A program made the position numbers and the translations under genes. Of a stretch of DNA of 64,000 nt, positions 1 through 64,000 are shown piece after piece (within the stretch, counting starts at the first letter, position 1; every line of letters starts with the position of its first letter). The notes beneath the pieces were generated by a model. The model saw nothing but the letters and a program-made list of their open reading frames with translations. It did no database searches and had not been told where the DNA came from. Source of the DNA: Winogradskyella pacifica (GTDB lineage: Bacteria > Bacteroidota > Bacteroidia > Flavobacteriales > Flavobacteriaceae); the NCBI RefSeq assembly GCF_013403915.1, contig NZ_JABFDI010000005.1:62001-126000 (forward strand). The letters run 5' to 3'.

Positions 1-1035
1 AAAAACAACGGAAGGTACTAATGGGTTTTCAAACGCCTTAGCATTACCATTTATAATGTTATGGCCTGCAATATAACCTTGTAATCCTGATAAGGGTGTT
101 AACGGTAAAGATTTACTCGAAACGTCTCCACAAGCGTACACATTTACGTTGCTCGTACTTTGCATAAAATCATTAACCAAAACCCCAGATTCATCAGCTT
201 TTATACCAGCATTTTCTAAATCTAATTTTTCTACTGCTGGCACACGACCTGCAGTATTAAATATCTTTCTGGCTTTTATTGATTTTGTTTTACCGCCTTT
301 TTCATACGTCAGTTTTAAGTTTTTCTTCAATTTTTCTATGGAGATCGGTGTTGTGTTAAACATGAACTTAACCCCATTTTTTTCTAAAACCTTGGTTAAC
401 TTATCAACCAAAAACGAATCAAATTGTGTTAACGGACTATCTCCAACTTCAATCATAGTAACGTCACATCCCAACGTTGAAAGCACATAACAAAACTCCA
501 TTCCAACATAACCCGAACCAATAAATATGGCTGATTTCGGAATTTTTTTCAAATTAAGAATGTCATCACTGGTCTTTAATAAGTCCGAACCTTCAAGTTT
601 TAAAGTTCTTGGGACATAACCTGTTGCGATTACAAATTTATCTGCAGAAATGGTTTTCCCTTCAATTGTAATTTCATTTTTACTGATAAATTTTGGGGAT
701 TGATGATATAAATCAATGCCTAAATCCATTAAGTCATTTTCTGTTGAAGATGGTACAGGTTTAGTGAAAGACGTTTTAAATTTCTGAACAGCTTTCCATT
801 TAATTTTAGGTGACTTTTTAATTCCAAAACCTTTGAGTTGATTGGAGTGTTGCACTAAATCTGCAAATTGGATTAGTATTTTTTTTGGATCGCAACCTCG
901 TGTTGAACAGGTGCCTCCATATTCACGTTTATCTGAAATAGCCACTGTTAATCCTGCTGCGATACAAGCTTTTGCCGCTGTTTGGCCTGCAATACCGCTA
1001 CCAATAACAAATACATTATAATGTTTAGTCTCCAT
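1..1035 (-). CDS. NAD(P)/FAD-dependent disulfide oxidoreductase, partial (C-terminus off the left edge)
   Basis: Translating the minus strand from ATG at 1035 gives an open frame that runs off the window, about 345 residues. The start METKHYNVFVIGSGIAG holds the FAD dinucleotide-binding fold. A redox-active pair sits in GGTCSTRGCDPKK (Cys43 and Cys48, a CxxxxC motif), as in class I pyridine nucleotide-disulfide oxidoreductases such as glutathione, mercuric or lipoamide reductases. A second Rossmann motif (IGSGYVGMEF, about residue 175) should bind NAD(P)H, and an ACGDV FAD motif follows near residue 300. The C-terminal dimerisation domain is missing, so substrate cannot be assigned. It is a cytoplasmic flavoenzyme at the end of a minus-strand gene series. 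Confidence 0.9.
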   Translation of the reverse strand, partial: METKHYNVFVIGSGIAGQTAAKACIAAGLTVAISDKREYGGTCSTRGCDPKKILIQFADLVQHSNQLKGFGIKKSPKIKWKAVQKFKTSFTKPVPSSTENDLMDLGIDLYHQSPKFISKNEITIEGKTISADKFVIATGYVPRTLKLEGSDLLKTSDDILNLKKIPKSAIFIGSGYVGMEFCYVLSTLGCDVTMIEVGDSPLTQFDSFLVDKLTKVLEKNGVKFMFNTTPISIEKLKKNLKLTYEKGGKTKSIKARKIFNTAGRVPAVEKLDLENAGIKADESGVLVNDFMQSTSNVNVYACGDVSSKSLPLTPLSGLQGYIAGHNIINGNAKAFENPLVPSVVF

Positions 1036-1125
1036 AATTTAAGTTTGAATTAGAAAATTAAGGAAAGAAAATGATAATGACTGATGCTGTCGCTGTAAAG
1101 GTTAACCCAATTACGAAACGTGCTT

Positions 1126-1470
1126 TTATTTTTTCTTTAACGGAAAGGTTTCAAAGTAGAGACCTTCAAAGCCTGTTTTAACAAAATTTCGGATGTTTTG
1201 ATGTCCTGTTCCGTCCGGATGTATTAAAACATCTTCAAAATAATAGTTACCAAAACAAGCTAAGGTTTCTTCTGTTGTTAAATTTTGATCTACAGCAAAA
1301 GCGAATAGTTTACAAGAGCCTGAGTTTTCATCTTTATCATTGTTTAATGTTCCATTTTTAAAAGCTGTTGGAGTAAACTCGTAATGGGCTTCTATGATGT
1401 TCATGGTTTCAGAAAATTCAATCTGTTTAGGAGTAGATTTAAGTGTCTCTAAAAAATCTTTTAAAATCAT
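1126..1470 (-). CDS. HopJ-like family protein
   Basis: This 114-residue soluble protein matches the small family named after the Pseudomonas effector HopJ. That family is widespread in free-living bacteria, where it is unlikely to be a secreted effector. The conserved C-terminal block HPDGTGHQNIRNF and the preceding FGNYYFEDV segment are the features I recognise. No signal peptide or membrane segment is seen. It lies 4 bp downstream of rsmI on the same strand, so the two are probably co-transcribed. The molecular role is unknown and the family name should not be read as a function. Confidence 0.8.
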   Translation of the reverse strand: MILKDFLETLKSTPKQIEFSETMNIIEAHYEFTPTAFKNGTLNNDKDENSGSCKLFAFAVDQNLTTEETLACFGNYYFEDVLIHPDGTGHQNIRNFVKTGFEGLYFETFPLKKK

Positions 1471-1474
1471 AAGG

Positions 1475-2149
1475 CTATTTCTGTTTTCCGTCTACGACAA
1501 TTACAATTTCGCCTTTTGGTGGTTTGTTGGTGTAATGATCTAAAACTTCTTTTGCTGTTCCTCTAATAGTTTCTTCGTACAATTTTGTTATTTCTCTCGA
1601 TACAGAGATTAGTCTATCTTCTCCAAAATATTCACAGAAATGGCCGAGTGTTTTTATAAGCTTATGTGGACTTTCATAAAAAATGATAGTTCTAGTTTCT
1701 TCGGCTAAGAGTAATAATCGTGTTTGTCGTCCTTTTTTTACAGGCAAAAAGCCTTCAAACACAAATTTATCATTTGGCAAACCACTATTTACTAAAGCAG
1801 GAACAAAAGCAGTAGCACCAGGTAAACAATCGACTTCAATGCCATGTTCTACACAAGCTCGTACCAATAGAAAACCAGGATCTGAAATTGCAGGAGTTCC
1901 TGCATCACTAATGACAGCGATAGTCATTCCTGCTTTTAATTTTTCGATTAAATGGTTCACCGTTTTGTGCTCGTTGTGCATATGGTGACTTTGCATTTGC
2001 GTGGTGATCTCAAAATGCTTTAAAAGTTTTCCAGATGTTCTGGTATCTTCAGCTAAAATTAAATCAACTTCCTTTAAAACGTCGACAGCTCTAAACGTAA
2101 TGTCTTTTAAATTTCCAATTGGTGTTGGTACTAAGTAAAGTTTACCCAT
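1475..2149 (-). CDS. rsmI: 16S rRNA 2'-O-ribose C1402 methyltransferase RsmI
   Basis: RsmI methylates the ribose of C1402 in the 16S rRNA decoding centre using S-adenosylmethionine. The protein has the tetrapyrrole-methylase fold with diagnostic motifs PTPIGNLKDITFRA at the N-terminus, EDTRTSGKLL near residue 35 and VISDAGTPAISDPG near residue 80. At 224 residues it lacks the C-terminal extension of the roughly 285-residue Escherichia coli protein. The start is the ATG just before the GNL motif. A HopJ-like gene follows 4 bp downstream. Confidence 0.95.
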   Translation of the reverse strand: MGKLYLVPTPIGNLKDITFRAVDVLKEVDLILAEDTRTSGKLLKHFEITTQMQSHHMHNEHKTVNHLIEKLKAGMTIAVISDAGTPAISDPGFLLVRACVEHGIEVDCLPGATAFVPALVNSGLPNDKFVFEGFLPVKKGRQTRLLLLAEETRTIIFYESPHKLIKTLGHFCEYFGEDRLISVSREITKLYEETIRGTAKEVLDHYTNKPPKGEIVIVVDGKQK

Positions 2150-2190
2150 ATTTATTTCTCGAAAAAATGAGAATATTTTAAAATTATTAT

Positions 2191-2547
2191 CTAGTCTCTT
2201 AAATATTTACCTAAAAAATAGGACGGAAAAAGAACTATTAATCCGTAAAAAGAAAAGCCAAAAATACCATGACCAGCATAATGATGGGCTGCGGTTGCTA
2301 AAACTAAATCAAAGAAAAAACCTGCATAAGCCCATTCTGTTAGCCATTTACTTTTTCTCCATAATACCATGGCAATACCAAGAAGTTTTAAAATAGCGAG
2401 TGGTATTACAAAATAGCTAGGGTAATTAAGACCTTCAAAATAGCCCTTAATCATTTCGGTATTTAACAGATACATCTGTGCTGAATACAGAAAAATTAGG
2501 CACAACACAATGGTACAGAACCAATAAATAATTTGTTTGACTCTCAT
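2191..2547 (-). CDS. DoxX-like integral membrane protein
   Basis: This 118-residue hydrophobic protein has about four predicted transmembrane segments (near residues 7-27, 45-62, 70-88 and 95-113). The layout fits the DoxX-like family, including the short loop WRKSKWLTEWAYAG between helices. Members often accompany redox or quinone metabolism, but their exact activity is not settled. Its start codon overlaps the stop of the upstream 257-residue gene by one base (TAATG on the minus strand), so translation is probably coupled. Confidence 0.75.
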   Translation of the reverse strand: MRVKQIIYWFCTIVLCLIFLYSAQMYLLNTEMIKGYFEGLNYPSYFVIPLAILKLLGIAMVLWRKSKWLTEWAYAGFFFDLVLATAAHHYAGHGIFGFSFYGLIVLFPSYFLGKYLRD

Positions 2548-3320
2548 TAATTAAATTTCCTTTCGATTAATTGAAGAAAGCGTTCTTCATAGTCTTCTTT
2601 CCCGACCCAATTGTTATAATCAGGTTTTACCATTTCTAAAATTAATGATTTAGCTTCAGGCAAAGATCCAATGGTGTTAATTTGAGAAATAACACGATCA
2701 TAATCTTCATTTTCTCCTTCAAATAAATGTTTAATAAAAGCTAATTTATCGTTTAGTCCTATTTTTAGATTTTGACTTTTTAACTTATCATTTAAAGATT
2801 TATTTGCAATTTCTACGTCACGTTTTTGAGCAACTTCTATAGGTTCAAATTCTGGCATTTCATCAAAACCAGAGGTGATATCTTCAAAATCAATAGAAGA
2901 TTGTTCTACGTTAGTTTCTTTAGGTAAGACTTTTTCTAATGTAGTTGTTTTTTCTATTACATGTTTTTCTTCAACGTCTTCATCAGGCATATGTGATACT
3001 AAGTCTTTAATTTTAGACATTACAGGTTCCATTATACCATCATCTTCAGTTTCATCTAAATGAACGTAAGTTTTATCTTCAATCTCTATGTTGTCACTAT
3101 ATTTATTATTGAATGCAGTATCTAGCATGTCAAAAAACGATGAGTCGTGACCAATTTTAGGAATTCTGTCTTCAAAATTTTCTTGCGCAAATTTTAAAAC
3201 AGTTAGTTTTTCATAGAGTACAGCGACTTCTTCATGAAGTTTATTAATGTCTTCTCTGCCTGTTAATTTTAGAATCCTATGGGCAATACTAACTAATTCT
3301 GATTCTAATTTCTTTTTCAT
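2547..3320 (-). CDS. Conserved hypothetical acidic coiled-coil protein
   Basis: I do not recognise a named family for this 257-residue protein. Residues 1-45 look helical and coiled-coil forming (MKKKLESELVSIAHRILKL onward). Residues about 50-180 are very acidic and low in complexity, and residues 190-257 form a second helical, charged segment ending near a YEERFLQLIERKF block. No signal peptide, membrane helix or catalytic motif is visible. It is the first gene of the minus-strand unit leading into the DoxX-like gene. An adaptor or structural role is possible but unsupported. Confidence 0.7.
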   Translation of the reverse strand: MKKKLESELVSIAHRILKLTGREDINKLHEEVAVLYEKLTVLKFAQENFEDRIPKIGHDSSFFDMLDTAFNNKYSDNIEIEDKTYVHLDETEDDGIMEPVMSKIKDLVSHMPDEDVEEKHVIEKTTTLEKVLPKETNVEQSSIDFEDITSGFDEMPEFEPIEVAQKRDVEIANKSLNDKLKSQNLKIGLNDKLAFIKHLFEGENEDYDRVISQINTIGSLPEAKSLILEMVKPDYNNWVGKEDYEERFLQLIERKFN

Positions 3321-3507
3321 AGTTCTAAATTTTTATATTGAAGCACTTTAAGGCTTTTGAGTTTTCGAAATTATTTTGAATGTCTTATAAAATAAGAATA
3401 TAATTTCTTTATGCTCTTTTCGTAAGTTTTGCTTTTGATTTTTTAATAAATTTGTCTCACCTTTATAAAATCGAAGATCAACTTTGATTTAGTGCTAAAA
3501 TTACAAA

Positions 3508-4155
3508 ATGTTTCTCGAAAATACAGTAAATCAGAAAGAACAATTTGGGTGGATTGAAGTCATCTGCGGATCTATGTTTTCCGGTAAAACGGAAGAATTA
3601 ATTCGCCGATTAAAACGTGCCCAATTTGCAAAACAAAGAGTTGAAATTTTTAAGCCTGCTGTAGATGTTCGTTACGATGAAGAGATGGTTGTTTCTCATG
3701 ATGCGAATGAAATCCGTTCTACGCCAGTGCCTGCAGCTGCCAATATCCCAATTTTAGCAGATGGCTGTGATGTTGTTGGTATTGATGAAGCCCAATTTTT
3801 TGATGATGAGATTGTTCGCGTTTGTAATGATTTGGCCAACAAAGGTGTGCGTGTTATTGTTGCAGGATTAGATATGGACTTTAAAGGCAATCCTTTTGGG
3901 CCTATGCCAAATCTTATGGCGACAGCAGAGTATGTTACTAAAGTGCATGCCGTTTGTACAAAAACCGGAAATTTAGCACAATACAGTTATAGAAAAGCAT
4001 TGAGTAATGATTTGGTTTTACTTGGAGAAGTTGACGAATACGAACCTTTAAGTAGAGCTGCTTATTATAAAAGTATGCAAAGAGATAAAGTAAGACAAAT
4101 GAATGTGAATGATGCAGAGGAAATAGATTCTAAAGACGAAAATCGTAATGTCTAA
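3508..4155 (+). CDS. tdk: Thymidine kinase (type II)
   Basis: This cytosolic enzyme phosphorylates thymidine to dTMP in the pyrimidine salvage pathway. The P-loop GSMFSGKT lies at residues 21-28 and the magnesium-binding DEAQFF motif near residue 95. The lid region reads [13 protein letters not shown], and [11 protein letters not shown] follows near the C-terminus. Classical type II enzymes carry four zinc-binding cysteines. Only the first of these positions is still a cysteine here, and the usual CRxCH pair is absent. The protein is 215 residues. It overlaps the start of alr by 8 bp, indicating translational coupling. Confidence 0.95.
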
Positions 4156-5257
4156 CGCTCTAGAAACTATTCTCGAAATTGATTTAAGTGCGCTAACGCA
4201 TAATTTCAATTATTTAAAGTCGAAACTTCAGCCGGAAACAAAATTTTTAGCCGTAGTGAAAGCCTTCGCTTATGGTAGCGATTCTGTAGAAATTGCAAAA
4301 CATCTTCAGAAATTAAACGTAGATTATTTTGCTGTTGCTTACACGCAAGAAGGAGTAGTTTTAAGAGATGCAGGAATTACAACTCCCATTATTGTACTTC
4401 ATCCACAGTCTGTAAATGCAAATATACTTATCGATAGATGTTTAGAGCCTAGCATTTATAGTGCGCATGTTTTAAGTGAATTTATTAAAACTGCTGAAGC
4501 GCAATCTCAAAAAAATTATCCGGTTCATATAAAATTTAATACAGGATTAAATAGACTCGGTTTTAAAAATAACGATATTGAAACCATTGTTACTTCGCTT
4601 AAAAACACGTCATCAGTTAAAGTGAAATCTCTGTTTTCACATTTAGTGGCTAGTGAAGATCCCAACGAATTAGAGTTTTCCAATCTTCAAATTGAACGGT
4701 TTAAAACAATCGCAGAAAATTTTGAAGAAGGCATAGGTGATAGACCTTGGTTACATATGTGTAACACTTCTGGTATTCTCAACTATCCTGAAGCGCATTT
4801 TAATATGGTGCGCAGTGGTATTGGACTTTATGGATTTGGAAATTCTGATGAGGAAGATAAAAACCTCAAACCTATAGCAAGTTTAAAATCTGTGATTTCT
4901 CAAATTCACGAGATTGAAAAAGGAGAAACCGTAGGTTACAACAGAGCTTACATTTCTAAAGGATTGGAAAGAACAGCAACCATACCAATTGGGCATGCTG
5001 ATGGTATTAACCGTATTTATGGAAATGGAAATGGTTATGTAATGATCAATGGGGAAAAGGCACCAATAATTGGTAATGTCTGTATGGATATGATAATGGT
5101 AAACGTTACAGATATCAATTGTAAAGAAGGAGATGAGGTTATTGTTTTCGATTCTACTTATACAGCAAGTAACTTAGCTGAATCTGCACATACAATTTCT
5201 TACGAAATTCTAACCGCAATATCGCAACGTGTTAATCGCGTTTTTAAGCGTTCATAA
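4148..5257 (+). CDS. alr: Alanine racemase
   Basis: This PLP enzyme interconverts L- and D-alanine for peptidoglycan precursors. The protein is 369 residues: an N-terminal TIM barrel with the PLP lysine in VVKAFAYGS (Lys38), then a C-terminal beta domain with [10 protein letters not shown]. The usual second catalytic residue is the tyrosine of GYADG. Here the motif reads PIGHADG, placing histidine at residue 283, so the base for one proton-transfer direction appears substituted. The rest of the family pattern is intact. It is coupled to tdk through an 8-bp overlap. Confidence 0.92.
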
Positions 5258-5340
5258 GCTATTGGTTTTTTTAAAATGTGACTTTTTTAATTACCTTGTG
5301 TCTGATTAACTTAATAACTAACTATTAAAAACACGAGACT

Positions 5341-5742
5341 ATGTTAAAAGAATTTAAAGAATTTGCAATGAAGGGCAACCTTATAGACATTGCTGTTGGT
5401 TTTGTAATGGGTGCCGCTTTTAAAGAAGTAGTTACCGCATTTACAGGAGGTATTGTATCTCCATTAATTGGGATGATTTTCGACTCAGACTTTAAAGCGT
5501 TGAGATACCAGTTAAAAGAGGGAACGTTAAATGATGCTGGCGAAATGGTTGGTGATGTTTTCTTAGAATACGGTACATTTTTAACTAATGTAATAGATTT
5601 TATCATTGTAGCATTTGTAATGTTCCTTGTGGTAAAAGGTGTTAATAATATGAAAAAGAAAGAAGAGCCTGCACCAGCTGCGCCTGCAGGACCATCTGAA
5701 GTTGAGTTATTAATCGAAATCAGAGATTCATTAAAAAAATAA
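5341..5742 (+). CDS. mscL: Large-conductance mechanosensitive channel
   Basis: MscL is a pentameric inner-membrane channel that opens under extreme tension to release solutes after hypo-osmotic shock. The 133-residue protein begins with the characteristic amphipathic N-terminus (MLKEFKEFAMKGNLIDIAVG). TM1 (GFVMGAAFKEVVTAFTGG) follows, then a periplasmic loop, TM2 (IDFIIVAFVMFLVVKGVN) and a short charged cytoplasmic helix. An Ala/Pro-rich linker (EEPAPAAPAGP) lies before the last helix. A strong intrinsic terminator lies about 40 bp downstream, so this is the end of a transcription unit. Confidence 0.97.
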   Translation: MLKEFKEFAMKGNLIDIAVGFVMGAAFKEVVTAFTGGIVSPLIGMIFDSDFKALRYQLKEGTLNDAGEMVGDVFLEYGTFLTNVIDFIIVAFVMFLVVKGVNNMKKKEEPAPAAPAGPSEVELLIEIRDSLKK

Positions 5743-5781
5743 ATCACGTATAGCGTCATCGCTACACTACTATTTTTAACT

Positions 5782-5815
5782 AAACCCAGACTGTAACAGT
5801 CTGGGTTTCTTTTTG
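5782..5815 (+). terminator. Intrinsic terminator after mscL
   Basis: A perfect 12-bp inverted repeat, AAACCCAGACTG and CAGTCTGGGTTT, is separated by a 3-nt loop (TAA). It is followed by a T-rich tract. Stem and T-run fit a rho-independent terminator in the plus direction. Confidence 0.9.
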
Positions 5816-5926
5816 TAATTACAAAATCAATAATTTATACCCTTTATTTTTATTAGAATTTTAAGACTAATTGAAGGCTTTACTTAAAGAAATATTATAA
5901 TTTTGAGAGTTCTAAAAATATGTTTT

Positions 5927-6916
5927 ATGAAAGTAGCAATTGTAGGTGCAACAGGCATGGTTGGTAACGTAATGCTTAAAGTATTAGAGGAACGTAATTT
6001 TCCTTTAGATGAGTTATTACTAGTAGCTTCAGAACGTTCTGTAGGTAGTAAATTAAAATTTAAGGGTAAGGATATTGAAGTGATTAGTATTCCTACTGCT
6101 ATCGAAAAACGTCCAGATATTGCGTTATTTTCAGCAGGTGGTAACACGTCTTTAGAATGGGCACCAAAATTCGCAGAAGTTGGTACAACAGTCATTGATA
6201 ATTCTTCAGCATGGAGAATGGACTTATCAAAAAAATTGGTAGTTCCAGAAATTAATGCTGGTGAGTTAGAAAAAACAGATAAAATTATAGCTAATCCTAA
6301 CTGTTCTACGATTCAAATGGTAATGGCATTAGCACCACTTCATAAGAAGTATAAAATTAAACGTATTGTTGTTTCAACATATCAATCTGTATCTGGTACA
6401 GGTGTAAAAGCTGTTGAGCAAATGGAAAATGAAATTGCAGGTATAAAAGGTGAAATGGCATATCCGTATCCAATTCATAAAAATGCAATTCCACATTGTG
6501 ATGTTTTTGAGGAGAATGGTTATACCAAAGAGGAGATGAAATTGGTAAATGAAACTCAAAAGATTCTTAATGATAAATCGATTGCAGTAACAGCAACTGC
6601 AGTTAGAATTCCTACCGCTGGTGGTCATAGTGAAGCAATCAATGTAGAGTTTCATAATGATTTTGATGTTAGTGAGGTAAGACAATTACTTAACGATACA
6701 GATGGCATTACAATACAAGACAATTTAGATGTTAACGTATATCCTATGCCTATGTATGCTAATGGTAAGGATGATGTTTTTGTTGGTCGTATTAGACGAG
6801 ATGGCTCTCAACCTAACACTTTAAATTTGTGGGTGGTTAGTGATAATCTTAGAAAAGGAGCGGCGACAAACACCGTTCAGATAGCAGAATATCTTATTAA
6901 AAATGCTTTAGTATAG
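5927..6916 (+). CDS. asd: Aspartate-semialdehyde dehydrogenase
   Basis: The enzyme reduces aspartyl-4-phosphate to aspartate semialdehyde with NADPH, feeding lysine/diaminopimelate, threonine and methionine synthesis. From ATG at 5927 the protein is 329 residues and opens with the Rossmann motif MKVAIVGATGMVGNVML. An upstream in-frame TTG at 5903 would put eight residues before this motif, so I prefer the ATG. The catalytic cysteine is Cys126 in ANPNCSTIQ. The substrate-binding segment IPTAGGHSEA is present near residue 230. It has no close plus-strand neighbours and appears monocistronic. Confidence 0.95.
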   Translation: MKVAIVGATGMVGNVMLKVLEERNFPLDELLLVASERSVGSKLKFKGKDIEVISIPTAIEKRPDIALFSAGGNTSLEWAPKFAEVGTTVIDNSSAWRMDLSKKLVVPEINAGELEKTDKIIANPNCSTIQMVMALAPLHKKYKIKRIVVSTYQSVSGTGVKAVEQMENEIAGIKGEMAYPYPIHKNAIPHCDVFEENGYTKEEMKLVNETQKILNDKSIAVTATAVRIPTAGGHSEAINVEFHNDFDVSEVRQLLNDTDGITIQDNLDVNVYPMPMYANGKDDVFVGRIRRDGSQPNTLNLWVVSDNLRKGAATNTVQIAEYLIKNALV

Positions 6917-7062
6917 TTTCTTTTAAAGCAGATTAGATTATTTTAAAATAGCGTACATTCAAGGATTTCAACCGATTATTTGTGTAATTAGTTGAAATTC
7001 TGCATATATTGTCATTCCAAATTTACTCTTAGTGGTTTGTTATTAACAAGCAACTAAAACCT

Positions 7063-7070
7063 TACATTTG
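7063..7070 (+). promoter_or_regulatory. -7 promoter box for the prolyl oligopeptidase gene
   Basis: TACATTTG matches the Bacteroidota TAnnTTTG box and lies about 30 bp before the ATG at 7102. A TTTG at 7036-7039 could act as the -33 element, although the 23-nt spacing is a little long. Confidence 0.5.
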
Positions 7071-7101
7071 AAGTGGAGTCCTTATTAAAAAAAATCTAGT
7101 T

Positions 7102-9267
7102 ATGAAAAAAATACTTCTTTCTGCTTTAGTGCTAACAATTTTTGGGTCTTGTAAAAATGAAAGCGAAACTGTGAAAATGACTACGATAGATTACCCTGAA
7201 ACGAATAAAATAGATACTGTAGATACTTATTTTGGTGAGTCTGTAGCAGATCCCTACCGATGGTTAGAGGACGATAGAAGTAAAGAAACTGAAGCTTGGG
7301 TTAAGAATCAAAACGACGTTACTTTTGGTTATTTAGAGCAGATTCCTTATCGCGAAGAATTAAAAGAACGTCTTACAAAACTTTGGAACTACGAAAAAAT
7401 CGGTGCACCATTTGTAGAAGGAGATTATACGTATTTCTCTAAAAATGATGGTTTGCAAAACCAATCCGTAATTTATAGATACAAAACAGGAGGGGATCCT
7501 AAAACAGCTGAGGTTTTCTTAGATCCAAATACGTTTAAAGAAGACGGAACAATTTCGTTAGGAGGTATGAGCTTTTCTAAAAACGGAAAGACATTAGCTT
7601 ATGCGATTTCTGAAGGTGGAAGTGACTGGCGAAAAGTTTTGGTATTAAATGCTGAAACTAATGAGATTATTGAAGACACATTGGTTGATATAAAATTCAG
7701 CGGTATGTCTTGGTATAAAAATGAAGGTTTCTATTACTCTAGTTACGATAAGCCAAAAGGAAGCGAGTTATCTGCTAAAACGGATCAGCATAAAGTGTAT
7801 TATCACAAATTAGGAACAAAACAATCCGAAGATAGATTAGTCTTTGGTAGTACCCCTGAAGAAAAGCACCGATATATTGGTGGTGGTGTTACGGAAGATG
7901 ATAAGTACTTAGTTATTGTCGCAAGTGTTTCAACTTCTGGAAATAAGTTGTTTATCAAAGATTTATCACAACCAAATAGTAAACTTGTAACTATTTTAGA
8001 TCACACAAATAGTGATTCTCACATTATCGAAAATGTAGGTTCAAAGCTTTACATTATGACCAATTTGGATGCTCCAAATCAAAAAATTATAACCGTAGAT
8101 GCTTCAAATCCAACTCCAGAAAATTGGGTGGATTTTATTCCTGAAACAGAAAATGTTTTAAGCCCTTCAACTGCTGGAGGTTACTTTTTTGCCAACTATA
8201 TGGTAGATGCGGTTTCAAAAGTATCGCAGTACGATTATAACGGAAAACTAATAAGAGAGGTTGAATTACCAGGAATAGGTACGGTTGCTGGTTTTGGTGC
8301 AAAGAAGGACGAAACAGAGCTATATTATTCATTCGCTAATTATGTAACGCCAGGAAGTATTTATAAATACAATATAGAAAACGGGACTTCAGAATTATAT
8401 AGAAAGCCGAGTATTGATTTCAATCCAGAAGACTACGAAAGCAAACAGGTGTTTTACAAGTCTAAGGATGGTACAAAAGTACCCATGATTATTACGCACA
8501 AAAAAGGTATAAAGCTCAATGGTAAAAATCCAACGATTCTTTATGGCTACGGTGGATTTAATATCAGCTTAACTCCAAGTTTTAGTATCGCAAATGCGGT
8601 TTGGATGGAGCAAGGAGGTGTCTATGCAGTACCAAACCTTAGAGGTGGTGGTGAATATGGAAAAGCATGGCACGATGCAGGGACACAGCTTAAAAAACAA
8701 AACGTTTTTGATGATTTTATTGCGGCAGCAGAATACCTTATATCAGAAAAGTATACCTCATCAGATTTCTTAGCCGTAAGAGGTGGCTCTAATGGAGGTT
8801 TGTTAGTTGGAGCAACAATGACACAACGTCCAGATTTAATGAAAGTGGCTTTGCCTGCTGTTGGTGTTTTAGACATGTTACGTTACCATACGTTTACAGC
8901 TGGAGCTGGTTGGGCTTACGATTATGGAACTGCTGAAGATAATAAGGAAATGTTTGAGTATTTAAAAGGCTATTCTCCTGTTCATAATGTAAAAGAAGGA
9001 GTAAAATATCCAGCAACATTAGTTACTACAGGAGATCATGATGATCGCGTGGTACCAGCACATAGTTTTAAATTTGCTGCAGAATTGCAACGTAAGCAAA
9101 CTGGTACTAACCCAACACTTATTAGAATTGAAACAGATGCTGGCCATGGAGCGGGGACACCTGTAAGCAAAACGATTGAAGAGTATACAGATATTTTTGG
9201 GTTTACCTTATATAATATGGGATTTGAAGTATTACCAACTAAAACAGAGGAAAAAGTAAAGGGCTAG
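7102..9267 (+). CDS. Prolyl oligopeptidase family serine peptidase (S9A), lipoprotein
   Basis: The enzyme cleaves short peptides after proline. A lipoprotein signal peptide (residues 1-17, FGSC) predicts anchoring in the cell envelope. Residues about 40-110 and 480-721 form the alpha/beta-hydrolase domain, and the segment between them is the seven-bladed propeller that limits access to small substrates. The catalytic triad is visible as Ser563 in RGGSNGG, Asp648 in DHDDRVVP and His682 in DAGHGAG. Length (721 residues) is normal for S9A enzymes. A -7 box lies 30 bp upstream. It appears to be a single-gene unit. Confidence 0.93.
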
Positions 9268-9421
9268 TAATTAGAACCTATTAACCTAGTTAGTTGAGTT
9301 GCCTTCAGGTGTCATACTGTAATTTAGGGAGTAAAAGAACTTGAACATATTAAATATTTGATATTTTTTGTAGGACTTTTAAATCTTTAACTGTCTTGTT
9401 ATTAGTGTGTAATTATTGCAA

Positions 9422-10783
9422 ATGAAAAAAAAATACTTTTTATTTTTTCTCCTAACTTTATTTCTGTTTTCATGTGGCAATGATGATGGCTTAATCCCTT
9501 TGGCTATTGAAACACATCCTGATACTTTAACCATAGCACAAAATTCAGAAATTGAAATTTTTATATTCCTAAACGATTCCAACATTCCTTCAAATGGGGA
9601 ATTATCATTAAGCCACCCCACCAAAGGTAATGTGGTTGTAATTGATAGTAATAATACTCCCAATAACCCGAGTGATGACCATTTAAAATATACGGCAAAC
9701 CCAAATGAAGTAGGTTTAGATAATTTTGAATATACTATTTGTAGTGTCTCGGGTGATTGCAAAACAGAAACAGTATCAATTACCATTACAACGAGCTCTA
9801 ATGTGCTTTATGATTTAGAGAATATGCCGTTTCAAGCGCTGTCCGACTATCAATTTTTTGATGGTGATTTAAAAAATTTAGAGCCGACTAATGGTGTTAT
9901 ACCTTATACCTTAAACTCCACTTTGTTTAGTGATTACGCAAAGAAGAAGCGTTTTATTTGGATGCCAAATAATAATAAAGCGTTGTTTGTAAATGAAAAT
10001 GAACTTTTAGATTTTCCTGTTGGAACAATTTTGATAAAGAATTTTTACTACGATAATGTACTACCAGAAAACACAACGCAAATTATAGAAACACGACTTA
10101 TAATTAAAAAACAAGAAGGTTGGGTTTTTGCAAATTATGCATGGAATACTGAGCAGTCTGAAGCTGCTTTAGATATGAATGGAAGTTATATAGATTTACA
10201 ATGGCAACAAGAGGGCATAACTAAATCTGTAGAATATAGAATTCCATCAGGTCCCGAGTGTCACACCTGCCATAAAGTGAACGAAATTGCGCAACCTATT
10301 GGGCCTAAGGTTAGAAATTTAAATTTACCTTATATTTACAATGATGGAGCGTCTAATCAATTAGAAAAATGGGTTAGTTTAGGATATTTAGAAAATACAC
10401 TTCCTGAAACAATAGCAAAACTCCCAGATTATAATGATTCTAATGCGTCATTGAATCAACGAGTAAGAGGTTATTTAGAAATAAATTGTGCGCATTGCCA
10501 TTCAGAAAGTACACATTGCTCATATAGACCAATGCGACTAGATTATTTGTCTACAGAAGACGCAACAAATATGGGAGTATGTGTAGATGCAGAAACCGAT
10601 CTAGGATTTGGTCTTGGTCACATTGTAGAGCCTGGAAACGCTAGAAATTCTGTCCTGTACTTTAGGGTGAATTCTACTGAAGTTTCAAACAGAATGCCAC
10701 TGTTGTCGCGTACAATTGTGCATAAAGAAGGTGTTCAATTAATAGAAGAATGGATAAACACATTAAACATAAACTGTAATTAA
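9422..10783 (+). CDS. SO2930/HNE_0200-type diheme c-type cytochrome lipoprotein
   Basis: From ATG at 9422 (preferred over an in-frame TTG at 9416) the protein is 453 residues. A lipoprotein signal ends in LFSC. An Ig-like beta domain (about residues 25-125) comes next, then the HNE_0200/SO2930 family region. Two haem motifs are visible: CHTCH in GPECHTCHKVNE and CAHCH in EINCAHCHSE. These are the CxxCH attachment sites of c-type cytochromes. Family function is unknown; an envelope electron-transfer or oxidase-type role is plausible. It is followed 10 bp later by a T9SS-secreted FG-GAP/ASPIC protein, so the two are probably co-expressed. Confidence 0.8.
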   Translation: MKKKYFLFFLLTLFLFSCGNDDGLIPLAIETHPDTLTIAQNSEIEIFIFLNDSNIPSNGELSLSHPTKGNVVVIDSNNTPNNPSDDHLKYTANPNEVGLDNFEYTICSVSGDCKTETVSITITTSSNVLYDLENMPFQALSDYQFFDGDLKNLEPTNGVIPYTLNSTLFSDYAKKKRFIWMPNNNKALFVNENELLDFPVGTILIKNFYYDNVLPENTTQIIETRLIIKKQEGWVFANYAWNTEQSEAALDMNGSYIDLQWQQEGITKSVEYRIPSGPECHTCHKVNEIAQPIGPKVRNLNLPYIYNDGASNQLEKWVSLGYLENTLPETIAKLPDYNDSNASLNQRVRGYLEINCAHCHSESTHCSYRPMRLDYLSTEDATNMGVCVDAETDLGFGLGHIVEPGNARNSVLYFRVNSTEVSNRMPLLSRTIVHKEGVQLIEEWINTLNINCN

Positions 10784-10793
10784 TAAAATTGAT

Positions 10794-13265
10794 ATGAAAA
10801 AAACACTACTTATTACATTGGTTCTAACGTTGTTTTGCGCTCACAGTTATGGCCAGGAATTAAACAAATTTGCGAATTGGCCTAACAATCAGTGGGTGCT
10901 GTCTGGCACTTATGATGCAGCATATTTAGATGCAGATCCAACAACAACGAGCGCATCATTTTCATTTAATGATGATGAAGCAGGAGGAGCTTCTGATAAT
11001 ACCATTGCTGCTGAATCTCCTATTATAGACTTAACTAACGCTTTTAATGCCAATGAAATTGAAATAAAAGTGGAGTTTGCATATGTTTATAATATATATC
11101 AAAATGATCAATCTTTATTTTTACAATACTGGGATAATAGTACTAGTCAGTGGGTTAATTGGGGGGCCGAAATTTTGCCTAATTCATCAACTCAAGGCAA
11201 TTTTTGCAATGCTAGTTCTACAAACTATTCTAGCGAATTATTAGATATTTCTGGGTTTTCAAACACGCAATTAACAGGGTTTAAGTACCGCATGTTATAT
11301 GACGATAATGATTCTTTCGGATGGGGCTTTTGTATTGATTCTCCTACGATAAGTTCTTCTGCATTGTTGCCTTGTCCAAATGTTTCATCGATTTCTCTAA
11401 GCAATATCAATACGGTTAGTGCTATGGCTAGTTGGACTGCTGGTGGGTCAGAAACGTCATGGGAAGTAGTAATTCAATTAGCTACAGATGGAGTGCCAAC
11501 ATCTGGTACGACATCGGCAATTACTAATTATAGCTTTACCAACCTTTCGCCAGGAACAGCTTATAGGATTTATATTAGAGCAAATTGTGTTGCTGATGGT
11601 TATAGTTATTGGGAAACCGTAAGTTTTACGACTGGAACAAATAATACGGGAGATCCAGTATCATTCACTACCAACCCGATAAATACAATAGGTGTATATG
11701 ATATTGCACTTGTAGATTTAAATGGGGATTTTTTAGACGATGTTGTTTCTGTAAGTACTAATAGTTTAAATATACATTATCAAGTGGCTTCTGGTGGTTT
11801 TAATATGACAAATATACCAACGCCAGGTGTTACTAGTGGACCAAATTGGAGTTTGGCTGCAGGTGATTTTGATCGTAATGGCTATAATGACCTTTTATAC
11901 GGAGGTGGTGCGCGTGTTACTTTTTTACAAGCCAATAATACAGGTACAGGCTATAGTCCAATATCAGGATCAGAGTATGTGTTCTCTCAACGTTCTAATT
12001 TTGTGGATATTAATAACGATGGTCACTTAGATGCCTTTGTTTGTCATGATGTAGATCCCAATGTCTATTATATTAATGACGGATCTGGAAATTTAACATT
12101 CCATCAAGGTCAAAGTGCCGTATTACCAAATGGAATAGGTTTAGTGCCAGGTGGTGGTAATTATGGTACTGTTTGGATCGATTTTGATAATGATAGAGAT
12201 ATGGATTTATTTATTGCAAAGTGTAGAGGGGGGTCTTCAATTAGTATCAATGAACTATGGAGAAATGACGGTAATGGTGTCTTTGTAAATATTGCAGATA
12301 GTAATGGTTGGTACGACACAAATTATCCAAGTGTAGGTCACGATAATTCTTCTAATTTAGGAGACTTAGTACAAACATGGTCTTCTGCTTGGGCAGATTT
12401 TGATAACGATGGAGATATGGATGTTTATGTTGGGGCGAGTAGTACTTCTGACGGGTATTCTAAGTTGATGCAGAATAATGGAGATGGCACTTTTACAGAT
12501 GTAACTGCTGGCTCTGGGGTTCTATCGGCAACAATGGGAATAGAAAATGCGCCGGCGGATTTTGACAATGATGGTTACGTAGATATTTTAAGTAATGGAG
12601 ACATATTATTTAATAACGGGGATTTCACATTTACTAATCACTCCTCTAATATGCCCCCAAGTGGTGCTATCGGAGATGTAAATAATGATGGCTTTTTAGA
12701 TGTTTTTCGGAATGGAAATATTTATTTAAACAATACAAATGCCAATAACTGGATAAAGATAAATACCGTAGGAACAATAAGTAATATCAATGGTATTGGT
12801 GCTAGAGTAGAAATACAAACATCTAACGGCACACAAATAAGAGATGTGAGGAGTGGAGAAGGTTTTGAGTATATGAGTTCGTTAAACACACATTTCGGAA
12901 TTGGTAATTCAACAAGTATTAATAGCATCACTATTTACTGGCCGTCTGGTACTGTAGATTTTATTTCAAATCCGGCTATAAATACAGCACATACTATTGT
13001 TGAAGGTTCTGCCTTGAGCGTTATAGATGAAACTTTAGTAGATGTTTCTATTTACCCTAATCCGGTGGAAGCAGAACTTACAATCAAAACTTCTGCAAAC
13101 GTTATTAATAAAATCGCAACAGTTTTTGATATTAATGGGAAACGTATTCTTAGCCAAAAACTAGATTCAAATACTATTAACGTTTCAAATCTAACTAGTG
13201 GAATTTACTTTTTAAGATTAGAATCTGAAGGGAAAATTATAAAACGAAAGTTTATAAAAAAATAA
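10794..13265 (+). CDS. T9SS-secreted FG-GAP/VCBS and ASPIC-UnbV domain protein
   Basis: This 823-residue secreted protein has a signal peptide (about 1-20) and an N-terminal beta domain to about 190. A fibronectin type III domain follows (about 193-280), then a set of FG-GAP/VCBS repeats (about 295-625) with calcium-type motifs such as DFDNDRDMD, DFDNDGDMD and DFDNDGYVD. An ASPIC/UnbV-like segment (about 655-720) and a type A T9SS sorting domain beginning near VSIYPNPVE complete it. It should cross the outer membrane through the type IX system and be surface-attached or released. The preceding gene is a diheme cytochrome lipoprotein only 10 bp away, and a terminator follows. Confidence 0.88.
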   Translation: MKKTLLITLVLTLFCAHSYGQELNKFANWPNNQWVLSGTYDAAYLDADPTTTSASFSFNDDEAGGASDNTIAAESPIIDLTNAFNANEIEIKVEFAYVYNIYQNDQSLFLQYWDNSTSQWVNWGAEILPNSSTQGNFCNASSTNYSSELLDISGFSNTQLTGFKYRMLYDDNDSFGWGFCIDSPTISSSALLPCPNVSSISLSNINTVSAMASWTAGGSETSWEVVIQLATDGVPTSGTTSAITNYSFTNLSPGTAYRIYIRANCVADGYSYWETVSFTTGTNNTGDPVSFTTNPINTIGVYDIALVDLNGDFLDDVVSVSTNSLNIHYQVASGGFNMTNIPTPGVTSGPNWSLAAGDFDRNGYNDLLYGGGARVTFLQANNTGTGYSPISGSEYVFSQRSNFVDINNDGHLDAFVCHDVDPNVYYINDGSGNLTFHQGQSAVLPNGIGLVPGGGNYGTVWIDFDNDRDMDLFIAKCRGGSSISINELWRNDGNGVFVNIADSNGWYDTNYPSVGHDNSSNLGDLVQTWSSAWADFDNDGDMDVYVGASSTSDGYSKLMQNNGDGTFTDVTAGSGVLSATMGIENAPADFDNDGYVDILSNGDILFNNGDFTFTNHSSNMPPSGAIGDVNNDGFLDVFRNGNIYLNNTNANNWIKINTVGTISNINGIGARVEIQTSNGTQIRDVRSGEGFEYMSSLNTHFGIGNSTSINSITIYWPSGTVDFISNPAINTAHTIVEGSALSVIDETLVDVSIYPNPVEAELTIKTSANVINKIATVFDINGKRILSQKLDSNTINVSNLTSGIYFLRLESEGKIIKRKFIKK

Positions 13266-13289
13266 TTTTAGACTATAAATGGTTTGAAG

Positions 13290-13317
13290 CCGTTTGAGAA
13301 ATCAAGCGGTTTTTTTT
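13290..13317 (+). terminator. Intrinsic terminator after the FG-GAP/ASPIC gene
   Basis: An 8-bp stem, CCGTTTGA with TCAAGCGG (one G-U pair), closes a GAAA loop. It is followed by eight T residues. Confidence 0.88.
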
Positions 13318-13340
13318 ATGACAATTCTTTAACGATGTAG

Positions 13341-13348
13341 TATTTTTG
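13341..13348 (+). promoter_or_regulatory. -7 box 4 nt before the ABC ATPase start codon
   Basis: TATTTTTG fits TAnnTTTG exactly and ends 4 nt before the ATG at 13353. Transcription would start at or next to the A of the ATG, suggesting a leaderless mRNA. Confidence 0.5.
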
Positions 13349-13352
13349 TAAT

Positions 13353-14267
13353 ATGCTTCAAGTAAAAAATGTCACTTTCGGGTATTCTAAAACTAAGGTT
13401 TTAAAAGCTATTGATTTTAATGTTGAAGCCGGAGAAAACCTTGCTATTATTGGCGAAAGTGGCTCTGGTAAAAGCACGCTATTAAAACTTATATACGGCG
13501 AGTACGATTTAAAACAGGGTCTGATTTTTTGGAAAGATGAAGAGATTCTTGGTCCAAAATATAATTTGGTTGTGGGTTACGATTTTATGAAATACGTGAC
13601 CCAAGAATTCGACTTAATGCCGGTGATTACAGTTGAAGAAAATATAGGTAAACACTTATCACGCTTTTACCCTGAAGAAAAACAAAAACGCACTGAGGAA
13701 TTAATAAAAGTGGTAGAACTTGAAGCCTTTGCAAATACCAAGGTGAAATTCTTAAGTGGCGGACAAAAACAACGTGTAGCGATTGCTAGAGCATTAGCAA
13801 AAGAACCCGAAATCTTATTACTAGACGAACCGTTTAGTCATATTGATAATTTTCAAAAACAAGGCTTGCGACGTAATGTTTTTAATTACTTAAAATCAAA
13901 ACATATAGCGTGTATTGTTGCGACTCACGACAGAAATGATGTGCTTGGCTTTGCAGACGAAATGATAGTGCTTAGCGAGGCTGAAATCATAGCTAAAGAC
14001 ACACCTCAAAATTTATATAAAAATCCTAAGCAACCATTAATCGCTTCATTTTTTGGCGAATTTAATGTCATAGAACCCTACGGAATTGTGTATGCTAATC
14101 AGATTCAAATTGTAGACGACTCAGATTTAAAAGCTGTTGTGGAAACGTCTTATTTTAATGGAAGTTCGTGGTTGATTGAAGCGGATTATAAATCTGAATC
14201 AATATTTATTGAGCATAATTTGGAGTTAAAAAAAGATGCCGAAATTCAATTTTCAATCTCTTCATAA
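13353..14267 (+). CDS. Orphan ABC transporter ATP-binding protein
   Basis: This 304-residue nucleotide-binding subunit has all key motifs. They are Walker A GESGSGKST (residues 34-42), the signature LSGGQKQR (about 134), Walker B ILLLDEP (about 154) and the H-loop THDR (about 190). After residue 225 comes a small beta-rich, TOBE-like region, as in ATPases of importers of the polyamine, molybdate or iron type. No permease or binding protein is adjacent, so the substrate is unknown. The 3' end overlaps the convergent WYL regulator gene by 22 bp. Confidence 0.88.
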   Translation: MLQVKNVTFGYSKTKVLKAIDFNVEAGENLAIIGESGSGKSTLLKLIYGEYDLKQGLIFWKDEEILGPKYNLVVGYDFMKYVTQEFDLMPVITVEENIGKHLSRFYPEEKQKRTEELIKVVELEAFANTKVKFLSGGQKQRVAIARALAKEPEILLLDEPFSHIDNFQKQGLRRNVFNYLKSKHIACIVATHDRNDVLGFADEMIVLSEAEIIAKDTPQNLYKNPKQPLIASFFGEFNVIEPYGIVYANQIQIVDDSDLKAVVETSYFNGSSWLIEADYKSESIFIEHNLELKKDAEIQFSISS

Positions 14268-15256
14268 TTTCTTAATGAAGTTTTTAGTTTTTTAAGCATT
14301 CTGTTCCTCAATTTTAGTGGTTTTAAAACTTCAATAGTATCACCAAAGCCTAAAATAAGACGTTCCAATTCAAAATTAATTTGCACAAAAATATTGAAAA
14401 TCACACCGTCCTCTTTTTCTTCAATAATACGCTGCGACGGATGAAAAGGTTTTGTAATGACATAAGGAGCGTTTTTATGATCTATTTTAAATTGAATCCG
14501 TTCAGCTCTAGAATTTGATACGGTAACACCAACAACATCTCTATAATAGACGTCACCATCAATTTTGAAATCTTCATAAATTTCATCATCAAGCGATACA
14601 ATTTCAGTCATTCTGTCTAAAGCCAAAGTGATAAATTTTCCTTTTTGACTTGCTAATAAAAACCACCTGTTATTAAATTCTTTTAGTAATTGTGGATGTA
14701 CAATCATCACACTTGCTTTTCGTGCTTTAAAAGATTGATAAGTTACTTCAATCACCTTTTTAGTTTGAATAGCATCGTATAAAACATCGATAAATTCAAG
14801 CCCTTTTAGCTGTTCGTTTTTATCTAAATGAATAATAGCACGTTTGTCTTTCTGTGATGAATTTACCGAATCTTCCAAACGTTGTAAAACACCATCCATT
14901 TCTTTAAATAACGAAAAATCTTTAAACTGTCTCAGTAACTGAATCGCCTCATTCATCACTGTTATATCCTTATCGGTTACAGGAATATTAATAATGCTAT
15001 AATCAGCATCCTCATATTTATAAAACTTACGATCATAAACCACAATGGGTGCATTATAACCCAGCTTGTCGCTTCGCATCATTTGTAAATCTAACTGAAC
15101 AGTTCTTTTGCTGACATCAACAGCTTTGCCTTCGTATTCGTATAAAGCATCCGAAACCGCTTCAATTAAGTCATTAAGCGTCCATTGTCTAAACTGGTTT
15201 TGAAGACATTTATCAATGGTTTTATAGCGTATTAATGCGTTTTTGTTTACTGCCAT
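14246..15256 (-). CDS. WYL-domain transcriptional regulator
   Basis: This 336-residue protein has a DeoR-like winged helix-turn-helix N-terminus (about 1-70, with WTLNDLIEAVSDALYEYEG), a helical linker, a WYL domain (about 145-230) and a C-terminal WCX region (about 245-330). The family's W-Y-L element appears as RWFLLASQ. WYL domains are thought to bind nucleotide or nucleic-acid ligands and often control DNA-damage, defence and RNA-repair operons. It is transcribed divergently from the 206-residue gene. A 19-bp near-palindrome between them (15321-15339) recurs in front of the tRNA-like array and rtcB. I infer that this protein reads that site; the sequence cannot say whether it activates or represses. 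Confidence 0.9.
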   Translation of the reverse strand: MAVNKNALIRYKTIDKCLQNQFRQWTLNDLIEAVSDALYEYEGKAVDVSKRTVQLDLQMMRSDKLGYNAPIVVYDRKFYKYEDADYSIINIPVTDKDITVMNEAIQLLRQFKDFSLFKEMDGVLQRLEDSVNSSQKDKRAIIHLDKNEQLKGLEFIDVLYDAIQTKKVIEVTYQSFKARKASVMIVHPQLLKEFNNRWFLLASQKGKFITLALDRMTEIVSLDDEIYEDFKIDGDVYYRDVVGVTVSNSRAERIQFKIDHKNAPYVITKPFHPSQRIIEEKEDGVIFNIFVQINFELERLILGFGDTIEVLKPLKLRNRMLKKLKTSLRNYEEIEN

Positions 15257-15320
15257 TTTATTAATTTGAGCTAAAGTTCCTGTAGGGTTTCAATTCTTAA
15301 ATTTAAAAGAAAATATTCAC

Positions 15321-15356
15321 TACGCAAAAACATTGCGCATATCAATCAAATATTTG
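15321..15356 (+). promoter_or_regulatory. Operator/promoter copy 1 (before the 206-aa gene)
   Basis: TACGCAAAAACATTGCGCA (15321-15339) is a near-palindrome with arms CGCAA and TTGCG around 5 nt. Exactly 11 nt later comes TATTTG (15351-15356) in the context AAATATTTG, a likely -7 element. The ATG of the 206-aa gene follows 17 nt downstream. The same arrangement is found at 17006-17041 and 19277-19312. Confidence 0.85.
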
Positions 15357-15373
15357 TCTCAAATACTAAATCA

Positions 15374-15994
15374 ATGGAAACTTTAAAACTTAAAATATAC
15401 GATGTATTAAAAGAAGAAATAACCATTTCAGAATTTGAAAATTGGTTATATAATTCTGAATATATGAAAACTGAAATCAAAGCAGATTCATTATTATTTG
15501 ATGTCATAAATATTAATTATAGACTCGAAAATTCTTTGAAAATCCTAAAAAATTTGAGCTTAAAAAATTTTTCAGAAGAAGAACTTTTAATTTTTAAATT
15601 AGAATATAATTGTTACAAGATAGTTAACTCGGAAGATACTAAAAACTATAAAAAATATGTTCTAAACATAATTCAGGATTTTGAATTTGACAATGACTTT
15701 GAAGGCTTTGGGGAGTTTTACTATATCTACTACTCTTTTGATGGTTATGATTATAATCAATATCAAAACATATCATCCAATAATCTAAATTCAAAAACCA
15801 AACATTTAGCAAATTCACTATTAAAAAGCTTGAAAAATTGTAATAGTATTGAGGAAAAAATTAAAACGCTTAAGCTTAAAAAAGAACCCGAAAATGACGA
15901 GGAAAATATCAATGTTTTAGAGTTTAAAAGTTTACAAAGCAATAAAAAATTAACCTTAGTTCAAAAATTATTTGCATTTCTCAAAAAAATATAA
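15374..15994 (+). CDS. Hypothetical protein under the shared WYL-locus operator
   Basis: I do not recognise this 206-residue protein. It is mostly helical, rich in Lys, Asn, Glu and Leu, with no signal peptide, membrane helix or catalytic motif. A Tyr/Phe-rich patch near residues 112-135 (FGEFYYIYYSFDGYDYNQY) is striking. The C-terminus is basic (LVQKLFAFLKKI). Codon use looks more AT-rich than in neighbouring housekeeping genes, which suggests an accessory gene. The 19-bp operator plus -7 box sits directly in front of it, so it should be expressed together with the tRNA-like array and rtcB. An immunity-type or RNA-binding protein would be possible, but nothing in the sequence decides this. 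Confidence 0.75.
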   Translation: METLKLKIYDVLKEEITISEFENWLYNSEYMKTEIKADSLLFDVININYRLENSLKILKNLSLKNFSEEELLIFKLEYNCYKIVNSEDTKNYKKYVLNIIQDFEFDNDFEGFGEFYYIYYSFDGYDYNQYQNISSNNLNSKTKHLANSLLKSLKNCNSIEEKIKTLKLKKEPENDEENINVLEFKSLQSNKKLTLVQKLFAFLKKI

Positions 15995-16040
15995 TACTTC
16001 GTATTATGGAGCTCAATTTTAAGTGATTTGAAAAATAAAT

Positions 16041-16072
16041 TTTGTAAAGTCGAAAAAAAAGCTAAATATTTG
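16041..16072 (+). promoter_or_regulatory. Promoter of a short transcription unit
   Basis: A TTTG (16041-16044) lies 20 nt before AATATTTG (16065-16072), fitting the Bacteroidota -33/-7 spacing. The -7 element resembles those of the three operator promoters, but the CGCAA-TTGCG palindrome is absent. TTGCAACGCAA (16070-16080), a short inverted repeat, sits at the expected start site. Confidence 0.55.
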
Positions 16073-16097
16073 CAACGCAATAAATTAATATTCTGGC

Positions 16098-16117
16098 CAC
16101 TGAGCGAAGTCGAAGTG
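16098..16117. repeat. Dispersed hairpin repeat, CACT-AGTG type
   Basis: CACTGAGCGAAGTCGAAGTG has CACT/AGTG ends. A near-identical copy is at 19344-19363. Related fragments of this intergenic repeat family lie at 16361-16390 and 16428-16449. Confidence 0.7.
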
Positions 16118-16157
16118 AGCTAAATTGCAACCAAAATCAAATTAATAATTAGAAACT

Positions 16158-16232
16158 ATGAGTTTATTTATAACATATCAAAACGATCCAAAAGGAATTC
16201 TGCCTTTTGTGATGCTTCGTGATTATCGTTAG
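16158..16232 (+). CDS. Possible 24-residue peptide ORF in a short transcript
   Basis: ATG at 16158 opens a 24-codon frame beginning MSLFITYQND and ending MLRDYR, stop TAG. It sits between a promoter (16041-16072) and an intrinsic terminator (16257-16296), giving a predicted transcript of about 220 nt. The peptide has no homologue I recognise and no clear membrane helix. The unit could instead be a non-coding RNA or a remnant of a longer gene. Confidence 0.3.
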   Translation: MSLFITYQNDPKGILPFVMLRDYR

Positions 16233-16256
16233 ATAAACTTTTCAAATTTATAAATG

Positions 16257-16296
16257 AAAAATCCGAAGCCAGTTAAATACTGTTTCGGATTTTTTG
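16257..16296 (+). terminator. Intrinsic terminator of the short transcript
   Basis: An 11-bp stem, AAAAATCCGAA with TTCGGATTTTT, encloses an inner CAGT-TAAAT-ACTG hairpin, followed by more T residues. The A-rich 5' side would also allow termination from the opposite direction. Confidence 0.85.
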
Positions 16297-16360
16297 TTTT
16301 CCACTATTAGCGATTCTGCTAAGCATATTTCCACAAACAGTAATTATAAAACGAACTTTA

Positions 16361-16449
16361 TGTCATTCTGAGCACAACGAAGAATCTCATCTACAGTTCA
16401 AATGAAACTATAAATATTTAAAAAAGAGATCCTGAATCAAGTTCAGGAC
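16361..16449. repeat. Intergenic repeat fragments upstream of the TPR gene
   Basis: A TGTCATTCTGAGC...GAAGAATCTCA element (16361-16390) is followed by GATCC with a TCCTGAA-TCAAG-TTCAGGA hairpin (to 16449). Both look like dispersed repeats found between genes in this group. The hairpin abuts the ATG of the TPR gene. No other gene is seen between 16297 and 16450. Confidence 0.6.
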
Positions 16450-16450
16450 A

Positions 16451-16999
16451 ATGAAAACCATGGACACGAATTTGTTAAACAACTACGTGCTTAAAGCCAT
16501 AGATGCTTATCCATACGAACTAGAAGAAACTGTAGAAAATCTAAACTACGCCTTATCCTATGAATCTAACAATGCTTATGCTTTGTATTTAATGGGACGT
16601 TTACAAGCCGAACAATTTGGCGATTACGAAAAAGCCAAGCACTATTATGCAGAGGCTTTGGCAAGCAAACTGGATTTTCACAAAGTGTATGCGCACTACA
16701 TTTTAGTTTTAATATGGAATGAAGATTACGACGAAGCTCAGAAATTAATTGATTTCGCATTGACTGTAAAAGGAGTCTATAAAAGTGAAATCCAACTATT
16801 TCAAGGCTGCGTTTTTGAATGTCTTCAGAAATATAAGAAAGCATTAAAGGCTTTAAAGCTCGCAAAGCGATTAGGTTACAATAACAGTTACATCAGCTTT
16901 ATAGATTCTGAAATGAAAAGAATCAAGAATAAAATGAAACCTGAAAAGACTAAAAAAACTAAGAGCAAGAAGAAAAAAAAGAAGAAAAACAAAAAATAA
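16451..16999 (+). CDS. Tetratricopeptide-repeat protein with a poly-lysine tail
   Basis: This 182-residue soluble protein is built from about four TPR-like helical pairs (residues 15-155). Recognisable repeat cores are NNAYALYLMGRLQAEQFGDY, HKVYAHYILVLIWNEDYDEA and YKSEIQLFQGCVFECLQKYK. The last 22 residues are almost all lysine with Thr, Ser and Asn, a tail typical of nucleic-acid or acidic-partner binding. Either ATG 16451 or ATG 16460 could be the start. It ends 6 bp before operator copy 2, immediately upstream of the tRNA-like array. An adaptor that binds RNA is an attractive but unproven idea. Confidence 0.75.
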   Translation: MKTMDTNLLNNYVLKAIDAYPYELEETVENLNYALSYESNNAYALYLMGRLQAEQFGDYEKAKHYYAEALASKLDFHKVYAHYILVLIWNEDYDEAQKLIDFALTVKGVYKSEIQLFQGCVFECLQKYKKALKALKLAKRLGYNNSYISFIDSEMKRIKNKMKPEKTKKTKSKKKKKKKNKK

Positions 17000-17005
17000 T
17001 TTAAC

Positions 17006-17041
17006 TACGCAAAAAGATTGCGCAATAGCTCAGAATATTTG
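17006..17041 (+). promoter_or_regulatory. Operator/promoter copy 2 (before the tRNA-like array)
   Basis: TACGCAAAAAGATTGCGCA (17006-17024) and TATTTG (17036-17041) are separated by exactly 11 nt, as in the other two copies. No protein starts nearby. The predicted transcript begins near 17047 and runs into the tRNA-like array and then the slipin gene at 18076. Confidence 0.85.
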
Positions 17042-17151
17042 CAGAGTAATTAATTAGAAGTCTTTTTGGAATCAGATTTTTAAAGGTAGCGCTCTGCTAG
17101 AAAAAGGAGTCTAGCAGAGCTTAATAAAAGTTCTTTAACATAACAAAAAAC

Positions 17152-17292
17152 GGAAGCATAGAGCAATTGGTTGGCTCGCCTGACTGAAATGCGTTTTTAC
17201 GCATTCAACGAATCTTATTTATAAAAATAAAAATTGTTGAGTTAAAATCTGATTTCATAATGAACGTGTAGGTTCGAGTCCTACTGCTTCCA
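17152..17292 (+). ncRNA. tRNA-like unit A, normal order with an enlarged anticodon region
   Basis: The acceptor strands GGAAGCA (17152-17158) and TGCTTCC (17285-17291) pair perfectly over 7 bp. The D-arm is GAGC-AATTGGTTG-GCTC (17161-17177), and the T-arm is GTAGG-TTCGAGT-CCTAC (17268-17284). After the D-arm, CCTGA-CTGAAAT resembles a 5' anticodon strand and loop with anticodon GAA (Phe-like), but no TCAGG partner follows. Instead about 65 extra nt fold into AATGCGT/ACGCATT and TTATTT/AAATAA hairpins. No CCA is encoded. It is not a normal functional tRNA gene. Confidence 0.75.
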
Positions 17293-17391
17293 CATCAAGC
17301 AAGTCTTGTTAAGTGTTTCTGTATAGCACTATTGTATAAATCCTTACTGTTTAGTATGAGGTTTTTATATGCAACTTGACTTGAAGGCTTC

Positions 17392-17478
17392 GGTTATTAG
17401 CCAAATAATAACCACCATCTATGTACACAGGTTCGAATCCTGTCTTCTCTAACGGGAAGTAGCTAAGTCCGGTTAAGC
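17392..17478 (+). ncRNA. tRNA-like unit B, permuted order
   Basis: The order along the RNA is as follows. A hairpin GGTTATTA/TAATAACC with loop GCCAAA (17392-17413) comes first. The T-arm ACAGG-TTCGAAT-CCTGT (17427-17443) is next, then the 3' acceptor-like strand CTTCTC (17444-17449) and a 4-nt loop TAAC. The 5' acceptor-like strand GGGAAG (17454-17459) and the D-arm GCT-AAGTCCGGTTA-AGC (17462-17478) complete it. CTTCTC and GGGAAG pair over 6 bp with one G-U. The 5' part resembles tRNA-Pro. Confidence 0.65.
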
Positions 17479-17492
17479 AGTAGATTCAATAT

Positions 17493-17588
17493 GTAGGTTC
17501 GAATCCTACCAAGATCAAACGGTCTTGTGGCGGAACTGGTAAACGCTCAACACTTTGGATGTTGTTTTGAAATGGACTCATAGTCCAT
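17493..17588 (+). ncRNA. tRNA-like unit C, permuted order with a complete anticodon-type arm
   Basis: The T-arm GTAGG-TTCGAAT-CCTAC (17493-17509) is followed by CAAGATC (17510-17516), loop AAAC, then GGTCTTG (17521-17527). The last two strands pair over 7 bp with one G-U. A D-arm like that of tRNA-Leu follows (GCG, loop with GG, CGC; 17530-17546). Next is a perfect anticodon-type arm, CAACA-CTTTGGA-TGTTG (17548-17564), whose loop would present UUG. A long hairpin ATGGACT-CAT-AGTCCAT (17572-17588) resembles a large variable arm. The T-half thus precedes the D-half. Confidence 0.7.
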
Positions 17589-17700
17589 ATCCCAGAGCTG
17601 GTTAACTCACAAAAAGGACCACCAAGTGCGTCACACTTTAAATGGCAAAAACAAAGTGAACTAAAACTCGCAATAGCAACTTGTTGTTAGCGCAGTCTAG

Positions 17701-18075
17701 AAAACACCTTGACATATAAAATGTATTATAGGTCGCTTTAGGTATTCTTTTAAAGATTCATTTTTCAATAAACGTTTCGGCAATAGTCGTTTCTGTTTTG
17801 ATAAATCATCTGCAAAACAAGTCTTAAAACACTTAAAATCTATTGTATTTCCGTAGTTAGAAAGATGGTTTTCTTTCGCTTTGTTTTAATTGAATAGTCA
17901 TTCTGGAAAACGGAATTCTATTATAAATGTATAACCGTTCTGAAGTAAAAAAAAAGAAAACTAAAGGACAAAAAATTAGAAATCATGAACCATCCATAAC
18001 TATAAGTTAGTCGTCTGGTTCAGGTGATTAAATGGATGCACCATTTGATAATTAAATAACAATAAAGCAGAACAA
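17701..18075 (+). other. Non-coding leader between the array and slipin
   Basis: No gene is seen here. Near its end are two hairpins. TGAACCA/TGGTTCA (17986-17992 with 18016-18022) encloses TAACT-ATA-AGTTA, and AAATGG-ATGCA-CCATTT spans 18030-18046. These lie 30-90 nt before the slipin start and could influence its translation. No clear promoter or terminator is visible. Confidence 0.5.
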
Positions 18076-19176
18076 ATGAATAGAGAAAGAATTCATGCAG
18101 GTACAGTAGGTTTGGTGTTTAAAAATGGTAATTACACGCGTGTTATTACGGAAGGAAAACATTGGATAAAATTTAGCGAGCAAGTCTTAAGATGCGATTT
18201 GTCACAAGCTTTCAGTGCGCCAAAAGCATTAGAAATCTTGCTTAAAGATGAGGTTTTAGCAGCAATGTTAACTCTAATTGATGTAAAGGATAATGAGATT
18301 GTTTTGGTTTACGAAAACAAAAACTTTAAACGCATCTTAACTGCTGGTCGTTATACATTTTGGAACAGCTTAATTGACTACAAATTTGTAACTGCCGATT
18401 TAAGTAAAATCGAAATTACAGAAGACATCAGTAAAGCCTTGTATAGCAACATGCAATTGCGTCAATACATTAGAACTTTTGAAGTTGCCGCTTTTGAGAA
18501 AGCTATTATGATTGTTAATGATACGTTTGTTAAAATCCTTGAACATGGTACTTACCATTTCTGGAAAAACGAGCAAACCATTAAAATCGCAAAAGCCGAT
18601 ATGCGTCAATTGCAATTAGAAGTTGCTGGTCAAGAATTATTAACCAAAGACAAAGCGACCGTTCGTATTAACTTTTATGCACAATACAAGGTTACAGATA
18701 TTGAAACGGCGTTAATGCAAAACAAAGATTACGAAAAGCAATTGTACACTATTTTGCAATTGGCATTAAGAGCGTTTGTTGGCGCTTATACTTTAGACGA
18801 ATTGTTAGAGCAAAAGGAAACGATTGCCGAAGCGGTTTTGAAAAACGTAAAAACACAAGCCACCAAGTTAGGTGTCAATGTATTGCATGCGGGTGTTAGA
18901 GACGTCATTTTACCAGGTGATATGAAAGAGATCATGAACCAAGTTTTAATGGCGCATAAAAAAGCACAAGCCAATGTAGTGACAAGGCGAGAAGAAACAG
19001 CTTCTACTCGTAGTTTGTTAAACACCGCTAAATTAATGGAAGACAACAGCATGTTGTTTAAATTAAAAGAGATGGAATATGTTGAGAAAATTGCTGATAA
19101 AATTGGCGAAATCACAGTTGCTGGTAACGGCAATGTTATTGAACAATTAAAAGATATTTTCTCTGTGAATAAGTAA
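18076..19176 (+). CDS. Slipin/SPFH (band 7) family protein, apparently soluble
   Basis: This 366-residue protein carries an SPFH/band-7 domain (about 120-300), recognisable in KATVRINFYAQYKVTDIETA, LRAFVGAYTLDELLEQKETI and the GVNVLHAGVRDVILPGDMKE stretch. A helical Ala/Glu/Lys-rich tail (about 305-350) follows. The N-terminal 115 residues contain two related segments (GLVFKNGNYTRVITEGKHW and VLVYENKNFKRILTAGRYT) and no transmembrane helix, unlike membrane-anchored stomatins. SPFH proteins form large ring or cage oligomers. Slipins of this kind are recurrent neighbours of rtcB in bacteria, which fits here: rtcB follows 220 bp downstream. A scaffold for RNA repair is an inference. Confidence 0.88.
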   Translation: MNRERIHAGTVGLVFKNGNYTRVITEGKHWIKFSEQVLRCDLSQAFSAPKALEILLKDEVLAAMLTLIDVKDNEIVLVYENKNFKRILTAGRYTFWNSLIDYKFVTADLSKIEITEDISKALYSNMQLRQYIRTFEVAAFEKAIMIVNDTFVKILEHGTYHFWKNEQTIKIAKADMRQLQLEVAGQELLTKDKATVRINFYAQYKVTDIETALMQNKDYEKQLYTILQLALRAFVGAYTLDELLEQKETIAEAVLKNVKTQATKLGVNVLHAGVRDVILPGDMKEIMNQVLMAHKKAQANVVTRREETASTRSLLNTAKLMEDNSMLFKLKEMEYVEKIADKIGEITVAGNGNVIEQLKDIFSVNK

Positions 19177-19184
19177 GTTTTATA

Positions 19185-19262
19185 ATCCTGCAAGGTTTCA
19201 AAAACCTTGTAGGTATTATAAGTAGCCAAACCTACAAGGTCAAAAAAAAGACCTTGCAGGAT
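19185..19262. repeat. Nested inverted repeat (cruciform) between slipin and rtcB
   Basis: The outer arms ATCCTGCAAGGT (19185-19196) and ACCTTGCAGGAT (19251-19262) are perfectly complementary over 12 bp. The inner arms ACCTTGTAGGT (19204-19214) and ACCTACAAGGT (19230-19240) are complementary over 11 bp. Outer and inner arms are themselves related, so several alternative hairpins can form. It may attenuate read-through from slipin into rtcB, or be a dispersed repeat. Confidence 0.8.
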
Positions 19263-19276
19263 AAATAGAATTCAAG

Positions 19277-19312
19277 TACGCAAAAATATTGCGCAACACA
19301 CTATAATATTTG
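19277..19312 (+). promoter_or_regulatory. Operator/promoter copy 3 (before rtcB)
   Basis: TACGCAAAAATATTGCGCA (19277-19295) is followed after exactly 11 nt by TATTTG (19307-19312). The rtcB start codon lies about 84 nt further on. The leader contains a CACTGAGCG-type repeat (19327-19380). Confidence 0.85.
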
Positions 19313-19320
19313 TAGTGTGA

Positions 19321-20790
<1,470 letters not shown>

Positions 20791-20809
20791 ACCGTAGAAA
20801 GGGATAAAA

Positions 20810-20842
20810 AGTAGGCTGACTTCGGTTGGTCTGCTTTTTTTT
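20810..20842 (+). terminator. Intrinsic terminator after rtcB
   Basis: An 11-bp stem with several G-U pairs (AGTAGGCTGAC with GTTGGTCTGCT) closes a stable TTCG tetraloop. It runs into a tract of eight T residues. Confidence 0.85.
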
Positions 20843-20896
20843 AATAAAAAGGAGAGATCGTTATAAAAGTTGCTGATTATGAGATTATTAAAAATG

Positions 20897-20926
20897 AAAA
20901 AGGATGAACAGTTGTTCATCCTTTTT
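20897..20926. terminator. Strong symmetric hairpin terminator 1
   Basis: A perfect 14-bp inverted repeat (AAAAAGGATGAACA with TGTTCATCCTTTTT) has a 2-nt spacer. It can work in both directions. It is immediately followed by the first copy of a 48-bp repeat. Confidence 0.8.
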
Positions 20927-20969
20927 GCCCCAAATCTACCATAAACTTAACCTACTTATGTTATGGTGA
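20922..20969. repeat. 48-bp repeat, copy 1
   Basis: The copy begins TTTTTGCCCC and ends TTATGGTGA. It differs at only one position (A here) from the copy at 21157-21204. It contains an ACCATAA/TTATGGT inverted repeat. Confidence 0.85.
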
Positions 20970-21130
20970 GTCAAATATAAGCGGACAATATTGTAAGTAT
21001 TGCATTTTTTGGATAAACGACCTATATATTAGTCTAAGCGTGGAAAGTGCAGTGTTTATAAGAAAATAACTGTATAAATACACATTATGTATAAATATAG
21101 GTCTTAAAGTGTTATTTCAGTAAAGGGCAT

Positions 21131-21161
21131 AAAAAAAGGTGAACGAAGTTCACCTTTTTTT
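21131..21161. terminator. Strong symmetric hairpin terminator 2
   Basis: A 14-bp stem (AAAAAAAGGTGAAC with GTTCACCTTTTTTT) has a GAA loop. It is laid out like terminator 1 and likewise joined to a 48-bp repeat copy. The stem sequence differs from terminator 1, so the duplication covers only the flank. Confidence 0.8.
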
Positions 21162-21204
21162 GCCCCAAATCTACCATGAACTTAACCTACTTATGTTATG
21201 GTGA
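21157..21204. repeat. 48-bp repeat, copy 2
   Basis: This copy matches 20922-20969 except for a single base (G here) and lies 235 bp further on. It can form the same ACCAT/ATGGT-type stem. Confidence 0.85.
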
Positions 21205-21311
21205 TAGCAATGTATATTTAATTTGTTAAAACGAATCAACAATCGGATTAAGTGCGTTTTTATCCGATAAAATACATATTTTATCGGATAAAAGGCCTTT
21301 TGTGCTCGGTT

Positions 21312-23210
21312 TTAGTATGCGCGTTCTTTATTTCCTTCGTAAAAATTAATAAAAGCTCTATTTACAACTCTATTTCCACCTGGTGTAGGATAATCTCCTG
21401 TAAAATACCAATCTCCTAAATTCTTAGGACATGCTTTGTGCAGGTTTTCAACAGGTTGGAAAATAATTTTAACTTCTGCTTTTATATCTTCACCACCTAA
21501 TAATTCCGAAATCTTATCAGAAATTTGTTCATCTGTAAAATTAGCATAGATCTCTTTTACATAATTTACAATATTCTTGTCCTTCATTTGGACTTGCGCT
21601 ACACATTTCTTATAAATCTCTTCGACAATATGGTATTGGTTATTGTCTTTTAATAGCTCTAAAGCAGCTTTAAAAGCGATTAGTGTTTCAAGGTTTGCCA
21701 TGTCTATACCATAACAATCAATATAACGAATTTGAGGAGCAGAAGAAACCACAACAATTTTCTTAGGGTTTAATCGGTCCATCATTTTAATGATACTCTT
21801 TTTAAGCGTTGTACCTCTTACAATACTATCATCAATGATCACTAAGTTATCTGTAGGCTTTATAACACCATATGTAACATCATAGACGTGTGCAACCAAA
21901 TCATCTCTACTACTATCTTCGGTAATAAAGGTTCTTAGCTTCACATCTTTAATGGCTATTTTTTCAATTCTTGGCCGTTCAGATAAAATTTCGGTAACAC
22001 GATCCGAAGATAGTTTTCCATTCCCATCAAGTATAGATTTTGTTTTCTTTTCGTTGAGGTGATCTTCAACGGTTTCAATCATACCATAAAATGAAGTTTC
22101 CGCCGTATTAGGAATATATGAAAACACACTATTTTTGGTGTCATTATTAATCGCTTCAAGTACTTTAGGCATTAATAAACGACCAAGCATTTTACGTTCT
22201 TGGTAAATTTCAGCATCACTACCACGAGAAAAATAAACACGTTCAAAAGAACAAGCTTTACGTTCTAAAGGCTCTAATATCTTCTTAATTTTTGTTTCAC
22301 CAGATTTTTTGGTGATAATAGCATGGCCTGGATCCAATTCCTTCACCGCTTCAAAAGGAACATTAAAAACGGTTTGAATTACAGGACGTTCTGATGCTAC
22401 GACAACAATCTCATCATCTTTATAATAGTAAGCTGGTCTAATTCCAGACGGATCTCTTAATACAAAAGAGTCACCATGGCCTAATAAACCTGCCATAGCA
22501 TAACCACCATCCCAATTTTTGGCTGCATGCTTTAATATTTTACCAACTTTTAAACGTTCAGCAATTAAGGGGGAACATTCATTTTTATTGTAGCCTTCTT
22601 TTTTAAGGTCTTTGTAAATTTTTGAAACAGCATCATCTAAAAAATGACCTATTTTTTCCATTACTGTAATGGTGTCTGCTTTCTCTTTTGGATGCTGGCC
22701 GATTTCAATAAGATTATCGAAAAGTTCATTAACATTAGTCATGTTAAAGTTACCAGCAACAATAAGGTTTCTATGCATCCAATTGTTTTGTCTTAAAAAC
22801 GGATGAACACTTTCTACACTATTTTTACCAAATGTACCATACCTCACATGCCCCAATAATACTTCGCCAATGTACGGAATGTGTTTTTTCTGTAAATCAA
22901 CATCGTCTTGGTATTCCGGGTGAGTAGTGAGCTCGTGGTTAATACGTTCGTTAATTTGAGCAAAAATATCCTGTATCGGTTGCTGAGCAATAGATCGCAC
23001 ACGACTGATGTAACGTTCACCTGGTTTTACGTCTAATTTAATACTTGCAAAACCAGCTCCGTCTTGTCCACGGTTGTGCTGTTTTTCCATCATTAAATAC
23101 ATTTTGTTAACACCATAAAAAGCACTTCCATACTTTTCTTTATAGTATTCTAATGGTTTTAAAAGTCTAATAAGTGCAATTCCGCACTCATGTTTTAACG
23201 CATCGCTCAT
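21312..23210 (-). CDS. purF: Amidophosphoribosyltransferase (PurF-type)
   Basis: PurF catalyses the first committed step of de novo purine synthesis, converting PRPP and glutamine to 5-phosphoribosylamine. The catalytic cysteine is Cys9 in HECGIAL, exposed after removal of a short propeptide. A class II glutamine amidotransferase domain fills the N-terminal half. The PRPP-binding motif VIIDDSIVRGTTL lies near residue 460. At 632 residues it is longer than the approximately 500-residue E. coli enzyme, with an extended C-terminus ending in the TGDYPTPGGNRVVNRAF region. purN lies in the same minus-strand group. Confidence 0.9.
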   Translation of the reverse strand: MSDALKHECGIALIRLLKPLEYYKEKYGSAFYGVNKMYLMMEKQHNRGQDGAGFASIKLDVKPGERYISRVRSIAQQPIQDIFAQINERINHELTTHPEYQDDVDLQKKHIPYIGEVLLGHVRYGTFGKNSVESVHPFLRQNNWMHRNLIVAGNFNMTNVNELFDNLIEIGQHPKEKADTITVMEKIGHFLDDAVSKIYKDLKKEGYNKNECSPLIAERLKVGKILKHAAKNWDGGYAMAGLLGHGDSFVLRDPSGIRPAYYYKDDEIVVVASERPVIQTVFNVPFEAVKELDPGHAIITKKSGETKIKKILEPLERKACSFERVYFSRGSDAEIYQERKMLGRLLMPKVLEAINNDTKNSVFSYIPNTAETSFYGMIETVEDHLNEKKTKSILDGNGKLSSDRVTEILSERPRIEKIAIKDVKLRTFITEDSSRDDLVAHVYDVTYGVIKPTDNLVIIDDSIVRGTTLKKSIIKMMDRLNPKKIVVVSSAPQIRYIDCYGIDMANLETLIAFKAALELLKDNNQYHIVEEIYKKCVAQVQMKDKNIVNYVKEIYANFTDEQISDKISELLGGEDIKAEVKIIFQPVENLHKACPKNLGDWYFTGDYPTPGGNRVVNRAFINFYEGNKERAY

Positions 23211-23245
23211 GATTAATTTTTTCCGCTATTTATTTTATGTGAAAT

Positions 23246-23274
23246 AAAAAACGCGCTCAATTTCTGAGCGCGTT
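23246..23274 (-). terminator. Intrinsic terminator after the PfkB kinase gene
   Basis: On the minus strand AACGCGCTCA pairs with TGAGCGCGTT across a 5-nt loop, followed by a T-run. It separates the kinase gene from purF. Confidence 0.85.
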
Positions 23275-23277
23275 AGT

Positions 23278-24204
23278 TTATGTTAATTCTATATCAAATT
23301 GAGTCAGACTCTTAAATTGGTCTAGACGTTTGTAAATTTCTTTATCTGTTAAATTTTGCATGCGCTCGGTGCCAAATTTTTCGACACAAAAGGAGGCTAG
23401 AGTTGAGCCGTAGATGACTGCTGTTTTCATATTCTCAAAAGAGAAATCACCTGTTTTAGCTAAATAACCAGCAAAACCACCAGCAAATGTATCACCAGCA
23501 CCTGTTGGGTCAAATACTTCTTCTAAAGGTAAAGCAGGAGCATAGAATACATTATCATCATGAAACAATAATGCTCCGTGTTCTCCTTTTTTAATAACTA
23601 CATATTTCGGACCCATTTCATGAATTTTTCTTGCTGCAACTACTAAAGAATATTCTCCAGTTAATTGTCTTGCTTCTTCATCATTAATGGTAATAACATC
23701 GACGTTTTTAATCACAGAAAGTAAATCATCTAAAGCGATGTCCATCCAGAAATTCATAGTGTCTAAAATGGCTAACTTCGGCTTCTTAGACATTTGGTCT
23801 AATACACCTTGCTGTACAAGTGGGTGTAAATTACCCAACATCACAACTTCTGAGTCTTTATAGTTTTCTGGAACAATAGGATTAAAATGCTCTAAGACAT
23901 TTAACTCAGTTGCTAACGTGTCACGAGAGTTCATATCGTTATGATACTTGCCACTCCAAAAGAAGGTTTTGCCTTCTTTTACAATTTCGATACCTTCAAT
24001 ATTTACATTTTTGTTTTTTAATAGATCTAAATATTCTTGAGGAAAATCTCCACCAACAACAGAAACTGCTGCAGAATCTACATTAAAATTTGAAGCAGAT
24101 AAACCTATGTATGTTGCTGCACCACCAAGGATTTTATCGGTTTTACCAAAAGGTGTTTCAATGGCGTCAAAGGCTACAGTGCCAACAATTACTAATTTAC
24201 TCAT
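23278..24204 (-). CDS. PfkB-family sugar/nucleoside kinase
   Basis: This 308-residue ribokinase-fold kinase has the N-terminal GGAATYIGLSASNF substrate-side motif and the C-terminal PfkB signature DPTGAGDTFAGGF with the catalytic aspartate. Substrate cannot be read from sequence. Ribose, adenosine and other nucleosides or sugars are all possible in this family. A TAAATTTG -7 box lies about 25 nt before the start on the minus strand, and a terminator follows the gene, so it forms its own unit within a purine-related neighbourhood. Confidence 0.88.
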   Translation of the reverse strand: MSKLVIVGTVAFDAIETPFGKTDKILGGAATYIGLSASNFNVDSAAVSVVGGDFPQEYLDLLKNKNVNIEGIEIVKEGKTFFWSGKYHNDMNSRDTLATELNVLEHFNPIVPENYKDSEVVMLGNLHPLVQQGVLDQMSKKPKLAILDTMNFWMDIALDDLLSVIKNVDVITINDEEARQLTGEYSLVVAARKIHEMGPKYVVIKKGEHGALLFHDDNVFYAPALPLEEVFDPTGAGDTFAGGFAGYLAKTGDFSFENMKTAVIYGSTLASFCVEKFGTERMQNLTDKEIYKRLDQFKSLTQFDIELT

Positions 24205-24284
24205 AAAAGTAGTTTGGATTAAAGTGCAAATTTACGTAAAATTTATTCCTTGTGAAACATCAATTAATGCAATACAAAATAGAT

Positions 24285-24926
24285 TTATTTCCTACCGAAA
24301 TCCGCAGGAATTTCTCCCCAAGCCTTAGTTTCCCATTTCACTATAGTTGTAGAATATTCATTAGTCTTTAGCCATTCTACAGCACGATCTACCAAGTCGT
24401 AAACCGGTTTGTTTTTGGCGCTACGTTTTAACTTCGAATTACAGGTTTTTTTACGTACCCAACTCATAGCCGTTCTAGAATCCGTATACATAATACGCTC
24501 GCTATTGTGTTGTTTTAAAAAAGCTAAGCCATGAACTAAAGCTAAAAACTCACCAATATTATTAGTGCCTTGTTCAAAAGGGCCTTGAATAAAGAGTTGT
24601 TTTTTTGTCTTTGTATCTACACCTCTATATTCCATAATACCAGGATTTCCGCTTGATGCGGCATCTACTGATATGGAATTGTAATTAGGTTGTCCTATTT
24701 TTTTTAGCTCAGCTTCGGAAAGTCCACTCGAAAACGATTTATTCTTTCCTATATAATCAAAGTAATTCCCTTCTAATGCTTTTTCGGCTTCATCACGCGT
24801 AGCGAATGATTTGTATTGTGCGCCTTGGTAATCTTTAATTTGGGCCTTACAGGCATTCCAAGTATTATAGACTCCTTTTTTATGGCCTTGCCAAACAGTA
24901 TAGTATTTTTTTTTCTTTTTACTCAT
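24285..24926 (-). CDS. rnhA: Ribonuclease HI with N-terminal viroplasmin/hybrid-binding domain
   Basis: The enzyme cleaves RNA in RNA-DNA hybrids, removing primers and R-loops. The N-terminal 45 residues (YYTVWQGHKKGVYNTW...YKSF) form the hybrid-binding, viroplasmin-like domain. The RNase H domain spans about residues 80-213, with conserved acidic positions in SVDAASSGNPG, NNIGEFLAL and MYTDSRTAMSWV. I use ATG at 24926, immediately before the lysine-rich MSKKKKKYYT. An upstream in-frame start at 24983 would add 19 unrelated residues over a repeat. Confidence 0.9.
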   Translation of the reverse strand: MSKKKKKYYTVWQGHKKGVYNTWNACKAQIKDYQGAQYKSFATRDEAEKALEGNYFDYIGKNKSFSSGLSEAELKKIGQPNYNSISVDAASSGNPGIMEYRGVDTKTKKQLFIQGPFEQGTNNIGEFLALVHGLAFLKQHNSERIMYTDSRTAMSWVRKKTCNSKLKRSAKNKPVYDLVDRAVEWLKTNEYSTTIVKWETKAWGEIPADFGRK

Positions 24927-24975
24927 TTTTACCACCCGTGAAAACGGGAGTCTCTTTATGTTATTCTGAATGAAA

Positions 24976-25000
24976 TGAAGCATCTAGAAAGGATGCTTCA
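24976..25000. repeat. Hairpin repeat between purN and rnhA
   Basis: TGAAGCATC and GATGCTTCA form a 9-bp stem with a 7-nt loop. The flank TTATTCTGAATGAAATGAAG resembles the dispersed TCATTCTGA-type repeats elsewhere in the window. There is no convincing T-run. Confidence 0.6.
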
Positions 25001-25023
25001 ACTCGCTTAGTACGACATCTGAA

Positions 25024-25590
25024 TTATTGATTTAATATTTTCTCAACCACCTTAGGAAAGTGCTCCATTTCCAATAAATGAATCTTTTCAGCGACATCTT
25101 CTGCTGAATCGGAAGACAAAACAGTGCATTTTGCCTGAAAAATAATGGCTCCTTCGTCATAATTTTCGTTTACATAATGTATTGTAATGCCAGTTTCGGT
25201 CTCTTTATTTTCTACAACAGCGTTATGAACATTCATACCATACATGCCTTTTCCTCCATATTTTGGGAGTAATGCAGGGTGTATATTTATCACTTTATTA
25301 GGATATGCTTTAAGTATGAACTCTGGAAATTTCCAGAGAAAACCAGCCAATACAATAAGATCTGGTTGAGACGTTTTTAGGATGTTTAAGACATCTTCAG
25401 ACTTAGAAAACGCAATCCTATTGAAGGATAAGGCGCTAATATTTAGTTTTTTACAGCGATCCAAAACTTTGGCATGAGGATTGTTAGTTAGTACTTGGAT
25501 AACAGACGCATTATCGCTGTTGTGAAAAAACTTAATTAAATTTTCAGCATTAGAGCCACTTCCGGACGCAAAAATTACAACACGTTTCAT
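25024..25590 (-). CDS. purN: Phosphoribosylglycinamide formyltransferase
   Basis: PurN transfers a formyl group from 10-formyltetrahydrofolate to GAR in purine synthesis. The 188-residue protein opens with the typical RVVIFASGSGSNAENLI. It contains the folate-binding LAGFLWKFP segment and the catalytic-site block NIHPALLPKYGGKGMYG, followed by GITIHYVNENYDEGAII. All expected catalytic residues (Asn, His, Asp) are present. It is transcribed away from acpP and lies near rnhA, the PfkB kinase and purF on the same strand. Confidence 0.95.
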   Translation of the reverse strand: MKRVVIFASGSGSNAENLIKFFHNSDNASVIQVLTNNPHAKVLDRCKKLNISALSFNRIAFSKSEDVLNILKTSQPDLIVLAGFLWKFPEFILKAYPNKVINIHPALLPKYGGKGMYGMNVHNAVVENKETETGITIHYVNENYDEGAIIFQAKCTVLSSDSAEDVAEKIHLLEMEHFPKVVEKILNQ

Positions 25591-25734
25591 TTACAGGTAT
25601 ATTTCTTCAAATTATTCAAACAAAAAAAAGAATAATAATTAACAATTAAGGTATAACTTAAAATACTTCTGTTTATTTTTACTAAATTAAAAACACATTT
25701 TATCGGTAAAGATGAATATTCAAATAAAGTTTTT

Positions 25735-25742
25735 TATTTTTG
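25735..25742 (+). promoter_or_regulatory. -7 promoter box of acpP-fabF-rnc
   Basis: TATTTTTG exactly matches TAnnTTTG and lies 31 nt before the acpP ATG. Confidence 0.6.
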
Positions 25743-25773
25743 CCGTCTAATTAAAACTTAAAATTAAAAAATT

Positions 25774-26007
25774 ATGTCAGACATTGCATCACGAGTAAAA
25801 GCGATTATCGTAGATAAATTAGGTGTTGATGAAAACGAAGTTGTAACTGAAGCAAGCTTCACAAACGATTTAGGAGCGGATTCATTAGATACTGTAGAAT
25901 TAATAATGGAATTCGAAAAAGAATTCGATATTCAAATACCAGACGATCAAGCTGAGAACATTGCTACAGTTGGTCAAGCGGTTTCTTATATAGAAGGAGC
26001 AAAATAA
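25774..26007 (+). CDS. acpP: Acyl carrier protein
   Basis: ACP carries growing fatty-acyl chains on a 4'-phosphopantetheine arm. The 77-residue acidic protein has the attachment serine in [10 protein letters not shown] (Ser37) and the usual four-helix length. fabF begins 13 bp downstream and rnc follows, so the three form a classic acpP-fabF-rnc operon led by a TATTTTTG promoter box. Confidence 0.98.
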
Positions 26008-26020
26008 TAACTCAAATTTT

Positions 26021-27271
26021 ATGGAATTAAAGCGAGTCGTAGTAACGGGTTTAGGTGCACTTACGCCAATAGGAAATACCAAAGACGAATATTGGGAAGC
26101 TCTTATAAGTGGAAAGAGTGGTGCTGCTCCTGTGACACATTTTGACCCTGAAAAGTTCAAGACAAAGTTCGCTTGTGAAATAAAAAACTTTGAGGTTACT
26201 GACTTTATTGATAGAAAGTTAGCAAAGCGAATGGATAAGTTTTCACAGTATGCAATGGTCGCTTCGGATGAAGCAATTGCAGACTCAAAACTAGATTTAG
26301 ACGCTGTAAACAAATTAAGAGTCGGAGTCATTTGGGGAGCTGGTATTGGTGGTTTAGAAACATTTCAAGACGAAGTGTTAAACTTTGCTGCTGGTGACGG
26401 AACACCTCGATTTAACCCATTCTTCATTCCAAAAATGATTGCTGATATAGCACCAGGAAACATATCTATAAAATATGGTTTTATGGGGCCTAACTATACT
26501 ACAGTCTCTGCATGTGCATCTTCTGCAAATTCAATGATCGATGCCTTAAACACAATTCGTTTAGGTACTTGTGACGTGATTATTACAGGAGGAAGTGAAG
26601 CTGCAGTTACTATCGCTGGTATGGGAGGGTTTAATGCTATGCATGCCATGAGTACGCGAAATGATGATCCACAAACAGCTTCTAGACCATTTGATGCTAA
26701 CCGAGACGGTTTTGTATTAGGTGAAGGTGCTGGTGCGATTATCTTAGAAGAGTACGAGCATGCAAAAGCAAGAGGAGCTAAAATCTACGCAGAAGTTGTA
26801 GGTGGAGGTTTATCTTCAGATGCTTATCATATGACAGCTCCACATCCTGACGGAATTGGTGTTGTTGCGGTAATGAAAAATTGTTTAGAAAATGCTGGTT
26901 TAAATCCTGAAGATGTAGATCATATTAATACACACGGAACTTCAACACCTTTAGGTGATGTTGCCGAGTTAAAAGCTATATCTGAAGTATTTGGCAGTCA
27001 TGCTAAAAATATTAATATTAATTCAACAAAATCGATGACAGGTCACTTGTTGGGTGCTGCTGGTGCTATTGAGTCTATTGCCTCTATATTAGCTATGCAA
27101 CATGGTATTGTACCACCAACAATCAATCATGAAACGGTTGACGAAAACATCGATCCAGAATTAAACTTAACGCTCAATAAAGCTCAGAAACGAGATATTA
27201 AAGTCGCGATGAGTAATACCTTCGGATTTGGCGGACACAACGCCTGTGTATTATTTAAAAAACTAGATTAA
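26021..27271 (+). CDS. fabF: 3-oxoacyl-[ACP] synthase II
   Basis: FabF condenses malonyl-ACP with acyl-ACP during fatty-acid elongation. The 416-residue thiolase-fold enzyme has the catalytic cysteine in VSACASSAN (Cys165) and histidines in NTHGTSTPLGD and TGHLLGAAGA. The glycine-rich TFGFGGHNAC lies near the C-terminus. Length and motifs are standard. It is the middle gene between acpP (13 bp upstream) and rnc (6 bp downstream). Confidence 0.97.
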   Translation: MELKRVVVTGLGALTPIGNTKDEYWEALISGKSGAAPVTHFDPEKFKTKFACEIKNFEVTDFIDRKLAKRMDKFSQYAMVASDEAIADSKLDLDAVNKLRVGVIWGAGIGGLETFQDEVLNFAAGDGTPRFNPFFIPKMIADIAPGNISIKYGFMGPNYTTVSACASSANSMIDALNTIRLGTCDVIITGGSEAAVTIAGMGGFNAMHAMSTRNDDPQTASRPFDANRDGFVLGEGAGAIILEEYEHAKARGAKIYAEVVGGGLSSDAYHMTAPHPDGIGVVAVMKNCLENAGLNPEDVDHINTHGTSTPLGDVAELKAISEVFGSHAKNININSTKSMTGHLLGAAGAIESIASILAMQHGIVPPTINHETVDENIDPELNLTLNKAQKRDIKVAMSNTFGFGGHNACVLFKKLD

Positions 27272-27277
27272 TCCTGA

Positions 27278-28018
27278 ATGAGTTTCATTCGTAACATATT
27301 AAATTCCCGCTCTCAAGAAGACGGGAATTTTTTTTTAAAAATTAAGGAGATCCTTGGGTTTAAACCTAAGACTAAAGCACTCTACATCACTGCTTTTACC
27401 CATCGTTCTATGAATTTAAAGGACGATAAAGGTAATACCATTAATTATGAGCGCTTAGAATTTGTTGGGGATGCCATACTAGGATCTGTAATTGCTGCAT
27501 ATCTATTTGAAAAAGTACCACATGGAGATGAAGGCTATCTCACAAAAATGCGTTCTAAGGTTGTTAGTAGAGAACATCTTAATAAGTTGGGTGAAGAGTT
27601 AGGACTTATCAATCTTGTTGAAAGTAAAATACCAACATCTAATTTTGGAAATAATATTCATGGTAATCTTTTTGAAGCTTTAGTTGGGGCTATTTACTTA
27701 GATAAAGGCTATCGCTTTTGCGAAAAATTCATTTATAAGCGAGTTATTAATCCACATGTAGATATTGAATCTTTAGAAGGAAAAGTTATTAGCTATAAAA
27801 GTTTACTAATAGAGTGGTGCCAAAAAGAGAAAAATACTTTCGATTACGATGTGTATGAAGATACAGGTAAGGATGAGTTAAAGCATTTTTCTGTAAAACT
27901 TACCATAAATAATAAAGTGGTTTCTAAGGCACGAGCAACATCTAAGAAAAAAGCAGAAGAAAAAGCCTCTAAACGCGCATTTTTTGCTTTACAAAATCAA
28001 ATAACCAAGCTTCAATAG
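27278..28018 (+). CDS. rnc: Ribonuclease III
   Basis: RNase III cuts double-stranded RNA, including rRNA precursors. The 246-residue protein has the catalytic signature ERLEFVGDAILG near residue 60 and NLFEALVGAIYLDKG near residue 125. A C-terminal double-stranded RNA-binding domain (about 168-240) ends in SKKKAEEKASKRAF. Start and spacing behind fabF (6 bp) indicate co-transcription. Confidence 0.96.
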   Translation: MSFIRNILNSRSQEDGNFFLKIKEILGFKPKTKALYITAFTHRSMNLKDDKGNTINYERLEFVGDAILGSVIAAYLFEKVPHGDEGYLTKMRSKVVSREHLNKLGEELGLINLVESKIPTSNFGNNIHGNLFEALVGAIYLDKGYRFCEKFIYKRVINPHVDIESLEGKVISYKSLLIEWCQKEKNTFDYDVYEDTGKDELKHFSVKLTINNKVVSKARATSKKKAEEKASKRAFFALQNQITKLQ

Positions 28019-28150
28019 TATTTAATCTCTCAACAAAATTAAATCAATAGAACTATAACGTTTTCGTAGATTTTAAGAGCTAATCTTAGCATTTTCTTAA
28101 TAAACTTAAGTTATTATTATACTATATTTACACTTCAAAGTTATAATTGT

Positions 28151-28630
28151 ATGGCTTTACACAAACTTCAGGTAGATGATTTCTACGATGATTCCTATAA
28201 ACTAATTGCGATTCATTGTAGGGTAGAAGATTATCGATTGGCCTATTTGCTGAACAAGCATTTAGAGCTTAAGTTAGAACGTAAGGATGCAGATATAGAT
28301 TTTAAATATTTAGAGTCCTCATACAGTATTTTTGAATGGGATAATGAGACAGAATACGTGATGTGGAATTTAATTTCTAACGTCTGTAAGAAGGAGGAAG
28401 ATAGTTTGCACAGCACAGGAACATTGTTTAGCGATACTGAAAAAGTACTTAAAACGTTTCACCTAATTCCTGAATTTAAGAAGGTAGACTATTTCATTAA
28501 AATTTCAGACGAAATACAGAATGTAGACGAAAATCTTATTCTAAATAAGTTAAAAGCCATTCCGCAAATTATAACAAGTTATACGGTAGATCCGTTAAAA
28601 ATAAGGTCGAAAGACCATCTAATTTTTTGA
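28151..28630 (+). CDS. IPExxxVDY family protein
   Basis: This 159-residue soluble protein belongs to the Bacteroidota family named for its motif, seen here as LIPEFKKVDYFIKI near residue 113. The N-terminal part (YRLAYLLNKHLELKLER, then YSIFEWDNETEYVMWNLISN) is also typical. Function is unknown. Its position between rnc and pyk, with only 4 bp before the pyk start, is a hallmark of the family and suggests co-regulation with glycolysis or RNA turnover genes. Confidence 0.85.
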   Translation: MALHKLQVDDFYDDSYKLIAIHCRVEDYRLAYLLNKHLELKLERKDADIDFKYLESSYSIFEWDNETEYVMWNLISNVCKKEEDSLHSTGTLFSDTEKVLKTFHLIPEFKKVDYFIKISDEIQNVDENLILNKLKAIPQIITSYTVDPLKIRSKDHLIF

Positions 28631-28634
28631 ATTG

Positions 28635-30074
28635 ATGTCAAACAAGAAAACAAAAATAGTAGCCACATTAGGTCCTGCAACGAGCACCAAAGAAGTATTG
28701 AAAGCAATGCTAGATGAAGGGTGTAACGTATTTAGAATTAACTTCTCTCATGCAGATTATAAAGACGTTGAAGAACGTATAAAAATGATTAGAGAACTCA
28801 ATGAAGAGTTTGGGTACAATGCTTCAATTTTAGGAGATCTTCAAGGTCCTAAATTACGTGTCGGAACCATGAAAGGTGAAGTATTTGTAAATCCTGGCGA
28901 CGAAATTATTTTTGCTACAGGCGAACGTTTTGAAGGAACTAAAGAACGCGTCTACATGACGTATGATAAGTTTCCACAAGATGCAAAACCAGGTGAACGT
29001 ATTTTATTAGATGATGGAAAATTAATTTTTGAAGTTGTTTCTACAGATAAAATTTCTGAAGTAAAAGCAAGAGTTATACAAGGAGGTCCTTTAAAATCTA
29101 AAAAAGGAGTTAACCTTCCAAATACAAATATTTCGCAACCTGCTTTAACAGAAAAAGATATTGAAGATGCTATTTTCGCCATTGGGCAAAAAGTGGATTG
29201 GATTGCTTTATCATTTGTGCGTCATGCAGAAGATTTAATGGAATTAGAACAGTTGATTTCTCAACATAGTGATCATAAAATTCCAATTATAGCTAAGATT
29301 GAAAAGCCAGAAGCTGTTGAGAATATCGATAAAATTGTTGCGTATTGTGATGGTTTAATGGTAGCTCGTGGTGATTTAGGTGTTGAAATTCCTGCGGAAG
29401 AAGTGCCGTTAATTCAAAAGCAGTTAGTGCTAAGAGCTAAACGTGCTAGAATTCCTGTAATTATTGCGACCCAAATGATGGAAACCATGATTACAAGCTT
29501 AACACCAACACGTGCAGAGGTTAATGATGTTGCCAATTCTGTTATGGATGGTGCAGATGCTGTAATGTTATCTGGCGAAACATCTGTTGGACAGTATCCG
29601 GTTCAGGTTATTCGTCAAATGTCAAATATCATACGAAGTGTAGAAGATTCACCACTTATTGAAGTGCCACAATCTCCACCGCATATTCGTACAAAGCGTT
29701 ATATTACTAAAGCAATTTGTTATCACGCGGCTAATATGGCAAATGAGATAAATGCAAAAGCAATTTCTACATTAACAAATAGTGGTTATACAGCCTTTCA
29801 GATTTCGGCATGGAGACCATCTGCTCATATTTTAGTATTTACATCAAACAGACGTATTTTAACGCAACTAAGTTTACTTTGGGGTGTTACAGCGTTCTAT
29901 TATGACAAATTTGTAAGTACAGATGAAACGATTGAAGATGTAAACGCAATTGCTTGTAAAAAAGGATATTTAGAAGTTGGTGATATGTTAATTAGTTTAG
30001 CAGCAATGCCAATACAAGATAAAGGAATGGTAAATACATTACGAGTTTCAGAAATTGAAAGTTGTAGTTTTTAG
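28635..30074 (+). CDS. pyk: Pyruvate kinase
   Basis: Pyruvate kinase converts phosphoenolpyruvate and ADP to pyruvate and ATP. From ATG at 28635 the protein has 479 residues (an in-frame TTG one codon upstream is unlikely). It starts KTKIVATLGPATSTKEV and contains GDLQGPKLRVG, the active-site block IPIIAKIEKPEAVENID and MVARGDLGVEIPAEEVP. The C-terminal allosteric-type domain begins near residue 350. It lies directly behind the IPExxxVDY gene and ends before a strong hairpin terminator. Confidence 0.97.
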   Translation: MSNKKTKIVATLGPATSTKEVLKAMLDEGCNVFRINFSHADYKDVEERIKMIRELNEEFGYNASILGDLQGPKLRVGTMKGEVFVNPGDEIIFATGERFEGTKERVYMTYDKFPQDAKPGERILLDDGKLIFEVVSTDKISEVKARVIQGGPLKSKKGVNLPNTNISQPALTEKDIEDAIFAIGQKVDWIALSFVRHAEDLMELEQLISQHSDHKIPIIAKIEKPEAVENIDKIVAYCDGLMVARGDLGVEIPAEEVPLIQKQLVLRAKRARIPVIIATQMMETMITSLTPTRAEVNDVANSVMDGADAVMLSGETSVGQYPVQVIRQMSNIIRSVEDSPLIEVPQSPPHIRTKRYITKAICYHAANMANEINAKAISTLTNSGYTAFQISAWRPSAHILVFTSNRRILTQLSLLWGVTAFYYDKFVSTDETIEDVNAIACKKGYLEVGDMLISLAAMPIQDKGMVNTLRVSEIESCSF

Positions 30075-30102
30075 AGACTAGCCTTAATAATTAAGATAAA
30101 AG

Positions 30103-30139
30103 AAATGCAGTATTGTTGTTAAACGATACTGCATTTTTT
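30103..30139. terminator. Terminator between convergent pyk and dinB
   Basis: An 11-bp perfect stem (AAATGCAGTAT with ATACTGCATTT), extended by inner GTT/AAC pairing, leads into a T-run on the plus side. Its position between convergent genes suggests it serves pyk mainly. Confidence 0.85.
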
Positions 30140-30195
30140 ATGTTGAAAAATGTATGGTTTAATCTTAATTTCGGTTGTATAAAATCATATAAAAG

Positions 30196-31308
30196 TTAAA
30201 AGCTAAATTTTAACTGAACACTAACGGTTTTTTTTTCTTGATCTGATGACTTGGGTTTTTTAGGCTTTTCGGTATTTAGATTAGATAAAGAGATGCCTAA
30301 AAGCCGAACAGAATTATTCAACTTATTTTGATAAAGTAAATCTTTAGCGGTTTCGAGTATAATCGATTGATCACTTATATAATAGGGTAACGTTTTACTT
30401 CGTGTTTGCAACGTAAAGTCGCTATATTTTATTTTTAAAGTTATGGTTTTACCCGAGACTTTACTTTTAGTAAGTCGTTTTGAAACCTCTTCTGATATAT
30501 GCTCTAATTTTTCGAGCATAAAAATTTCTGATGATAGATTTTTGCTAAACGTACGTTCTGCTGCTAATGATTTTCTAATCCGGTTGGGTTTAACTTCACT
30601 GAAATGAATACCGCGTACAACATCATAGTAGTAGCGTCCAGATTTACCAAAGTTTTTATCTAAATACTCTAAGGATTTTGCTTTTAAATCTTTACCCGTA
30701 AAAATGCCTTTTTGATACATTTTTTCGGCTGTGACTTTGCCTACACCATAAAATTTGCGAATGTCTAAATCTTCTAAAAATTGAAAGACATCTTCTGGAT
30801 TTACTGTTTTCTGTCCGTTGGGTTTATTATAGTCGCTAGCTACTTTAGCAATAAATTTATTAATAGAGATACCTGCGGAAGCCGTTAAGCCTACTTCATT
30901 AAAAATCCGTTGTCGTATCTCTTCTGCAATTAATGATGCACTAGGGAATCCTATTTTATTTTCTGTGACGTCTAAATAAGCTTCATCTAGCGATAAAGGC
31001 TCTACCAAATCTGTGTATTCTAAAAAAATCTTTCTAATACGCTTAGAAATTTCAGTGTAACGTTCAAAGTCTGTTTTTACAAAAATAAGTTCGGGGCATA
31101 GTTTTATAGCCAACCGACCAGACATCGCACTTTTTACTCCAAATTTACGAGCTTCATAACTCGCAGCACTAACAACACCTCGTGTTCCACCACCTCCAAC
31201 AGCAATAGGTTTACCTTTAAGTTCGGGATTATCCATCTGCGCTACAGAGGCATAAAATGCATCCATATCTACATGAATTATCTTTCTTATTGGTAAATCG
31301 TTAATCAT
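30196..31308 (-). CDS. dinB: DNA polymerase IV
   Basis: DinB is a Y-family, error-prone polymerase used in translesion synthesis and stress-induced mutagenesis. The 370-residue protein has the catalytic motifs HVDMDAFYASV (near residue 12) and PLSLDEAYLDVT (near residue 102). Helix-hairpin-helix-type DNA contacts (KFYGVGKVTAEKMYQKGI) follow, and a little-finger domain lies after about residue 235. The C-terminus ends SVQLKFSF, resembling a beta-clamp binding peptide. A TAAATTTA element 4 nt before the start suggests a very short leader. Confidence 0.95.
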   Translation of the reverse strand: MINDLPIRKIIHVDMDAFYASVAQMDNPELKGKPIAVGGGGTRGVVSAASYEARKFGVKSAMSGRLAIKLCPELIFVKTDFERYTEISKRIRKIFLEYTDLVEPLSLDEAYLDVTENKIGFPSASLIAEEIRQRIFNEVGLTASAGISINKFIAKVASDYNKPNGQKTVNPEDVFQFLEDLDIRKFYGVGKVTAEKMYQKGIFTGKDLKAKSLEYLDKNFGKSGRYYYDVVRGIHFSEVKPNRIRKSLAAERTFSKNLSSEIFMLEKLEHISEEVSKRLTKSKVSGKTITLKIKYSDFTLQTRSKTLPYYISDQSIILETAKDLLYQNKLNNSVRLLGISLSNLNTEKPKKPKSSDQEKKTVSVQLKFSF

Positions 31309-31361
31309 ACTGTAAATTTAGGCATTAAATGCCTTTTAAATTGTAATTATTAAGACTTGTA

Positions 31362-31835
31362 ATGATTGAAATAGAACGAAAATTTTTGGTAAATTCTGAT
31401 GCTTTTAAAACAGAAGCACATACTTCCTACGTTATAAAACAGGGTTTTTTAAATAGTGATAAAGCGCGAACAGTTAGAGTAAGATTAAAAAATGACAAAG
31501 GATATCTAACGGTTAAAGGTAAGTCTACAGCGAATGGTTTGTCGCGTTTTGAGTGGGAAAAAGAAATTTCAAAACCTGAAGCTGAAGCCTTATTGCAACT
31601 ATGCGAACCTGGAATCATTAATAAAACGCGATATGAAGTAAAGTCTAATAATCATGTTTTTGAAATTGATGAGTTTTATGGTGATAATGAAGGTTTAATT
31701 GTGGCTGAAGTTGAATTAAATGCTGAAAATGAATCGTATAAAAAACCACATTGGCTTGGTAAAGAAGTCACTGGAGATCTAAAATATTATAATTCTTTAT
31801 TAATTAAAACCCCTTATAAACTATGGAAACATTAA
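31362..31835 (+). CDS. CYTH domain protein (class IV adenylate cyclase / triphosphatase-like)
   Basis: This 157-residue protein starts with the CYTH signature MIEIERKFLV and continues with the beta-barrel tunnel residues, including RTVRVRLKNDKGYLTVKGK, RFEWEKEI and FEIDEFYGDNEGLIVAEVEL. CYTH enzymes hydrolyse triphosphates such as tripolyphosphate or thiamine triphosphate, and a few make cAMP. Most bacterial short versions are triphosphatases. Its 3' end overlaps the next lipoprotein gene by 13 bp. Confidence 0.9.
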   Translation: MIEIERKFLVNSDAFKTEAHTSYVIKQGFLNSDKARTVRVRLKNDKGYLTVKGKSTANGLSRFEWEKEISKPEAEALLQLCEPGIINKTRYEVKSNNHVFEIDEFYGDNEGLIVAEVELNAENESYKKPHWLGKEVTGDLKYYNSLLIKTPYKLWKH

Positions 31836-32371
31836 AACGAGTACTAGTCTTATTAGTTTTTATTTTTGGCATTGTCTCATGTAAAGAGGAAGTTAAATCA
31901 GAAATCATTACGGAAGAACCAATTGTTGTAGAACCTATGGACAAAGTTACTGAAGAACCTGAAGCTCCTAAATTAGAAAAACAATCTATCGCGGCTCTGA
32001 AAGAAGAATTAACAACAAGAGGCTTTAAAGTTTTTGATTATGTAAATGAGAAAACAAAAGATACTGTATTAATGCAACAATATTTTATGGCCTTTCTTAA
32101 AGATGGACCAATCCGAAATCAAAATGAAGAAGAAGTTGTTATTCTTCAAGAAGAGCATTTGGCTCATTTGGGCAAAATGTACGATTTAGGTTATGCAGAT
32201 ATTTCAGGACCCTTTGGTGATGATGGTGATATAAGAGGCATTACTATTTATAATGTGCCAACACAAAAAATGGCGGATAGTTTAGCTAATTCTGATCCAA
32301 TGGTTAAGGCAGGTCGATTAATCATTGAAATGCATCCGTGGTGGGCAGCTAAAGGTTATAAATTGCGTTAA
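31823..32371 (+). CDS. YCII-like domain lipoprotein
   Basis: The 182-residue protein has a lipoprotein signal ending in GIVSC (residues 1-20), an acidic linker and a C-terminal YciI-like ferredoxin-fold domain (about 80-180). That domain is recognisable in QYFMAFLKDGP, HLAHLGKMYDLGYADISGPF and the DSLANSDPMVKAGRLIIEMH segment. The family's conserved His and Asp appear as HLAHL and SDPMV. The substrate is unknown. It overlaps the CYTH gene and ends at a strong bidirectional terminator. Confidence 0.72.
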   Translation: METLKRVLVLLVFIFGIVSCKEEVKSEIITEEPIVVEPMDKVTEEPEAPKLEKQSIAALKEELTTRGFKVFDYVNEKTKDTVLMQQYFMAFLKDGPIRNQNEEEVVILQEEHLAHLGKMYDLGYADISGPFGDDGDIRGITIYNVPTQKMADSLANSDPMVKAGRLIIEMHPWWAAKGYKLR

Positions 32372-32373
32372 TA

Positions 32374-32408
32374 AAAAAAGCTCTGAAATAATTCAGAGCT
32401 TTTTTTTA
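32374..32408. terminator. Bidirectional terminator between convergent genes
   Basis: AAAAAAAGCTCTGAA pairs with TTCAGAGCTTTTTTT around a 4-nt loop, giving A-run and T-run flanks. It can end transcription from both the YCII lipoprotein gene and the OmpA operon. Confidence 0.9.
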
Positions 32409-32425
32409 TTCAATAATAATAGTAT

Positions 32426-34339
32426 TTATTCTGCAGCAAGTGCTCCGCTAACAATAATAAACTCAGAACGTCTGTTTTCTGCATGTTGTTCTTTAGTACA
32501 ACCTGTTGTGCAATTTACTTTAGGTTCTGTTTCTCCTTTACCTTCGCCAGAAATACGAGCTTCATCGATTCCCTTAGATATTACATACTGAACGGTAGTT
32601 TTTGCTCTACGCTCAGAAAGTGCGTTATTATAAGAATCTGGACCTCTATTATCTGTATGTGATGTTGCTTTAATAACCATTTCAGGATACTTAGTCATAA
32701 TTTGAACTAATTTATCTAATTCAAAAGCAGCTTGAGCTGTGATGTTAGACTGATCAAACTCGAAGAAAATTGGGGCTAAATCAATTGTTTCAGCTGCAAT
32801 TAACTTCTCAATAGGATCTAAAGAAATCTGAACATTATTTTCTTCTTCGTTAGTACCTTTTACTTGTACTTTTTTACTGTCAAAACCGTCCATTACAACT
32901 TCTAACTCGGTGTCTTCTTCACATTCTACAATGAATTCTACAACACCTTCTGCGTTAGTTGTTTTTGAAACTACTTTATTTCCTTCAGCATCAAATAAAG
33001 AAACAGATGCTCCACTTAGAGGTTCGCGAGTTTTATCGTCTAATACTGTTGTAGTGATTAATACGTCACATAGTGGTTGTAGTTTTTTAAATGAATATAC
33101 ATCATCACTACCTTTTCCGCCGTCTCTGTTAGAAGATACAAATCCTTCATCCTTATCTTCGTCAATAGTGAATGCAAAATCATCTCCGTTACTGTTGATA
33201 GGAATTCCTAGGTTACGGATAGGTGCCATTTTTCCATCAATTTCTTTTGTGTAAAAAACGTCTAATCCACCAAGACCTAAATGACCTGTAGATGAAAAGT
33301 AAAGTGTATTATTACTACTAACATAAGGGAACATTTCTTGTCCTTCTGTATTTACTTTTTGACCTAAATTTACTGCTTCACCTAAAGTACCGTCGTTATT
33401 TATTGGTGCTTTGTAAATATCAAAACCACCAAAACCTCCTGGCATATCTGAAGCAAAATATAGAGTTTTACCATCTGCACTTACCGCTGGATTTTTAACT
33501 GAGTAGTTTTCGCTATTAACAGATAACGTTTCAACAGTATCCCAATCCGTACCTAATTTAGTAGCTTTAAATAAATAAAGTTGACTAAATTTTCTGTTAC
33601 TTAAAGAATCTTTTTGAAAATCTTTTTCATAAAAGCTTTCTCTAGAAAAATACATGGTTTTACCATCTGGTGAAAATGATACTAAACCTTCGTGGTATTT
33701 CGTATTAATTTTGTTATTCACTAACTCAGCTTCTTGGAAGGTGTCATCTGTATTTTTAGTAATTGTATAAATATCTAAAAATGGTTGATCGTTCCATCCA
33801 TAAGTTTTACGACTATCGTTACGACCCGATGTAATGTATAATTTACCATCGTTCATAATCCCACCGAAATCTGACTGCTCAGAGTTAAAGTCAGCATTCT
33901 GAACATTAAACTTTTTACCTTGTTCTAATATTTTAGGAAGGTAATTAGGGTTTTTTCTAAATGCAGCAGCACGATGATCAGAAGGACGCATAGATGCAAA
34001 CTTTTCCATTTGTACATTAGAAGCTTCGTACTTTCCATTTGCTTTTAGCATTTGTGAATACTTATATACCATCTCTGGTTTATCTGATGTCTCCAATGCT
34101 TTAGCGTACCAGCGTTCAGCAGCTTCAGTATTAAAGATGTTATAATAACTTTCAGCAAGTTGTGCGTAAACATAAGCATCAGCTTCACCTTTATCTACGA
34201 GCTTATTATAGCTTTCTATGGCCTTTACAAATTCGTATTGAGCAAATTGCTTATCTGCTTTTTTAGTATCTTTATTCTGAGCAGTTAAGTAAAAGCCGCT
34301 CATCAAAGTAATTAATAATAATATTCTATAGTTTTTCAT
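32426..34339 (-). CDS. OmpA-family protein with TPR and PD40 propeller (PorE-like)
   Basis: This 637-residue envelope protein has a signal peptide (about 1-20), TPR-like repeats (about 25-120) and a PD40/WD40-like propeller (about 150-430). A carboxypeptidase-regulatory-like beta domain (about 437-510) and a C-terminal OmpA peptidoglycan-binding domain (IFFEFDQSNI; HTDNRGPDSYNNALSERRA) follow. The same domain order is known from PorE of the type IX secretion system, but many paralogs exist. It lies last in an operon behind a PorP/SprF protein and a giant adhesin, so an anchor partner for surface-protein secretion is likely. Confidence 0.88.
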   Translation of the reverse strand: MKNYRILLLITLMSGFYLTAQNKDTKKADKQFAQYEFVKAIESYNKLVDKGEADAYVYAQLAESYYNIFNTEAAERWYAKALETSDKPEMVYKYSQMLKANGKYEASNVQMEKFASMRPSDHRAAAFRKNPNYLPKILEQGKKFNVQNADFNSEQSDFGGIMNDGKLYITSGRNDSRKTYGWNDQPFLDIYTITKNTDDTFQEAELVNNKINTKYHEGLVSFSPDGKTMYFSRESFYEKDFQKDSLSNRKFSQLYLFKATKLGTDWDTVETLSVNSENYSVKNPAVSADGKTLYFASDMPGGFGGFDIYKAPINNDGTLGEAVNLGQKVNTEGQEMFPYVSSNNTLYFSSTGHLGLGGLDVFYTKEIDGKMAPIRNLGIPINSNGDDFAFTIDEDKDEGFVSSNRDGGKGSDDVYSFKKLQPLCDVLITTTVLDDKTREPLSGASVSLFDAEGNKVVSKTTNAEGVVEFIVECEEDTELEVVMDGFDSKKVQVKGTNEEENNVQISLDPIEKLIAAETIDLAPIFFEFDQSNITAQAAFELDKLVQIMTKYPEMVIKATSHTDNRGPDSYNNALSERRAKTTVQYVISKGIDEARISGEGKGETEPKVNCTTGCTKEQHAENRRSEFIIVSGALAAE

Positions 34340-34359
34340 AATTGTTTTAGCTTAACTGA

Positions 34360-35268
34360 TTAAAAGTATCTAGGTGAACGAGAAACACGTTTCGAAAAAT
34401 TAAGATCAAACAATAGCATGACCTCGTGAGATGCTGGTGCGTACGCTTTAATATCTGACGATATAGCGTCGTAAGCATAACCTATTCTCAAAGAAGGTGT
34501 AACAGCAAAATTAACTAAACCTGAAAATGAGTCGTCTAATCTATAAGACGCACCAATTTCAAATTTCTTATAGAATCTTGCATTGACGTTAACATCAAAC
34601 GATGTTGGTGCATCAAATGCAGACTTTACCATTACAGAAGGTTTAAGTTCTGTATTAGGTGAAAGATCAAACACATAACCACCAGTTAAGAAATAGTGCT
34701 GTGTTTCTGATCCTATTTTATAACCATCAGCATCTAAATGAACCGATGATAATAAATTTGGTACTGATAAGGATACATAGTACTTGTCCGTATAATAAAA
34801 GAAACCTGCTCCAATATTAGGTGTTGTACTACTAATATCTTGTGCGAAAAATGGATCTGTATTATCTACAACACTTACATCAGAATTTAAACCAATGTCG
34901 TGAAATGTAGCTCCAGCTTTTACCCCGAATGCTAAACGGTGTTCACCACCTAATTGTAGCGTATAAGAAACATCTACGTAAGCATTTGTTTCTTTAACCG
35001 GACCAATTCGGTCAGAAATTACAGATAGACCTATACCTAGGTTATTACCTATAGGTGTGTGCCCAAAGAACGTTCCTGTTTCTGGTCCACCATCAATCTT
35101 AGTCCATTGATTTCTGTATAATAGTCCAAAAGAAAGATTTTCTTTTGAGCCTGCATACGCAGGATTAATGACATTCATATTATACATGTACTGCGTGTAC
35201 TGAGGGTCTTGTTGCCCATGCATCTGAAATGCTAAAAGCAAAACCGCTATAATAGAGAGTTTTTTCAT
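34360..35268 (-). CDS. PorP/SprF family type IX secretion membrane protein
   Basis: This 302-residue outer-membrane beta-barrel has a signal peptide ending around AFQMHGQ and the family's opening QYTQYMYNMNVINPAYAG. Alternating amphipathic strands then run to the C-terminus, which ends in LLFDLNFSKRVSRSPRYF. SprF-like proteins help deliver or attach SprB-type adhesins during T9SS export. The upstream gene encodes just such a large protein with a gliding-type sorting domain, and the downstream one an OmpA partner. Confidence 0.92.
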   Translation of the reverse strand: MKKLSIIAVLLLAFQMHGQQDPQYTQYMYNMNVINPAYAGSKENLSFGLLYRNQWTKIDGGPETGTFFGHTPIGNNLGIGLSVISDRIGPVKETNAYVDVSYTLQLGGEHRLAFGVKAGATFHDIGLNSDVSVVDNTDPFFAQDISSTTPNIGAGFFYYTDKYYVSLSVPNLLSSVHLDADGYKIGSETQHYFLTGGYVFDLSPNTELKPSVMVKSAFDAPTSFDVNVNARFYKKFEIGASYRLDDSFSGLVNFAVTPSLRIGYAYDAISSDIKAYAPASHEVMLLFDLNFSKRVSRSPRYF

Positions 35269-35313
35269 TATAATAAGTTGATTCTGTTAGTTAAGTTAAT
35301 TCTGTTAATTGAT

Positions 35314-38300
35314 TTATCTGTTTATGTATACCCAAGCACTTTTTGTTTTTGCACCACCTTCGTATACAACGGTATAGAAATAAGTACCTACTGGTAACTC
35401 ATTGCCATCGTTAGTTTGACCAACCCATTCATTTCTATAATTGTTTTTTGAATATACTAGGGTTCCGTTTCTATTAAATATTTCAAGTTTAGTAACATTA
35501 AAGCTACTTAAATCAAAACTGTCATTCTGACCTATTGAAACACCTGGCGAAATACCTTCTGGGAAAATACATGTTTCAGCTTCTTCAACCGTTTGAGTAA
35601 TTGTATTAGAACAACCGCTCGCATTAAATGTTATTGTAGCCGCGTATTCACCTGCAACCACAACATTAGTTAATGTTAAACCACTACCATTAAAGTCAAC
35701 ACCATCTAGAGTCCAAGTAACAGTTACATCAGCTTCTGTAAAGTTAGTAGGTATGATACCTATCGTCTTAGTTGCTGTTGATGGAGGAGGACAAACGATA
35801 TAATCATACTGAAGATCAAATTCAGCCAACGGTACTAAATTAATTTCTAAAGCAAATGATGTTGTTTCGTAACAACCTGTAACAGGATCTTGTGCTCTTA
35901 CATAGATTGTTTTACCTCCACTAGCGTATGAATTAGGTAATGCAGCTGTTCCTGCCTCTGCATCATCAAGTGATGTGTGATATGAAATAATCATGTTTGG
36001 ATCTGCAGTAACATCACCATTTATTGAGACTAAATCAAATACGGTTTCACCATCTACAACACCATCTAAATCATCACAGACAACAAAATCGTCAGGCTGA
36101 TTAATAACTGGTCTTGCATTTACAATTAATTCTACTTGAGATAATTCTCTACATCCAATAAATCCATTGTTATATGCAGCAGTATCTTCTATTCTCATAA
36201 TTAGTGTTTCTCCAACTGAGGTATATGGTGATGCTACAGCGTCAATCAATTGGTTAGCATTAGCAGTACTTGTATAGTAAGTTATTGTAAAGCCATCTAA
36301 AGCGAGAGATGTTGATAGGGCGTCTAAATCAAATTGTTCTGATCCATCTGCTTCTGGTCCATCACATGCTGTAATGGTTTGTGGAGCTAATGATTCTGGA
36401 TCCTTATAAAGATTTGCAATAACAACTTGAGATAATGCATTAGCATTACACTGTGAGTCGAACGCCTGTACTTGGTAGCTACCTGATTCAGTAACAACAA
36501 GAGAGGTTAAGTTTTCACCTGGTATTACAGTTCCATCTTTTGTCCATACAAAATCATCTGCAAATGGTGAGTACGTTTCTAGAGTTATAGATTCGAAACC
36601 ACAAACTGATACTTCATCCGTTTCATCTGGATCATTAGTAGGATCAATAGGAACTTCGTTACTAACAATAGAGGCATTAATATCTGCTATTGTACTACCA
36701 GAGCCAGGTTGACCAACATTTGTTTGTCTCACTTGAATAACACCAGCGCCTTCTGCATAATTAGTAATTAGTAAAAGGTATATTTCACCCTGAACAGCAC
36801 CTGTAAGTGTTACATCTTCTACCGGAGCTGCAGAATAACTACAATCTACTTCTGATGATAAATCACATAAACTATCACCTGGTGCAAATGGGCCCCAAAG
36901 AACAAAATCGACATCTAGCTCATCTCCAATCGGATTGTCATTTTCGTCAAAAGCAGTATTTTGAACCATTTGAATGAAAAGATCACCAGAGGTTCCAACT
37001 TCTAAAACACTGTAAGTAGGATTAGGTGTTGTAAATAGACATTCAATTTGGCCATCACCAGGAAGTTCATTTATAGTGTTGTAAGTATATAATATATCAC
37101 TTGCATCACTACCACTACAATAATTGTCTGCTAAGTCACACGTTAAATTAACAGGCGCAACGTAAGGTGTAATACATAAATCAAATGTGGTGTCTTCGTT
37201 TGAAGTACCAAAAGAGAATACTCTAATATAGTATGTGTTTCCTATCGTAAGTTGCGGTGTAGCAGTAGATAATTCAGCGTTAAAAAAGCCAGTTTCAGCG
37301 CAAGCTATTTCAACTAAGCTGTCACAAGTTCCTTCATAAAGCGCATGTCCTAGGTTAGTATCACTTCCTGCAATATTTGCTAAAGCAATTAATTGAGATT
37401 CACTTTGTGCTTCAAATTGGAACCAAACATCATCGTCAGCAGATCCACCACATGAAGGGTCTGGAATATCAGACGTAGTTGCCGCTAATATTGTCCCTGA
37501 GGTTCTAACTGCGCAGAGTATGTCGTCATTAACAACTGCTACTGTAGCGTTACATGGATTATCATTGACTGGAGGACAACCTACAACCACATAATTATTA
37601 CTGCTAATTGTACAATTGTTATCTTGTTCGTTAGTAATAAATATTTTTACCTCAGTACCAAAATCAAATGGACCTATTGGATAGATACCAGCATCAAACG
37701 CCTGAGTTGTGTCGGTATTAAAACTATTCGCAATTTCTAAAGATGTTGCATCACCTACATCGGTAATATTAACTTCAATAGAAAATGAGTCGGTGGTACA
37801 ATCTGTGACTACTGTATATTCTGCTTCTGCTAGTGTACAATTTAATTCTTGTACATTAAGCGTAAAATCTAAGGTAACACCCCAACTGCCATTGTAACAA
37901 GGGTTTGGAGTTGCTTGAGCAAAGTCTGTTGAGACTATGCGCATTCTATGCTCACCTAATGGAGCCGTAACAGGCATAAGAAATGAGGCATCTTGTGTAT
38001 GAGGGTTGCCACCACCAGATGATACACCTTGGTATACAATCTCAGTAGCATCAAATACTAAATCATCGTTAAAATCAACCCACATAATAGTATTGTATGT
38101 TGCGCTATGTCCAAACTCAATTTCAATATTAGTATCAAGTCCTCTAAAAACATTAACAGCAGGAGATGTATTATTTTCGTAAGTTACATCACCGGCACTA
38201 GGGAAATCTGTAACGCCAATTGTAACATTATTAACACCATCACCATCATTAGATGTTGGAAAAGAGGCACAATAACCTGTAAAGAATTCGAATGGACCAT

Positions 38301-40557
38301 TAAATGAGCTTATATCACCAGGACCACATATGGCTTGTACATAATACTCATAACTAGTATCTGATGTTAAACCTTCTAAGATATAAGGGTTTGAAGCAAC
38401 ATCGTTTATAAGTGTACCGTCACCTAAAGCAAAACCAGCTTCACCATATTGTATATTCCATGTTGTAGCAGTTCCATTTTCTGTCCAAGCTAATTCAGTA
38501 GAAGTTAGACTTAGGTTTGTACCTAATAAATCTGTAGGTTCAGGACAGGTTGGAATACCTCTTACTCTAAAGTTATCTACAAATATATCATTGTCTTCAC
38601 TATCAGAAACAGTTCCGCTAGTACCGTAGAATGCAAACTGTACTATTTGACCCCCATATGGTGTTAAGTCTATTACAGGGTGTACGCCCGTAATTGGTAG
38701 TGCAGATGTATTATCATAAGTAATTAAAGCCGTCCATGTTAGGCCATTATCAGTAGACATTAAAAATTGTACAACATCATCAGAACCTAAAACACCTGGT
38801 TGTGTAGAACTAGCGAAATCCATAATTCCAAAATCAAATTCTACTTGAAAAGGACCACCAGTTAAATCAAATTGCGGTGATAATATCCATTCATTTAAAG
38901 GATCACCAAAAAATGGAGTGTAAAGATTTAACTTATATGCGCCTGTGGTACCGTTATTAAGAAATCCATCAGAAGTCCAAGAGCTCGCTCCTAAATCTGT
39001 AGGTCCAGTGGTTGGATTACCATTATCAGCCTCATTCCAACATTCTGGGATTACGGTAAAAGTAACATCTGCGAAATTTTGAATATAATCTGGGGTTATT
39101 ACGTCACACAATGTAGTAAACGTAAAAGGTCCAGTCCATGCACTTAGGTCACCTGCACCACAATCGGCTTGAACGTAGTAGTCATAACTTGTTAATCCAG
39201 TTAATCCTGTAGCATTATAGGGGTTAGAAATACCAGTATCGGTTGCTAATCCTGTTGGTTCAGTGCCATTTGTTACAATTTCAATATTCCATTGTGGTAC
39301 TGTTCCTACTTGAGACCAACTAAGTTCTGCGCTATTTGCACCAATTCCATTTGCTGCTAATGCAGTAGGTGGAATACAACTTGGAGCAGGTGTTACGTTA
39401 ATACTCATATCTGCGGTAACACCCCAGATTCCTGAATAACACGGGTTAGGAGGTGCTTGAGCGCCATAAGAACTAGTCATTCTCATATTATAAACTCCTA
39501 ATGGTACATCTGGCATTACAAATGATGCATCTAATGTTGTAGGGTTTCCTACTGGTGCTTGTCCTGAAAAAACGAGTTCAGTCGCATCATATACTAAATC
39601 TTCATTAAAATCAATCCAAACATAAGCATAGTATGCATAACCAGTAACAAATGTAATTTGCATATTAGTATTTATACTAGAGGCTAAATCAACAGTTGTT
39701 GCTGTAAAATCTTCATTATTAAGATCTCCTCCTGAGATTAAGGTCTCTTCTCCTAATACTATTTGTGAGATACCACTACCCTCTAGGGCTGTCGGTAAAG
39801 ATTCACAATAACCAGTAAAAAAAGTAAATGGTCCTACCCATTCGCTAACACCATCAGCCGTACCACAATCAGATTGGTAATAAACAAAATATGATGTAGA
39901 TTCTGTTAAACCTGTAATTGAAGTTGCAGGTGTACCAGTAGCTGTCTCTGTTCCTGATGCTTCACCATTTCCAGGTGTAAAATCAGTAGTATTATATTCT
40001 AAATTCCATGCTGTTTCTGCGTCTCCTGCATTCCAGATTAAATCTACAGTCGTAGTTGTTAACGTCGTCGTAGCCATTTCTGATGGCTCAAAACAAGTTG
40101 GGCTTTCATATATTGTAAGAACAATATTAGACCAGTTAGCATCAGAATTTGGATAACTCTGACTTATTTCAATGTCTAAAAAACCATTTGAAGTAGGGTC
40201 ATATGAACCAGGAAGAAGACCTGAAAATGTAATCTCGGTATCTTGCCCGGCTGCGCCATAAGTGGTTGGTGGCTCAATCATTGTAATAGACCCTGAAGCT
40301 GTTGTAATTACGAGACCTGCTTCGGAAGACCAAGGTCCTCCACCGCCTGCAGTCCAATCTGCAGTTAACAGAAACGAATAATACGTTCCCGAAGATGAAG
40401 CTGGTACGCCAGCTACATTGGCTGCGTTATTCAGATTAAAAGTAATTGGTGATAAGTTTTCCACATTTGTGGTGCCTGTAAGTGCGGGGAAATCATATTG
40501 TGCACTAGCCGTCAGGAAGAAACTTAGCATGATTAAAAATAGAGTAATTTTTTTCAT
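35314..40557 (-). CDS. Giant T9SS type B (gliding-associated CTD) multidomain adhesin
   Basis: From ATG at 40557 the protein has 1747 residues. The in-frame codons before it would only add 14 residues ahead of a normal signal peptide, MKKITLFLIMLSFFLTASAQ. The domains repeat in a pattern. Fibronectin type III units (about 150-250, 395-485 and 675-765) alternate with GEVED-type modules (YVWIDFNEDLVYDATELVF; IMWVDFNDDLVFDATEIVY). There is also a MAM/cleaved-adhesin-like unit (about 485-675). Cysteine-containing, Ig-like segments fill the second half. The end (about 1660-1747; DSFDLSSFNVTKLEIFNRNG) is a gliding-associated type B sorting domain. It should be exported through the T9SS with SprF help. 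Confidence 0.92.
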   Translation of the reverse strand: MKKITLFLIMLSFFLTASAQYDFPALTGTTNVENLSPITFNLNNAANVAGVPASSSGTYYSFLLTADWTAGGGGPWSSEAGLVITTASGSITMIEPPTTYGAAGQDTEITFSGLLPGSYDPTSNGFLDIEISQSYPNSDANWSNIVLTIYESPTCFEPSEMATTTLTTTTVDLIWNAGDAETAWNLEYNTTDFTPGNGEASGTETATGTPATSITGLTESTSYFVYYQSDCGTADGVSEWVGPFTFFTGYCESLPTALEGSGISQIVLGEETLISGGDLNNEDFTATTVDLASSINTNMQITFVTGYAYYAYVWIDFNEDLVYDATELVFSGQAPVGNPTTLDASFVMPDVPLGVYNMRMTSSYGAQAPPNPCYSGIWGVTADMSINVTPAPSCIPPTALAANGIGANSAELSWSQVGTVPQWNIEIVTNGTEPTGLATDTGISNPYNATGLTGLTSYDYYVQADCGAGDLSAWTGPFTFTTLCDVITPDYIQNFADVTFTVIPECWNEADNGNPTTGPTDLGASSWTSDGFLNNGTTGAYKLNLYTPFFGDPLNEWILSPQFDLTGGPFQVEFDFGIMDFASSTQPGVLGSDDVVQFLMSTDNGLTWTALITYDNTSALPITGVHPVIDLTPYGGQIVQFAFYGTSGTVSDSEDNDIFVDNFRVRGIPTCPEPTDLLGTNLSLTSTELAWTENGTATTWNIQYGEAGFALGDGTLINDVASNPYILEGLTSDTSYEYYVQAICGPGDISSFNGPFEFFTGYCASFPTSNDGDGVNNVTIGVTDFPSAGDVTYENNTSPAVNVFRGLDTNIEIEFGHSATYNTIMWVDFNDDLVFDATEIVYQGVSSGGGNPHTQDASFLMPVTAPLGEHRMRIVSTDFAQATPNPCYNGSWGVTLDFTLNVQELNCTLAEAEYTVVTDCTTDSFSIEVNITDVGDATSLEIANSFNTDTTQAFDAGIYPIGPFDFGTEVKIFITNEQDNNCTISSNNYVVVGCPPVNDNPCNATVAVVNDDILCAVRTSGTILAATTSDIPDPSCGGSADDDVWFQFEAQSESQLIALANIAGSDTNLGHALYEGTCDSLVEIACAETGFFNAELSTATPQLTIGNTYYIRVFSFGTSNEDTTFDLCITPYVAPVNLTCDLADNYCSGSDASDILYTYNTINELPGDGQIECLFTTPNPTYSVLEVGTSGDLFIQMVQNTAFDENDNPIGDELDVDFVLWGPFAPGDSLCDLSSEVDCSYSAAPVEDVTLTGAVQGEIYLLLITNYAEGAGVIQVRQTNVGQPGSGSTIADINASIVSNEVPIDPTNDPDETDEVSVCGFESITLETYSPFADDFVWTKDGTVIPGENLTSLVVTESGSYQVQAFDSQCNANALSQVVIANLYKDPESLAPQTITACDGPEADGSEQFDLDALSTSLALDGFTITYYTSTANANQLIDAVASPYTSVGETLIMRIEDTAAYNNGFIGCRELSQVELIVNARPVINQPDDFVVCDDLDGVVDGETVFDLVSINGDVTADPNMIISYHTSLDDAEAGTAALPNSYASGGKTIYVRAQDPVTGCYETTSFALEINLVPLAEFDLQYDYIVCPPPSTATKTIGIIPTNFTEADVTVTWTLDGVDFNGSGLTLTNVVVAGEYAATITFNASGCSNTITQTVEEAETCIFPEGISPGVSIGQNDSFDLSSFNVTKLEIFNRNGTLVYSKNNYRNEWVGQTNDGNELPVGTYFYTVVYEGGAKTKSAWVYINR

Positions 40558-40606
40558 TATTAATCGGTTTGTTAAATGGTTCATTGCCTTTGTAATCATC
40601 TGATTA

Positions 40607-40614
40607 CAAAGATA
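40607..40614 (-). promoter_or_regulatory. -7 promoter box of the adhesin operon
   Basis: On the minus strand TATCTTTG fits TAnnTTTG, 49 nt before the adhesin ATG at 40557. No clear -33 TTTG at the usual distance was found. The divergent side toward 40780 holds no gene. Confidence 0.5.
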
Positions 40615-40779
40615 TTTGTTTGTTTGGCAAAAAAAAAGAGTTGCAAATCGTATAGATACCGTTGGTTAGACGATTTTTCTATCCGAACCCGAATATATAA
40701 AAAATGACTATTAACATGTTGTTAACATTGCTAAAATAGATTAACTACCGTATTAATCGATAAATGGGTTGGCTATTTT

Positions 40780-41730
40780 TTATGAAGGCTTCAATTCGAT
40801 AAAAACAGGGAAATGATCGCTGTAACCTCCCTTATATTTTTTGCCTACAAAGGTTCTAAATGGCTGACCTTTGTATTTTCCATCAAATTGAGTAAGAAAT
40901 TTGCTATTAAAAACTTTAGCATCGCTGTATACTAAGTTAGAGTTGCTAGTATCAAAAAAGTTAGTAGAGACTAAAATTTGGTCAAACAAGTTCCATTGAA
41001 AATTATGACTTAGACTTCCGTTATCTCGAGACCAAACGGTTTTAAATGGATTAAAGAGACCACTTTCTTCTTCAAGTAACAACAAACTATTGCAATTAGG
41101 ATTATCATTAAAGTCACCCATTACTATAATTTTAGCGTTTAAGTTTTCCTGTTTAAGTTTCTTAATTACAGAATTCACAACATCTGCCGATGCTATGCGT
41201 TTAAATTCAGTTTCTCGTACACCTTCTCTACGAGATGACCAGTGATTAACAATTACGTTAATAGATTCATTATTTAGTTCTCCTTGTACCAAAAGAATAT
41301 CTCTAGTATAATCTTGCTCTCCTTTTTCATTTTGAAGATATACCGAAAAGGTTTCAGAATGCGTTACTTTAAAAATATCAGGTTTATATAATAGGGCTAC
41401 ATCTATGCCTCTTTCATCTAAAGAATCAAAATGAATGTATTTATAGTTTTCATCAATAAGGTTTTTACTATTTACTAAATCTGAGAGGACGTTTTGGTTT
41501 TCAACTTCGGCTAAACCAATTATTACTGGTGCTGATTGATTATCTTCATTACCTATTTTAGGAATCACAGTTCCTAATTTCAATAATTTATTTTGATAGC
41601 GTTTTAAAGTCCAGCGTTTTTGAGATGTTGGTAAAAAATCTCTATCATTTGTTAAAGGGTCTTTTTTTATGTCGAATAAATTTTCGATATTATAAAATGC
41701 AATTGTATAAGGGTCAATATTATTATTCAT
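40780..41730 (-). CDS. Endonuclease/exonuclease/phosphatase family protein
   Basis: This 316-residue protein has the EEP fold, with metal and active-site motifs FYNIENLFD, IGLAEVENQ, NHWSSRREG, MGDFNDNPN and a terminal GYSDHFPVF. These are the catalytic Asn, Glu, His, Asp-Asn and Asp-His sets of DNase I-like phosphoesterases. No signal peptide is visible, so it is probably cytosolic. Substrate (nucleic acid or phospho-compound) is undetermined. It is divergent from hflX. Confidence 0.9.
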   Translation of the reverse strand: MNNNIDPYTIAFYNIENLFDIKKDPLTNDRDFLPTSQKRWTLKRYQNKLLKLGTVIPKIGNEDNQSAPVIIGLAEVENQNVLSDLVNSKNLIDENYKYIHFDSLDERGIDVALLYKPDIFKVTHSETFSVYLQNEKGEQDYTRDILLVQGELNNESINVIVNHWSSRREGVRETEFKRIASADVVNSVIKKLKQENLNAKIIVMGDFNDNPNCNSLLLLEEESGLFNPFKTVWSRDNGSLSHNFQWNLFDQILVSTNFFDTSNSNLVYSDAKVFNSKFLTQFDGKYKGQPFRTFVGKKYKGGYSDHFPVFIELKPS

Positions 41731-41779
41731 AGGATTAAATATAGGTTTTTAAAATATTAATAGGACTAATCCATTTGCT

Positions 41780-41787
41780 TAACTTTG
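41780..41787 (+). promoter_or_regulatory. -7 promoter box of hflX
   Basis: TAACTTTG matches TAnnTTTG and lies 14 nt before the hflX start codon. It predicts a very short leader. Confidence 0.5.
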
Positions 41788-41801
41788 TACTTTAATATAT
41801 T

Positions 41802-43013
41802 ATGATAGAAAAGAAAAATATAGATTTAGAAAAAGTAGTACTCATTGGTGTTGTTACCCAAAATCAAGATGAAGAGAAGTCACAAGAGTACTTGGATGAA
41901 TTAGAGTTTTTAACCTATACAGCAGGTGGTGAAGTCATAAAAAGATATACTCAAAAAATGGCGCTACCTAATCCTAAAACTTTTATTGGTACAGGGAAAA
42001 TGGAAGAGGTTGCTAGCTTTGTACAAGAAAATGATATTGGTACTGTAATCTTTGATGACGAATTAACTCCGGCTCAAGAACGAAATATTAGTAAGATTCT
42101 AAACTGTAAGATTCTCGATAGAACGAATCTTATCTTAGATATTTTTGCGCAACGTGCACAAACAAGTTATGCCAGAACGCAAGTAGAATTAGCGCAATGT
42201 GAATATTTATTACCCCGATTAAAAGGAATGTGGACACACCTCGAACGTCAAAAGGGTGGTATTGGAATGCGTGGGCCTGGTGAAACCGAGATTGAAACGG
42301 ATAGACGTATTGTAAGAGATAAGATTGCGTTATTAAAAGCCAAGATAAAAACGATAGACAAGCAGCAAGCTGTGCAACGCGGTAATCGTGGAAAAATGGT
42401 ACGCGTAGCTCTAGTAGGTTATACCAATGTAGGGAAATCTACATTAATGAATGTTATTAGTAAGAGTGACGTATTTGCAGAAAACAAATTATTTGCAACA
42501 CTCGATACTACGGTTAGAAAAGTAGTGATTGGTAATTTACCTTTTTTAGTAAGTGATACGGTTGGGTTTATTAGAAAACTCCCTACACAATTAGTAGAAT
42601 CGTTTAAGAGTACTTTAGATGAAGTAAGAGAGGCCGATTTATTACTTCATATTGTAGATATTTCACATACTAATTTTGAAGAACATATTGAATCTGTAAA
42701 TCAGATTTTAGACGAAATAGAAAGCAAGGACAAACCAACGATAATGGTATTTAATAAGATTGATGCTTATGAAGCCGAACCGTTTGACGAAGAAGATTTA
42801 ATAGAAGTTCGTACAGAAGCCAATTATACTATTGAAGAATGGAAAAAAACTTGGATGAATAGAGTTGGTGATAACGCTTTGTTTATCTCTGCTCTAAATA
42901 AAGAGAATATGGAAGAATTTAGAAAGCGCGTTTATAAAGAAGTGCGAGAAATTCATGTGACGCGTTTTCCATACAATCATTTCCTATATCCCGACGTTGA
43001 AGATATAGAATAA
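41802..43013 (+). CDS. hflX: Ribosome-associated GTPase HflX
   Basis: HflX splits or rescues stalled ribosomes under stress. The 403-residue protein has the N-terminal HflX domain (about 20-190), with the PNPKTFIGTGKMEEV and RGPGETEIETDRR motifs. The G domain starts near residue 204: G1 GYTNVGKSTL, G3 DTVGF and G4 NKID. The C-terminal tail is short. The penicillin-binding protein gene starts 13 bp downstream. Confidence 0.95.
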   Translation: MIEKKNIDLEKVVLIGVVTQNQDEEKSQEYLDELEFLTYTAGGEVIKRYTQKMALPNPKTFIGTGKMEEVASFVQENDIGTVIFDDELTPAQERNISKILNCKILDRTNLILDIFAQRAQTSYARTQVELAQCEYLLPRLKGMWTHLERQKGGIGMRGPGETEIETDRRIVRDKIALLKAKIKTIDKQQAVQRGNRGKMVRVALVGYTNVGKSTLMNVISKSDVFAENKLFATLDTTVRKVVIGNLPFLVSDTVGFIRKLPTQLVESFKSTLDEVREADLLLHIVDISHTNFEEHIESVNQILDEIESKDKPTIMVFNKIDAYEAEPFDEEDLIEVRTEANYTIEEWKKTWMNRVGDNALFISALNKENMEEFRKRVYKEVREIHVTRFPYNHFLYPDVEDIE

Positions 43014-43026
43014 AAAGTTCTTTTAT

Positions 43027-45297
43027 ATGAAAGCTTCCCAATCACGCTTTACAACTTCGATTAAAAAGATATTAAAAAATAAATGGATAAAATGGCTCGT
43101 TATTCTCATAGCAGCCATTTTGTTATTTCTATTTGGTCTATATATTAGTATATATGTAGGCTTATTCGGAAAAGTCCCAACGATAGAAGATATCAGTTCT
43201 ATTAAGCAAGAGCAAGCGACACAGCTTTTAGACAAAGACGAAAAATTAATAGGAAAGTATTATATCTATGACAGGCAGCCTGTAGCGTTTAAAGATTTAC
43301 CTAAACATCTTATTGAAGCGTTAGTAGCCACAGAAGATTCTCGTTTCTATGAGCACGATGGTATAGACAACATAAGTTTAATGCGCGTATTTGTTAAGAA
43401 TTTAATCCTTCAAGATAAATCTGCAGGTGGTGGAAGTACGATAACCCTTCAATTGGCGAAAAATCTATATGGAAGGCAAAATTATGCGTTTTTCAGTATG
43501 CTAATTAATAAATTTAAAGAGTCTATTGTAGCGCAGCGTATTGAGGACGTGTATTCTAAAGACGAAATTTTAACCTTATATCTCAATACCGTCCCATTTT
43601 CAGATAATACCTATGGTATAGAAAGCGCGTCCATTAAATTTTTCAATAAATCAGTACAAGATATTTCCATTATTGAAGCGGCAACTTTAGTCGGTACATT
43701 AAAAGCCAATACCTATTACAACCCAAGAGTGCATTTAGATCGTAGTAAAAATCGAAGAAATGTGGTTTTAAATCAGATGAAAAATTATGGTTACCTTTCA
43801 GAGGATTCGTTAGCGTATTATTCAAGTCAAGATTTAGAATTAGAGTACCGCTCTTTTAATCACGATTTAGGTTTAGCTCCTTATTTTAGAGCTGAAGTAA
43901 AGAAACAACTAGAGTCTATTTTAGATACTTTAAAAAATCCTGAAGGCGAAGACTATGATCTTTATAAAGATGGACTTATTGTACATACTACGTTAGATTA
44001 CAAAATGCAGGAATTAGCGGAAGCCGCCATGAAGGAGCACATGAGTAAACTTCAAGCCGATTTTGAAACATCGTATGGCAATAATTCCCCTTGGGAAACC
44101 AACTCTAAACTATTAGAAAACGCAGTTTCTAAATTAGACCAAGTAAAAAGATATAAAGACCAAGGATTAACGGAACAGCAAATTAAAGATTCTTTAAATA
44201 TTAAGCGACCTACAGATGTATTTAGTTGGAAAGGCGACACCATTAAAAATATATCTACTATAGATAGCTTAAAACATTATCTTAAATTTTTAAACACAGG
44301 AATGTTGTCTGTAGAGCCGACCACCGGAGCGGTAAGAGCTTATGTTGGTGGTATTGATTACAGATATTTTAAATACGATCATATTTCACAAAGTGAACGC
44401 CAAGTCGGATCTACCTTTAAACCCTTTGTATATACTGCTGCTATAAATAATGATTTAAACCCATGCACCTATTTTTCTTTAAATAAAGTAACGTATACCA
44501 ATTATGACGATTGGACACCTACGAATTCTGGAAGTGATGAAGAAGATCCTTATACTAACTACACTTTAGAAAATGCGTTAAGTAATTCTGTAAATACTAT
44601 TTCTGTTAAGGTTTTGGAAACGGTAGGTATTCCGAAAGTTTTAGAGCAAGTTGAAAAGTTAGGAATTTTAAAAAAACTACCCAATGAGCCTTCATTAGCT
44701 TTGGGAGTTGCAGAAATTAGTTTGAAGGATTTAACAGGTGCTTATGCGAGTTATCTAAATAAAAGCAAAGCTGTAACCCCCTATTATATTACTAAAATAG
44801 AAGATAAATCTGGAAATGTCATCGCAACATTTAAGCCTGAAATTTCTAATGAACAAGCCTATAGCGATTATACAAGACAAGTACTTCTAGAGATGATGAA
44901 ATCTACGGTTAATAAAGGCACGGCATCACGATTGCGAAGTACCTACGGATTAAAGAATGATATTGCAGGTAAAACAGGAACTACACAAAATAACAAAGAC
45001 GGTTGGTTTGTTGGCTTAACACCTAATTTAGTAACTATAACTTGGGTTGGTAATGATAATCACAGCATCGGATTTAAATCTACAGGTATGGGACAAGGAG
45101 CTAATTCAGCCTTACCTATTTTTGCGAAGTTCTATCAGAAATTGAATAAAGACAGTGATTACAAATCAATAACCAGAGCACAATTTGAAAAACCTTCAGA
45201 ACAAGTTCTTAGCGATCTAGATTGTGAGCCCACAAAACGCGACGGGTTTATTAAGCGACTCTTCAAGAAAAAAGAGAAAAAGAAAAAGTTTAATTAG
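43027..45297 (+). CDS. Bifunctional class A penicillin-binding protein (PBP1A-like)
   Basis: This 756-residue membrane enzyme polymerises and cross-links peptidoglycan. After a cytoplasmic basic stretch and one transmembrane helix (about 20-45), the GT51 glycosyltransferase domain carries EDSRFYEHDGID and GGSTITLQLAKNLY. The transpeptidase domain holds the active-site serine Ser462 in GSTFKPF, the SNS motif (ALSNSVN) and KTGTT. The C-terminus is lysine-rich. It is cotranscribed with hflX and ends at a terminator shared with the convergent DUF3078 gene. Confidence 0.95.
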   Translation: MKASQSRFTTSIKKILKNKWIKWLVILIAAILLFLFGLYISIYVGLFGKVPTIEDISSIKQEQATQLLDKDEKLIGKYYIYDRQPVAFKDLPKHLIEALVATEDSRFYEHDGIDNISLMRVFVKNLILQDKSAGGGSTITLQLAKNLYGRQNYAFFSMLINKFKESIVAQRIEDVYSKDEILTLYLNTVPFSDNTYGIESASIKFFNKSVQDISIIEAATLVGTLKANTYYNPRVHLDRSKNRRNVVLNQMKNYGYLSEDSLAYYSSQDLELEYRSFNHDLGLAPYFRAEVKKQLESILDTLKNPEGEDYDLYKDGLIVHTTLDYKMQELAEAAMKEHMSKLQADFETSYGNNSPWETNSKLLENAVSKLDQVKRYKDQGLTEQQIKDSLNIKRPTDVFSWKGDTIKNISTIDSLKHYLKFLNTGMLSVEPTTGAVRAYVGGIDYRYFKYDHISQSERQVGSTFKPFVYTAAINNDLNPCTYFSLNKVTYTNYDDWTPTNSGSDEEDPYTNYTLENALSNSVNTISVKVLETVGIPKVLEQVEKLGILKKLPNEPSLALGVAEISLKDLTGAYASYLNKSKAVTPYYITKIEDKSGNVIATFKPEISNEQAYSDYTRQVLLEMMKSTVNKGTASRLRSTYGLKNDIAGKTGTTQNNKDGWFVGLTPNLVTITWVGNDNHSIGFKSTGMGQGANSALPIFAKFYQKLNKDSDYKSITRAQFEKPSEQVLSDLDCEPTKRDGFIKRLFKKKEKKKKFN

Positions 45298-45317
45298 AGT
45301 AATATAATTGTATAAAA

Positions 45318-45357
45318 AAACCTGTCTAAATTTAATCTAGACAGGTTTCTTTTTTTT
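45318..45357. terminator. Terminator between the convergent PBP and DUF3078 genes
   Basis: An 11-bp stem, AAACCTGTCTA with TAGACAGGTTT, has a 9-nt loop. It is flanked by A and T runs, so it can act in both directions. Confidence 0.88.
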
Positions 45358-45369
45358 AAAATGTTGTTG

Positions 45370-46278
45370 TTAGAAAGCGTAGCTTAAACCAACGGTATAG
45401 TATGATTGTAATTTGTTATCCGCATCAGCTAAATCAACTTCTTGGTAATTGGCAGCTTCTTGCTTGTTACTTCTTAAAGCAAAATCAAAACCAACACCAA
45501 TCATTTTCCATAAAGTATAGCTAAATGAGTTGGTCCAAGTAAAGTTAGATAAATCACTATCTTCATAGCTTTGGAATGTTGAGAAATTAGACTTAAAAGA
45601 AATTGCTCCGATTTGTCTTGTATAGTCTGCAACAATTTTAGCACCCGCAGAAGATTCAAAAGCAGCATCATTATCAGCAAACACAAAGTTGTAGTTTAAA
45701 GGGTGAATTACAACGATAAGATTTTCAAGTGGAGTCCATGTAGCACCAACACCAACATCTAAAAATCCAGGATCATTAAAGTTGTCTAAAAGTGTTGTTC
45801 TGTACTCTGCTAAACCTGAAATAGCCCATTTATCATTTAAATTACGACCATAAAGTGAAGAAATATTGAATACATCCGTTGTAGGTTCAAATTTCTCACT
45901 ATCTAATTCAGTGTCTTTATTATCTAACTTCACCCAGTTAAGGTTCATAGTTAATGAGTTTCTCCAAAAATATTTGTCTTCAATTTTATTTGCGAAACCA
46001 TTAAAAGTAACTCCTAAGTTTCCTGAGGAATTGTTTGGTGCACCTTGAGAATACCAATCGTTGAAGTTAGATAAACTTCCTCCAATAGTACCAAAAGCAC
46101 CTTTTCTCCAGCCTGGTAAAGCATCAATTTGTTTTTGTATAGCATTCGCTTCACCTTGAAACTTGTTGGCTTCTGCTTGTTTTTCAGCTTTTTGAGCCTG
46201 TAATTCTTCCTTAGTTTGAGAAAAACCAAAAGTAACAGATAGCATTAAAATAGCTATTAATAATAGTTTTTTGTTCAT
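45370..46278 (-). CDS. DUF3078 outer-membrane-type protein
   Basis: From ATG at 46278 the protein has 302 residues. An upstream in-frame start would add 10 residues before a good signal peptide (MNKKLLLIAILMLSVTFGFS). A short coiled-coil (QKAEKQAEANKFQGEANAIQ) is followed by a beta-rich domain with the DUF3078 features GGSLSNFNDWYSQGAPNNSS and the final SYYTVGLSYAF. It resembles a small outer-membrane barrel. Function is unknown. It is read toward the PBP gene and lies alone behind DUF2480. Confidence 0.85.
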   Translation of the reverse strand: MNKKLLLIAILMLSVTFGFSQTKEELQAQKAEKQAEANKFQGEANAIQKQIDALPGWRKGAFGTIGGSLSNFNDWYSQGAPNNSSGNLGVTFNGFANKIEDKYFWRNSLTMNLNWVKLDNKDTELDSEKFEPTTDVFNISSLYGRNLNDKWAISGLAEYRTTLLDNFNDPGFLDVGVGATWTPLENLIVVIHPLNYNFVFADNDAAFESSAGAKIVADYTRQIGAISFKSNFSTFQSYEDSDLSNFTWTNSFSYTLWKMIGVGFDFALRSNKQEAANYQEVDLADADNKLQSYYTVGLSYAF

Positions 46279-46393
46279 AATCAATTGTGTTAAATTTTTA
46301 AGTTGCAAATATAAGTATTAAATGATTTCTGTTTATAGTTACGAAATCACTTTTTAGACCCTATAATCACTAAAAAGTCACACTTTTGTGTTA

Positions 46394-46900
46394 TTATTTT
46401 CTTTTAAAGAGCGGAACAGAAGAACAAGCCTCACCAAACATAATAGATCTTGCTATAGGTTTTAATTTTTGCGATAGTAATGTTAAGGCATTTGAAGGTA
46501 CAGGCTTATGAGAACATCCTTTAATAATTACAGGTAAACCTTCGTATATTGAAATATCTAAATTTGAAATAATTTCAGCATATAAAATAGACTCTAAATC
46601 ACTTAATGAACCTATTACAGAAAGTTTAGCATAGGGTTGAAGTTCTATAGAAATTAGCATATAAGCCCAATCTGGCACTATAGCATCGGTAGAACAATGT
46701 AAAGCCACATAGCACTCTTGGTATTGCGACCAATTGTGCTCTGCTACAAAAGCTCTGAAGTCTTTTTCTCGAAGTACTAAGCCTTCCATTAACCAATTTT
46801 TTATATCAAAAAGAACACGTTCTCCCTTTGGGTAATAGTCTTCTAAATCTATAACTTTTAGTTTGCTGTTTGCAATTCTATTAATAATTTCTTCTGCCAT
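46394..46900 (-). CDS. DUF2480 family protein
   Basis: This 168-residue soluble protein is of a Bacteroidota-specific family with unknown role. Recognisable segments are LKVIDLEDYYPKGERVLFDI, the Cys/His-containing YQECYVALHCSTDAIVPDWA and VIIKGCSHKPVPSNAL. A TACCTTTG box lies 4 nt before the ATG, predicting a leaderless message. It is the next gene downstream of the ABC exporter and the suf cluster on the minus strand. An Fe-S link is possible from location only. Confidence 0.82.
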   Translation of the reverse strand: MAEEIINRIANSKLKVIDLEDYYPKGERVLFDIKNWLMEGLVLREKDFRAFVAEHNWSQYQECYVALHCSTDAIVPDWAYMLISIELQPYAKLSVIGSLSDLESILYAEIISNLDISIYEGLPVIIKGCSHKPVPSNALTLLSQKLKPIARSIMFGEACSSVPLFKRK

Positions 46901-46904
46901 AATA

Positions 46905-46912
46905 CAAAGGTA
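46905..46912 (-). promoter_or_regulatory. -7 box 4 nt before DUF2480
   Basis: The minus-strand TACCTTTG matches TAnnTTTG and is separated from the start codon by only 4 nt. Confidence 0.5.
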
Positions 46913-46918
46913 AATGAT

Positions 46919-48754
46919 TTACTGATAGCCTTCAGCTTGTAGTGTAAACAATTCAGAATACAAGGCTTGGTTTTTCATAAGTTCGTCATGTGTGCCAATT
47001 TCTAAGGCGCTTCCATGTTCTAACACTAGAATTCTGTCTGCTTGGCGAACCGTACTAAATCGGTGCGAAATAATAATACTGGTCTTGCCTTCGGTTAGAC
47101 CTATAAATCGTTCAAATACTTCGCTTTCTGCTCTGGCATCTAGGGCTGATGTTGGTTCATCTAAAATCATCACTTCAGCATTTTTCATGTAGGCTCTTGC
47201 CAAAGCTACTTTTTGCCATTGCCCACCAGATAATTCTTGTCCGTTAGCAAAACGTTTTCCTAATTGCTGGTTGTAGCCGTGTTTTAATTCAGACACCACT
47301 TCGTTTGCTAAACTTAATTCCGCGGCATTTTCAATTTTGTTTTGATTATGTAGCTCATCGATATTTCCAATCGCTATATTTTCTTTAACGGTAAATTCAT
47401 ATCTAAAGAAATCCTGAAAAATGACTCCGAAGTATTCTTGGTATTCCGCAATATTGAAACGGTTAATATTTATGCCATCTAATAGTATTTCGCCAGAAGT
47501 AGGCTCGTAAAAACGTAATAGTAATTTTATTAAAGTGGTTTTTCCGGCTCCATTCTGTCCTACAAATGCTAGTTTTTCACCGGCTTTCAGATTAAAGGTA
47601 ATGCCTTTTAAAATGTCGACTTCGGAATTTGGATAGGCAAAATGAACATCTTTAAACTCAAAACCTTTAGTGATTTTCTTCGGTAGCGGAATGTCTTCTT
47701 TTACTTTTGAAACAATTGAAATATCTATAAAATCGAAATAATCTTTTAGGTATAAAGCACTTTCAGAAATACGTGTGAATTTTGAAAAGAAATCTTGAAG
47801 GTTTCGCATTAAGCGATTAAAGGAACCGGATAAAAAGGTTAATTCACCCAATGTAATAGCACCTGAAAGTACGCGGTAAATAATAAATACATAAGCTCCG
47901 TAATAACTTAATGAGCCTAAAACATTAAATAAAAAACCTAAAGCAGAACGCTTTATCGCTAATGATTTATTGAGTTGGTAATATTCTTCGGATAGGTTTT
48001 TAAAACGATTTACCACAAAATCGGTTAAGCCAAAAAGTTTAATTTCTTTCGCTGTTTTATCGTTTGCACCTATAAATCTTAAATAATCTAACTCGCGGCG
48101 TTCTGAAGTCCAGCTTCTTGCTAAAGAATATTGTTGTTGGCTAAAACGTACTTCGTTTATAAATGAAGGAATAATACTTAGTACCAACAGAATAATTAAA
48201 TAAGGCTCAAAGTAGATTAAACCAGCAACAAGTGTTGCAATAGAAATGGCACTTTGTGCTTGCCCAAGAACATTAGACATTAAGCCAACACGGCCATTAG
48301 TTTGTGTTCTGGCGCGTTCTAGTTTATCGTAAAATTCAGAATCTTCTAATAAACTAATATTAATCTGATTGGTTTTCTTAATTATAGTTATTGATGTCGC
48401 AATACTATATTCATCGCCAAGCAAGCCATCAGTTAAGGAAATGGCTCTACTTACTAAATCAGAAAGGATAATTAATGCAAACTCAACTGCAACATAGGTC
48501 CACAGCGAAGTATAATCGGGTATATCTAATGAAATCTGTAGTATAATTTCATCTATAATTAGTTTCCCTATCCATAAAATGATAACAGGAAGTAAAGCCC
48601 CAATGAGTCTACAGAATGCAGATAATATGAAAAGACTTTTGTTAACTCTCCAAATTTCTTTAAAAAATCTAGGGATATAAACTAAAGCATTAAATGACGA
48701 TTTTATACTGGTTTTTTTATCGTCTTTTAAAGAGTTTGGACTGCGTCTTGGCAT
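46919..48754 (-). CDS. ABC exporter, fused transmembrane and ATPase domains
   Basis: This 611-residue half-transporter has a six-helix transmembrane domain (about 35-345). The nucleotide-binding domain has Walker A GQNGAGKTT (about 400), the signature LSGGQWQKVALARAYM (about 505), Walker B VMILDEPTSALD and the H-loop ISHRFS. It is of the MsbA/lipid-peptide exporter type and probably works as a homodimer. Substrate is unknown. Only 13 bp separate it from the upstream DUF59 gene of the suf operon, so it is probably co-transcribed with it. Confidence 0.92.
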   Translation of the reverse strand: MPRRSPNSLKDDKKTSIKSSFNALVYIPRFFKEIWRVNKSLFILSAFCRLIGALLPVIILWIGKLIIDEIILQISLDIPDYTSLWTYVAVEFALIILSDLVSRAISLTDGLLGDEYSIATSITIIKKTNQINISLLEDSEFYDKLERARTQTNGRVGLMSNVLGQAQSAISIATLVAGLIYFEPYLIILLVLSIIPSFINEVRFSQQQYSLARSWTSERRELDYLRFIGANDKTAKEIKLFGLTDFVVNRFKNLSEEYYQLNKSLAIKRSALGFLFNVLGSLSYYGAYVFIIYRVLSGAITLGELTFLSGSFNRLMRNLQDFFSKFTRISESALYLKDYFDFIDISIVSKVKEDIPLPKKITKGFEFKDVHFAYPNSEVDILKGITFNLKAGEKLAFVGQNGAGKTTLIKLLLRFYEPTSGEILLDGININRFNIAEYQEYFGVIFQDFFRYEFTVKENIAIGNIDELHNQNKIENAAELSLANEVVSELKHGYNQQLGKRFANGQELSGGQWQKVALARAYMKNAEVMILDEPTSALDARAESEVFERFIGLTEGKTSIIISHRFSTVRQADRILVLEHGSALEIGTHDELMKNQALYSELFTLQAEGYQ

Positions 48755-48767
48755 GTATTCATTTTAA

Positions 48768-49094
48768 TTAAAGCATCCCAAGCTCTAACTTAGCTTCTTC
48801 GCTCATAAGTTCTTGTGACCAAGGTGGATCGAAAGTGATCTCTACTTCAGCATCTTTAACTTCATTAATAGATTTTACTTTTTCTTCAACCTCTAAAGGT
48901 AACGTTTCAGCTACCGGACAATTTGGCGTCGTTAAGGTCATTAAGATTTTAACTTCAAAATCTTCGTTTACAAAAACATCATAGATTAATCCTAATTCGT
49001 AGATGTCTACAGGGATTTCTGGATCGTAAATAGTTTTTATAACTCTTAAGATTTTTTCTCCTAATGCTGCTGTATCTATAGTTGGTTTGCTCAT
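48768..49094 (-). CDS. DUF59/MIP18 family Fe-S assembly protein (SufT-like)
   Basis: This 108-residue protein of the MIP18/DUF59 family has the conserved IYDPEIPVDIYELGLIYDV stretch, LTTPNCPVAETLP with the reactive cysteine and a terminal FDPPWSQELM. SufT-type members help Fe-S cluster maturation or carriage. Its place directly behind sufE in a suf operon supports that role. Confidence 0.92.
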   Translation of the reverse strand: MSKPTIDTAALGEKILRVIKTIYDPEIPVDIYELGLIYDVFVNEDFEVKILMTLTTPNCPVAETLPLEVEEKVKSINEVKDAEVEITFDPPWSQELMSEEAKLELGML

Positions 49095-49166
49095 GTCTTT
49101 AAATTTGTGCGTTTATAATTTTAATTGCTCTGAGTTCGTTTTTAACTTTTAAACAAAAAAGATAAA

Positions 49167-49589
49167 CTAGTTTAATTGTGTTTGGTATGCTATGGCATAC
49201 ATTTTTAATTGCTTTATCATACTAACCAAGCCGTTTGCTCTAGTTGGTGATAAGTGTTCTTTTAGTCCGATTTTATCAATAAAATCTGTGTTAGCTTCAA
49301 GAATGGCTTTAGGATGCTGATTAGAAAATACTCTAATCAATATCGCTATAATACCTTTAGTTATAATGGCATCGCTATCTGCAGTAAAGTTCACTTTGTC
49401 ATCTTCCATAATGGCATGAACCCAAACTTTACTTTGGCAACCTTTTATAATATTATCCTCGGTCTTATATTTTTCGTCTATTATTGGTAAGTCCTTACCT
49501 AAATCTATCATGTATTGGTAGCGTTCCTCCCAATCTTCAAACATAGCGAACTCATCAATAATTTCGTTTTGTACGTCTTCAATAGTCAT
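49167..49589 (-). CDS. sufE: SufE, cysteine desulfurase sulfur acceptor
   Basis: SufE accepts persulfide sulfur from SufS and passes it to the SufBCD scaffold. The 140-residue protein carries the acceptor cysteine in IKGCQSKVWV (Cys51) and typical SufE segments DWEERYQYMIDLGKDLP and GLKEHLSPTRANGL. A TAATTTTG promoter-like box is about 18-25 nt upstream on the minus strand. Confidence 0.95.
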   Translation of the reverse strand: MTIEDVQNEIIDEFAMFEDWEERYQYMIDLGKDLPIIDEKYKTEDNIIKGCQSKVWVHAIMEDDKVNFTADSDAIITKGIIAILIRVFSNQHPKAILEANTDFIDKIGLKEHLSPTRANGLVSMIKQLKMYAIAYQTQLN

Positions 49590-49622
49590 AGTCTCATCCT
49601 TTTGTGCAAAATTACAAAATCG

Positions 49623-50450
49623 CTACTGTTTTACCGTGTTTTCTTTAATGGATAACACTTTATTAACTAAAGCTTCAATGGCCTTTGGAGGATTGCCATG
49701 GTCAAATGTCGGTGTCATATATTCTATATCACCTATTTGTAACGCTAAAGTGGCGTGTGCAGCTCCATCGTGCTGATGGTTTTGAGACGGTGGTGTTAGT
49801 TTAAATAGGCCTTCTAAATCTGTAGCATCGATTAAACTTTTAAGCTCATTCCACTGAGTGGCGTCAATGTTATAATTTTTAATATTTTGAAGACTTCGAT
49901 CTTCAGAAATAGCGATTTTATTTTTCGAAATAAGAATGAAATTAAAAAAACCTCTTGTGGAAGTTTGATATTTAACAGCCGTTATATAATTATCGTTAAT
50001 CTCATCACTTTTTTTAGTTGTCTGAGCAGTACGAGTCGCTGTAATTAAAATCTTATCGTTTGCTAGAAGTGAAATCCCACCATTAGCATCTACGAAAAAC
50101 GAATCTACTAAACTCAAAGATTTTAAAAAATACGCTTCAATGGCCATAATGTTTTTAGAACATAATTTTTTGGTCGCTCCAATATCTCCAAATGTAATAG
50201 TATTATTTTCTGTTGAATAATTCCCGAAGAAACTATTGCAGCCAGCTGTTCCATTAACTTTATTTGAATTTTCATCAAAAGTTATTTCGAGTTTGTTTAA
50301 AGCAATATCATTACCTTCTAATTGCGTTATATAATACGTTCCTGAAAGATGTTCTTGCATGGTTTTGCTGTTTTCAACAACTTCTGTATTTGATTTACAT
50401 GAGCTTACAGTGAATAAAAGCGCGACTAAACTGAGTATAAATTTCATCAT
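49623..50450 (-). CDS. META-domain lipoprotein
   Basis: A lipoprotein signal (SSC; ATG at 50450 or the next codon) precedes a META/HslJ domain (about residues 33-135). The domain is recognised by GTYYITQLEGN, VNGTAGCNSFFGNYS and the IGATKKLCS pattern with two cysteines. The second half (about 150-275) is a separate beta-rich region with a His-rich stretch (QNHQHDGAAHA). META proteins are envelope stress proteins of uncertain role. It lies between sufS and sufE, an unusual place. The protein is 275 residues. Confidence 0.8.
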   Translation of the reverse strand: MMKFILSLVALLFTVSSCKSNTEVVENSKTMQEHLSGTYYITQLEGNDIALNKLEITFDENSNKVNGTAGCNSFFGNYSTENNTITFGDIGATKKLCSKNIMAIEAYFLKSLSLVDSFFVDANGGISLLANDKILITATRTAQTTKKSDEINDNYITAVKYQTSTRGFFNFILISKNKIAISEDRSLQNIKNYNIDATQWNELKSLIDATDLEGLFKLTPPSQNHQHDGAAHATLALQIGDIEYMTPTFDHGNPPKAIEALVNKVLSIKENTVKQ

Positions 50451-50492
50451 TTATAGTTTTTAAATAGGTAAATACACTTTTAATGCCAAAGT

Positions 50493-51707
50493 CTACGAGA
50501 GCATCATAATTGCTTTCTTTAAAGCCGTAATAAAAGCATCAATTTCTTCTTTTGTATTATAAAACATAAAAGACGCTCTAATGGTTCCTGGAATCTTGTA
50601 AAAGTCCATAATAGGTTGTGCGCAATGATGACCTGTTCGTACAGCGATGCCCATTTTGTCTAATATAGTCCCAATATCATACGGGTGAATAGATCCAACG
50701 TTAAATGAAATAACAGAGGTTTTCTCTTTTGCTGTGCCGTAAATTTTTAAACCTTCAATTTTTTGTAATTCTGCTGTTCCGTATTCTAACAATTCATTTT
50801 CGTATTCAGCGATATTTTCGAAACCAATAGCATTCATATAGTCTAAAGCCGCTCCGAAGGCAATGCCTCCACAGATGTTTGGTGTACCTGCTTCAAATTT
50901 ATGTGGTAGGCCAGCATAAGTCGTTTTTTCAAACGACACTTCTGCAATCATTTCTCCTCCTCCTTGGTAAGGTGGCAATTTATTCAGCCATTCTTCTTTT
51001 CCGTAAAGCATTCCAACACCTGTTGGTCCGCAAATTTTGTGGGCAGAACACACATAGAAATCCACATCTAAAGCTTGAACGTCTGGTTTTAAATGCGGGC
51101 AAGATTGTGCTCCATCAACCAAAACAGCTGCACCAATGGCATGTGCTTTTTCTATAATATATTCAATTGGGTTTATAGTTCCCAAAGCATTTGAAATATG
51201 ATTTACAAAAACCAGTTTTGTATTTTTATTTAAAAGTGCCTCGTATTCTGAAAGTATTAAGTCTCCATTTTCATTCATGGGAATGACTTTCAAACTAGCT
51301 CCTGTACGTTCACAAAGCATTTGCCATGGCACAATATTACTATGATGCTCTAAAGCTGAAACAATAATTTCATCTCCTTTTTTTAAGAGTGAAGAAAAAC
51401 CATTAGCAACTAAGTTAATACTATGTGTTGTACCAGAAGTGAAAATTATTTCATGACTTTGCTTGGCATTAAAATGCTTCTGGATTTTTAGTCGTGCTTG
51501 TTCATAAGCATCTGTTGCTTCTTGGCTCAAGCTATGTACACCTCTGTGAATATTAGCATTGTAATTACTGTAATAATCTACAATAGCATCAATGACTTGC
51601 TGAGGTGTTTGCGATGTTGCAGCATTATCGAAATATATGAGTGGTTTCCCGTTGACTTCACGTTGAAGTATTGGAAAGTCTTTTCTTATTTTTTGTACGT
51701 CTAACAT
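50493..51707 (-). CDS. sufS: Cysteine desulfurase SufS
   Basis: SufS is a PLP enzyme that removes sulfur from cysteine for Fe-S cluster assembly. In the 404-residue protein the PLP lysine is Lys224 in CSAHKICGPTG and the persulfide-forming cysteine is Cys362 in RTGHHCAQPIM. Group II SufS features such as YFDNAATSQTPQQVIDAI and NIHRGVHSLS are clear. It lies between the barrel-protein gene and the META lipoprotein gene. Confidence 0.96.
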   Translation of the reverse strand: MLDVQKIRKDFPILQREVNGKPLIYFDNAATSQTPQQVIDAIVDYYSNYNANIHRGVHSLSQEATDAYEQARLKIQKHFNAKQSHEIIFTSGTTHSINLVANGFSSLLKKGDEIIVSALEHHSNIVPWQMLCERTGASLKVIPMNENGDLILSEYEALLNKNTKLVFVNHISNALGTINPIEYIIEKAHAIGAAVLVDGAQSCPHLKPDVQALDVDFYVCSAHKICGPTGVGMLYGKEEWLNKLPPYQGGGEMIAEVSFEKTTYAGLPHKFEAGTPNICGGIAFGAALDYMNAIGFENIAEYENELLEYGTAELQKIEGLKIYGTAKEKTSVISFNVGSIHPYDIGTILDKMGIAVRTGHHCAQPIMDFYKIPGTIRASFMFYNTKEEIDAFITALKKAIMMLS

Positions 51708-51828
51708 ATCTATTTGGTAAAGACTTTAGAGATTAAAAATTTATTTAATGCAGATTCCTTGCCATCATTAAAACTCTAATTATTCCTACTTTCATGCGAA
51801 TTTAAGGTCTAATTCAATGGCAACAACT

Positions 51829-52437
51829 TCAATTATTTAGTATGGACTCAATATTAATATTTAAATTAATATAGCCACCACCAGTTTGGGTTTCTGTATT
51901 ATTATCTAAAGTATCAGATAGCCCGTAATCACCTACAATCTCTAAAGCAAAATGCTTTAAAAAATGAAAACCAAATCCTAGTTGTGCACCAAAATTTGTT
52001 GCTTTATAGAAGTTTTCAATTTTATTACCATCTTCATCTTTAGACCCTAAAACAAATGATATCCTAGGCCCAATAAACAGGTAAAAGCCTTTATTGTATT
52101 CCTTATTAAAATCAAACTTAAGATGTGGAATAAATTGAAGTGACTTTACTTTTATATCAAAAGGTTCAGAATAAACATACCCTGCTCTTGTAACATAAGA
52201 CATTTCATTCGCAGCGCTATAAATCAAATTACCCTTAAGTCCGAAGCTATCATTTAATTGATAATCTAAAAAACCACCAAAATTATAACTAATAGCAGAT
52301 TCATTATTTACAAAACTTCCACCTTGTGTTTCAATGTCGTATAAATTAACTCCTGTAACAAATCCATAAGTTAACTCTTGAGATTGAGATGATAATGTAG
52401 CTAAAAAAATTATGGGAAGTAATAATAGTTTCTTCAT
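51829..52437 (-). CDS. Outer-membrane beta-barrel (porin-like) protein
   Basis: This 202-residue protein has a signal peptide (about 1-20, ending in SSQSQ) and then about eight alternating amphipathic strands. Glycine-aromatic patterns such as FGGFLDYQLNDSFGLKGNL and FGAQLGFGFHFLKHFALEIV resemble small OmpW/OmpX-type barrels. No specific function can be read. It is inserted between sufD and sufS. It starts about 115 bp downstream of sufD, so it may have its own promoter. Confidence 0.78.
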   Translation of the reverse strand: MKKLLLLPIIFLATLSSQSQELTYGFVTGVNLYDIETQGGSFVNNESAISYNFGGFLDYQLNDSFGLKGNLIYSAANEMSYVTRAGYVYSEPFDIKVKSLQFIPHLKFDFNKEYNKGFYLFIGPRISFVLGSKDEDGNKIENFYKATNFGAQLGFGFHFLKHFALEIVGDYGLSDTLDNNTETQTGGGYINLNINIESILNN

Positions 52438-52553
52438 ATAATTTATTAAAACGATTGGCTTTAGATTATTATAATTGTCCGTTTTTATACCTTAAAAGTT
52501 TTTAAATCAAAACTCTGAGATTCATTTCCGATAGCGATTTGAATTCTTGAGAA

Positions 52554-53867
52554 TTATAAATCAAACCCAATATTTACACCCAACTTATTCGCAATAATCT
52601 TTGTAATTCTATTTTTAATCTCAGGGATTTTCACAGAATCTAAAACGTTATTACTAAAGGCAAACATTAATAAAGCGCGTGCTTCTTTTTCAGGAATTCC
52701 TCTAGAACGTAAATAAAACATTGCACTTTCATCTAACTGACCAATAGTACAACCATGAGAACACTTTACATCATCTGCAAAAATTTCAAGTTGAGGTTTG
52801 GTGTTTATGCTGGCTTTATCGCTAATTAAAATGTTATTATTTGCTTGAAATGCATTGGTTTTCTGCGCTAATTTTTCAACAACAACTTTACCATTAAACA
52901 CTCCTGTTGAACTATCGTCAAAAATACCTTTGTAATCTTGGTGGCTTTCACAATTTGGTTCAATATGATGTACTAATGTGTTGTGATCTACGTGTTGCTT
53001 ATCACCAATAATGGTAATACCTTTCATGGTGGAATCTATACGCTCTCCGTTTTGGTAGAACTCAAGGTTGTTTCTAATTAATTTTCCACCGAAAGAAAAG
53101 GTATGCACTTTGGCTAAACTTTCCTGCTTTTGATTAATAAAAGTGTTATCTATTAATGACGCAGTTTGTCTATCATTTTGAATTTTATAATAGTCAACAA
53201 TCGCACGTTTGTTCGCGAAAATTTCTGTCACACTATTCGTTAAAACAGGGTTATCCGTTAAACTCTGGTGACGTTCTATTATCTGAACATGCGAATTTTC
53301 ATTTACAACAATCAAGTTACGAGGTTGCAACATTACGGCAGCTTCGTTTCCTGTTGAAAAATGAATGATTTGAATCGGTTTTTCAACCACTTTATTCTTA
53401 GGAATATTGATGTATGCACCTTCCATAGAAAATGCTGTATTCAAAGAAGACAAACCATCTTTTTTCGCAATTTTATTGAAATAATTATCAATAATTACTT
53501 TGTATTTAGGTTTGGTTAAAGCCGCAGACATTAAACAAACATCTAAACCATCATGCGTGGTTTGTGATAAATGAGAGGCGTATTTTCCATCGATAAAGAT
53601 GATTTTATACGCATCAATATCATGAATGAAATATTTTTTTACGTCTTTAAATTCTATGTCATTGTCGTGCTTAGGAAATACACTATAGTCGTGTTTTAAA
53701 ATAGAATTCAACGATGTATATTTCCAATCTTCTTGACGCTTAGAAGGAAATCCTTCAGCTTCAAAAGTCTTTATAGCTTCAGTACGAATATCATGTACTG
53801 ACGAGTGCACATCGACCGTGTCCTCAAATGCCATAAATGACGATACTAATTTTTCTTTTAAACTCAT
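52554..53867 (-). CDS. sufD: Fe-S assembly protein SufD
   Basis: SufD pairs with SufB and SufC in the scaffold complex. The 437-residue protein shows the N-terminal helical part with WKYTSLNSIL and a long beta-helix core. The C-terminal family block KCSHGCTIGQLDESAMFYL and RGIPEKEARALL is also present. It follows sufC after a 152-bp gap that contains only AT-rich sequence. Confidence 0.95.
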   Translation of the reverse strand: MSLKEKLVSSFMAFEDTVDVHSSVHDIRTEAIKTFEAEGFPSKRQEDWKYTSLNSILKHDYSVFPKHDNDIEFKDVKKYFIHDIDAYKIIFIDGKYASHLSQTTHDGLDVCLMSAALTKPKYKVIIDNYFNKIAKKDGLSSLNTAFSMEGAYINIPKNKVVEKPIQIIHFSTGNEAAVMLQPRNLIVVNENSHVQIIERHQSLTDNPVLTNSVTEIFANKRAIVDYYKIQNDRQTASLIDNTFINQKQESLAKVHTFSFGGKLIRNNLEFYQNGERIDSTMKGITIIGDKQHVDHNTLVHHIEPNCESHQDYKGIFDDSSTGVFNGKVVVEKLAQKTNAFQANNNILISDKASINTKPQLEIFADDVKCSHGCTIGQLDESAMFYLRSRGIPEKEARALLMFAFSNNVLDSVKIPEIKNRITKIIANKLGVNIGFDL

Positions 53868-54019
53868 GTTTTTAAGTCTTCAGTAATAAGTCCTCAGTCT
53901 TCAGGTTGCTCAATCGCAAACTATAAGTTGAAGAATTAGTACTTGATTTAATGTTTTTGCTACAAATAGTCATATCCGAGTAAGTTAGTGCTTACTGAAG
54001 ACTGACCACTGCCTACTAA

Positions 54020-54772
54020 TTAAGCGTTAACCTCTTCTTTAATCCAATCGTAACCTTTAGCTTCTAACTCGTGGGCTAATTCTTTACCTCCTGATTTAAC
54101 AATTTTACCGTCGAGTAATACATGTACAAAATCTGGAACGATATAATCTAATAAACGTTGGTAATGCGTAATAACAATTACAGCGTTGTCTTTAGACTTT
54201 AATTTATTTACACCATTGGCTACAATACGCAATGCATCAATATCTAAACCAGAATCCGTTTCATCTAAGATGGCTAATTTTGGTTCTAACATTGCCATTT
54301 GAAAGATTTCGTTACGTTTCTTTTCTCCTCCAGAAAATCCTTGGTTTAATGAACGCGATAAAAATTTACGATCAATTTCTAAAAGCTCAGATTTTTCTCT
54401 GATCATTTTCAGCATATCTTTTGCTGGCATGTCACCTAAACCTTTTGCTTTACGCGTTTCATTGATGGCTGTTTTTATAAAGTTAGTTACGCTAACTCCT
54501 GGTATTTCAATTGGGTATTGAAATGATAAAAACACACCTTTATGTGCACGTTCTTCAGCGGCTAATTCATCGATGTCATCGCCTTCTAATAATATATTTC
54601 CTTCTGTAACTTCGTACTCTTCTTTACCTGCAATTACTGAAGCTAGAGTACTTTTTCCTGAACCATTTGGGCCCATTATTGCGTGAACTTCTCCTGCTTT
54701 AACTTCGAGATTAATACCTTTTAAAATGGCTTTATCTTCTATACTTGCGTGTAAATTATTGATCTTTAACAT
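54020..54772 (-). CDS. sufC: Fe-S assembly ATPase SufC
   Basis: This ATPase powers the SufBCD scaffold. In 250 residues all ABC motifs are present: Walker A GPNGSGKST (residues 34-42), signature FSGGEKKRNEI and Walker B LAILDETDSGLD. The SufC-typical histidine is in VITHYQRLL. It begins only 4 bp after the preceding 136-aa lipoprotein gene. Confidence 0.97.
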   Translation of the reverse strand: MLKINNLHASIEDKAILKGINLEVKAGEVHAIMGPNGSGKSTLASVIAGKEEYEVTEGNILLEGDDIDELAAEERAHKGVFLSFQYPIEIPGVSVTNFIKTAINETRKAKGLGDMPAKDMLKMIREKSELLEIDRKFLSRSLNQGFSGGEKKRNEIFQMAMLEPKLAILDETDSGLDIDALRIVANGVNKLKSKDNAVIVITHYQRLLDYIVPDFVHVLLDGKIVKSGGKELAHELEAKGYDWIKEEVNA

Positions 54773-54776
54773 AGTC

Positions 54777-55187
54777 TTAATTTGCTAATTTTATAACGTC
54801 TTCTTTATTTGGGTCTGGTGCTTCTACTTTTAAGATTTCTTTGATTTCTACTTTGTATTGCCAGCCTTCTTCGTCTTTGTTTTTTTCGAACTTTCTAACT
54901 CTTACGGTTACAGGAACCATATCTGTATCTTCTTTTTTAAATGCTTTTGTTTGCGCATCTAACTTGTGCATATTCTTATCAATTACAACACCGTAAATTT
55001 CTGTTGATGTTTGTAAAACTGCCGCATCTGCGAAATATACAAAGTCTCCTTTTAGTGTTATAAATCCATCATTTTGATCGAAGGATTTTGCACGATTTTC
55101 TTCAAGGTTAACCTCTTGTTTTGTTTCGTTTTTACAAGAAATAAATAGTGCAAGGCACATTAGTATTACGAGTGAGTTTCTTAACAT
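54777..55187 (-). CDS. Hypothetical lipoprotein within the suf operon
   Basis: This 136-residue protein has a lipoprotein signal ending in LFISC. The mature part is a small mixed domain (FITLKGDFVYFADAAVLQTS, then VPVTVRVRKFEKNKDEEGW). I do not recognise a named family. Its start overlaps the end of the MBL-fold gene by one base (TAATG type) and sufC starts 4 bp after it, so it is translated as part of the operon. A link to metal or sulfur handling is conjecture. Confidence 0.72.
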   Translation of the reverse strand: MLRNSLVILMCLALFISCKNETKQEVNLEENRAKSFDQNDGFITLKGDFVYFADAAVLQTSTEIYGVVIDKNMHKLDAQTKAFKKEDTDMVPVTVRVRKFEKNKDEEGWQYKVEIKEILKVEAPDPNKEDVIKLAN

Positions 55188-56068
55188 TAGTCTAAATATT
55201 TTGGATATTTTGGTAATCGGTTAAAATCGTCGGCACTGTGCTGAATGTAAACATCGGCATTAGTTTCTTTTGCGAAAGCCTCAAAAAGGTCCATGCTTTT
55301 TAGGGTGGCATCTACATCGTAATTAAAACTTGGAACCCCCTTATTATCTCTATTTTCTTGAAAATGATATAAATCACCTGCTAATAATATATTGCCAGCG
55401 TTTTCTAATTTTAAGAATAACGCCTGATGTCCAGGAGTATGCCCTGGCATGGATTTAATTACTACCGTTCCATCACCAAAAACATCATATTCTCCATTAA
55501 GTTTTTTAACATTAGTTAAAGCGGCAATTGCGGCATAGTTATCACCTTGTTTTTGTTCTTCGCTCGTAATGAAATCGTATTCTGCGGTTTGGACTAACCA
55601 AGTAGCATCAGCAAATTTTGAAGCCGAACCAGAATGGTCAAAATGCGTATGTGACAAAGCAATAAAATCAAAATCCTCTGGTGTTAAATTCAACGCTTTA
55701 AGTTGAGAGACTACAGAATCCTTACGAGACACTGTAAATGCACCATCTGGTGTTGTAAATGGATCTTGACCAACCAAACCTTCAGCTAAACCAGCATCCC
55801 AAAGCATTCGACCTTTTGGATGTTCAATAATATAAAAAGCATCAGCAAAAGTTTTTGATTGTCCTTGGTAGGTTGTGTCTTGAGAAAAAATCTCTAGCAT
55901 GTTCACTTGTACTGTTCCTCCGTCTAGTGCATATAATTTTACACCTCCCTTTTGAGTTGCTTCAGCTTCAGCTTTGGCATCATTATAACCGTCTTTAACT
56001 CCGTCTTTGAAGTCTTTACACGATACAAATGCTAAAGCTAAGGTTAATATGAATAGTGTTTTTTTCAT
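55187..56068 (-). CDS. Metallo-beta-lactamase-fold hydrolase, lipoprotein
   Basis: This 293-residue protein has a lipoprotein signal (FVSC, Cys17) and the MBL metal-binding motif SHTHFDHSG. Further ligand-type histidines occur in MPGHTPGH and in QHSADDF near the C-terminus. The overall pattern resembles the lactonase-like group (N-acyl homoserine lactonase relatives), but substrate is not provable. It sits between sufB and sufC with a 23-bp gap to sufB, an unusual envelope insertion in a cytosolic Fe-S operon. Confidence 0.85.
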   Translation of the reverse strand: MKKTLFILTLALAFVSCKDFKDGVKDGYNDAKAEAEATQKGGVKLYALDGGTVQVNMLEIFSQDTTYQGQSKTFADAFYIIEHPKGRMLWDAGLAEGLVGQDPFTTPDGAFTVSRKDSVVSQLKALNLTPEDFDFIALSHTHFDHSGSASKFADATWLVQTAEYDFITSEEQKQGDNYAAIAALTNVKKLNGEYDVFGDGTVVIKSMPGHTPGHQALFLKLENAGNILLAGDLYHFQENRDNKGVPSFNYDVDATLKSMDLFEAFAKETNADVYIQHSADDFNRLPKYPKYLD

Positions 56069-56091
56069 GCTTGATAGCTATTTTTTAGATG

Positions 56092-57540
56092 TTATCCTAC
56101 AGAACCTTCTAAGCTAATTTCTAATAATTTTTGAGCTTCCACAGCAAATTCCATTGGTAATTTATTGAGGACTTCTTTACTAAAACCATTTACAATTAGT
56201 GCAATTGCTTTTTCGGTATCAATACCTCTTTGGTTACAATAGAAAATTTGATCTTCACCAATTTTACTGGTCGTAGCTTCGTGCTCAATCATCGCAGTTT
56301 TGTTTTTAGCTTCTATGTAGGGGAAGGTATGTGCTCCACATTCATTTCCCATTAATAAACTATCACATTGCGAAAAGTTACGTGCATTATCTGCACGAGG
56401 ACCAATCTGAACCAATCCACGATACGAGTTTTGTGATTTACCGGCTGAAATTCCTTTAGATATAATTGTTGACTTTGTGTTTTTACCTAAGTGAATCATT
56501 TTAGTACCAGTATCTGCTTGCTGATAATTATTAGTCACCGCAATAGAATAAAATTCTCCTACTGAATTATCACCTTTTAAGATACAAGATGGATATTTCC
56601 AAGTTACCGCAGAACCAGTTTCAACTTGTGTCCAAGAGATTTTTGCGTTTTTCTCACAAAGTCCTCTCTTAGTAACAAAATTGTAAACACCACCTTTTCC
56701 TTCTGCATTTCCAGGGTACCAGTTTTGTACAGTAGAATATTTTATTTCGGCGTCATCCATGGCGATTAGTTCTACAACCGCTGCATGTAATTGGTTTTCA
56801 TCACGACTTGGTGCAGTACAACCTTCTAAATAAGAAACGTAACTGCCTTCGTCAGCAATAAGAAGTGTTCTTTCAAATTGACCTGTTCCACCTTGGTTTA
56901 TTCTAAAATACGTTGATAATTCCATAGGACATTTAACGCCTTTTGGAATATAACAGAAAGAACCATCACTAAATACTGCTGAATTTAAAGCCGCATAAAA
57001 GTTGTCTTTTGTTGGGACAATGGTACCAATATACTTTCTTACAAGTTCTGGGTGCTCTTTTATAGCTTCAGAAATACTCATAAAAATGATACCTTTTTCA
57101 GATAATGTCTTTTTAAATGTTGTGGCAACAGAAACAGAATCAACAACGATGTCCATCGCAACATTATTCATTTTCTTTTGCTCATCTACTGAAATTCCTA
57201 GCTTTTTATACATAGCTAAAAGATCAGGATCTACATCGTCTAAGGTTTTGTTTGGATCTACAGAAACAGGTGCAGAATAATAAGCAATTGCCTGAAAGTC
57301 TGGTTTTTTGTAACGTACATTTGCCCATTCAGGCTCAGCCATTTCTTTCCAAATTTTAAAAGCGTCTAATCGCCATTCTGTCATCCATTCGGGCTCTTCT
57401 TTTTTCATTGAAATAGCGCGAACGATGTCTTCATTTAATCCAATAGGGAATGTTTCAGATTCTATATCTGTGAAAAAACCGTATTCGTATTCTTTGGTTT
57501 TTAATTCTTCTCTAAGATCGTCTTCTGTATATTTTGACAT
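56092..57540 (-). CDS. sufB: Fe-S assembly scaffold protein SufB
   Basis: SufB is the main scaffold on which Fe-S clusters are built. The 482-residue protein carries the family core [38 protein letters not shown] and the C-terminal [16 protein letters not shown]. The end segment has [20 protein letters not shown], with glutamate and cysteine proposed to bind the cluster. It follows the A-type carrier by 14 bp. Confidence 0.97.
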
Positions 57541-57554
57541 GTGTGTTTTATTTT

Positions 57555-57887
57555 TTATAGTGAAAAAGATTCACCGCAACCGCAAGTTCGGTTGGCATTT
57601 GGGTTGTTGAAAACGAAACCTGTTCCGTTTAAGCCTCCAGAATATTCGAGTGTAGTACCAATGAGGTAGAGAAAGCTCTTTTTGTCAACAATGATTTTAA
57701 TATCATTAACTTCAAATACTTTATCATCTTCAGCAGCTTGTTCTTTGTCAAATTTTAAATCATATGACAAACCAGAACAGCCTCCGCTCTTAACACCAAC
57801 TCTAACGTAGTCTGTGCTTGGGTCGTAACCATCATCAGTCATAAGTTCTATGACTTTCTTTTTTGCGTGATCAGATACTTTAATCAT
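57555..57887 (-). CDS. HesB/IscA (A-type) Fe-S carrier protein
   Basis: This 110-residue A-type carrier has the three conserved cysteines: [10 protein letters not shown] and the C-terminal CGCGESF. It transfers or stores Fe-S clusters after assembly. It is the first gene of the suf operon. A TATATTTG -7 box lies about 30 nt upstream of its start on the minus strand, likely the main promoter for the operon. Confidence 0.95.
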
Positions 57888-58023
57888 ATCGTTTAACTAG
57901 ATTTGTTCTAAATAGAATGCAAATATACGATATAACAAAGGTTTTACCATAGGTACTAACATTATATTAGCATATGGTTTGATAGGGTTTGGCTATTCAA
58001 GGTAAACCGAGAAGAATGTGTAA

Positions 58024-58263
58024 TTATACAGCTACTTTTGTTTTAGGTATACGTCTAGTAAGACGGTATAATTCCCGTAATGTATCTGCGATTTGAGTGT
58101 TAGAAACGGTAATAGTTTCAAAATTTCCATGACGGTCCGTAACCACAACTGTATCGCAATGCGAACAGGTCATTTCAATGGTGTGATCAATATTCGTTTT
58201 AGATCGTTGATAGTTATGGCCAAAAATAGCACATGGTAATGCTTTAGTAGAGTTAGGTTTCAT
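58024..58263 (-). CDS. Small zinc-ribbon protein, paralog 1
   Basis: From ATG at 58263 (an in-frame TTG 24 nt upstream is unlikely) the protein has 79 residues. It has C-x4-H (CAIFGH) and C-x2-C (CSHC) pairs, a likely zinc site, and a helical C-terminal half ending in TLRELYRLTRR. The same layout is found in the two proteins at 59586-59816 and 59898-60140. The family resembles small DUF1660-type proteins of phage or chromosomal origin. Function is unknown. Confidence 0.7.
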   Translation of the reverse strand: MKPNSTKALPCAIFGHNYQRSKTNIDHTIEMTCSHCDTVVVTDRHGNFETITVSNTQIADTLRELYRLTRRIPKTKVAV

Positions 58264-58537
58264 TTTTATTGACTTAGGGTAGAGCAATTTAGTAAACCAT
58301 ATCTAAATCATGTCAAAATGCCTACTTTTTCGATGAAATGCATATGGTTTTGATATTTTTAGAATAAAATATACCGTTTAACGGGAATTTTTAAAAAAGA
58401 AACGGTACAAATAATCGCATCGAAAAACCTGCGAACATGTGGATGAATATCATGATTTTATGTGGTTTTAGTTTTTGATTTGAATTAAATTAGGAATAAA
58501 TAATTCTATTCATGCAACCTATTCAAAAAAAGCACAA

Positions 58538-58545
58538 TATTTTTG
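58538..58545 (+). promoter_or_regulatory. -7 box 4 nt before thiL
   Basis: TATTTTTG fits TAnnTTTG and ends 4 nt before the thiL ATG, predicting a leaderless transcript. Confidence 0.5.
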
Positions 58546-58549
58546 CATT

Positions 58550-59602
58550 ATGATAGAAGATAAAAACCCACAGCGTACTCCTTTGAGTGAATTAGGAGAG
58601 TTTAAATTGATTGAGCACTTAACCGATCATTTTAAAGTCACCCAAAAATCAACAGTAAAAGGTATTGGTGATGATGCTGCAGTACTAAGCTTTGGTAAAA
58701 AGCAAGTGGTTGTTTCTACGGATTTGTTGGTAGAAGGTGTGCACTTTGATTTGAGCTATGCTCCTTTAAAACATTTAGGTTATAAAGCTATCGTTGTTAA
58801 TTTATCTGATATTTATGCGATGAATGCTATGGCGACACAAGTGACCGTTTCTATAGCGGTTTCTAATCGTTTTCCATTAGAAGCATTAGAAGAATTGTAT
58901 GCTGGTATTACTATGGCAGCTAAATTTTACAATGTTGATGTGGTTGGGGGTGATACAACATCATCTACTTCTGGTTTAATTATTTCTGTAACTGCGATTG
59001 GGGAAGTTGAAAAGGGAACAGAGGTATTGCGATCAGGTGCAAAACCAAATGACTTATTAGTGATTACTGGTGACATTGGTGGAGCTTTTATGGGGTTGCA
59101 AGTGTTAGAACGCGAAAAAGAAGTGTTTAAAGTGAACCCAAATAACCAACCTGATTTATCAATGTATACCTACATTATAGAACGTCAGTTAAAACCTGAA
59201 GCTCGAAAAGATATTGTGGAATTATTGAAGGATTTAGATGTGAAACCAACGAGTATGATAGATGTTAGTGACGGAATTTCTTCTGAAATTATTCATTTAT
59301 GTAAGCAAAGTAAAGTTGGCGTAGATCTTTATGAAGAGAAAATACCATTAGATCCTCAAGTGATTTCTACCTGTGAGGAATTTAATTTAGATAGCACTAC
59401 AATTGCTTTAAATGGTGGTGAGGATTATGAATTGTTAATGACAATTTCTCAAGAGGATTTCCTAAAAATAAAAGGTAATCCAAATCTAACAGTTATTGGT
59501 TACATGACAGAAGAAGACAGAGGTATGCACTTAGTTACAAGAGCTGATGAGAAAATTCAGATTATAGCTAAAGGTTGGAATGCGCTTACAGATCAAGCAT
59601 AA
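58550..59602 (+). CDS. thiL: Thiamine-monophosphate kinase
   Basis: ThiL phosphorylates thiamine monophosphate to the active cofactor thiamine diphosphate. The 350-residue protein has GIGDDAAVL, VVSTDLLVEGVHFDL, the metal-binding NLSDIYAMNA and VGGDTTSSTSGLI. DVSDGISSEIIHLC and NGGEDYELLM follow. All PurM-like catalytic motifs are present. Its 3' end overlaps the convergent zinc-ribbon gene by 17 bp. Confidence 0.95.
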   Translation: MIEDKNPQRTPLSELGEFKLIEHLTDHFKVTQKSTVKGIGDDAAVLSFGKKQVVVSTDLLVEGVHFDLSYAPLKHLGYKAIVVNLSDIYAMNAMATQVTVSIAVSNRFPLEALEELYAGITMAAKFYNVDVVGGDTTSSTSGLIISVTAIGEVEKGTEVLRSGAKPNDLLVITGDIGGAFMGLQVLEREKEVFKVNPNNQPDLSMYTYIIERQLKPEARKDIVELLKDLDVKPTSMIDVSDGISSEIIHLCKQSKVGVDLYEEKIPLDPQVISTCEEFNLDSTTIALNGGEDYELLMTISQEDFLKIKGNPNLTVIGYMTEEDRGMHLVTRADEKIQIIAKGWNALTDQA

Positions 59603-59816
59603 AAAGCTTTTGCCCTTTTTCTAGACGCTTGTTATGTACGCGATTTAATACGCGATTGATTTCTTTGAATTTTGGGGTTAAGGGAATAAATTTTCCATCG
59701 CCATCAATGGTCATTTCTGTTTTACAGTTTTTACACTTATATTCTTTAACATGATAAGTAACATTTTTGGACACTTTATAATCGTGACCAAACAATGAGC
59801 AATAAATGTTTTTCAT
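59586..59816 (-). CDS. Small zinc-ribbon protein, paralog 2
   Basis: This 76-residue protein shares the layout of its neighbours: CSLFGH near the start, then CKNC and a helical tail (NRVLNRVHNKRLEKG). The two pairs C-x4-H and C-x2-C, with the spaced histidine in YHVKEYKC, fit a zinc site. The gene overlaps thiL at its 3' end. It is very similar to paralog 3, 82 bp away. Confidence 0.7.
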   Translation of the reverse strand: MKNIYCSLFGHDYKVSKNVTYHVKEYKCKNCKTEMTIDGDGKFIPLTPKFKEINRVLNRVHNKRLEKGQKLFMLDL

Positions 59817-59897
59817 TAACTAGTTTTCTTAGAGATATTATCACTTTTTATAGGGATTTAAATATAAGAAAATTAGTTACTTAGAAGTTATTAACAA

Positions 59898-60140
59898 TTA
59901 ACAAATCGATGAACTGAGTGTTTTTCGCTTTAAACGCATCGATTTATTGTTGTAAATGCGTTCTAAAGCAGAATTAATCTCCTGGTATTTAGCTGTTAAT
60001 TCTGTAAGTTGACCATTGCTGTTCGTTGTCAGTTGTTTTTTACAGCATTTACAAGTGTATTCATTGACGTGATTAGTGACTTTTTTGGTAATCTGATAGT
60101 TGTGTCCAAATAAATCACAATAAAATTTGTTAGGTGTCAT
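59898..60140 (-). CDS. Small zinc-ribbon protein, paralog 3
   Basis: This 80-residue protein has CDLFGHNYQ, VNEYTCKCC and the helical NSALERIYNN tail, paralogous to the proteins at 58024-58263 and 59586-59816. The C-terminus is more basic (SMRLKRKTLSSSIC). The three likely arose by local duplication around thiL. Confidence 0.7.
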   Translation of the reverse strand: MTPNKFYCDLFGHNYQITKKVTNHVNEYTCKCCKKQLTTNSNGQLTELTAKYQEINSALERIYNNKSMRLKRKTLSSSIC

Positions 60141-60218
60141 AATAGGTTGGTTTACAAATTATTTTTTAATCTCTCTGGTAAACTTAAAAAATAAAACAAA
60201 ATAAAGCGTTTAAAGGGG

Positions 60219-60995
60219 TTATTTTTCGACAAAGAGTAAAATATTGTAAGATAATTCTGATTTGTTTTCGATGTAACTCATATGGCCTTCTGAAAATTCT
60301 ATAAAATCAATGTCTGTGCCTCTTATGTTCTCGGTGATTTTTACTGTGTCAATTAAACTATCCTTTTTGCCAGCAATAATTATTTTTTTGCATTTTAAGT
60401 TTTTCAAAATATCAAAACGATCTGGTCTAAGTTTCATGCCTTCTTGGGCAGCAATATAACCTTGAAGTGGCGTCTTTAATGCTAATTGAAGTGCTTTTTG
60501 ATAGGCAGCTTCATGTTTAACTTTACTTTCAGGCGCAAATAAATTAGCAAAAGACATTTTTACTAAAACCTCAAAATTTTGCTGTGCCATTTCAGAAGCA
60601 CGTGTTCTAATTAACTTTCTAGCGTTATCATCAGCTTCATATGTAGAATTCATTAAGCATAGACCTTTAAACAATTCCGGTTTCTGTTCTGCTAAGGCTA
60701 AGGCTACGTAACCTCCCATGGAATGGCCAACGACATGCGCATTCTCAATATTTAAATGCTCTAAAACTGCTAAAACGGCTTCCGCCATAGCTTCCATGGT
60801 GTGCACATAGCCAATACAGTCTGTTTCGCCATGCCCCAATAAATCAATACAAATAACATTATTAGTTGTAGAAAACTCAGTGACTAAATCTTGCCACATC
60901 GCAACACTTTCGAGAAAACCGTGAAGTAATACAATAGGATTTCCTTCTCCTTCCGTCGTATAATGAATGCTGCTATTTTTGTAATTTAAAATCAT
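60219..60995 (-). CDS. Alpha/beta hydrolase
   Basis: This 258-residue cytosolic hydrolase has the oxyanion-side HGFLESVAMW, a nucleophile elbow GHSMGGYVALA (Ser near residue 93) and a catalytic histidine in SEGHMSYIEN near the C-terminus. Substrate is unknown. Esterase or thioesterase-like activity is typical, and MenH-like enzymes are close in layout. A TATATTTG box 5 nt before the start suggests a leaderless message. Confidence 0.88.
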   Translation of the reverse strand: MILNYKNSSIHYTTEGEGNPIVLLHGFLESVAMWQDLVTEFSTTNNVICIDLLGHGETDCIGYVHTMEAMAEAVLAVLEHLNIENAHVVGHSMGGYVALALAEQKPELFKGLCLMNSTYEADDNARKLIRTRASEMAQQNFEVLVKMSFANLFAPESKVKHEAAYQKALQLALKTPLQGYIAAQEGMKLRPDRFDILKNLKCKKIIIAGKKDSLIDTVKITENIRGTDIDFIEFSEGHMSYIENKSELSYNILLFVEK

Positions 60996-61000
60996 GTTTG

Positions 61001-61008
61001 CAAATATA
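61001..61008 (-). promoter_or_regulatory. -7 box 5 nt before the alpha/beta hydrolase
   Basis: The minus-strand TATATTTG matches TAnnTTTG and stops 5 nt before the ATG at 60995. Confidence 0.5.
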
Positions 61009-61052
61009 AATTTTGAAGGTATTACTGTCTACTATTCATTATAACATTTTAG

Positions 61053-61060
61053 TATCTTTG
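61053..61060 (+). promoter_or_regulatory. -7 promoter box of the serine hydrolase gene
   Basis: TATCTTTG matches TAnnTTTG and lies 28 nt before ATG 61089. Confidence 0.55.
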
Positions 61061-61088
61061 AAATCTTTCAAATTAAATTAAAAATCTA

Positions 61089-62642
61089 ATGGGTTTAAAA
61101 CGCTTTTTTTCAATAGTTCTTTTGAGTTCTGCTTTCTTGTTAAATGCTCAAATTAAAGAGCAGCAACTCGATAAACTCATCACAGAAACCTTAAGTACTT
61201 TTGATGTACCTGGTATTTCTGTTGGTGTTTATAAAGATGGAAAAGTCGTTTACGCTAAAGGTCATGGTGTGCGTTCGCTAACCAATAAAAAAGACATGAA
61301 CAATGAAACATTAGTTGGGGTCGCGTCTAATAGTAAGGGATTTACGTGTTTTGCATTGGCGATGATGGTTGATGCTGGGAAGTTGAATTGGGATGATAAA
61401 GTGCGTAAGCATATTCCAGAATTTCAATTACACGATGCTTGGGTCACTGAAGAATTCACGGTTAGAGATTTGGTGACACATCGCAGTGGAATGGGATTGG
61501 GTGCAGGAGATTTAATGTTTTTTCCTGAAGGCAGTGATTTTACAGTGAACGACATTATTAATAATGTAAAATATTTAGAACCTGAAAGTTCATTTAGAAG
61601 CAAATTTGCATATAATAACAATATGTTCATCATAGCGGGTGAAGTTTTAAAACGTACGAGTGGTTTGTCTTGGGAAGACTTTATTGAAACCAAGATTATG
61701 AAACCAGTTGGGATGACAAATAGTAAAGCATCTTATAATCGTGTTTCAGATAAATCGAATATTATTGATGCGCATACGATGGCAGAAGGAAAGGTAATTC
61801 AGATTCCACACGATTGGAGTGAAACAGCTAATCCTGCAGGAGGAATTGTGAGTAATGTTCCGGATATGTTAACTTGGGCTCAATTTTTAATGAACGATGC
61901 GGTTACCCAAAATGGTGAACGTTTATTAAGTGCTAAACAATTTCATGAACTTTGGCAATTGCAAACTCCTTTAAATGTATCTCCAAATGATTCATACGAT
62001 TCTAATTTTAAAGGCTACGGATTAGGTTGGTTTGTTGCCGATGTTAAAGGTGGTTTTAAACAAGTGTATCATACAGGTGGTTTGTTGGGAACCGTAACAC
62101 AGTTTACTATGATCCCAGATTTAGATTTAGGCATTGTGGTGTTAACAAATCAAATGAATGGTTCTGCTTTTAATACCATCACAAATACAATTAAAGATGC
62201 TTATCTCGGTTATGAAAGTCGAAATTGGTTAGAGAAGTACGGCAAATCTAATGCCGATAATATTATTTATAACGACAGTATAAAAGCTGCAGTGTATTCA
62301 AAAGTTGAAAAGGCAAAAACACTTAAATCAATACCGAAACCAAAACAAATTATCGGGACTTATACAGACGATTGGTTTGGTGATGTGATGATTTCTCACG
62401 ATTCAAAAAAGGGATATACCATAAAGAGTGAGCGTTCATCAAGATTGTTTGGTGAATTGTTGCCATTTAATGCGACTACCTTTGTGGCGAAATGGAACGA
62501 TAGAAGTTATGATGCAGATGTTTACGTGAAATTTACCTTTAACGAAAAAGGAGAAGCGGTTTCAGCGACCATGAACTATATTGCGCCAATTACTGATTTT
62601 AGTTTCGATTTTGGTGATTTAGAACTTAAGAAAACGAACTAG
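61089..62642 (+). CDS. Class C beta-lactamase-like serine hydrolase
   Basis: This 517-residue exported protein has a signal peptide (about 1-20) and a beta-lactamase-family domain (about 25-370). The SxxK nucleophile is Ser80 in ASNSKGF, the YxN-type motif is in FAYNNNMF, and an HTGG stands in place of KTG. The C-terminal 110 residues (IGTYTDDWFGDVMIS...) form a DUF3471-like lipocalin-type domain. Such enzymes are peptidases or esterases rather than true resistance determinants. The brnQ-like gene starts right after its stop. Confidence 0.9.
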   Translation: MGLKRFFSIVLLSSAFLLNAQIKEQQLDKLITETLSTFDVPGISVGVYKDGKVVYAKGHGVRSLTNKKDMNNETLVGVASNSKGFTCFALAMMVDAGKLNWDDKVRKHIPEFQLHDAWVTEEFTVRDLVTHRSGMGLGAGDLMFFPEGSDFTVNDIINNVKYLEPESSFRSKFAYNNNMFIIAGEVLKRTSGLSWEDFIETKIMKPVGMTNSKASYNRVSDKSNIIDAHTMAEGKVIQIPHDWSETANPAGGIVSNVPDMLTWAQFLMNDAVTQNGERLLSAKQFHELWQLQTPLNVSPNDSYDSNFKGYGLGWFVADVKGGFKQVYHTGGLLGTVTQFTMIPDLDLGIVVLTNQMNGSAFNTITNTIKDAYLGYESRNWLEKYGKSNADNIIYNDSIKAAVYSKVEKAKTLKSIPKPKQIIGTYTDDWFGDVMISHDSKKGYTIKSERSSRLFGELLPFNATTFVAKWNDRSYDADVYVKFTFNEKGEAVSATMNYIAPITDFSFDFGDLELKKTN

Positions 62643-63947
62643 GTGGATATAAAACGCAAAGAACTTTTAATTACCAGTTTTGCATTGTTCTCATTATTTT
62701 TTGGAGCGGGTAATTTACTGCTACCACCTTTATTGGGGTATAACTCTGGTGACGATTGGATTTGGGTAACTATTGGTTTTATGATTACCGCTGTGGTAAT
62801 TCCTATCCTTGGGATTCTCGCGCATGCCAGACTTCAAGGGACGTTATTCGATTTTGGTAAAAAAGTATCTCCAACCTTTAGTTTAATTTATTGTATTTTA
62901 ATCTATGTTATTGCGGTGGCTATTCCGTCTCCAAGAACAGCTGCGGCAACGCATGAAATTGCAATCTTTCCAGCTTTTGGAACTTCACCTTTATTAACGA
63001 GCTTTATTTATTTTTCGCTTGTGTTGGTTTTTGTGCTTAATCGCTCAAAAATATTAAGTCTTATCGGAAAATATTTAACGCCGTTTATTGTCATCATGCT
63101 TTTGGCAGTCATTAGTATTGGTTTATTTTCTTCTGAATTTAGTACAGGGATTTCTCAATTTGAAACCCCAATTGCGGTGGGAATTCTAGAAGGTTATCAA
63201 ACTTTTGATGCTATTGGAGCGGTGGTTGTTGGAGCTGTAATTATTATTTCTTTGAATTTTAAAAACATGGCTGTTGAGGCGTACAGTTCTAAGCGGACGT
63301 TGATACGTAAATCAGGTTTTATAGCAGGTTTGGGTTTATTTGTTATTTATGCCGGTTTAATTTCTGTGGGAGCTTATTATAGTTCTGAAATTAATATTAA
63401 TGCAGATTTAAGTAGTGATATGCAACGTGCCAATTTATTACGAGATATCAGTATCTCGGCGTTAGGTGAATTTGGAAATACCGTTTTGAGTGTTCTAATT
63501 TCATTAGCTTGTTTTACAACGGCCATTGGTATTGTGGCTGGTACGGCAGATTATTTTAAAGGCTTGTTAAACGATTCTCAAACGGTTTATGTTATTACAG
63601 CTGTTTTAGCAAGTGTTCTAGGAGTTGCTATGGGTCAGTTAGATTTTAATTCCATTATAGTTGTTGCGATTCCAGTATTATTATTTATCTATCCTATTAC
63701 GATTGTACTTATTTTATTGAATGTATTTCCAGAAAAAATAGCAACGCCATTAGTGTTTAGAATGGTGATTCTTGTGACGTTTCTTTTTAGTATTCCAGAT
63801 GTTGTTGGTTTTATTAATCCGACTGAAGATTTAGCAATGGTTACCAATTATATTCCGTTTTCTAGTCAAAGTTTAGGCTGGGTGTTACCCGCTTTTTTAG
63901 TCTTTGTGATTTCGTCTTTTGTGCAACAAAAAATGACAAGCAGATAA
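62643..63947 (+). CDS. brnQ: Branched-chain amino acid transporter, BrnQ-type
   Basis: This 434-residue polytopic membrane protein has about 12 hydrophobic segments. It has the BrnQ/LIVCS opening FALFSLFFGAGNLLLPPLLG and a later AIPSPRTAAATHEIA motif, typical of sodium- or proton-coupled uptake of Leu, Ile and Val. The only fitting start is GTG at 62643, immediately after the upstream TAG, since the next Met lies inside a helix. Its stop overlaps the ATG of the next gene (TAATG). Confidence 0.92.
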   Translation: MDIKRKELLITSFALFSLFFGAGNLLLPPLLGYNSGDDWIWVTIGFMITAVVIPILGILAHARLQGTLFDFGKKVSPTFSLIYCILIYVIAVAIPSPRTAAATHEIAIFPAFGTSPLLTSFIYFSLVLVFVLNRSKILSLIGKYLTPFIVIMLLAVISIGLFSSEFSTGISQFETPIAVGILEGYQTFDAIGAVVVGAVIIISLNFKNMAVEAYSSKRTLIRKSGFIAGLGLFVIYAGLISVGAYYSSEININADLSSDMQRANLLRDISISALGEFGNTVLSVLISLACFTTAIGIVAGTADYFKGLLNDSQTVYVITAVLASVLGVAMGQLDFNSIIVVAIPVLLFIYPITIVLILLNVFPEKIATPLVFRMVILVTFLFSIPDVVGFINPTEDLAMVTNYIPFSSQSLGWVLPAFLVFVISSFVQQKMTSR

Positions 63948-64000
63948 TGAAGTACATGGGAAGCAAGGCGCGTTTTGCCAAAGATTTACTGCCAATTATT
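63947..64000 (+). CDS. D12-class N6-adenine DNA methyltransferase, partial (N-terminus only)
   Basis: The last 54 bases encode MKYMGSKARFAKDLLPII, the N-terminal signature of D12-class adenine methylases (Dam/DpnM type). The segment binds S-adenosylmethionine. The rest is beyond the window. The ATG overlaps the brnQ stop codon (TAATG), which suggests coupling. No restriction gene is visible. Confidence 0.72.
   Translation, partial: MKYMGSKARFAKDLLPII

What the first reader, a model, noticed from the sequence alone, without database searches (positions are those of the whole stretch)
17068..17700. Array of tRNA-like modules between a TPR gene and slipin-rtcB
Seen directly: three canonical T-arms with TTCGA loops (17268-17284, 17427-17443, 17493-17509), D-arm-like hairpins with GG loops and acceptor-like stems occur in one strand within about 450 bp, yet none forms a normal tRNA. 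Known: RtcB seals broken tRNA-type ends, and bacterial RNA-repair operons can encode tRNA-mimicking RNAs (for example Y RNAs in Ro/Rsr operons). Inference: this is a family of tRNA-mimic RNAs serving as RtcB substrate, decoy or damage sensor.
Basis: partly seen in the sequence, partly recalled or inferred. Interest (0 to 1): 0.95.

Follow-up and report, generated by a model that had tools for sequence, protein, structure and literature searches.

The report
Permuted tRNA mimics in slipin-RtcB locus
Upstream of a slipin and an RNA-repair ligase gene, this marine bacterium carries a conserved RNA made of rearranged ("circularly permuted") copies of transfer RNA, with anticodon-like loops whose triplet changes very fast between species, which suggests a tRNA look-alike that serves RNA repair.

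Summary
Confirmed and sharpened. The first belongs to a tRNA-Tyr-type module of normal order, its anticodon loop broken by a conserved 57-nt insert. The others open circularly permuted tRNA modules (T-arm, acceptor hairpin, D-arm, anticodon side), the order of the Y RNA YrlA. In 92 Flavobacteriaceae-type loci, 164 of 244 T-arms near slipin fit this order, against 19 when acceptor strands are dealt out anew; covariation is strong. In the genus the module accompanies slipin in 19 of 19 genomes with the gene, 0 of 18 without. An exact operator-like motif occurs three times in the genome: before the WYL regulator, the array and rtcB.

RtcB is not constant: 11 of 20 fetched loci have it nearby. Ro60 is absent from 59 of 59 genomes; Rfam YrlA scores stay below cut-off. 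Anticodon triplets turn over fast beside a conserved stem. Best reading: the slipin leader is a YrlA-like tRNA mimic, an RNP handle and anticodon bait or sensor (mechanism inferred). A Band-7-linked tRNA-like RNA is recalled as published in 2016, so: new variant.

The parts
14246..15256 (-). WYL + WCX domain protein, presumed regulator of the locus
   Evidence: Pfam PF13280, PF25583; ORFs with the same start (MAVNKNALIRYKTIDKCLQN or near it) upstream in several relatives and in distant L051
15321..15339 (+). operator-like motif TACGCAAAAANATTGCGCA, copy 1 (between the WYL gene and the ORF at 15374)
   Evidence: exact match, followed by AATATTTG
15374..15994 (+). 206-aa protein of unknown function
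   Evidence: ORF; no Pfam match
16451..16999 (+). TPR-type protein; a similar ORF stands upstream of the array in many relatives
   Evidence: Pfam TPR just under cut-off; ORFs in relatives
17006..17024 (+). operator-like motif copy 2, in front of the RNA array
   Evidence: exact match
17034..17041 (+). AATATTTG, presumed promoter element shared by all three motif sites
   Evidence: alignment of the three sites; promoter role inferred
17091..17120 (+). hairpin GCTCTGCTAGA/TCTAGCAGAGC at the start of the array; compensatory changes seen by eye in several relatives
   Evidence: read
17152..17292 (+). module 1: tRNA-Tyr-type body in normal order, interrupted in the anticodon loop
   Evidence: Rfam tRNA 39.4 bits; intact tRNA-Tyr(GTA) at the same place in relatives
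17187..17243 (+). 57-nt insert after position 34 of module 1, two hairpins, shared by 6 of 17 Tyr-type modules found; borders uncertain by 1-2 nt
   Evidence: single copy in the own genome
17296..17383 (+). conserved multi-hairpin domain between module 1 and module A
   Evidence: alignment of 12 loci
17418..17484 (+). module A: circularly permuted tRNA-like unit, closing stem TCTAT/GTAGA, T-arm 17427-17443, acceptor hairpin, D-arm
   Evidence: covariance model R1 55.3 bits; covariation on A2 (the window row is not in A2, a close relative is)
17493..17571 (+). module B: permuted tRNA-like unit, T-arm 17493-17509, acceptor hairpin, D-arm, anticodon arm
   Evidence: covariance model R2 80 bits (the window row is one of the sequences R2 was built from); covariation on A3
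17548..17564 (+). anticodon-type arm AC1 (CAACA-CTTTGGA-TGTTG)
17572..17588 (+). anticodon-type hairpin AC2 (ATGGA-CTCATAG-TCCAT), stem conserved, triplet variable
17589..18000 (+). conserved non-coding rest of the leader up to slipin
   Evidence: alignment; no ORF of 50 aa or more listed there
18076..19176 (+). slipin, SPFH/Band 7 protein
   Evidence: Pfam PF01145
19277..19295 (+). operator-like motif copy 3, in front of rtcB
   Evidence: exact match
19396..20790 (+). RtcB RNA ligase
   Evidence: Pfam PF01139

Best explanation
Shown by comparison: from about 17041 to about 18000 lies a conserved structured RNA region upstream of slipin. It holds a tRNA-Tyr-type module (here with a conserved insert), two circularly permuted tRNA modules of YrlA layout and two anticodon-type hairpins, in a locus with a WYL protein, slipin and RtcB that shares one operator-like sequence at three places. 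Inferred: array and slipin form one transcript from the 17006 site, because no further site lies before slipin. Inferred mechanism: when tRNAs are cut, the WYL protein lets the locus be expressed; the permuted bodies bind the slipin complex, much as Y RNA binds Ro, and present tRNA elbows and anticodon-like loops. These loops act as bait or as a sensor for anticodon nucleases, whose target range would explain the fast turnover of the triplet, while RtcB (or T4-type ligase plus PNKP in L051) re-seals the bait and real tRNAs.
For: Unselected test: 164 of 244 T-arms near slipin are permuted by a strict rule against 19.3 with dealt-out acceptor strands; at least one in 92 of 92 loci, two or more in 60 of 92. 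Covariation: A2, 32 sequences, 96.3% of cells paired (shuffles 77.9), 14 of 21 pairs changed on both sides, slid controls at most 53% paired; A3, 35 sequences, 96.2% (68.6), 17 of 21 pairs; the anticodon arm of A3, which the parser did not ask for, is 100% paired with two-sided changes in all 5 pairs. Genus linkage 19 of 19 against 0 of 18. Motif: three exact copies in the genome, all in this locus; within 3 mismatches upstream of slipin in 61 of 93 loci, the same motif read backwards in 0 of 93. Repair partners: RtcB, RlaP, T4-type ligase plus PNKP. Same module order beside Ro60/TROVE genes elsewhere. AC2: 25 of 29 inferred loop changes fall on positions 34-36 (binomial p 1.8e-6 if changes are independent); triplet placement on the slipin tree is close to random (20 changes against 23.8 in shuffles for AC2; 38 against 43.2 for AC1).
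Against: No transcript, binding or cleavage data exist here. RtcB is absent from the fetched stretch in 9 of 20 loci. A2 and A3 rows came from a parser that demanded T-arm, acceptor and D-arm pairing, so their pairing percentages are raised by selection. R1 is unspecific at low scores: 252 of 296 genomes of the phylum match at E 0.001 or better, and several of the matches looked at are tandem canonical tRNAs. The T-arm of module B also has fast columns (one T-loop column with 33 changes in 90 loci), so fast change is not unique to anticodons. The AC2 pattern fixed most of the stem and was found in only 43 of 93 loci; without that limit a second hairpin was found in 44 of 74 loci, with stem ATGGA/TCCAT or one base off in 35 of the 44. 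AC1 changes are spread more widely (13,3,24,24,17,14,13 over positions 32-38). Slipin reads with a stop in G002 and as two pieces in G031 while permuted modules remain, which does not fit a strict slipin partnership.
Confidence: 0.5

Rival explanations
1. The RNA is a YrlA-like handle only: permuted tRNA bodies tether slipin to RtcB or to a nuclease, as Y RNA tethers Rsr to PNPase, and the anticodon-type loops are not bait.
For: Module order and covariation as in YrlA-type RNA; the Y RNA tether to PNPase in Deinococcus is described in a passage of PMC7790460.
Against: Does not explain why, beside a nearly fixed stem, changes concentrate on the triplet.
Confidence: 0.3
2. The array is a cis-acting leader that controls slipin expression, for instance by RNase P/Z processing of the tRNA-like parts or by sensing cut or uncharged tRNA.
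For: It runs from a presumed promoter to the slipin start, with conservation along the leader.
Against: Tandem modules vary in number, and expression already seems set by the operator-like motif.
Confidence: 0.13
3. Decayed tandem tRNA genes; the permuted look comes from neighbouring tRNA halves.
For: Arrays of canonical tRNAs lie upstream in 6 of 20 fetched loci, and tandem canonical tRNAs do score with R1 and R2.
Against: Two-sided changes in all 7 acceptor-hairpin pairs of both modules; 164 of 244 unselected T-arms permuted against 19.3; only 5 of 162 permuted modules could form a full 7-bp acceptor with an upstream strand, against 276 of 320 control T-arms.
Confidence: 0.04
4. Permuted pre-tRNA genes: RtcB joins the ends and a working tRNA is made, as in algae (recalled).
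For: Module A is opened at the anticodon end and long acceptor loops occur; RtcB is nearby.
Against: Module B has its own closed anticodon arm; modules occur without rtcB nearby.
Confidence: 0.03

Closest known systems
YrlA bacterial Y RNA (Rfam RF02553)
   Same: T-arm, acceptor hairpin, D-arm in circularly permuted order; RNA-repair locus (YrlA in the rsr-yrlBA-rtcBA operon of Salmonella: passages of PMC7790460; circular permutation of a bacterial Y RNA relative to tRNA: passages of PMC11472068)
   Different: Tandem modules, no Ro60 in 59 of 59 genomes, slipin partner, extra anticodon-type hairpins, Rfam YrlA scores 28-42 bits against a cut-off of 69
Band-7/SPFH-associated tRNA-like RNA of RNA-repair systems (Burroughs and Aravind 2016, abstract recalled, paper not held)
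   Same: SPFH protein, RNA ligase, RlaP-type nucleotidyltransferase and a tRNA-like RNA (recalled)
   Different: Cannot be compared in detail; tandem permutation, triplet turnover and the operator-like motif were not checked against that paper
Anabaena trn operon with TrcR-controlled rtcB and slipin (PMC10272220, passages seen)
   Same: tRNA array, rtcB and slipin under one stress regulator
   Different: The trn array is on a plasmid apart from rtcB, regulator is RHH-type, no permuted RNA mentioned in the passages seen
GOLLD RNA in tRNA arrays (PMC6582537, PMC12286853, passages seen)
   Same: Giant RNA with tRNA arrays; found just under the cut-off at 4 of 12 slipin loci scanned
   Different: Distinct RNA; no match at the window locus

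Membership tests
YrlA / bacterial Y RNA | Permuted T-arm, acceptor hairpin, D-arm | tested here: met
YrlA / bacterial Y RNA | Rfam RF02553 gathering score 69 | tested here: not met
   28.4 bits in the window; best 41.5 in the 12 other slipin loci scanned
YrlA / bacterial Y RNA | Ro60/Rsr (TROVE) protein encoded in the genome | tested here: not met
   0 of 59 genomes including the own one
YrlA / bacterial Y RNA | Ro-binding stem and bound by Rsr | not testable with these tools
   needs binding data
Band-7-linked RNA-repair system | SPFH protein with RNA ligase | tested here: met
   PF01145 and PF01139 in the window; a ligase near slipin in at least 12 of 20 fetched loci (11 RtcB; 1 T4-type); the other 8 were not tested for ligases other than RtcB
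Band-7-linked RNA-repair system | Same tRNA-like RNA as published in 2016 | not tested
   paper not held
Functional tRNA gene | Found by ARAGORN, normal order | tested here: not met
   0 genes in the window
Circularly permuted tRNA gene | Ends joined into a mature tRNA | not testable with these tools
   needs RNA sequencing

The most novel reading that the evidence does not exclude
An evolvable anticodon bait: slipin-bound permuted tRNA bodies display loops whose triplets are swapped under an arms race with anticodon nucleases, are cut in place of real tRNAs and are re-sealed by the neighbouring ligase, so the RNA is both shield and reusable damage sensor; the Tyr-module insert would then be a further exposed bait or an intron joined by RtcB.
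Probability: 0.25. Interest if true: 0.92.

Novelty: new variant of a known kind. Interest (0 to 1): 0.7.

Why it matters
The roles of bacterial Y RNAs and of slipins in RNA repair are open questions (for Rsr and Y RNAs so stated in a passage of PMC7790460; for slipins recalled). Here a tRNA mimic of Y RNA layout goes with slipin without Ro60, in cultivable marine bacteria, with a putative regulon of three sites and a natural record of anticodon swaps. That makes the bait, handle and leader models testable by deletion and RNA sequencing.

Tried and rejected
Decayed tRNAs: disfavoured by covariation, the dealt-out acceptor control and the upstream-pairing control. Mobile insert in module 1: only one copy in the own genome. 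R1/R2 as genome-wide detectors: weak, since tandem canonical tRNAs score up to about 60 bits and R1 matches 252 of 296 genomes of the phylum at E 0.001; I did not check every non-slipin hit, for example G037 at 61.2 bits. Phage carriage: one weak hit only among 50,697 phage records. Single-sequence folding was not informative. The GOLLD search over genomes failed twice; cmscan on 12 loci was used instead. The papers found do not, in the listings and passages I saw, describe this array; searches cover only open-licence PMC papers, so this is no claim that it is unpublished.

Of the 103, at least eight are spurious by eye (GOLLD or array T-arms); none of these is in A3. Seven of the 19 genus genomes gave rows to A2, so R1 matches those by construction; the other 12 gave none.

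Full report
What is there. The three T-arms stand at 17268, 17427 and 17493. ARAGORN finds no tRNA. Rfam accepts one tRNA, 17152-17292, split in the anticodon region, and gives a sub-threshold YrlA match over 17398-17503. Read by hand, the second and third T-arms are each followed by a hairpin whose 3' strand leads straight into a D-arm. This is tRNA order rotated at the anticodon, with the acceptor end closed by a small loop.

Comparison. Slipin (18076-19176) found strong orthologues in 19 of 37 genomes of the genus and in two more of the 60 genomes examined, counting the own one. The genus is Winogradskyella, inferred because contigs of several unnamed genus genomes match named Winogradskyella records in length and place. 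Twenty regions were fetched, and the best 80 of at least 552 relatives from named genomes were kept; by title these are Flavobacteriaceae genera or unnamed members of Flavobacteriaceae, Flavobacteriales or Bacteroidia. With the window and after removal of 8 duplicates, 93 loci were parsed.

Is the permuted order real? Without choosing rows by pairing, 244 T-arms lie within 1 kb upstream of slipin in the 92 loci with enough sequence; 164 meet a strict permuted rule, against a mean of 19.3 and a largest of 30 when the acceptor strands are dealt out among them; every one of the 92 loci has at least one, 60 of 92 two or more. The same rule fires on 43 of 320 control T-arms further upstream, where tandem tRNA genes lie in some loci. 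A full 7-bp acceptor with an upstream strand is possible in 5 of 162 permuted modules against 276 of 320 controls. On chosen rows, covariation is strong. The rows were parsed by T-arm, acceptor and D-arm pairing, so the fair parts are those not asked for: the anticodon arm of module B (100% paired, all 5 pairs changed on both sides) and the fourth pair of the closing stem of module A (18 A-U, 13 G-C, 1 other).

Linkage. With model R1, built from module A, all 19 genus genomes with slipin have a match of 55 bits or more beside it, and none of the 18 others passes 48 bits (stricter filters were in use). Seven of the 19 gave rows to the model. Elsewhere R1 also hits tandem canonical tRNAs and, in three regions fetched, Ro60 loci, the latter with the same module order, which ties these RNAs to the Y RNA kind. 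In four slipin loci of other phyla a T-arm or tRNA-like body lies upstream, read by eye; R2 gives 33 bits in Subdoligranulum L134, 21.6 in E. coli L132, 16.2 in Citrobacter L133 and 17.3 for a T-arm alone in Burkholderia L135, so only the first is convincing. In Citrobacter the neighbours are RtcR and a nucleotidyltransferase. In Pseudomonas aeruginosa an SPFH gene lies in the rtc locus (a passage of PMC13086221).

Partners. RtcB was found in the fetched stretch in 11 of 20 loci. L051 has a T4-type RNA ligase, PNKP and a methyltransferase-like protein (below cut-off) instead, and L032 has two RlaP proteins after rtcB. Ro60/TROVE is absent in 59 of 59 genomes.

Regulation. TACGCAAAAANATTGCGCA occurs three times without mismatch in the window, 0.09 expected with up to 3 mismatches, and nowhere else in the genome with fewer than 3 mismatches (the backward control pattern gives 7 matches within 3 mismatches, so only the exact copies count). 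All three are followed by AATATTTG. In the 93 loci the motif lies upstream of slipin within 3 mismatches in 61 and downstream in 29; read backwards, upstream in 0 of 93. No site lies between array and slipin in the window, so a joint transcript is inferred. Binding by the WYL protein is inferred from position only.

Anticodon-type arms. 180 hairpins of anticodon type, T-arms removed, were listed in 92 loci; with T-arms the count was 262 against 6.8 in mononucleotide shuffles. A 5-bp/7-nt hairpin with any loop follows the last D-arm in 74 of 92 loci against 6.9 in shuffles. In AC2, found in 43 of 93 loci and with 41 on the slipin tree, inferred changes at loop positions 32 to 38 are 2, 1, 15, 5, 5, 0, 1, and the triplet changes at least 20 times among 10 kinds. 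In AC1, 72 loci, 38 changes and 15 kinds. Both are near the shuffled expectation (23.8 and 43.2), so tree signal is nearly gone. A single T-loop column also changes fast (33 changes in 90 loci); the result is therefore suggestive of selection on the triplet, not proof.

Module 1. Seventeen Tyr-type modules were found by pattern; six, in the window, three other loci of the genus, Oceanihabitans L058 and Lacinutrix L116, bear an insert of about 57 nt after position 34 that forms two hairpins, the first with compensatory changes (GCG/CGC, GCC/GGC, GCT/AGC; read). In the window the anticodon stem around it pairs at only 3 of 5 positions (read), so loss of function of module 1 here is possible.

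Verdict. The identity as a conserved tandem permuted tRNA mimic is well supported; the function is not tested. A Band-7-linked tRNA-like RNA is recalled from the 2016 abstract of Burroughs and Aravind, which I could not read, so I rate this a new variant of a known kind.

Noticed in passing
L046:2985-3482, L035:8293-8778, L038:7965-8467, L044:6099-6598: GOLLD RNA just under the Rfam cut-off (129.9-149.9 bits against 150) upstream of the permuted modules, 4 of 12 loci scanned; a 3'-end motif in 19 of 93 loci.
   Followed up: partly
L038, L043, L045, L046, L047, L048: 7 to 20 canonical tRNA genes upstream of the slipin RNA in 6 of 20 fetched loci (L038 has 24 calls in all, 20 of them in the array and one lying on module B), like the Anabaena trn array.
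   Followed up: partly
L051:5640-8344: T4-type RNA ligase, PNKP and a methyltransferase-like protein follow slipin where others have RtcB.
   Followed up: partly
window 17187-17243: Conserved two-hairpin insert in the anticodon loop of the tRNA-Tyr-type module; not explained, an intron joined by RtcB is one possibility.
   Followed up: partly
L135:4602-4705: Burkholderia slipin leader with a tRNA-like body whose anticodon arm is replaced by a GAAA-capped stem (read).
   Followed up: no
L175, L176: Tandem permuted modules beside Ro60-type genes in other genomes of the phylum; in L175 also beside RtcR and RtcB.
   Followed up: partly
window 17985-18075: About 90 nt lie between an upstream ATG, at the place where the aligned relatives start slipin, and the slipin start in the window.
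   Followed up: no
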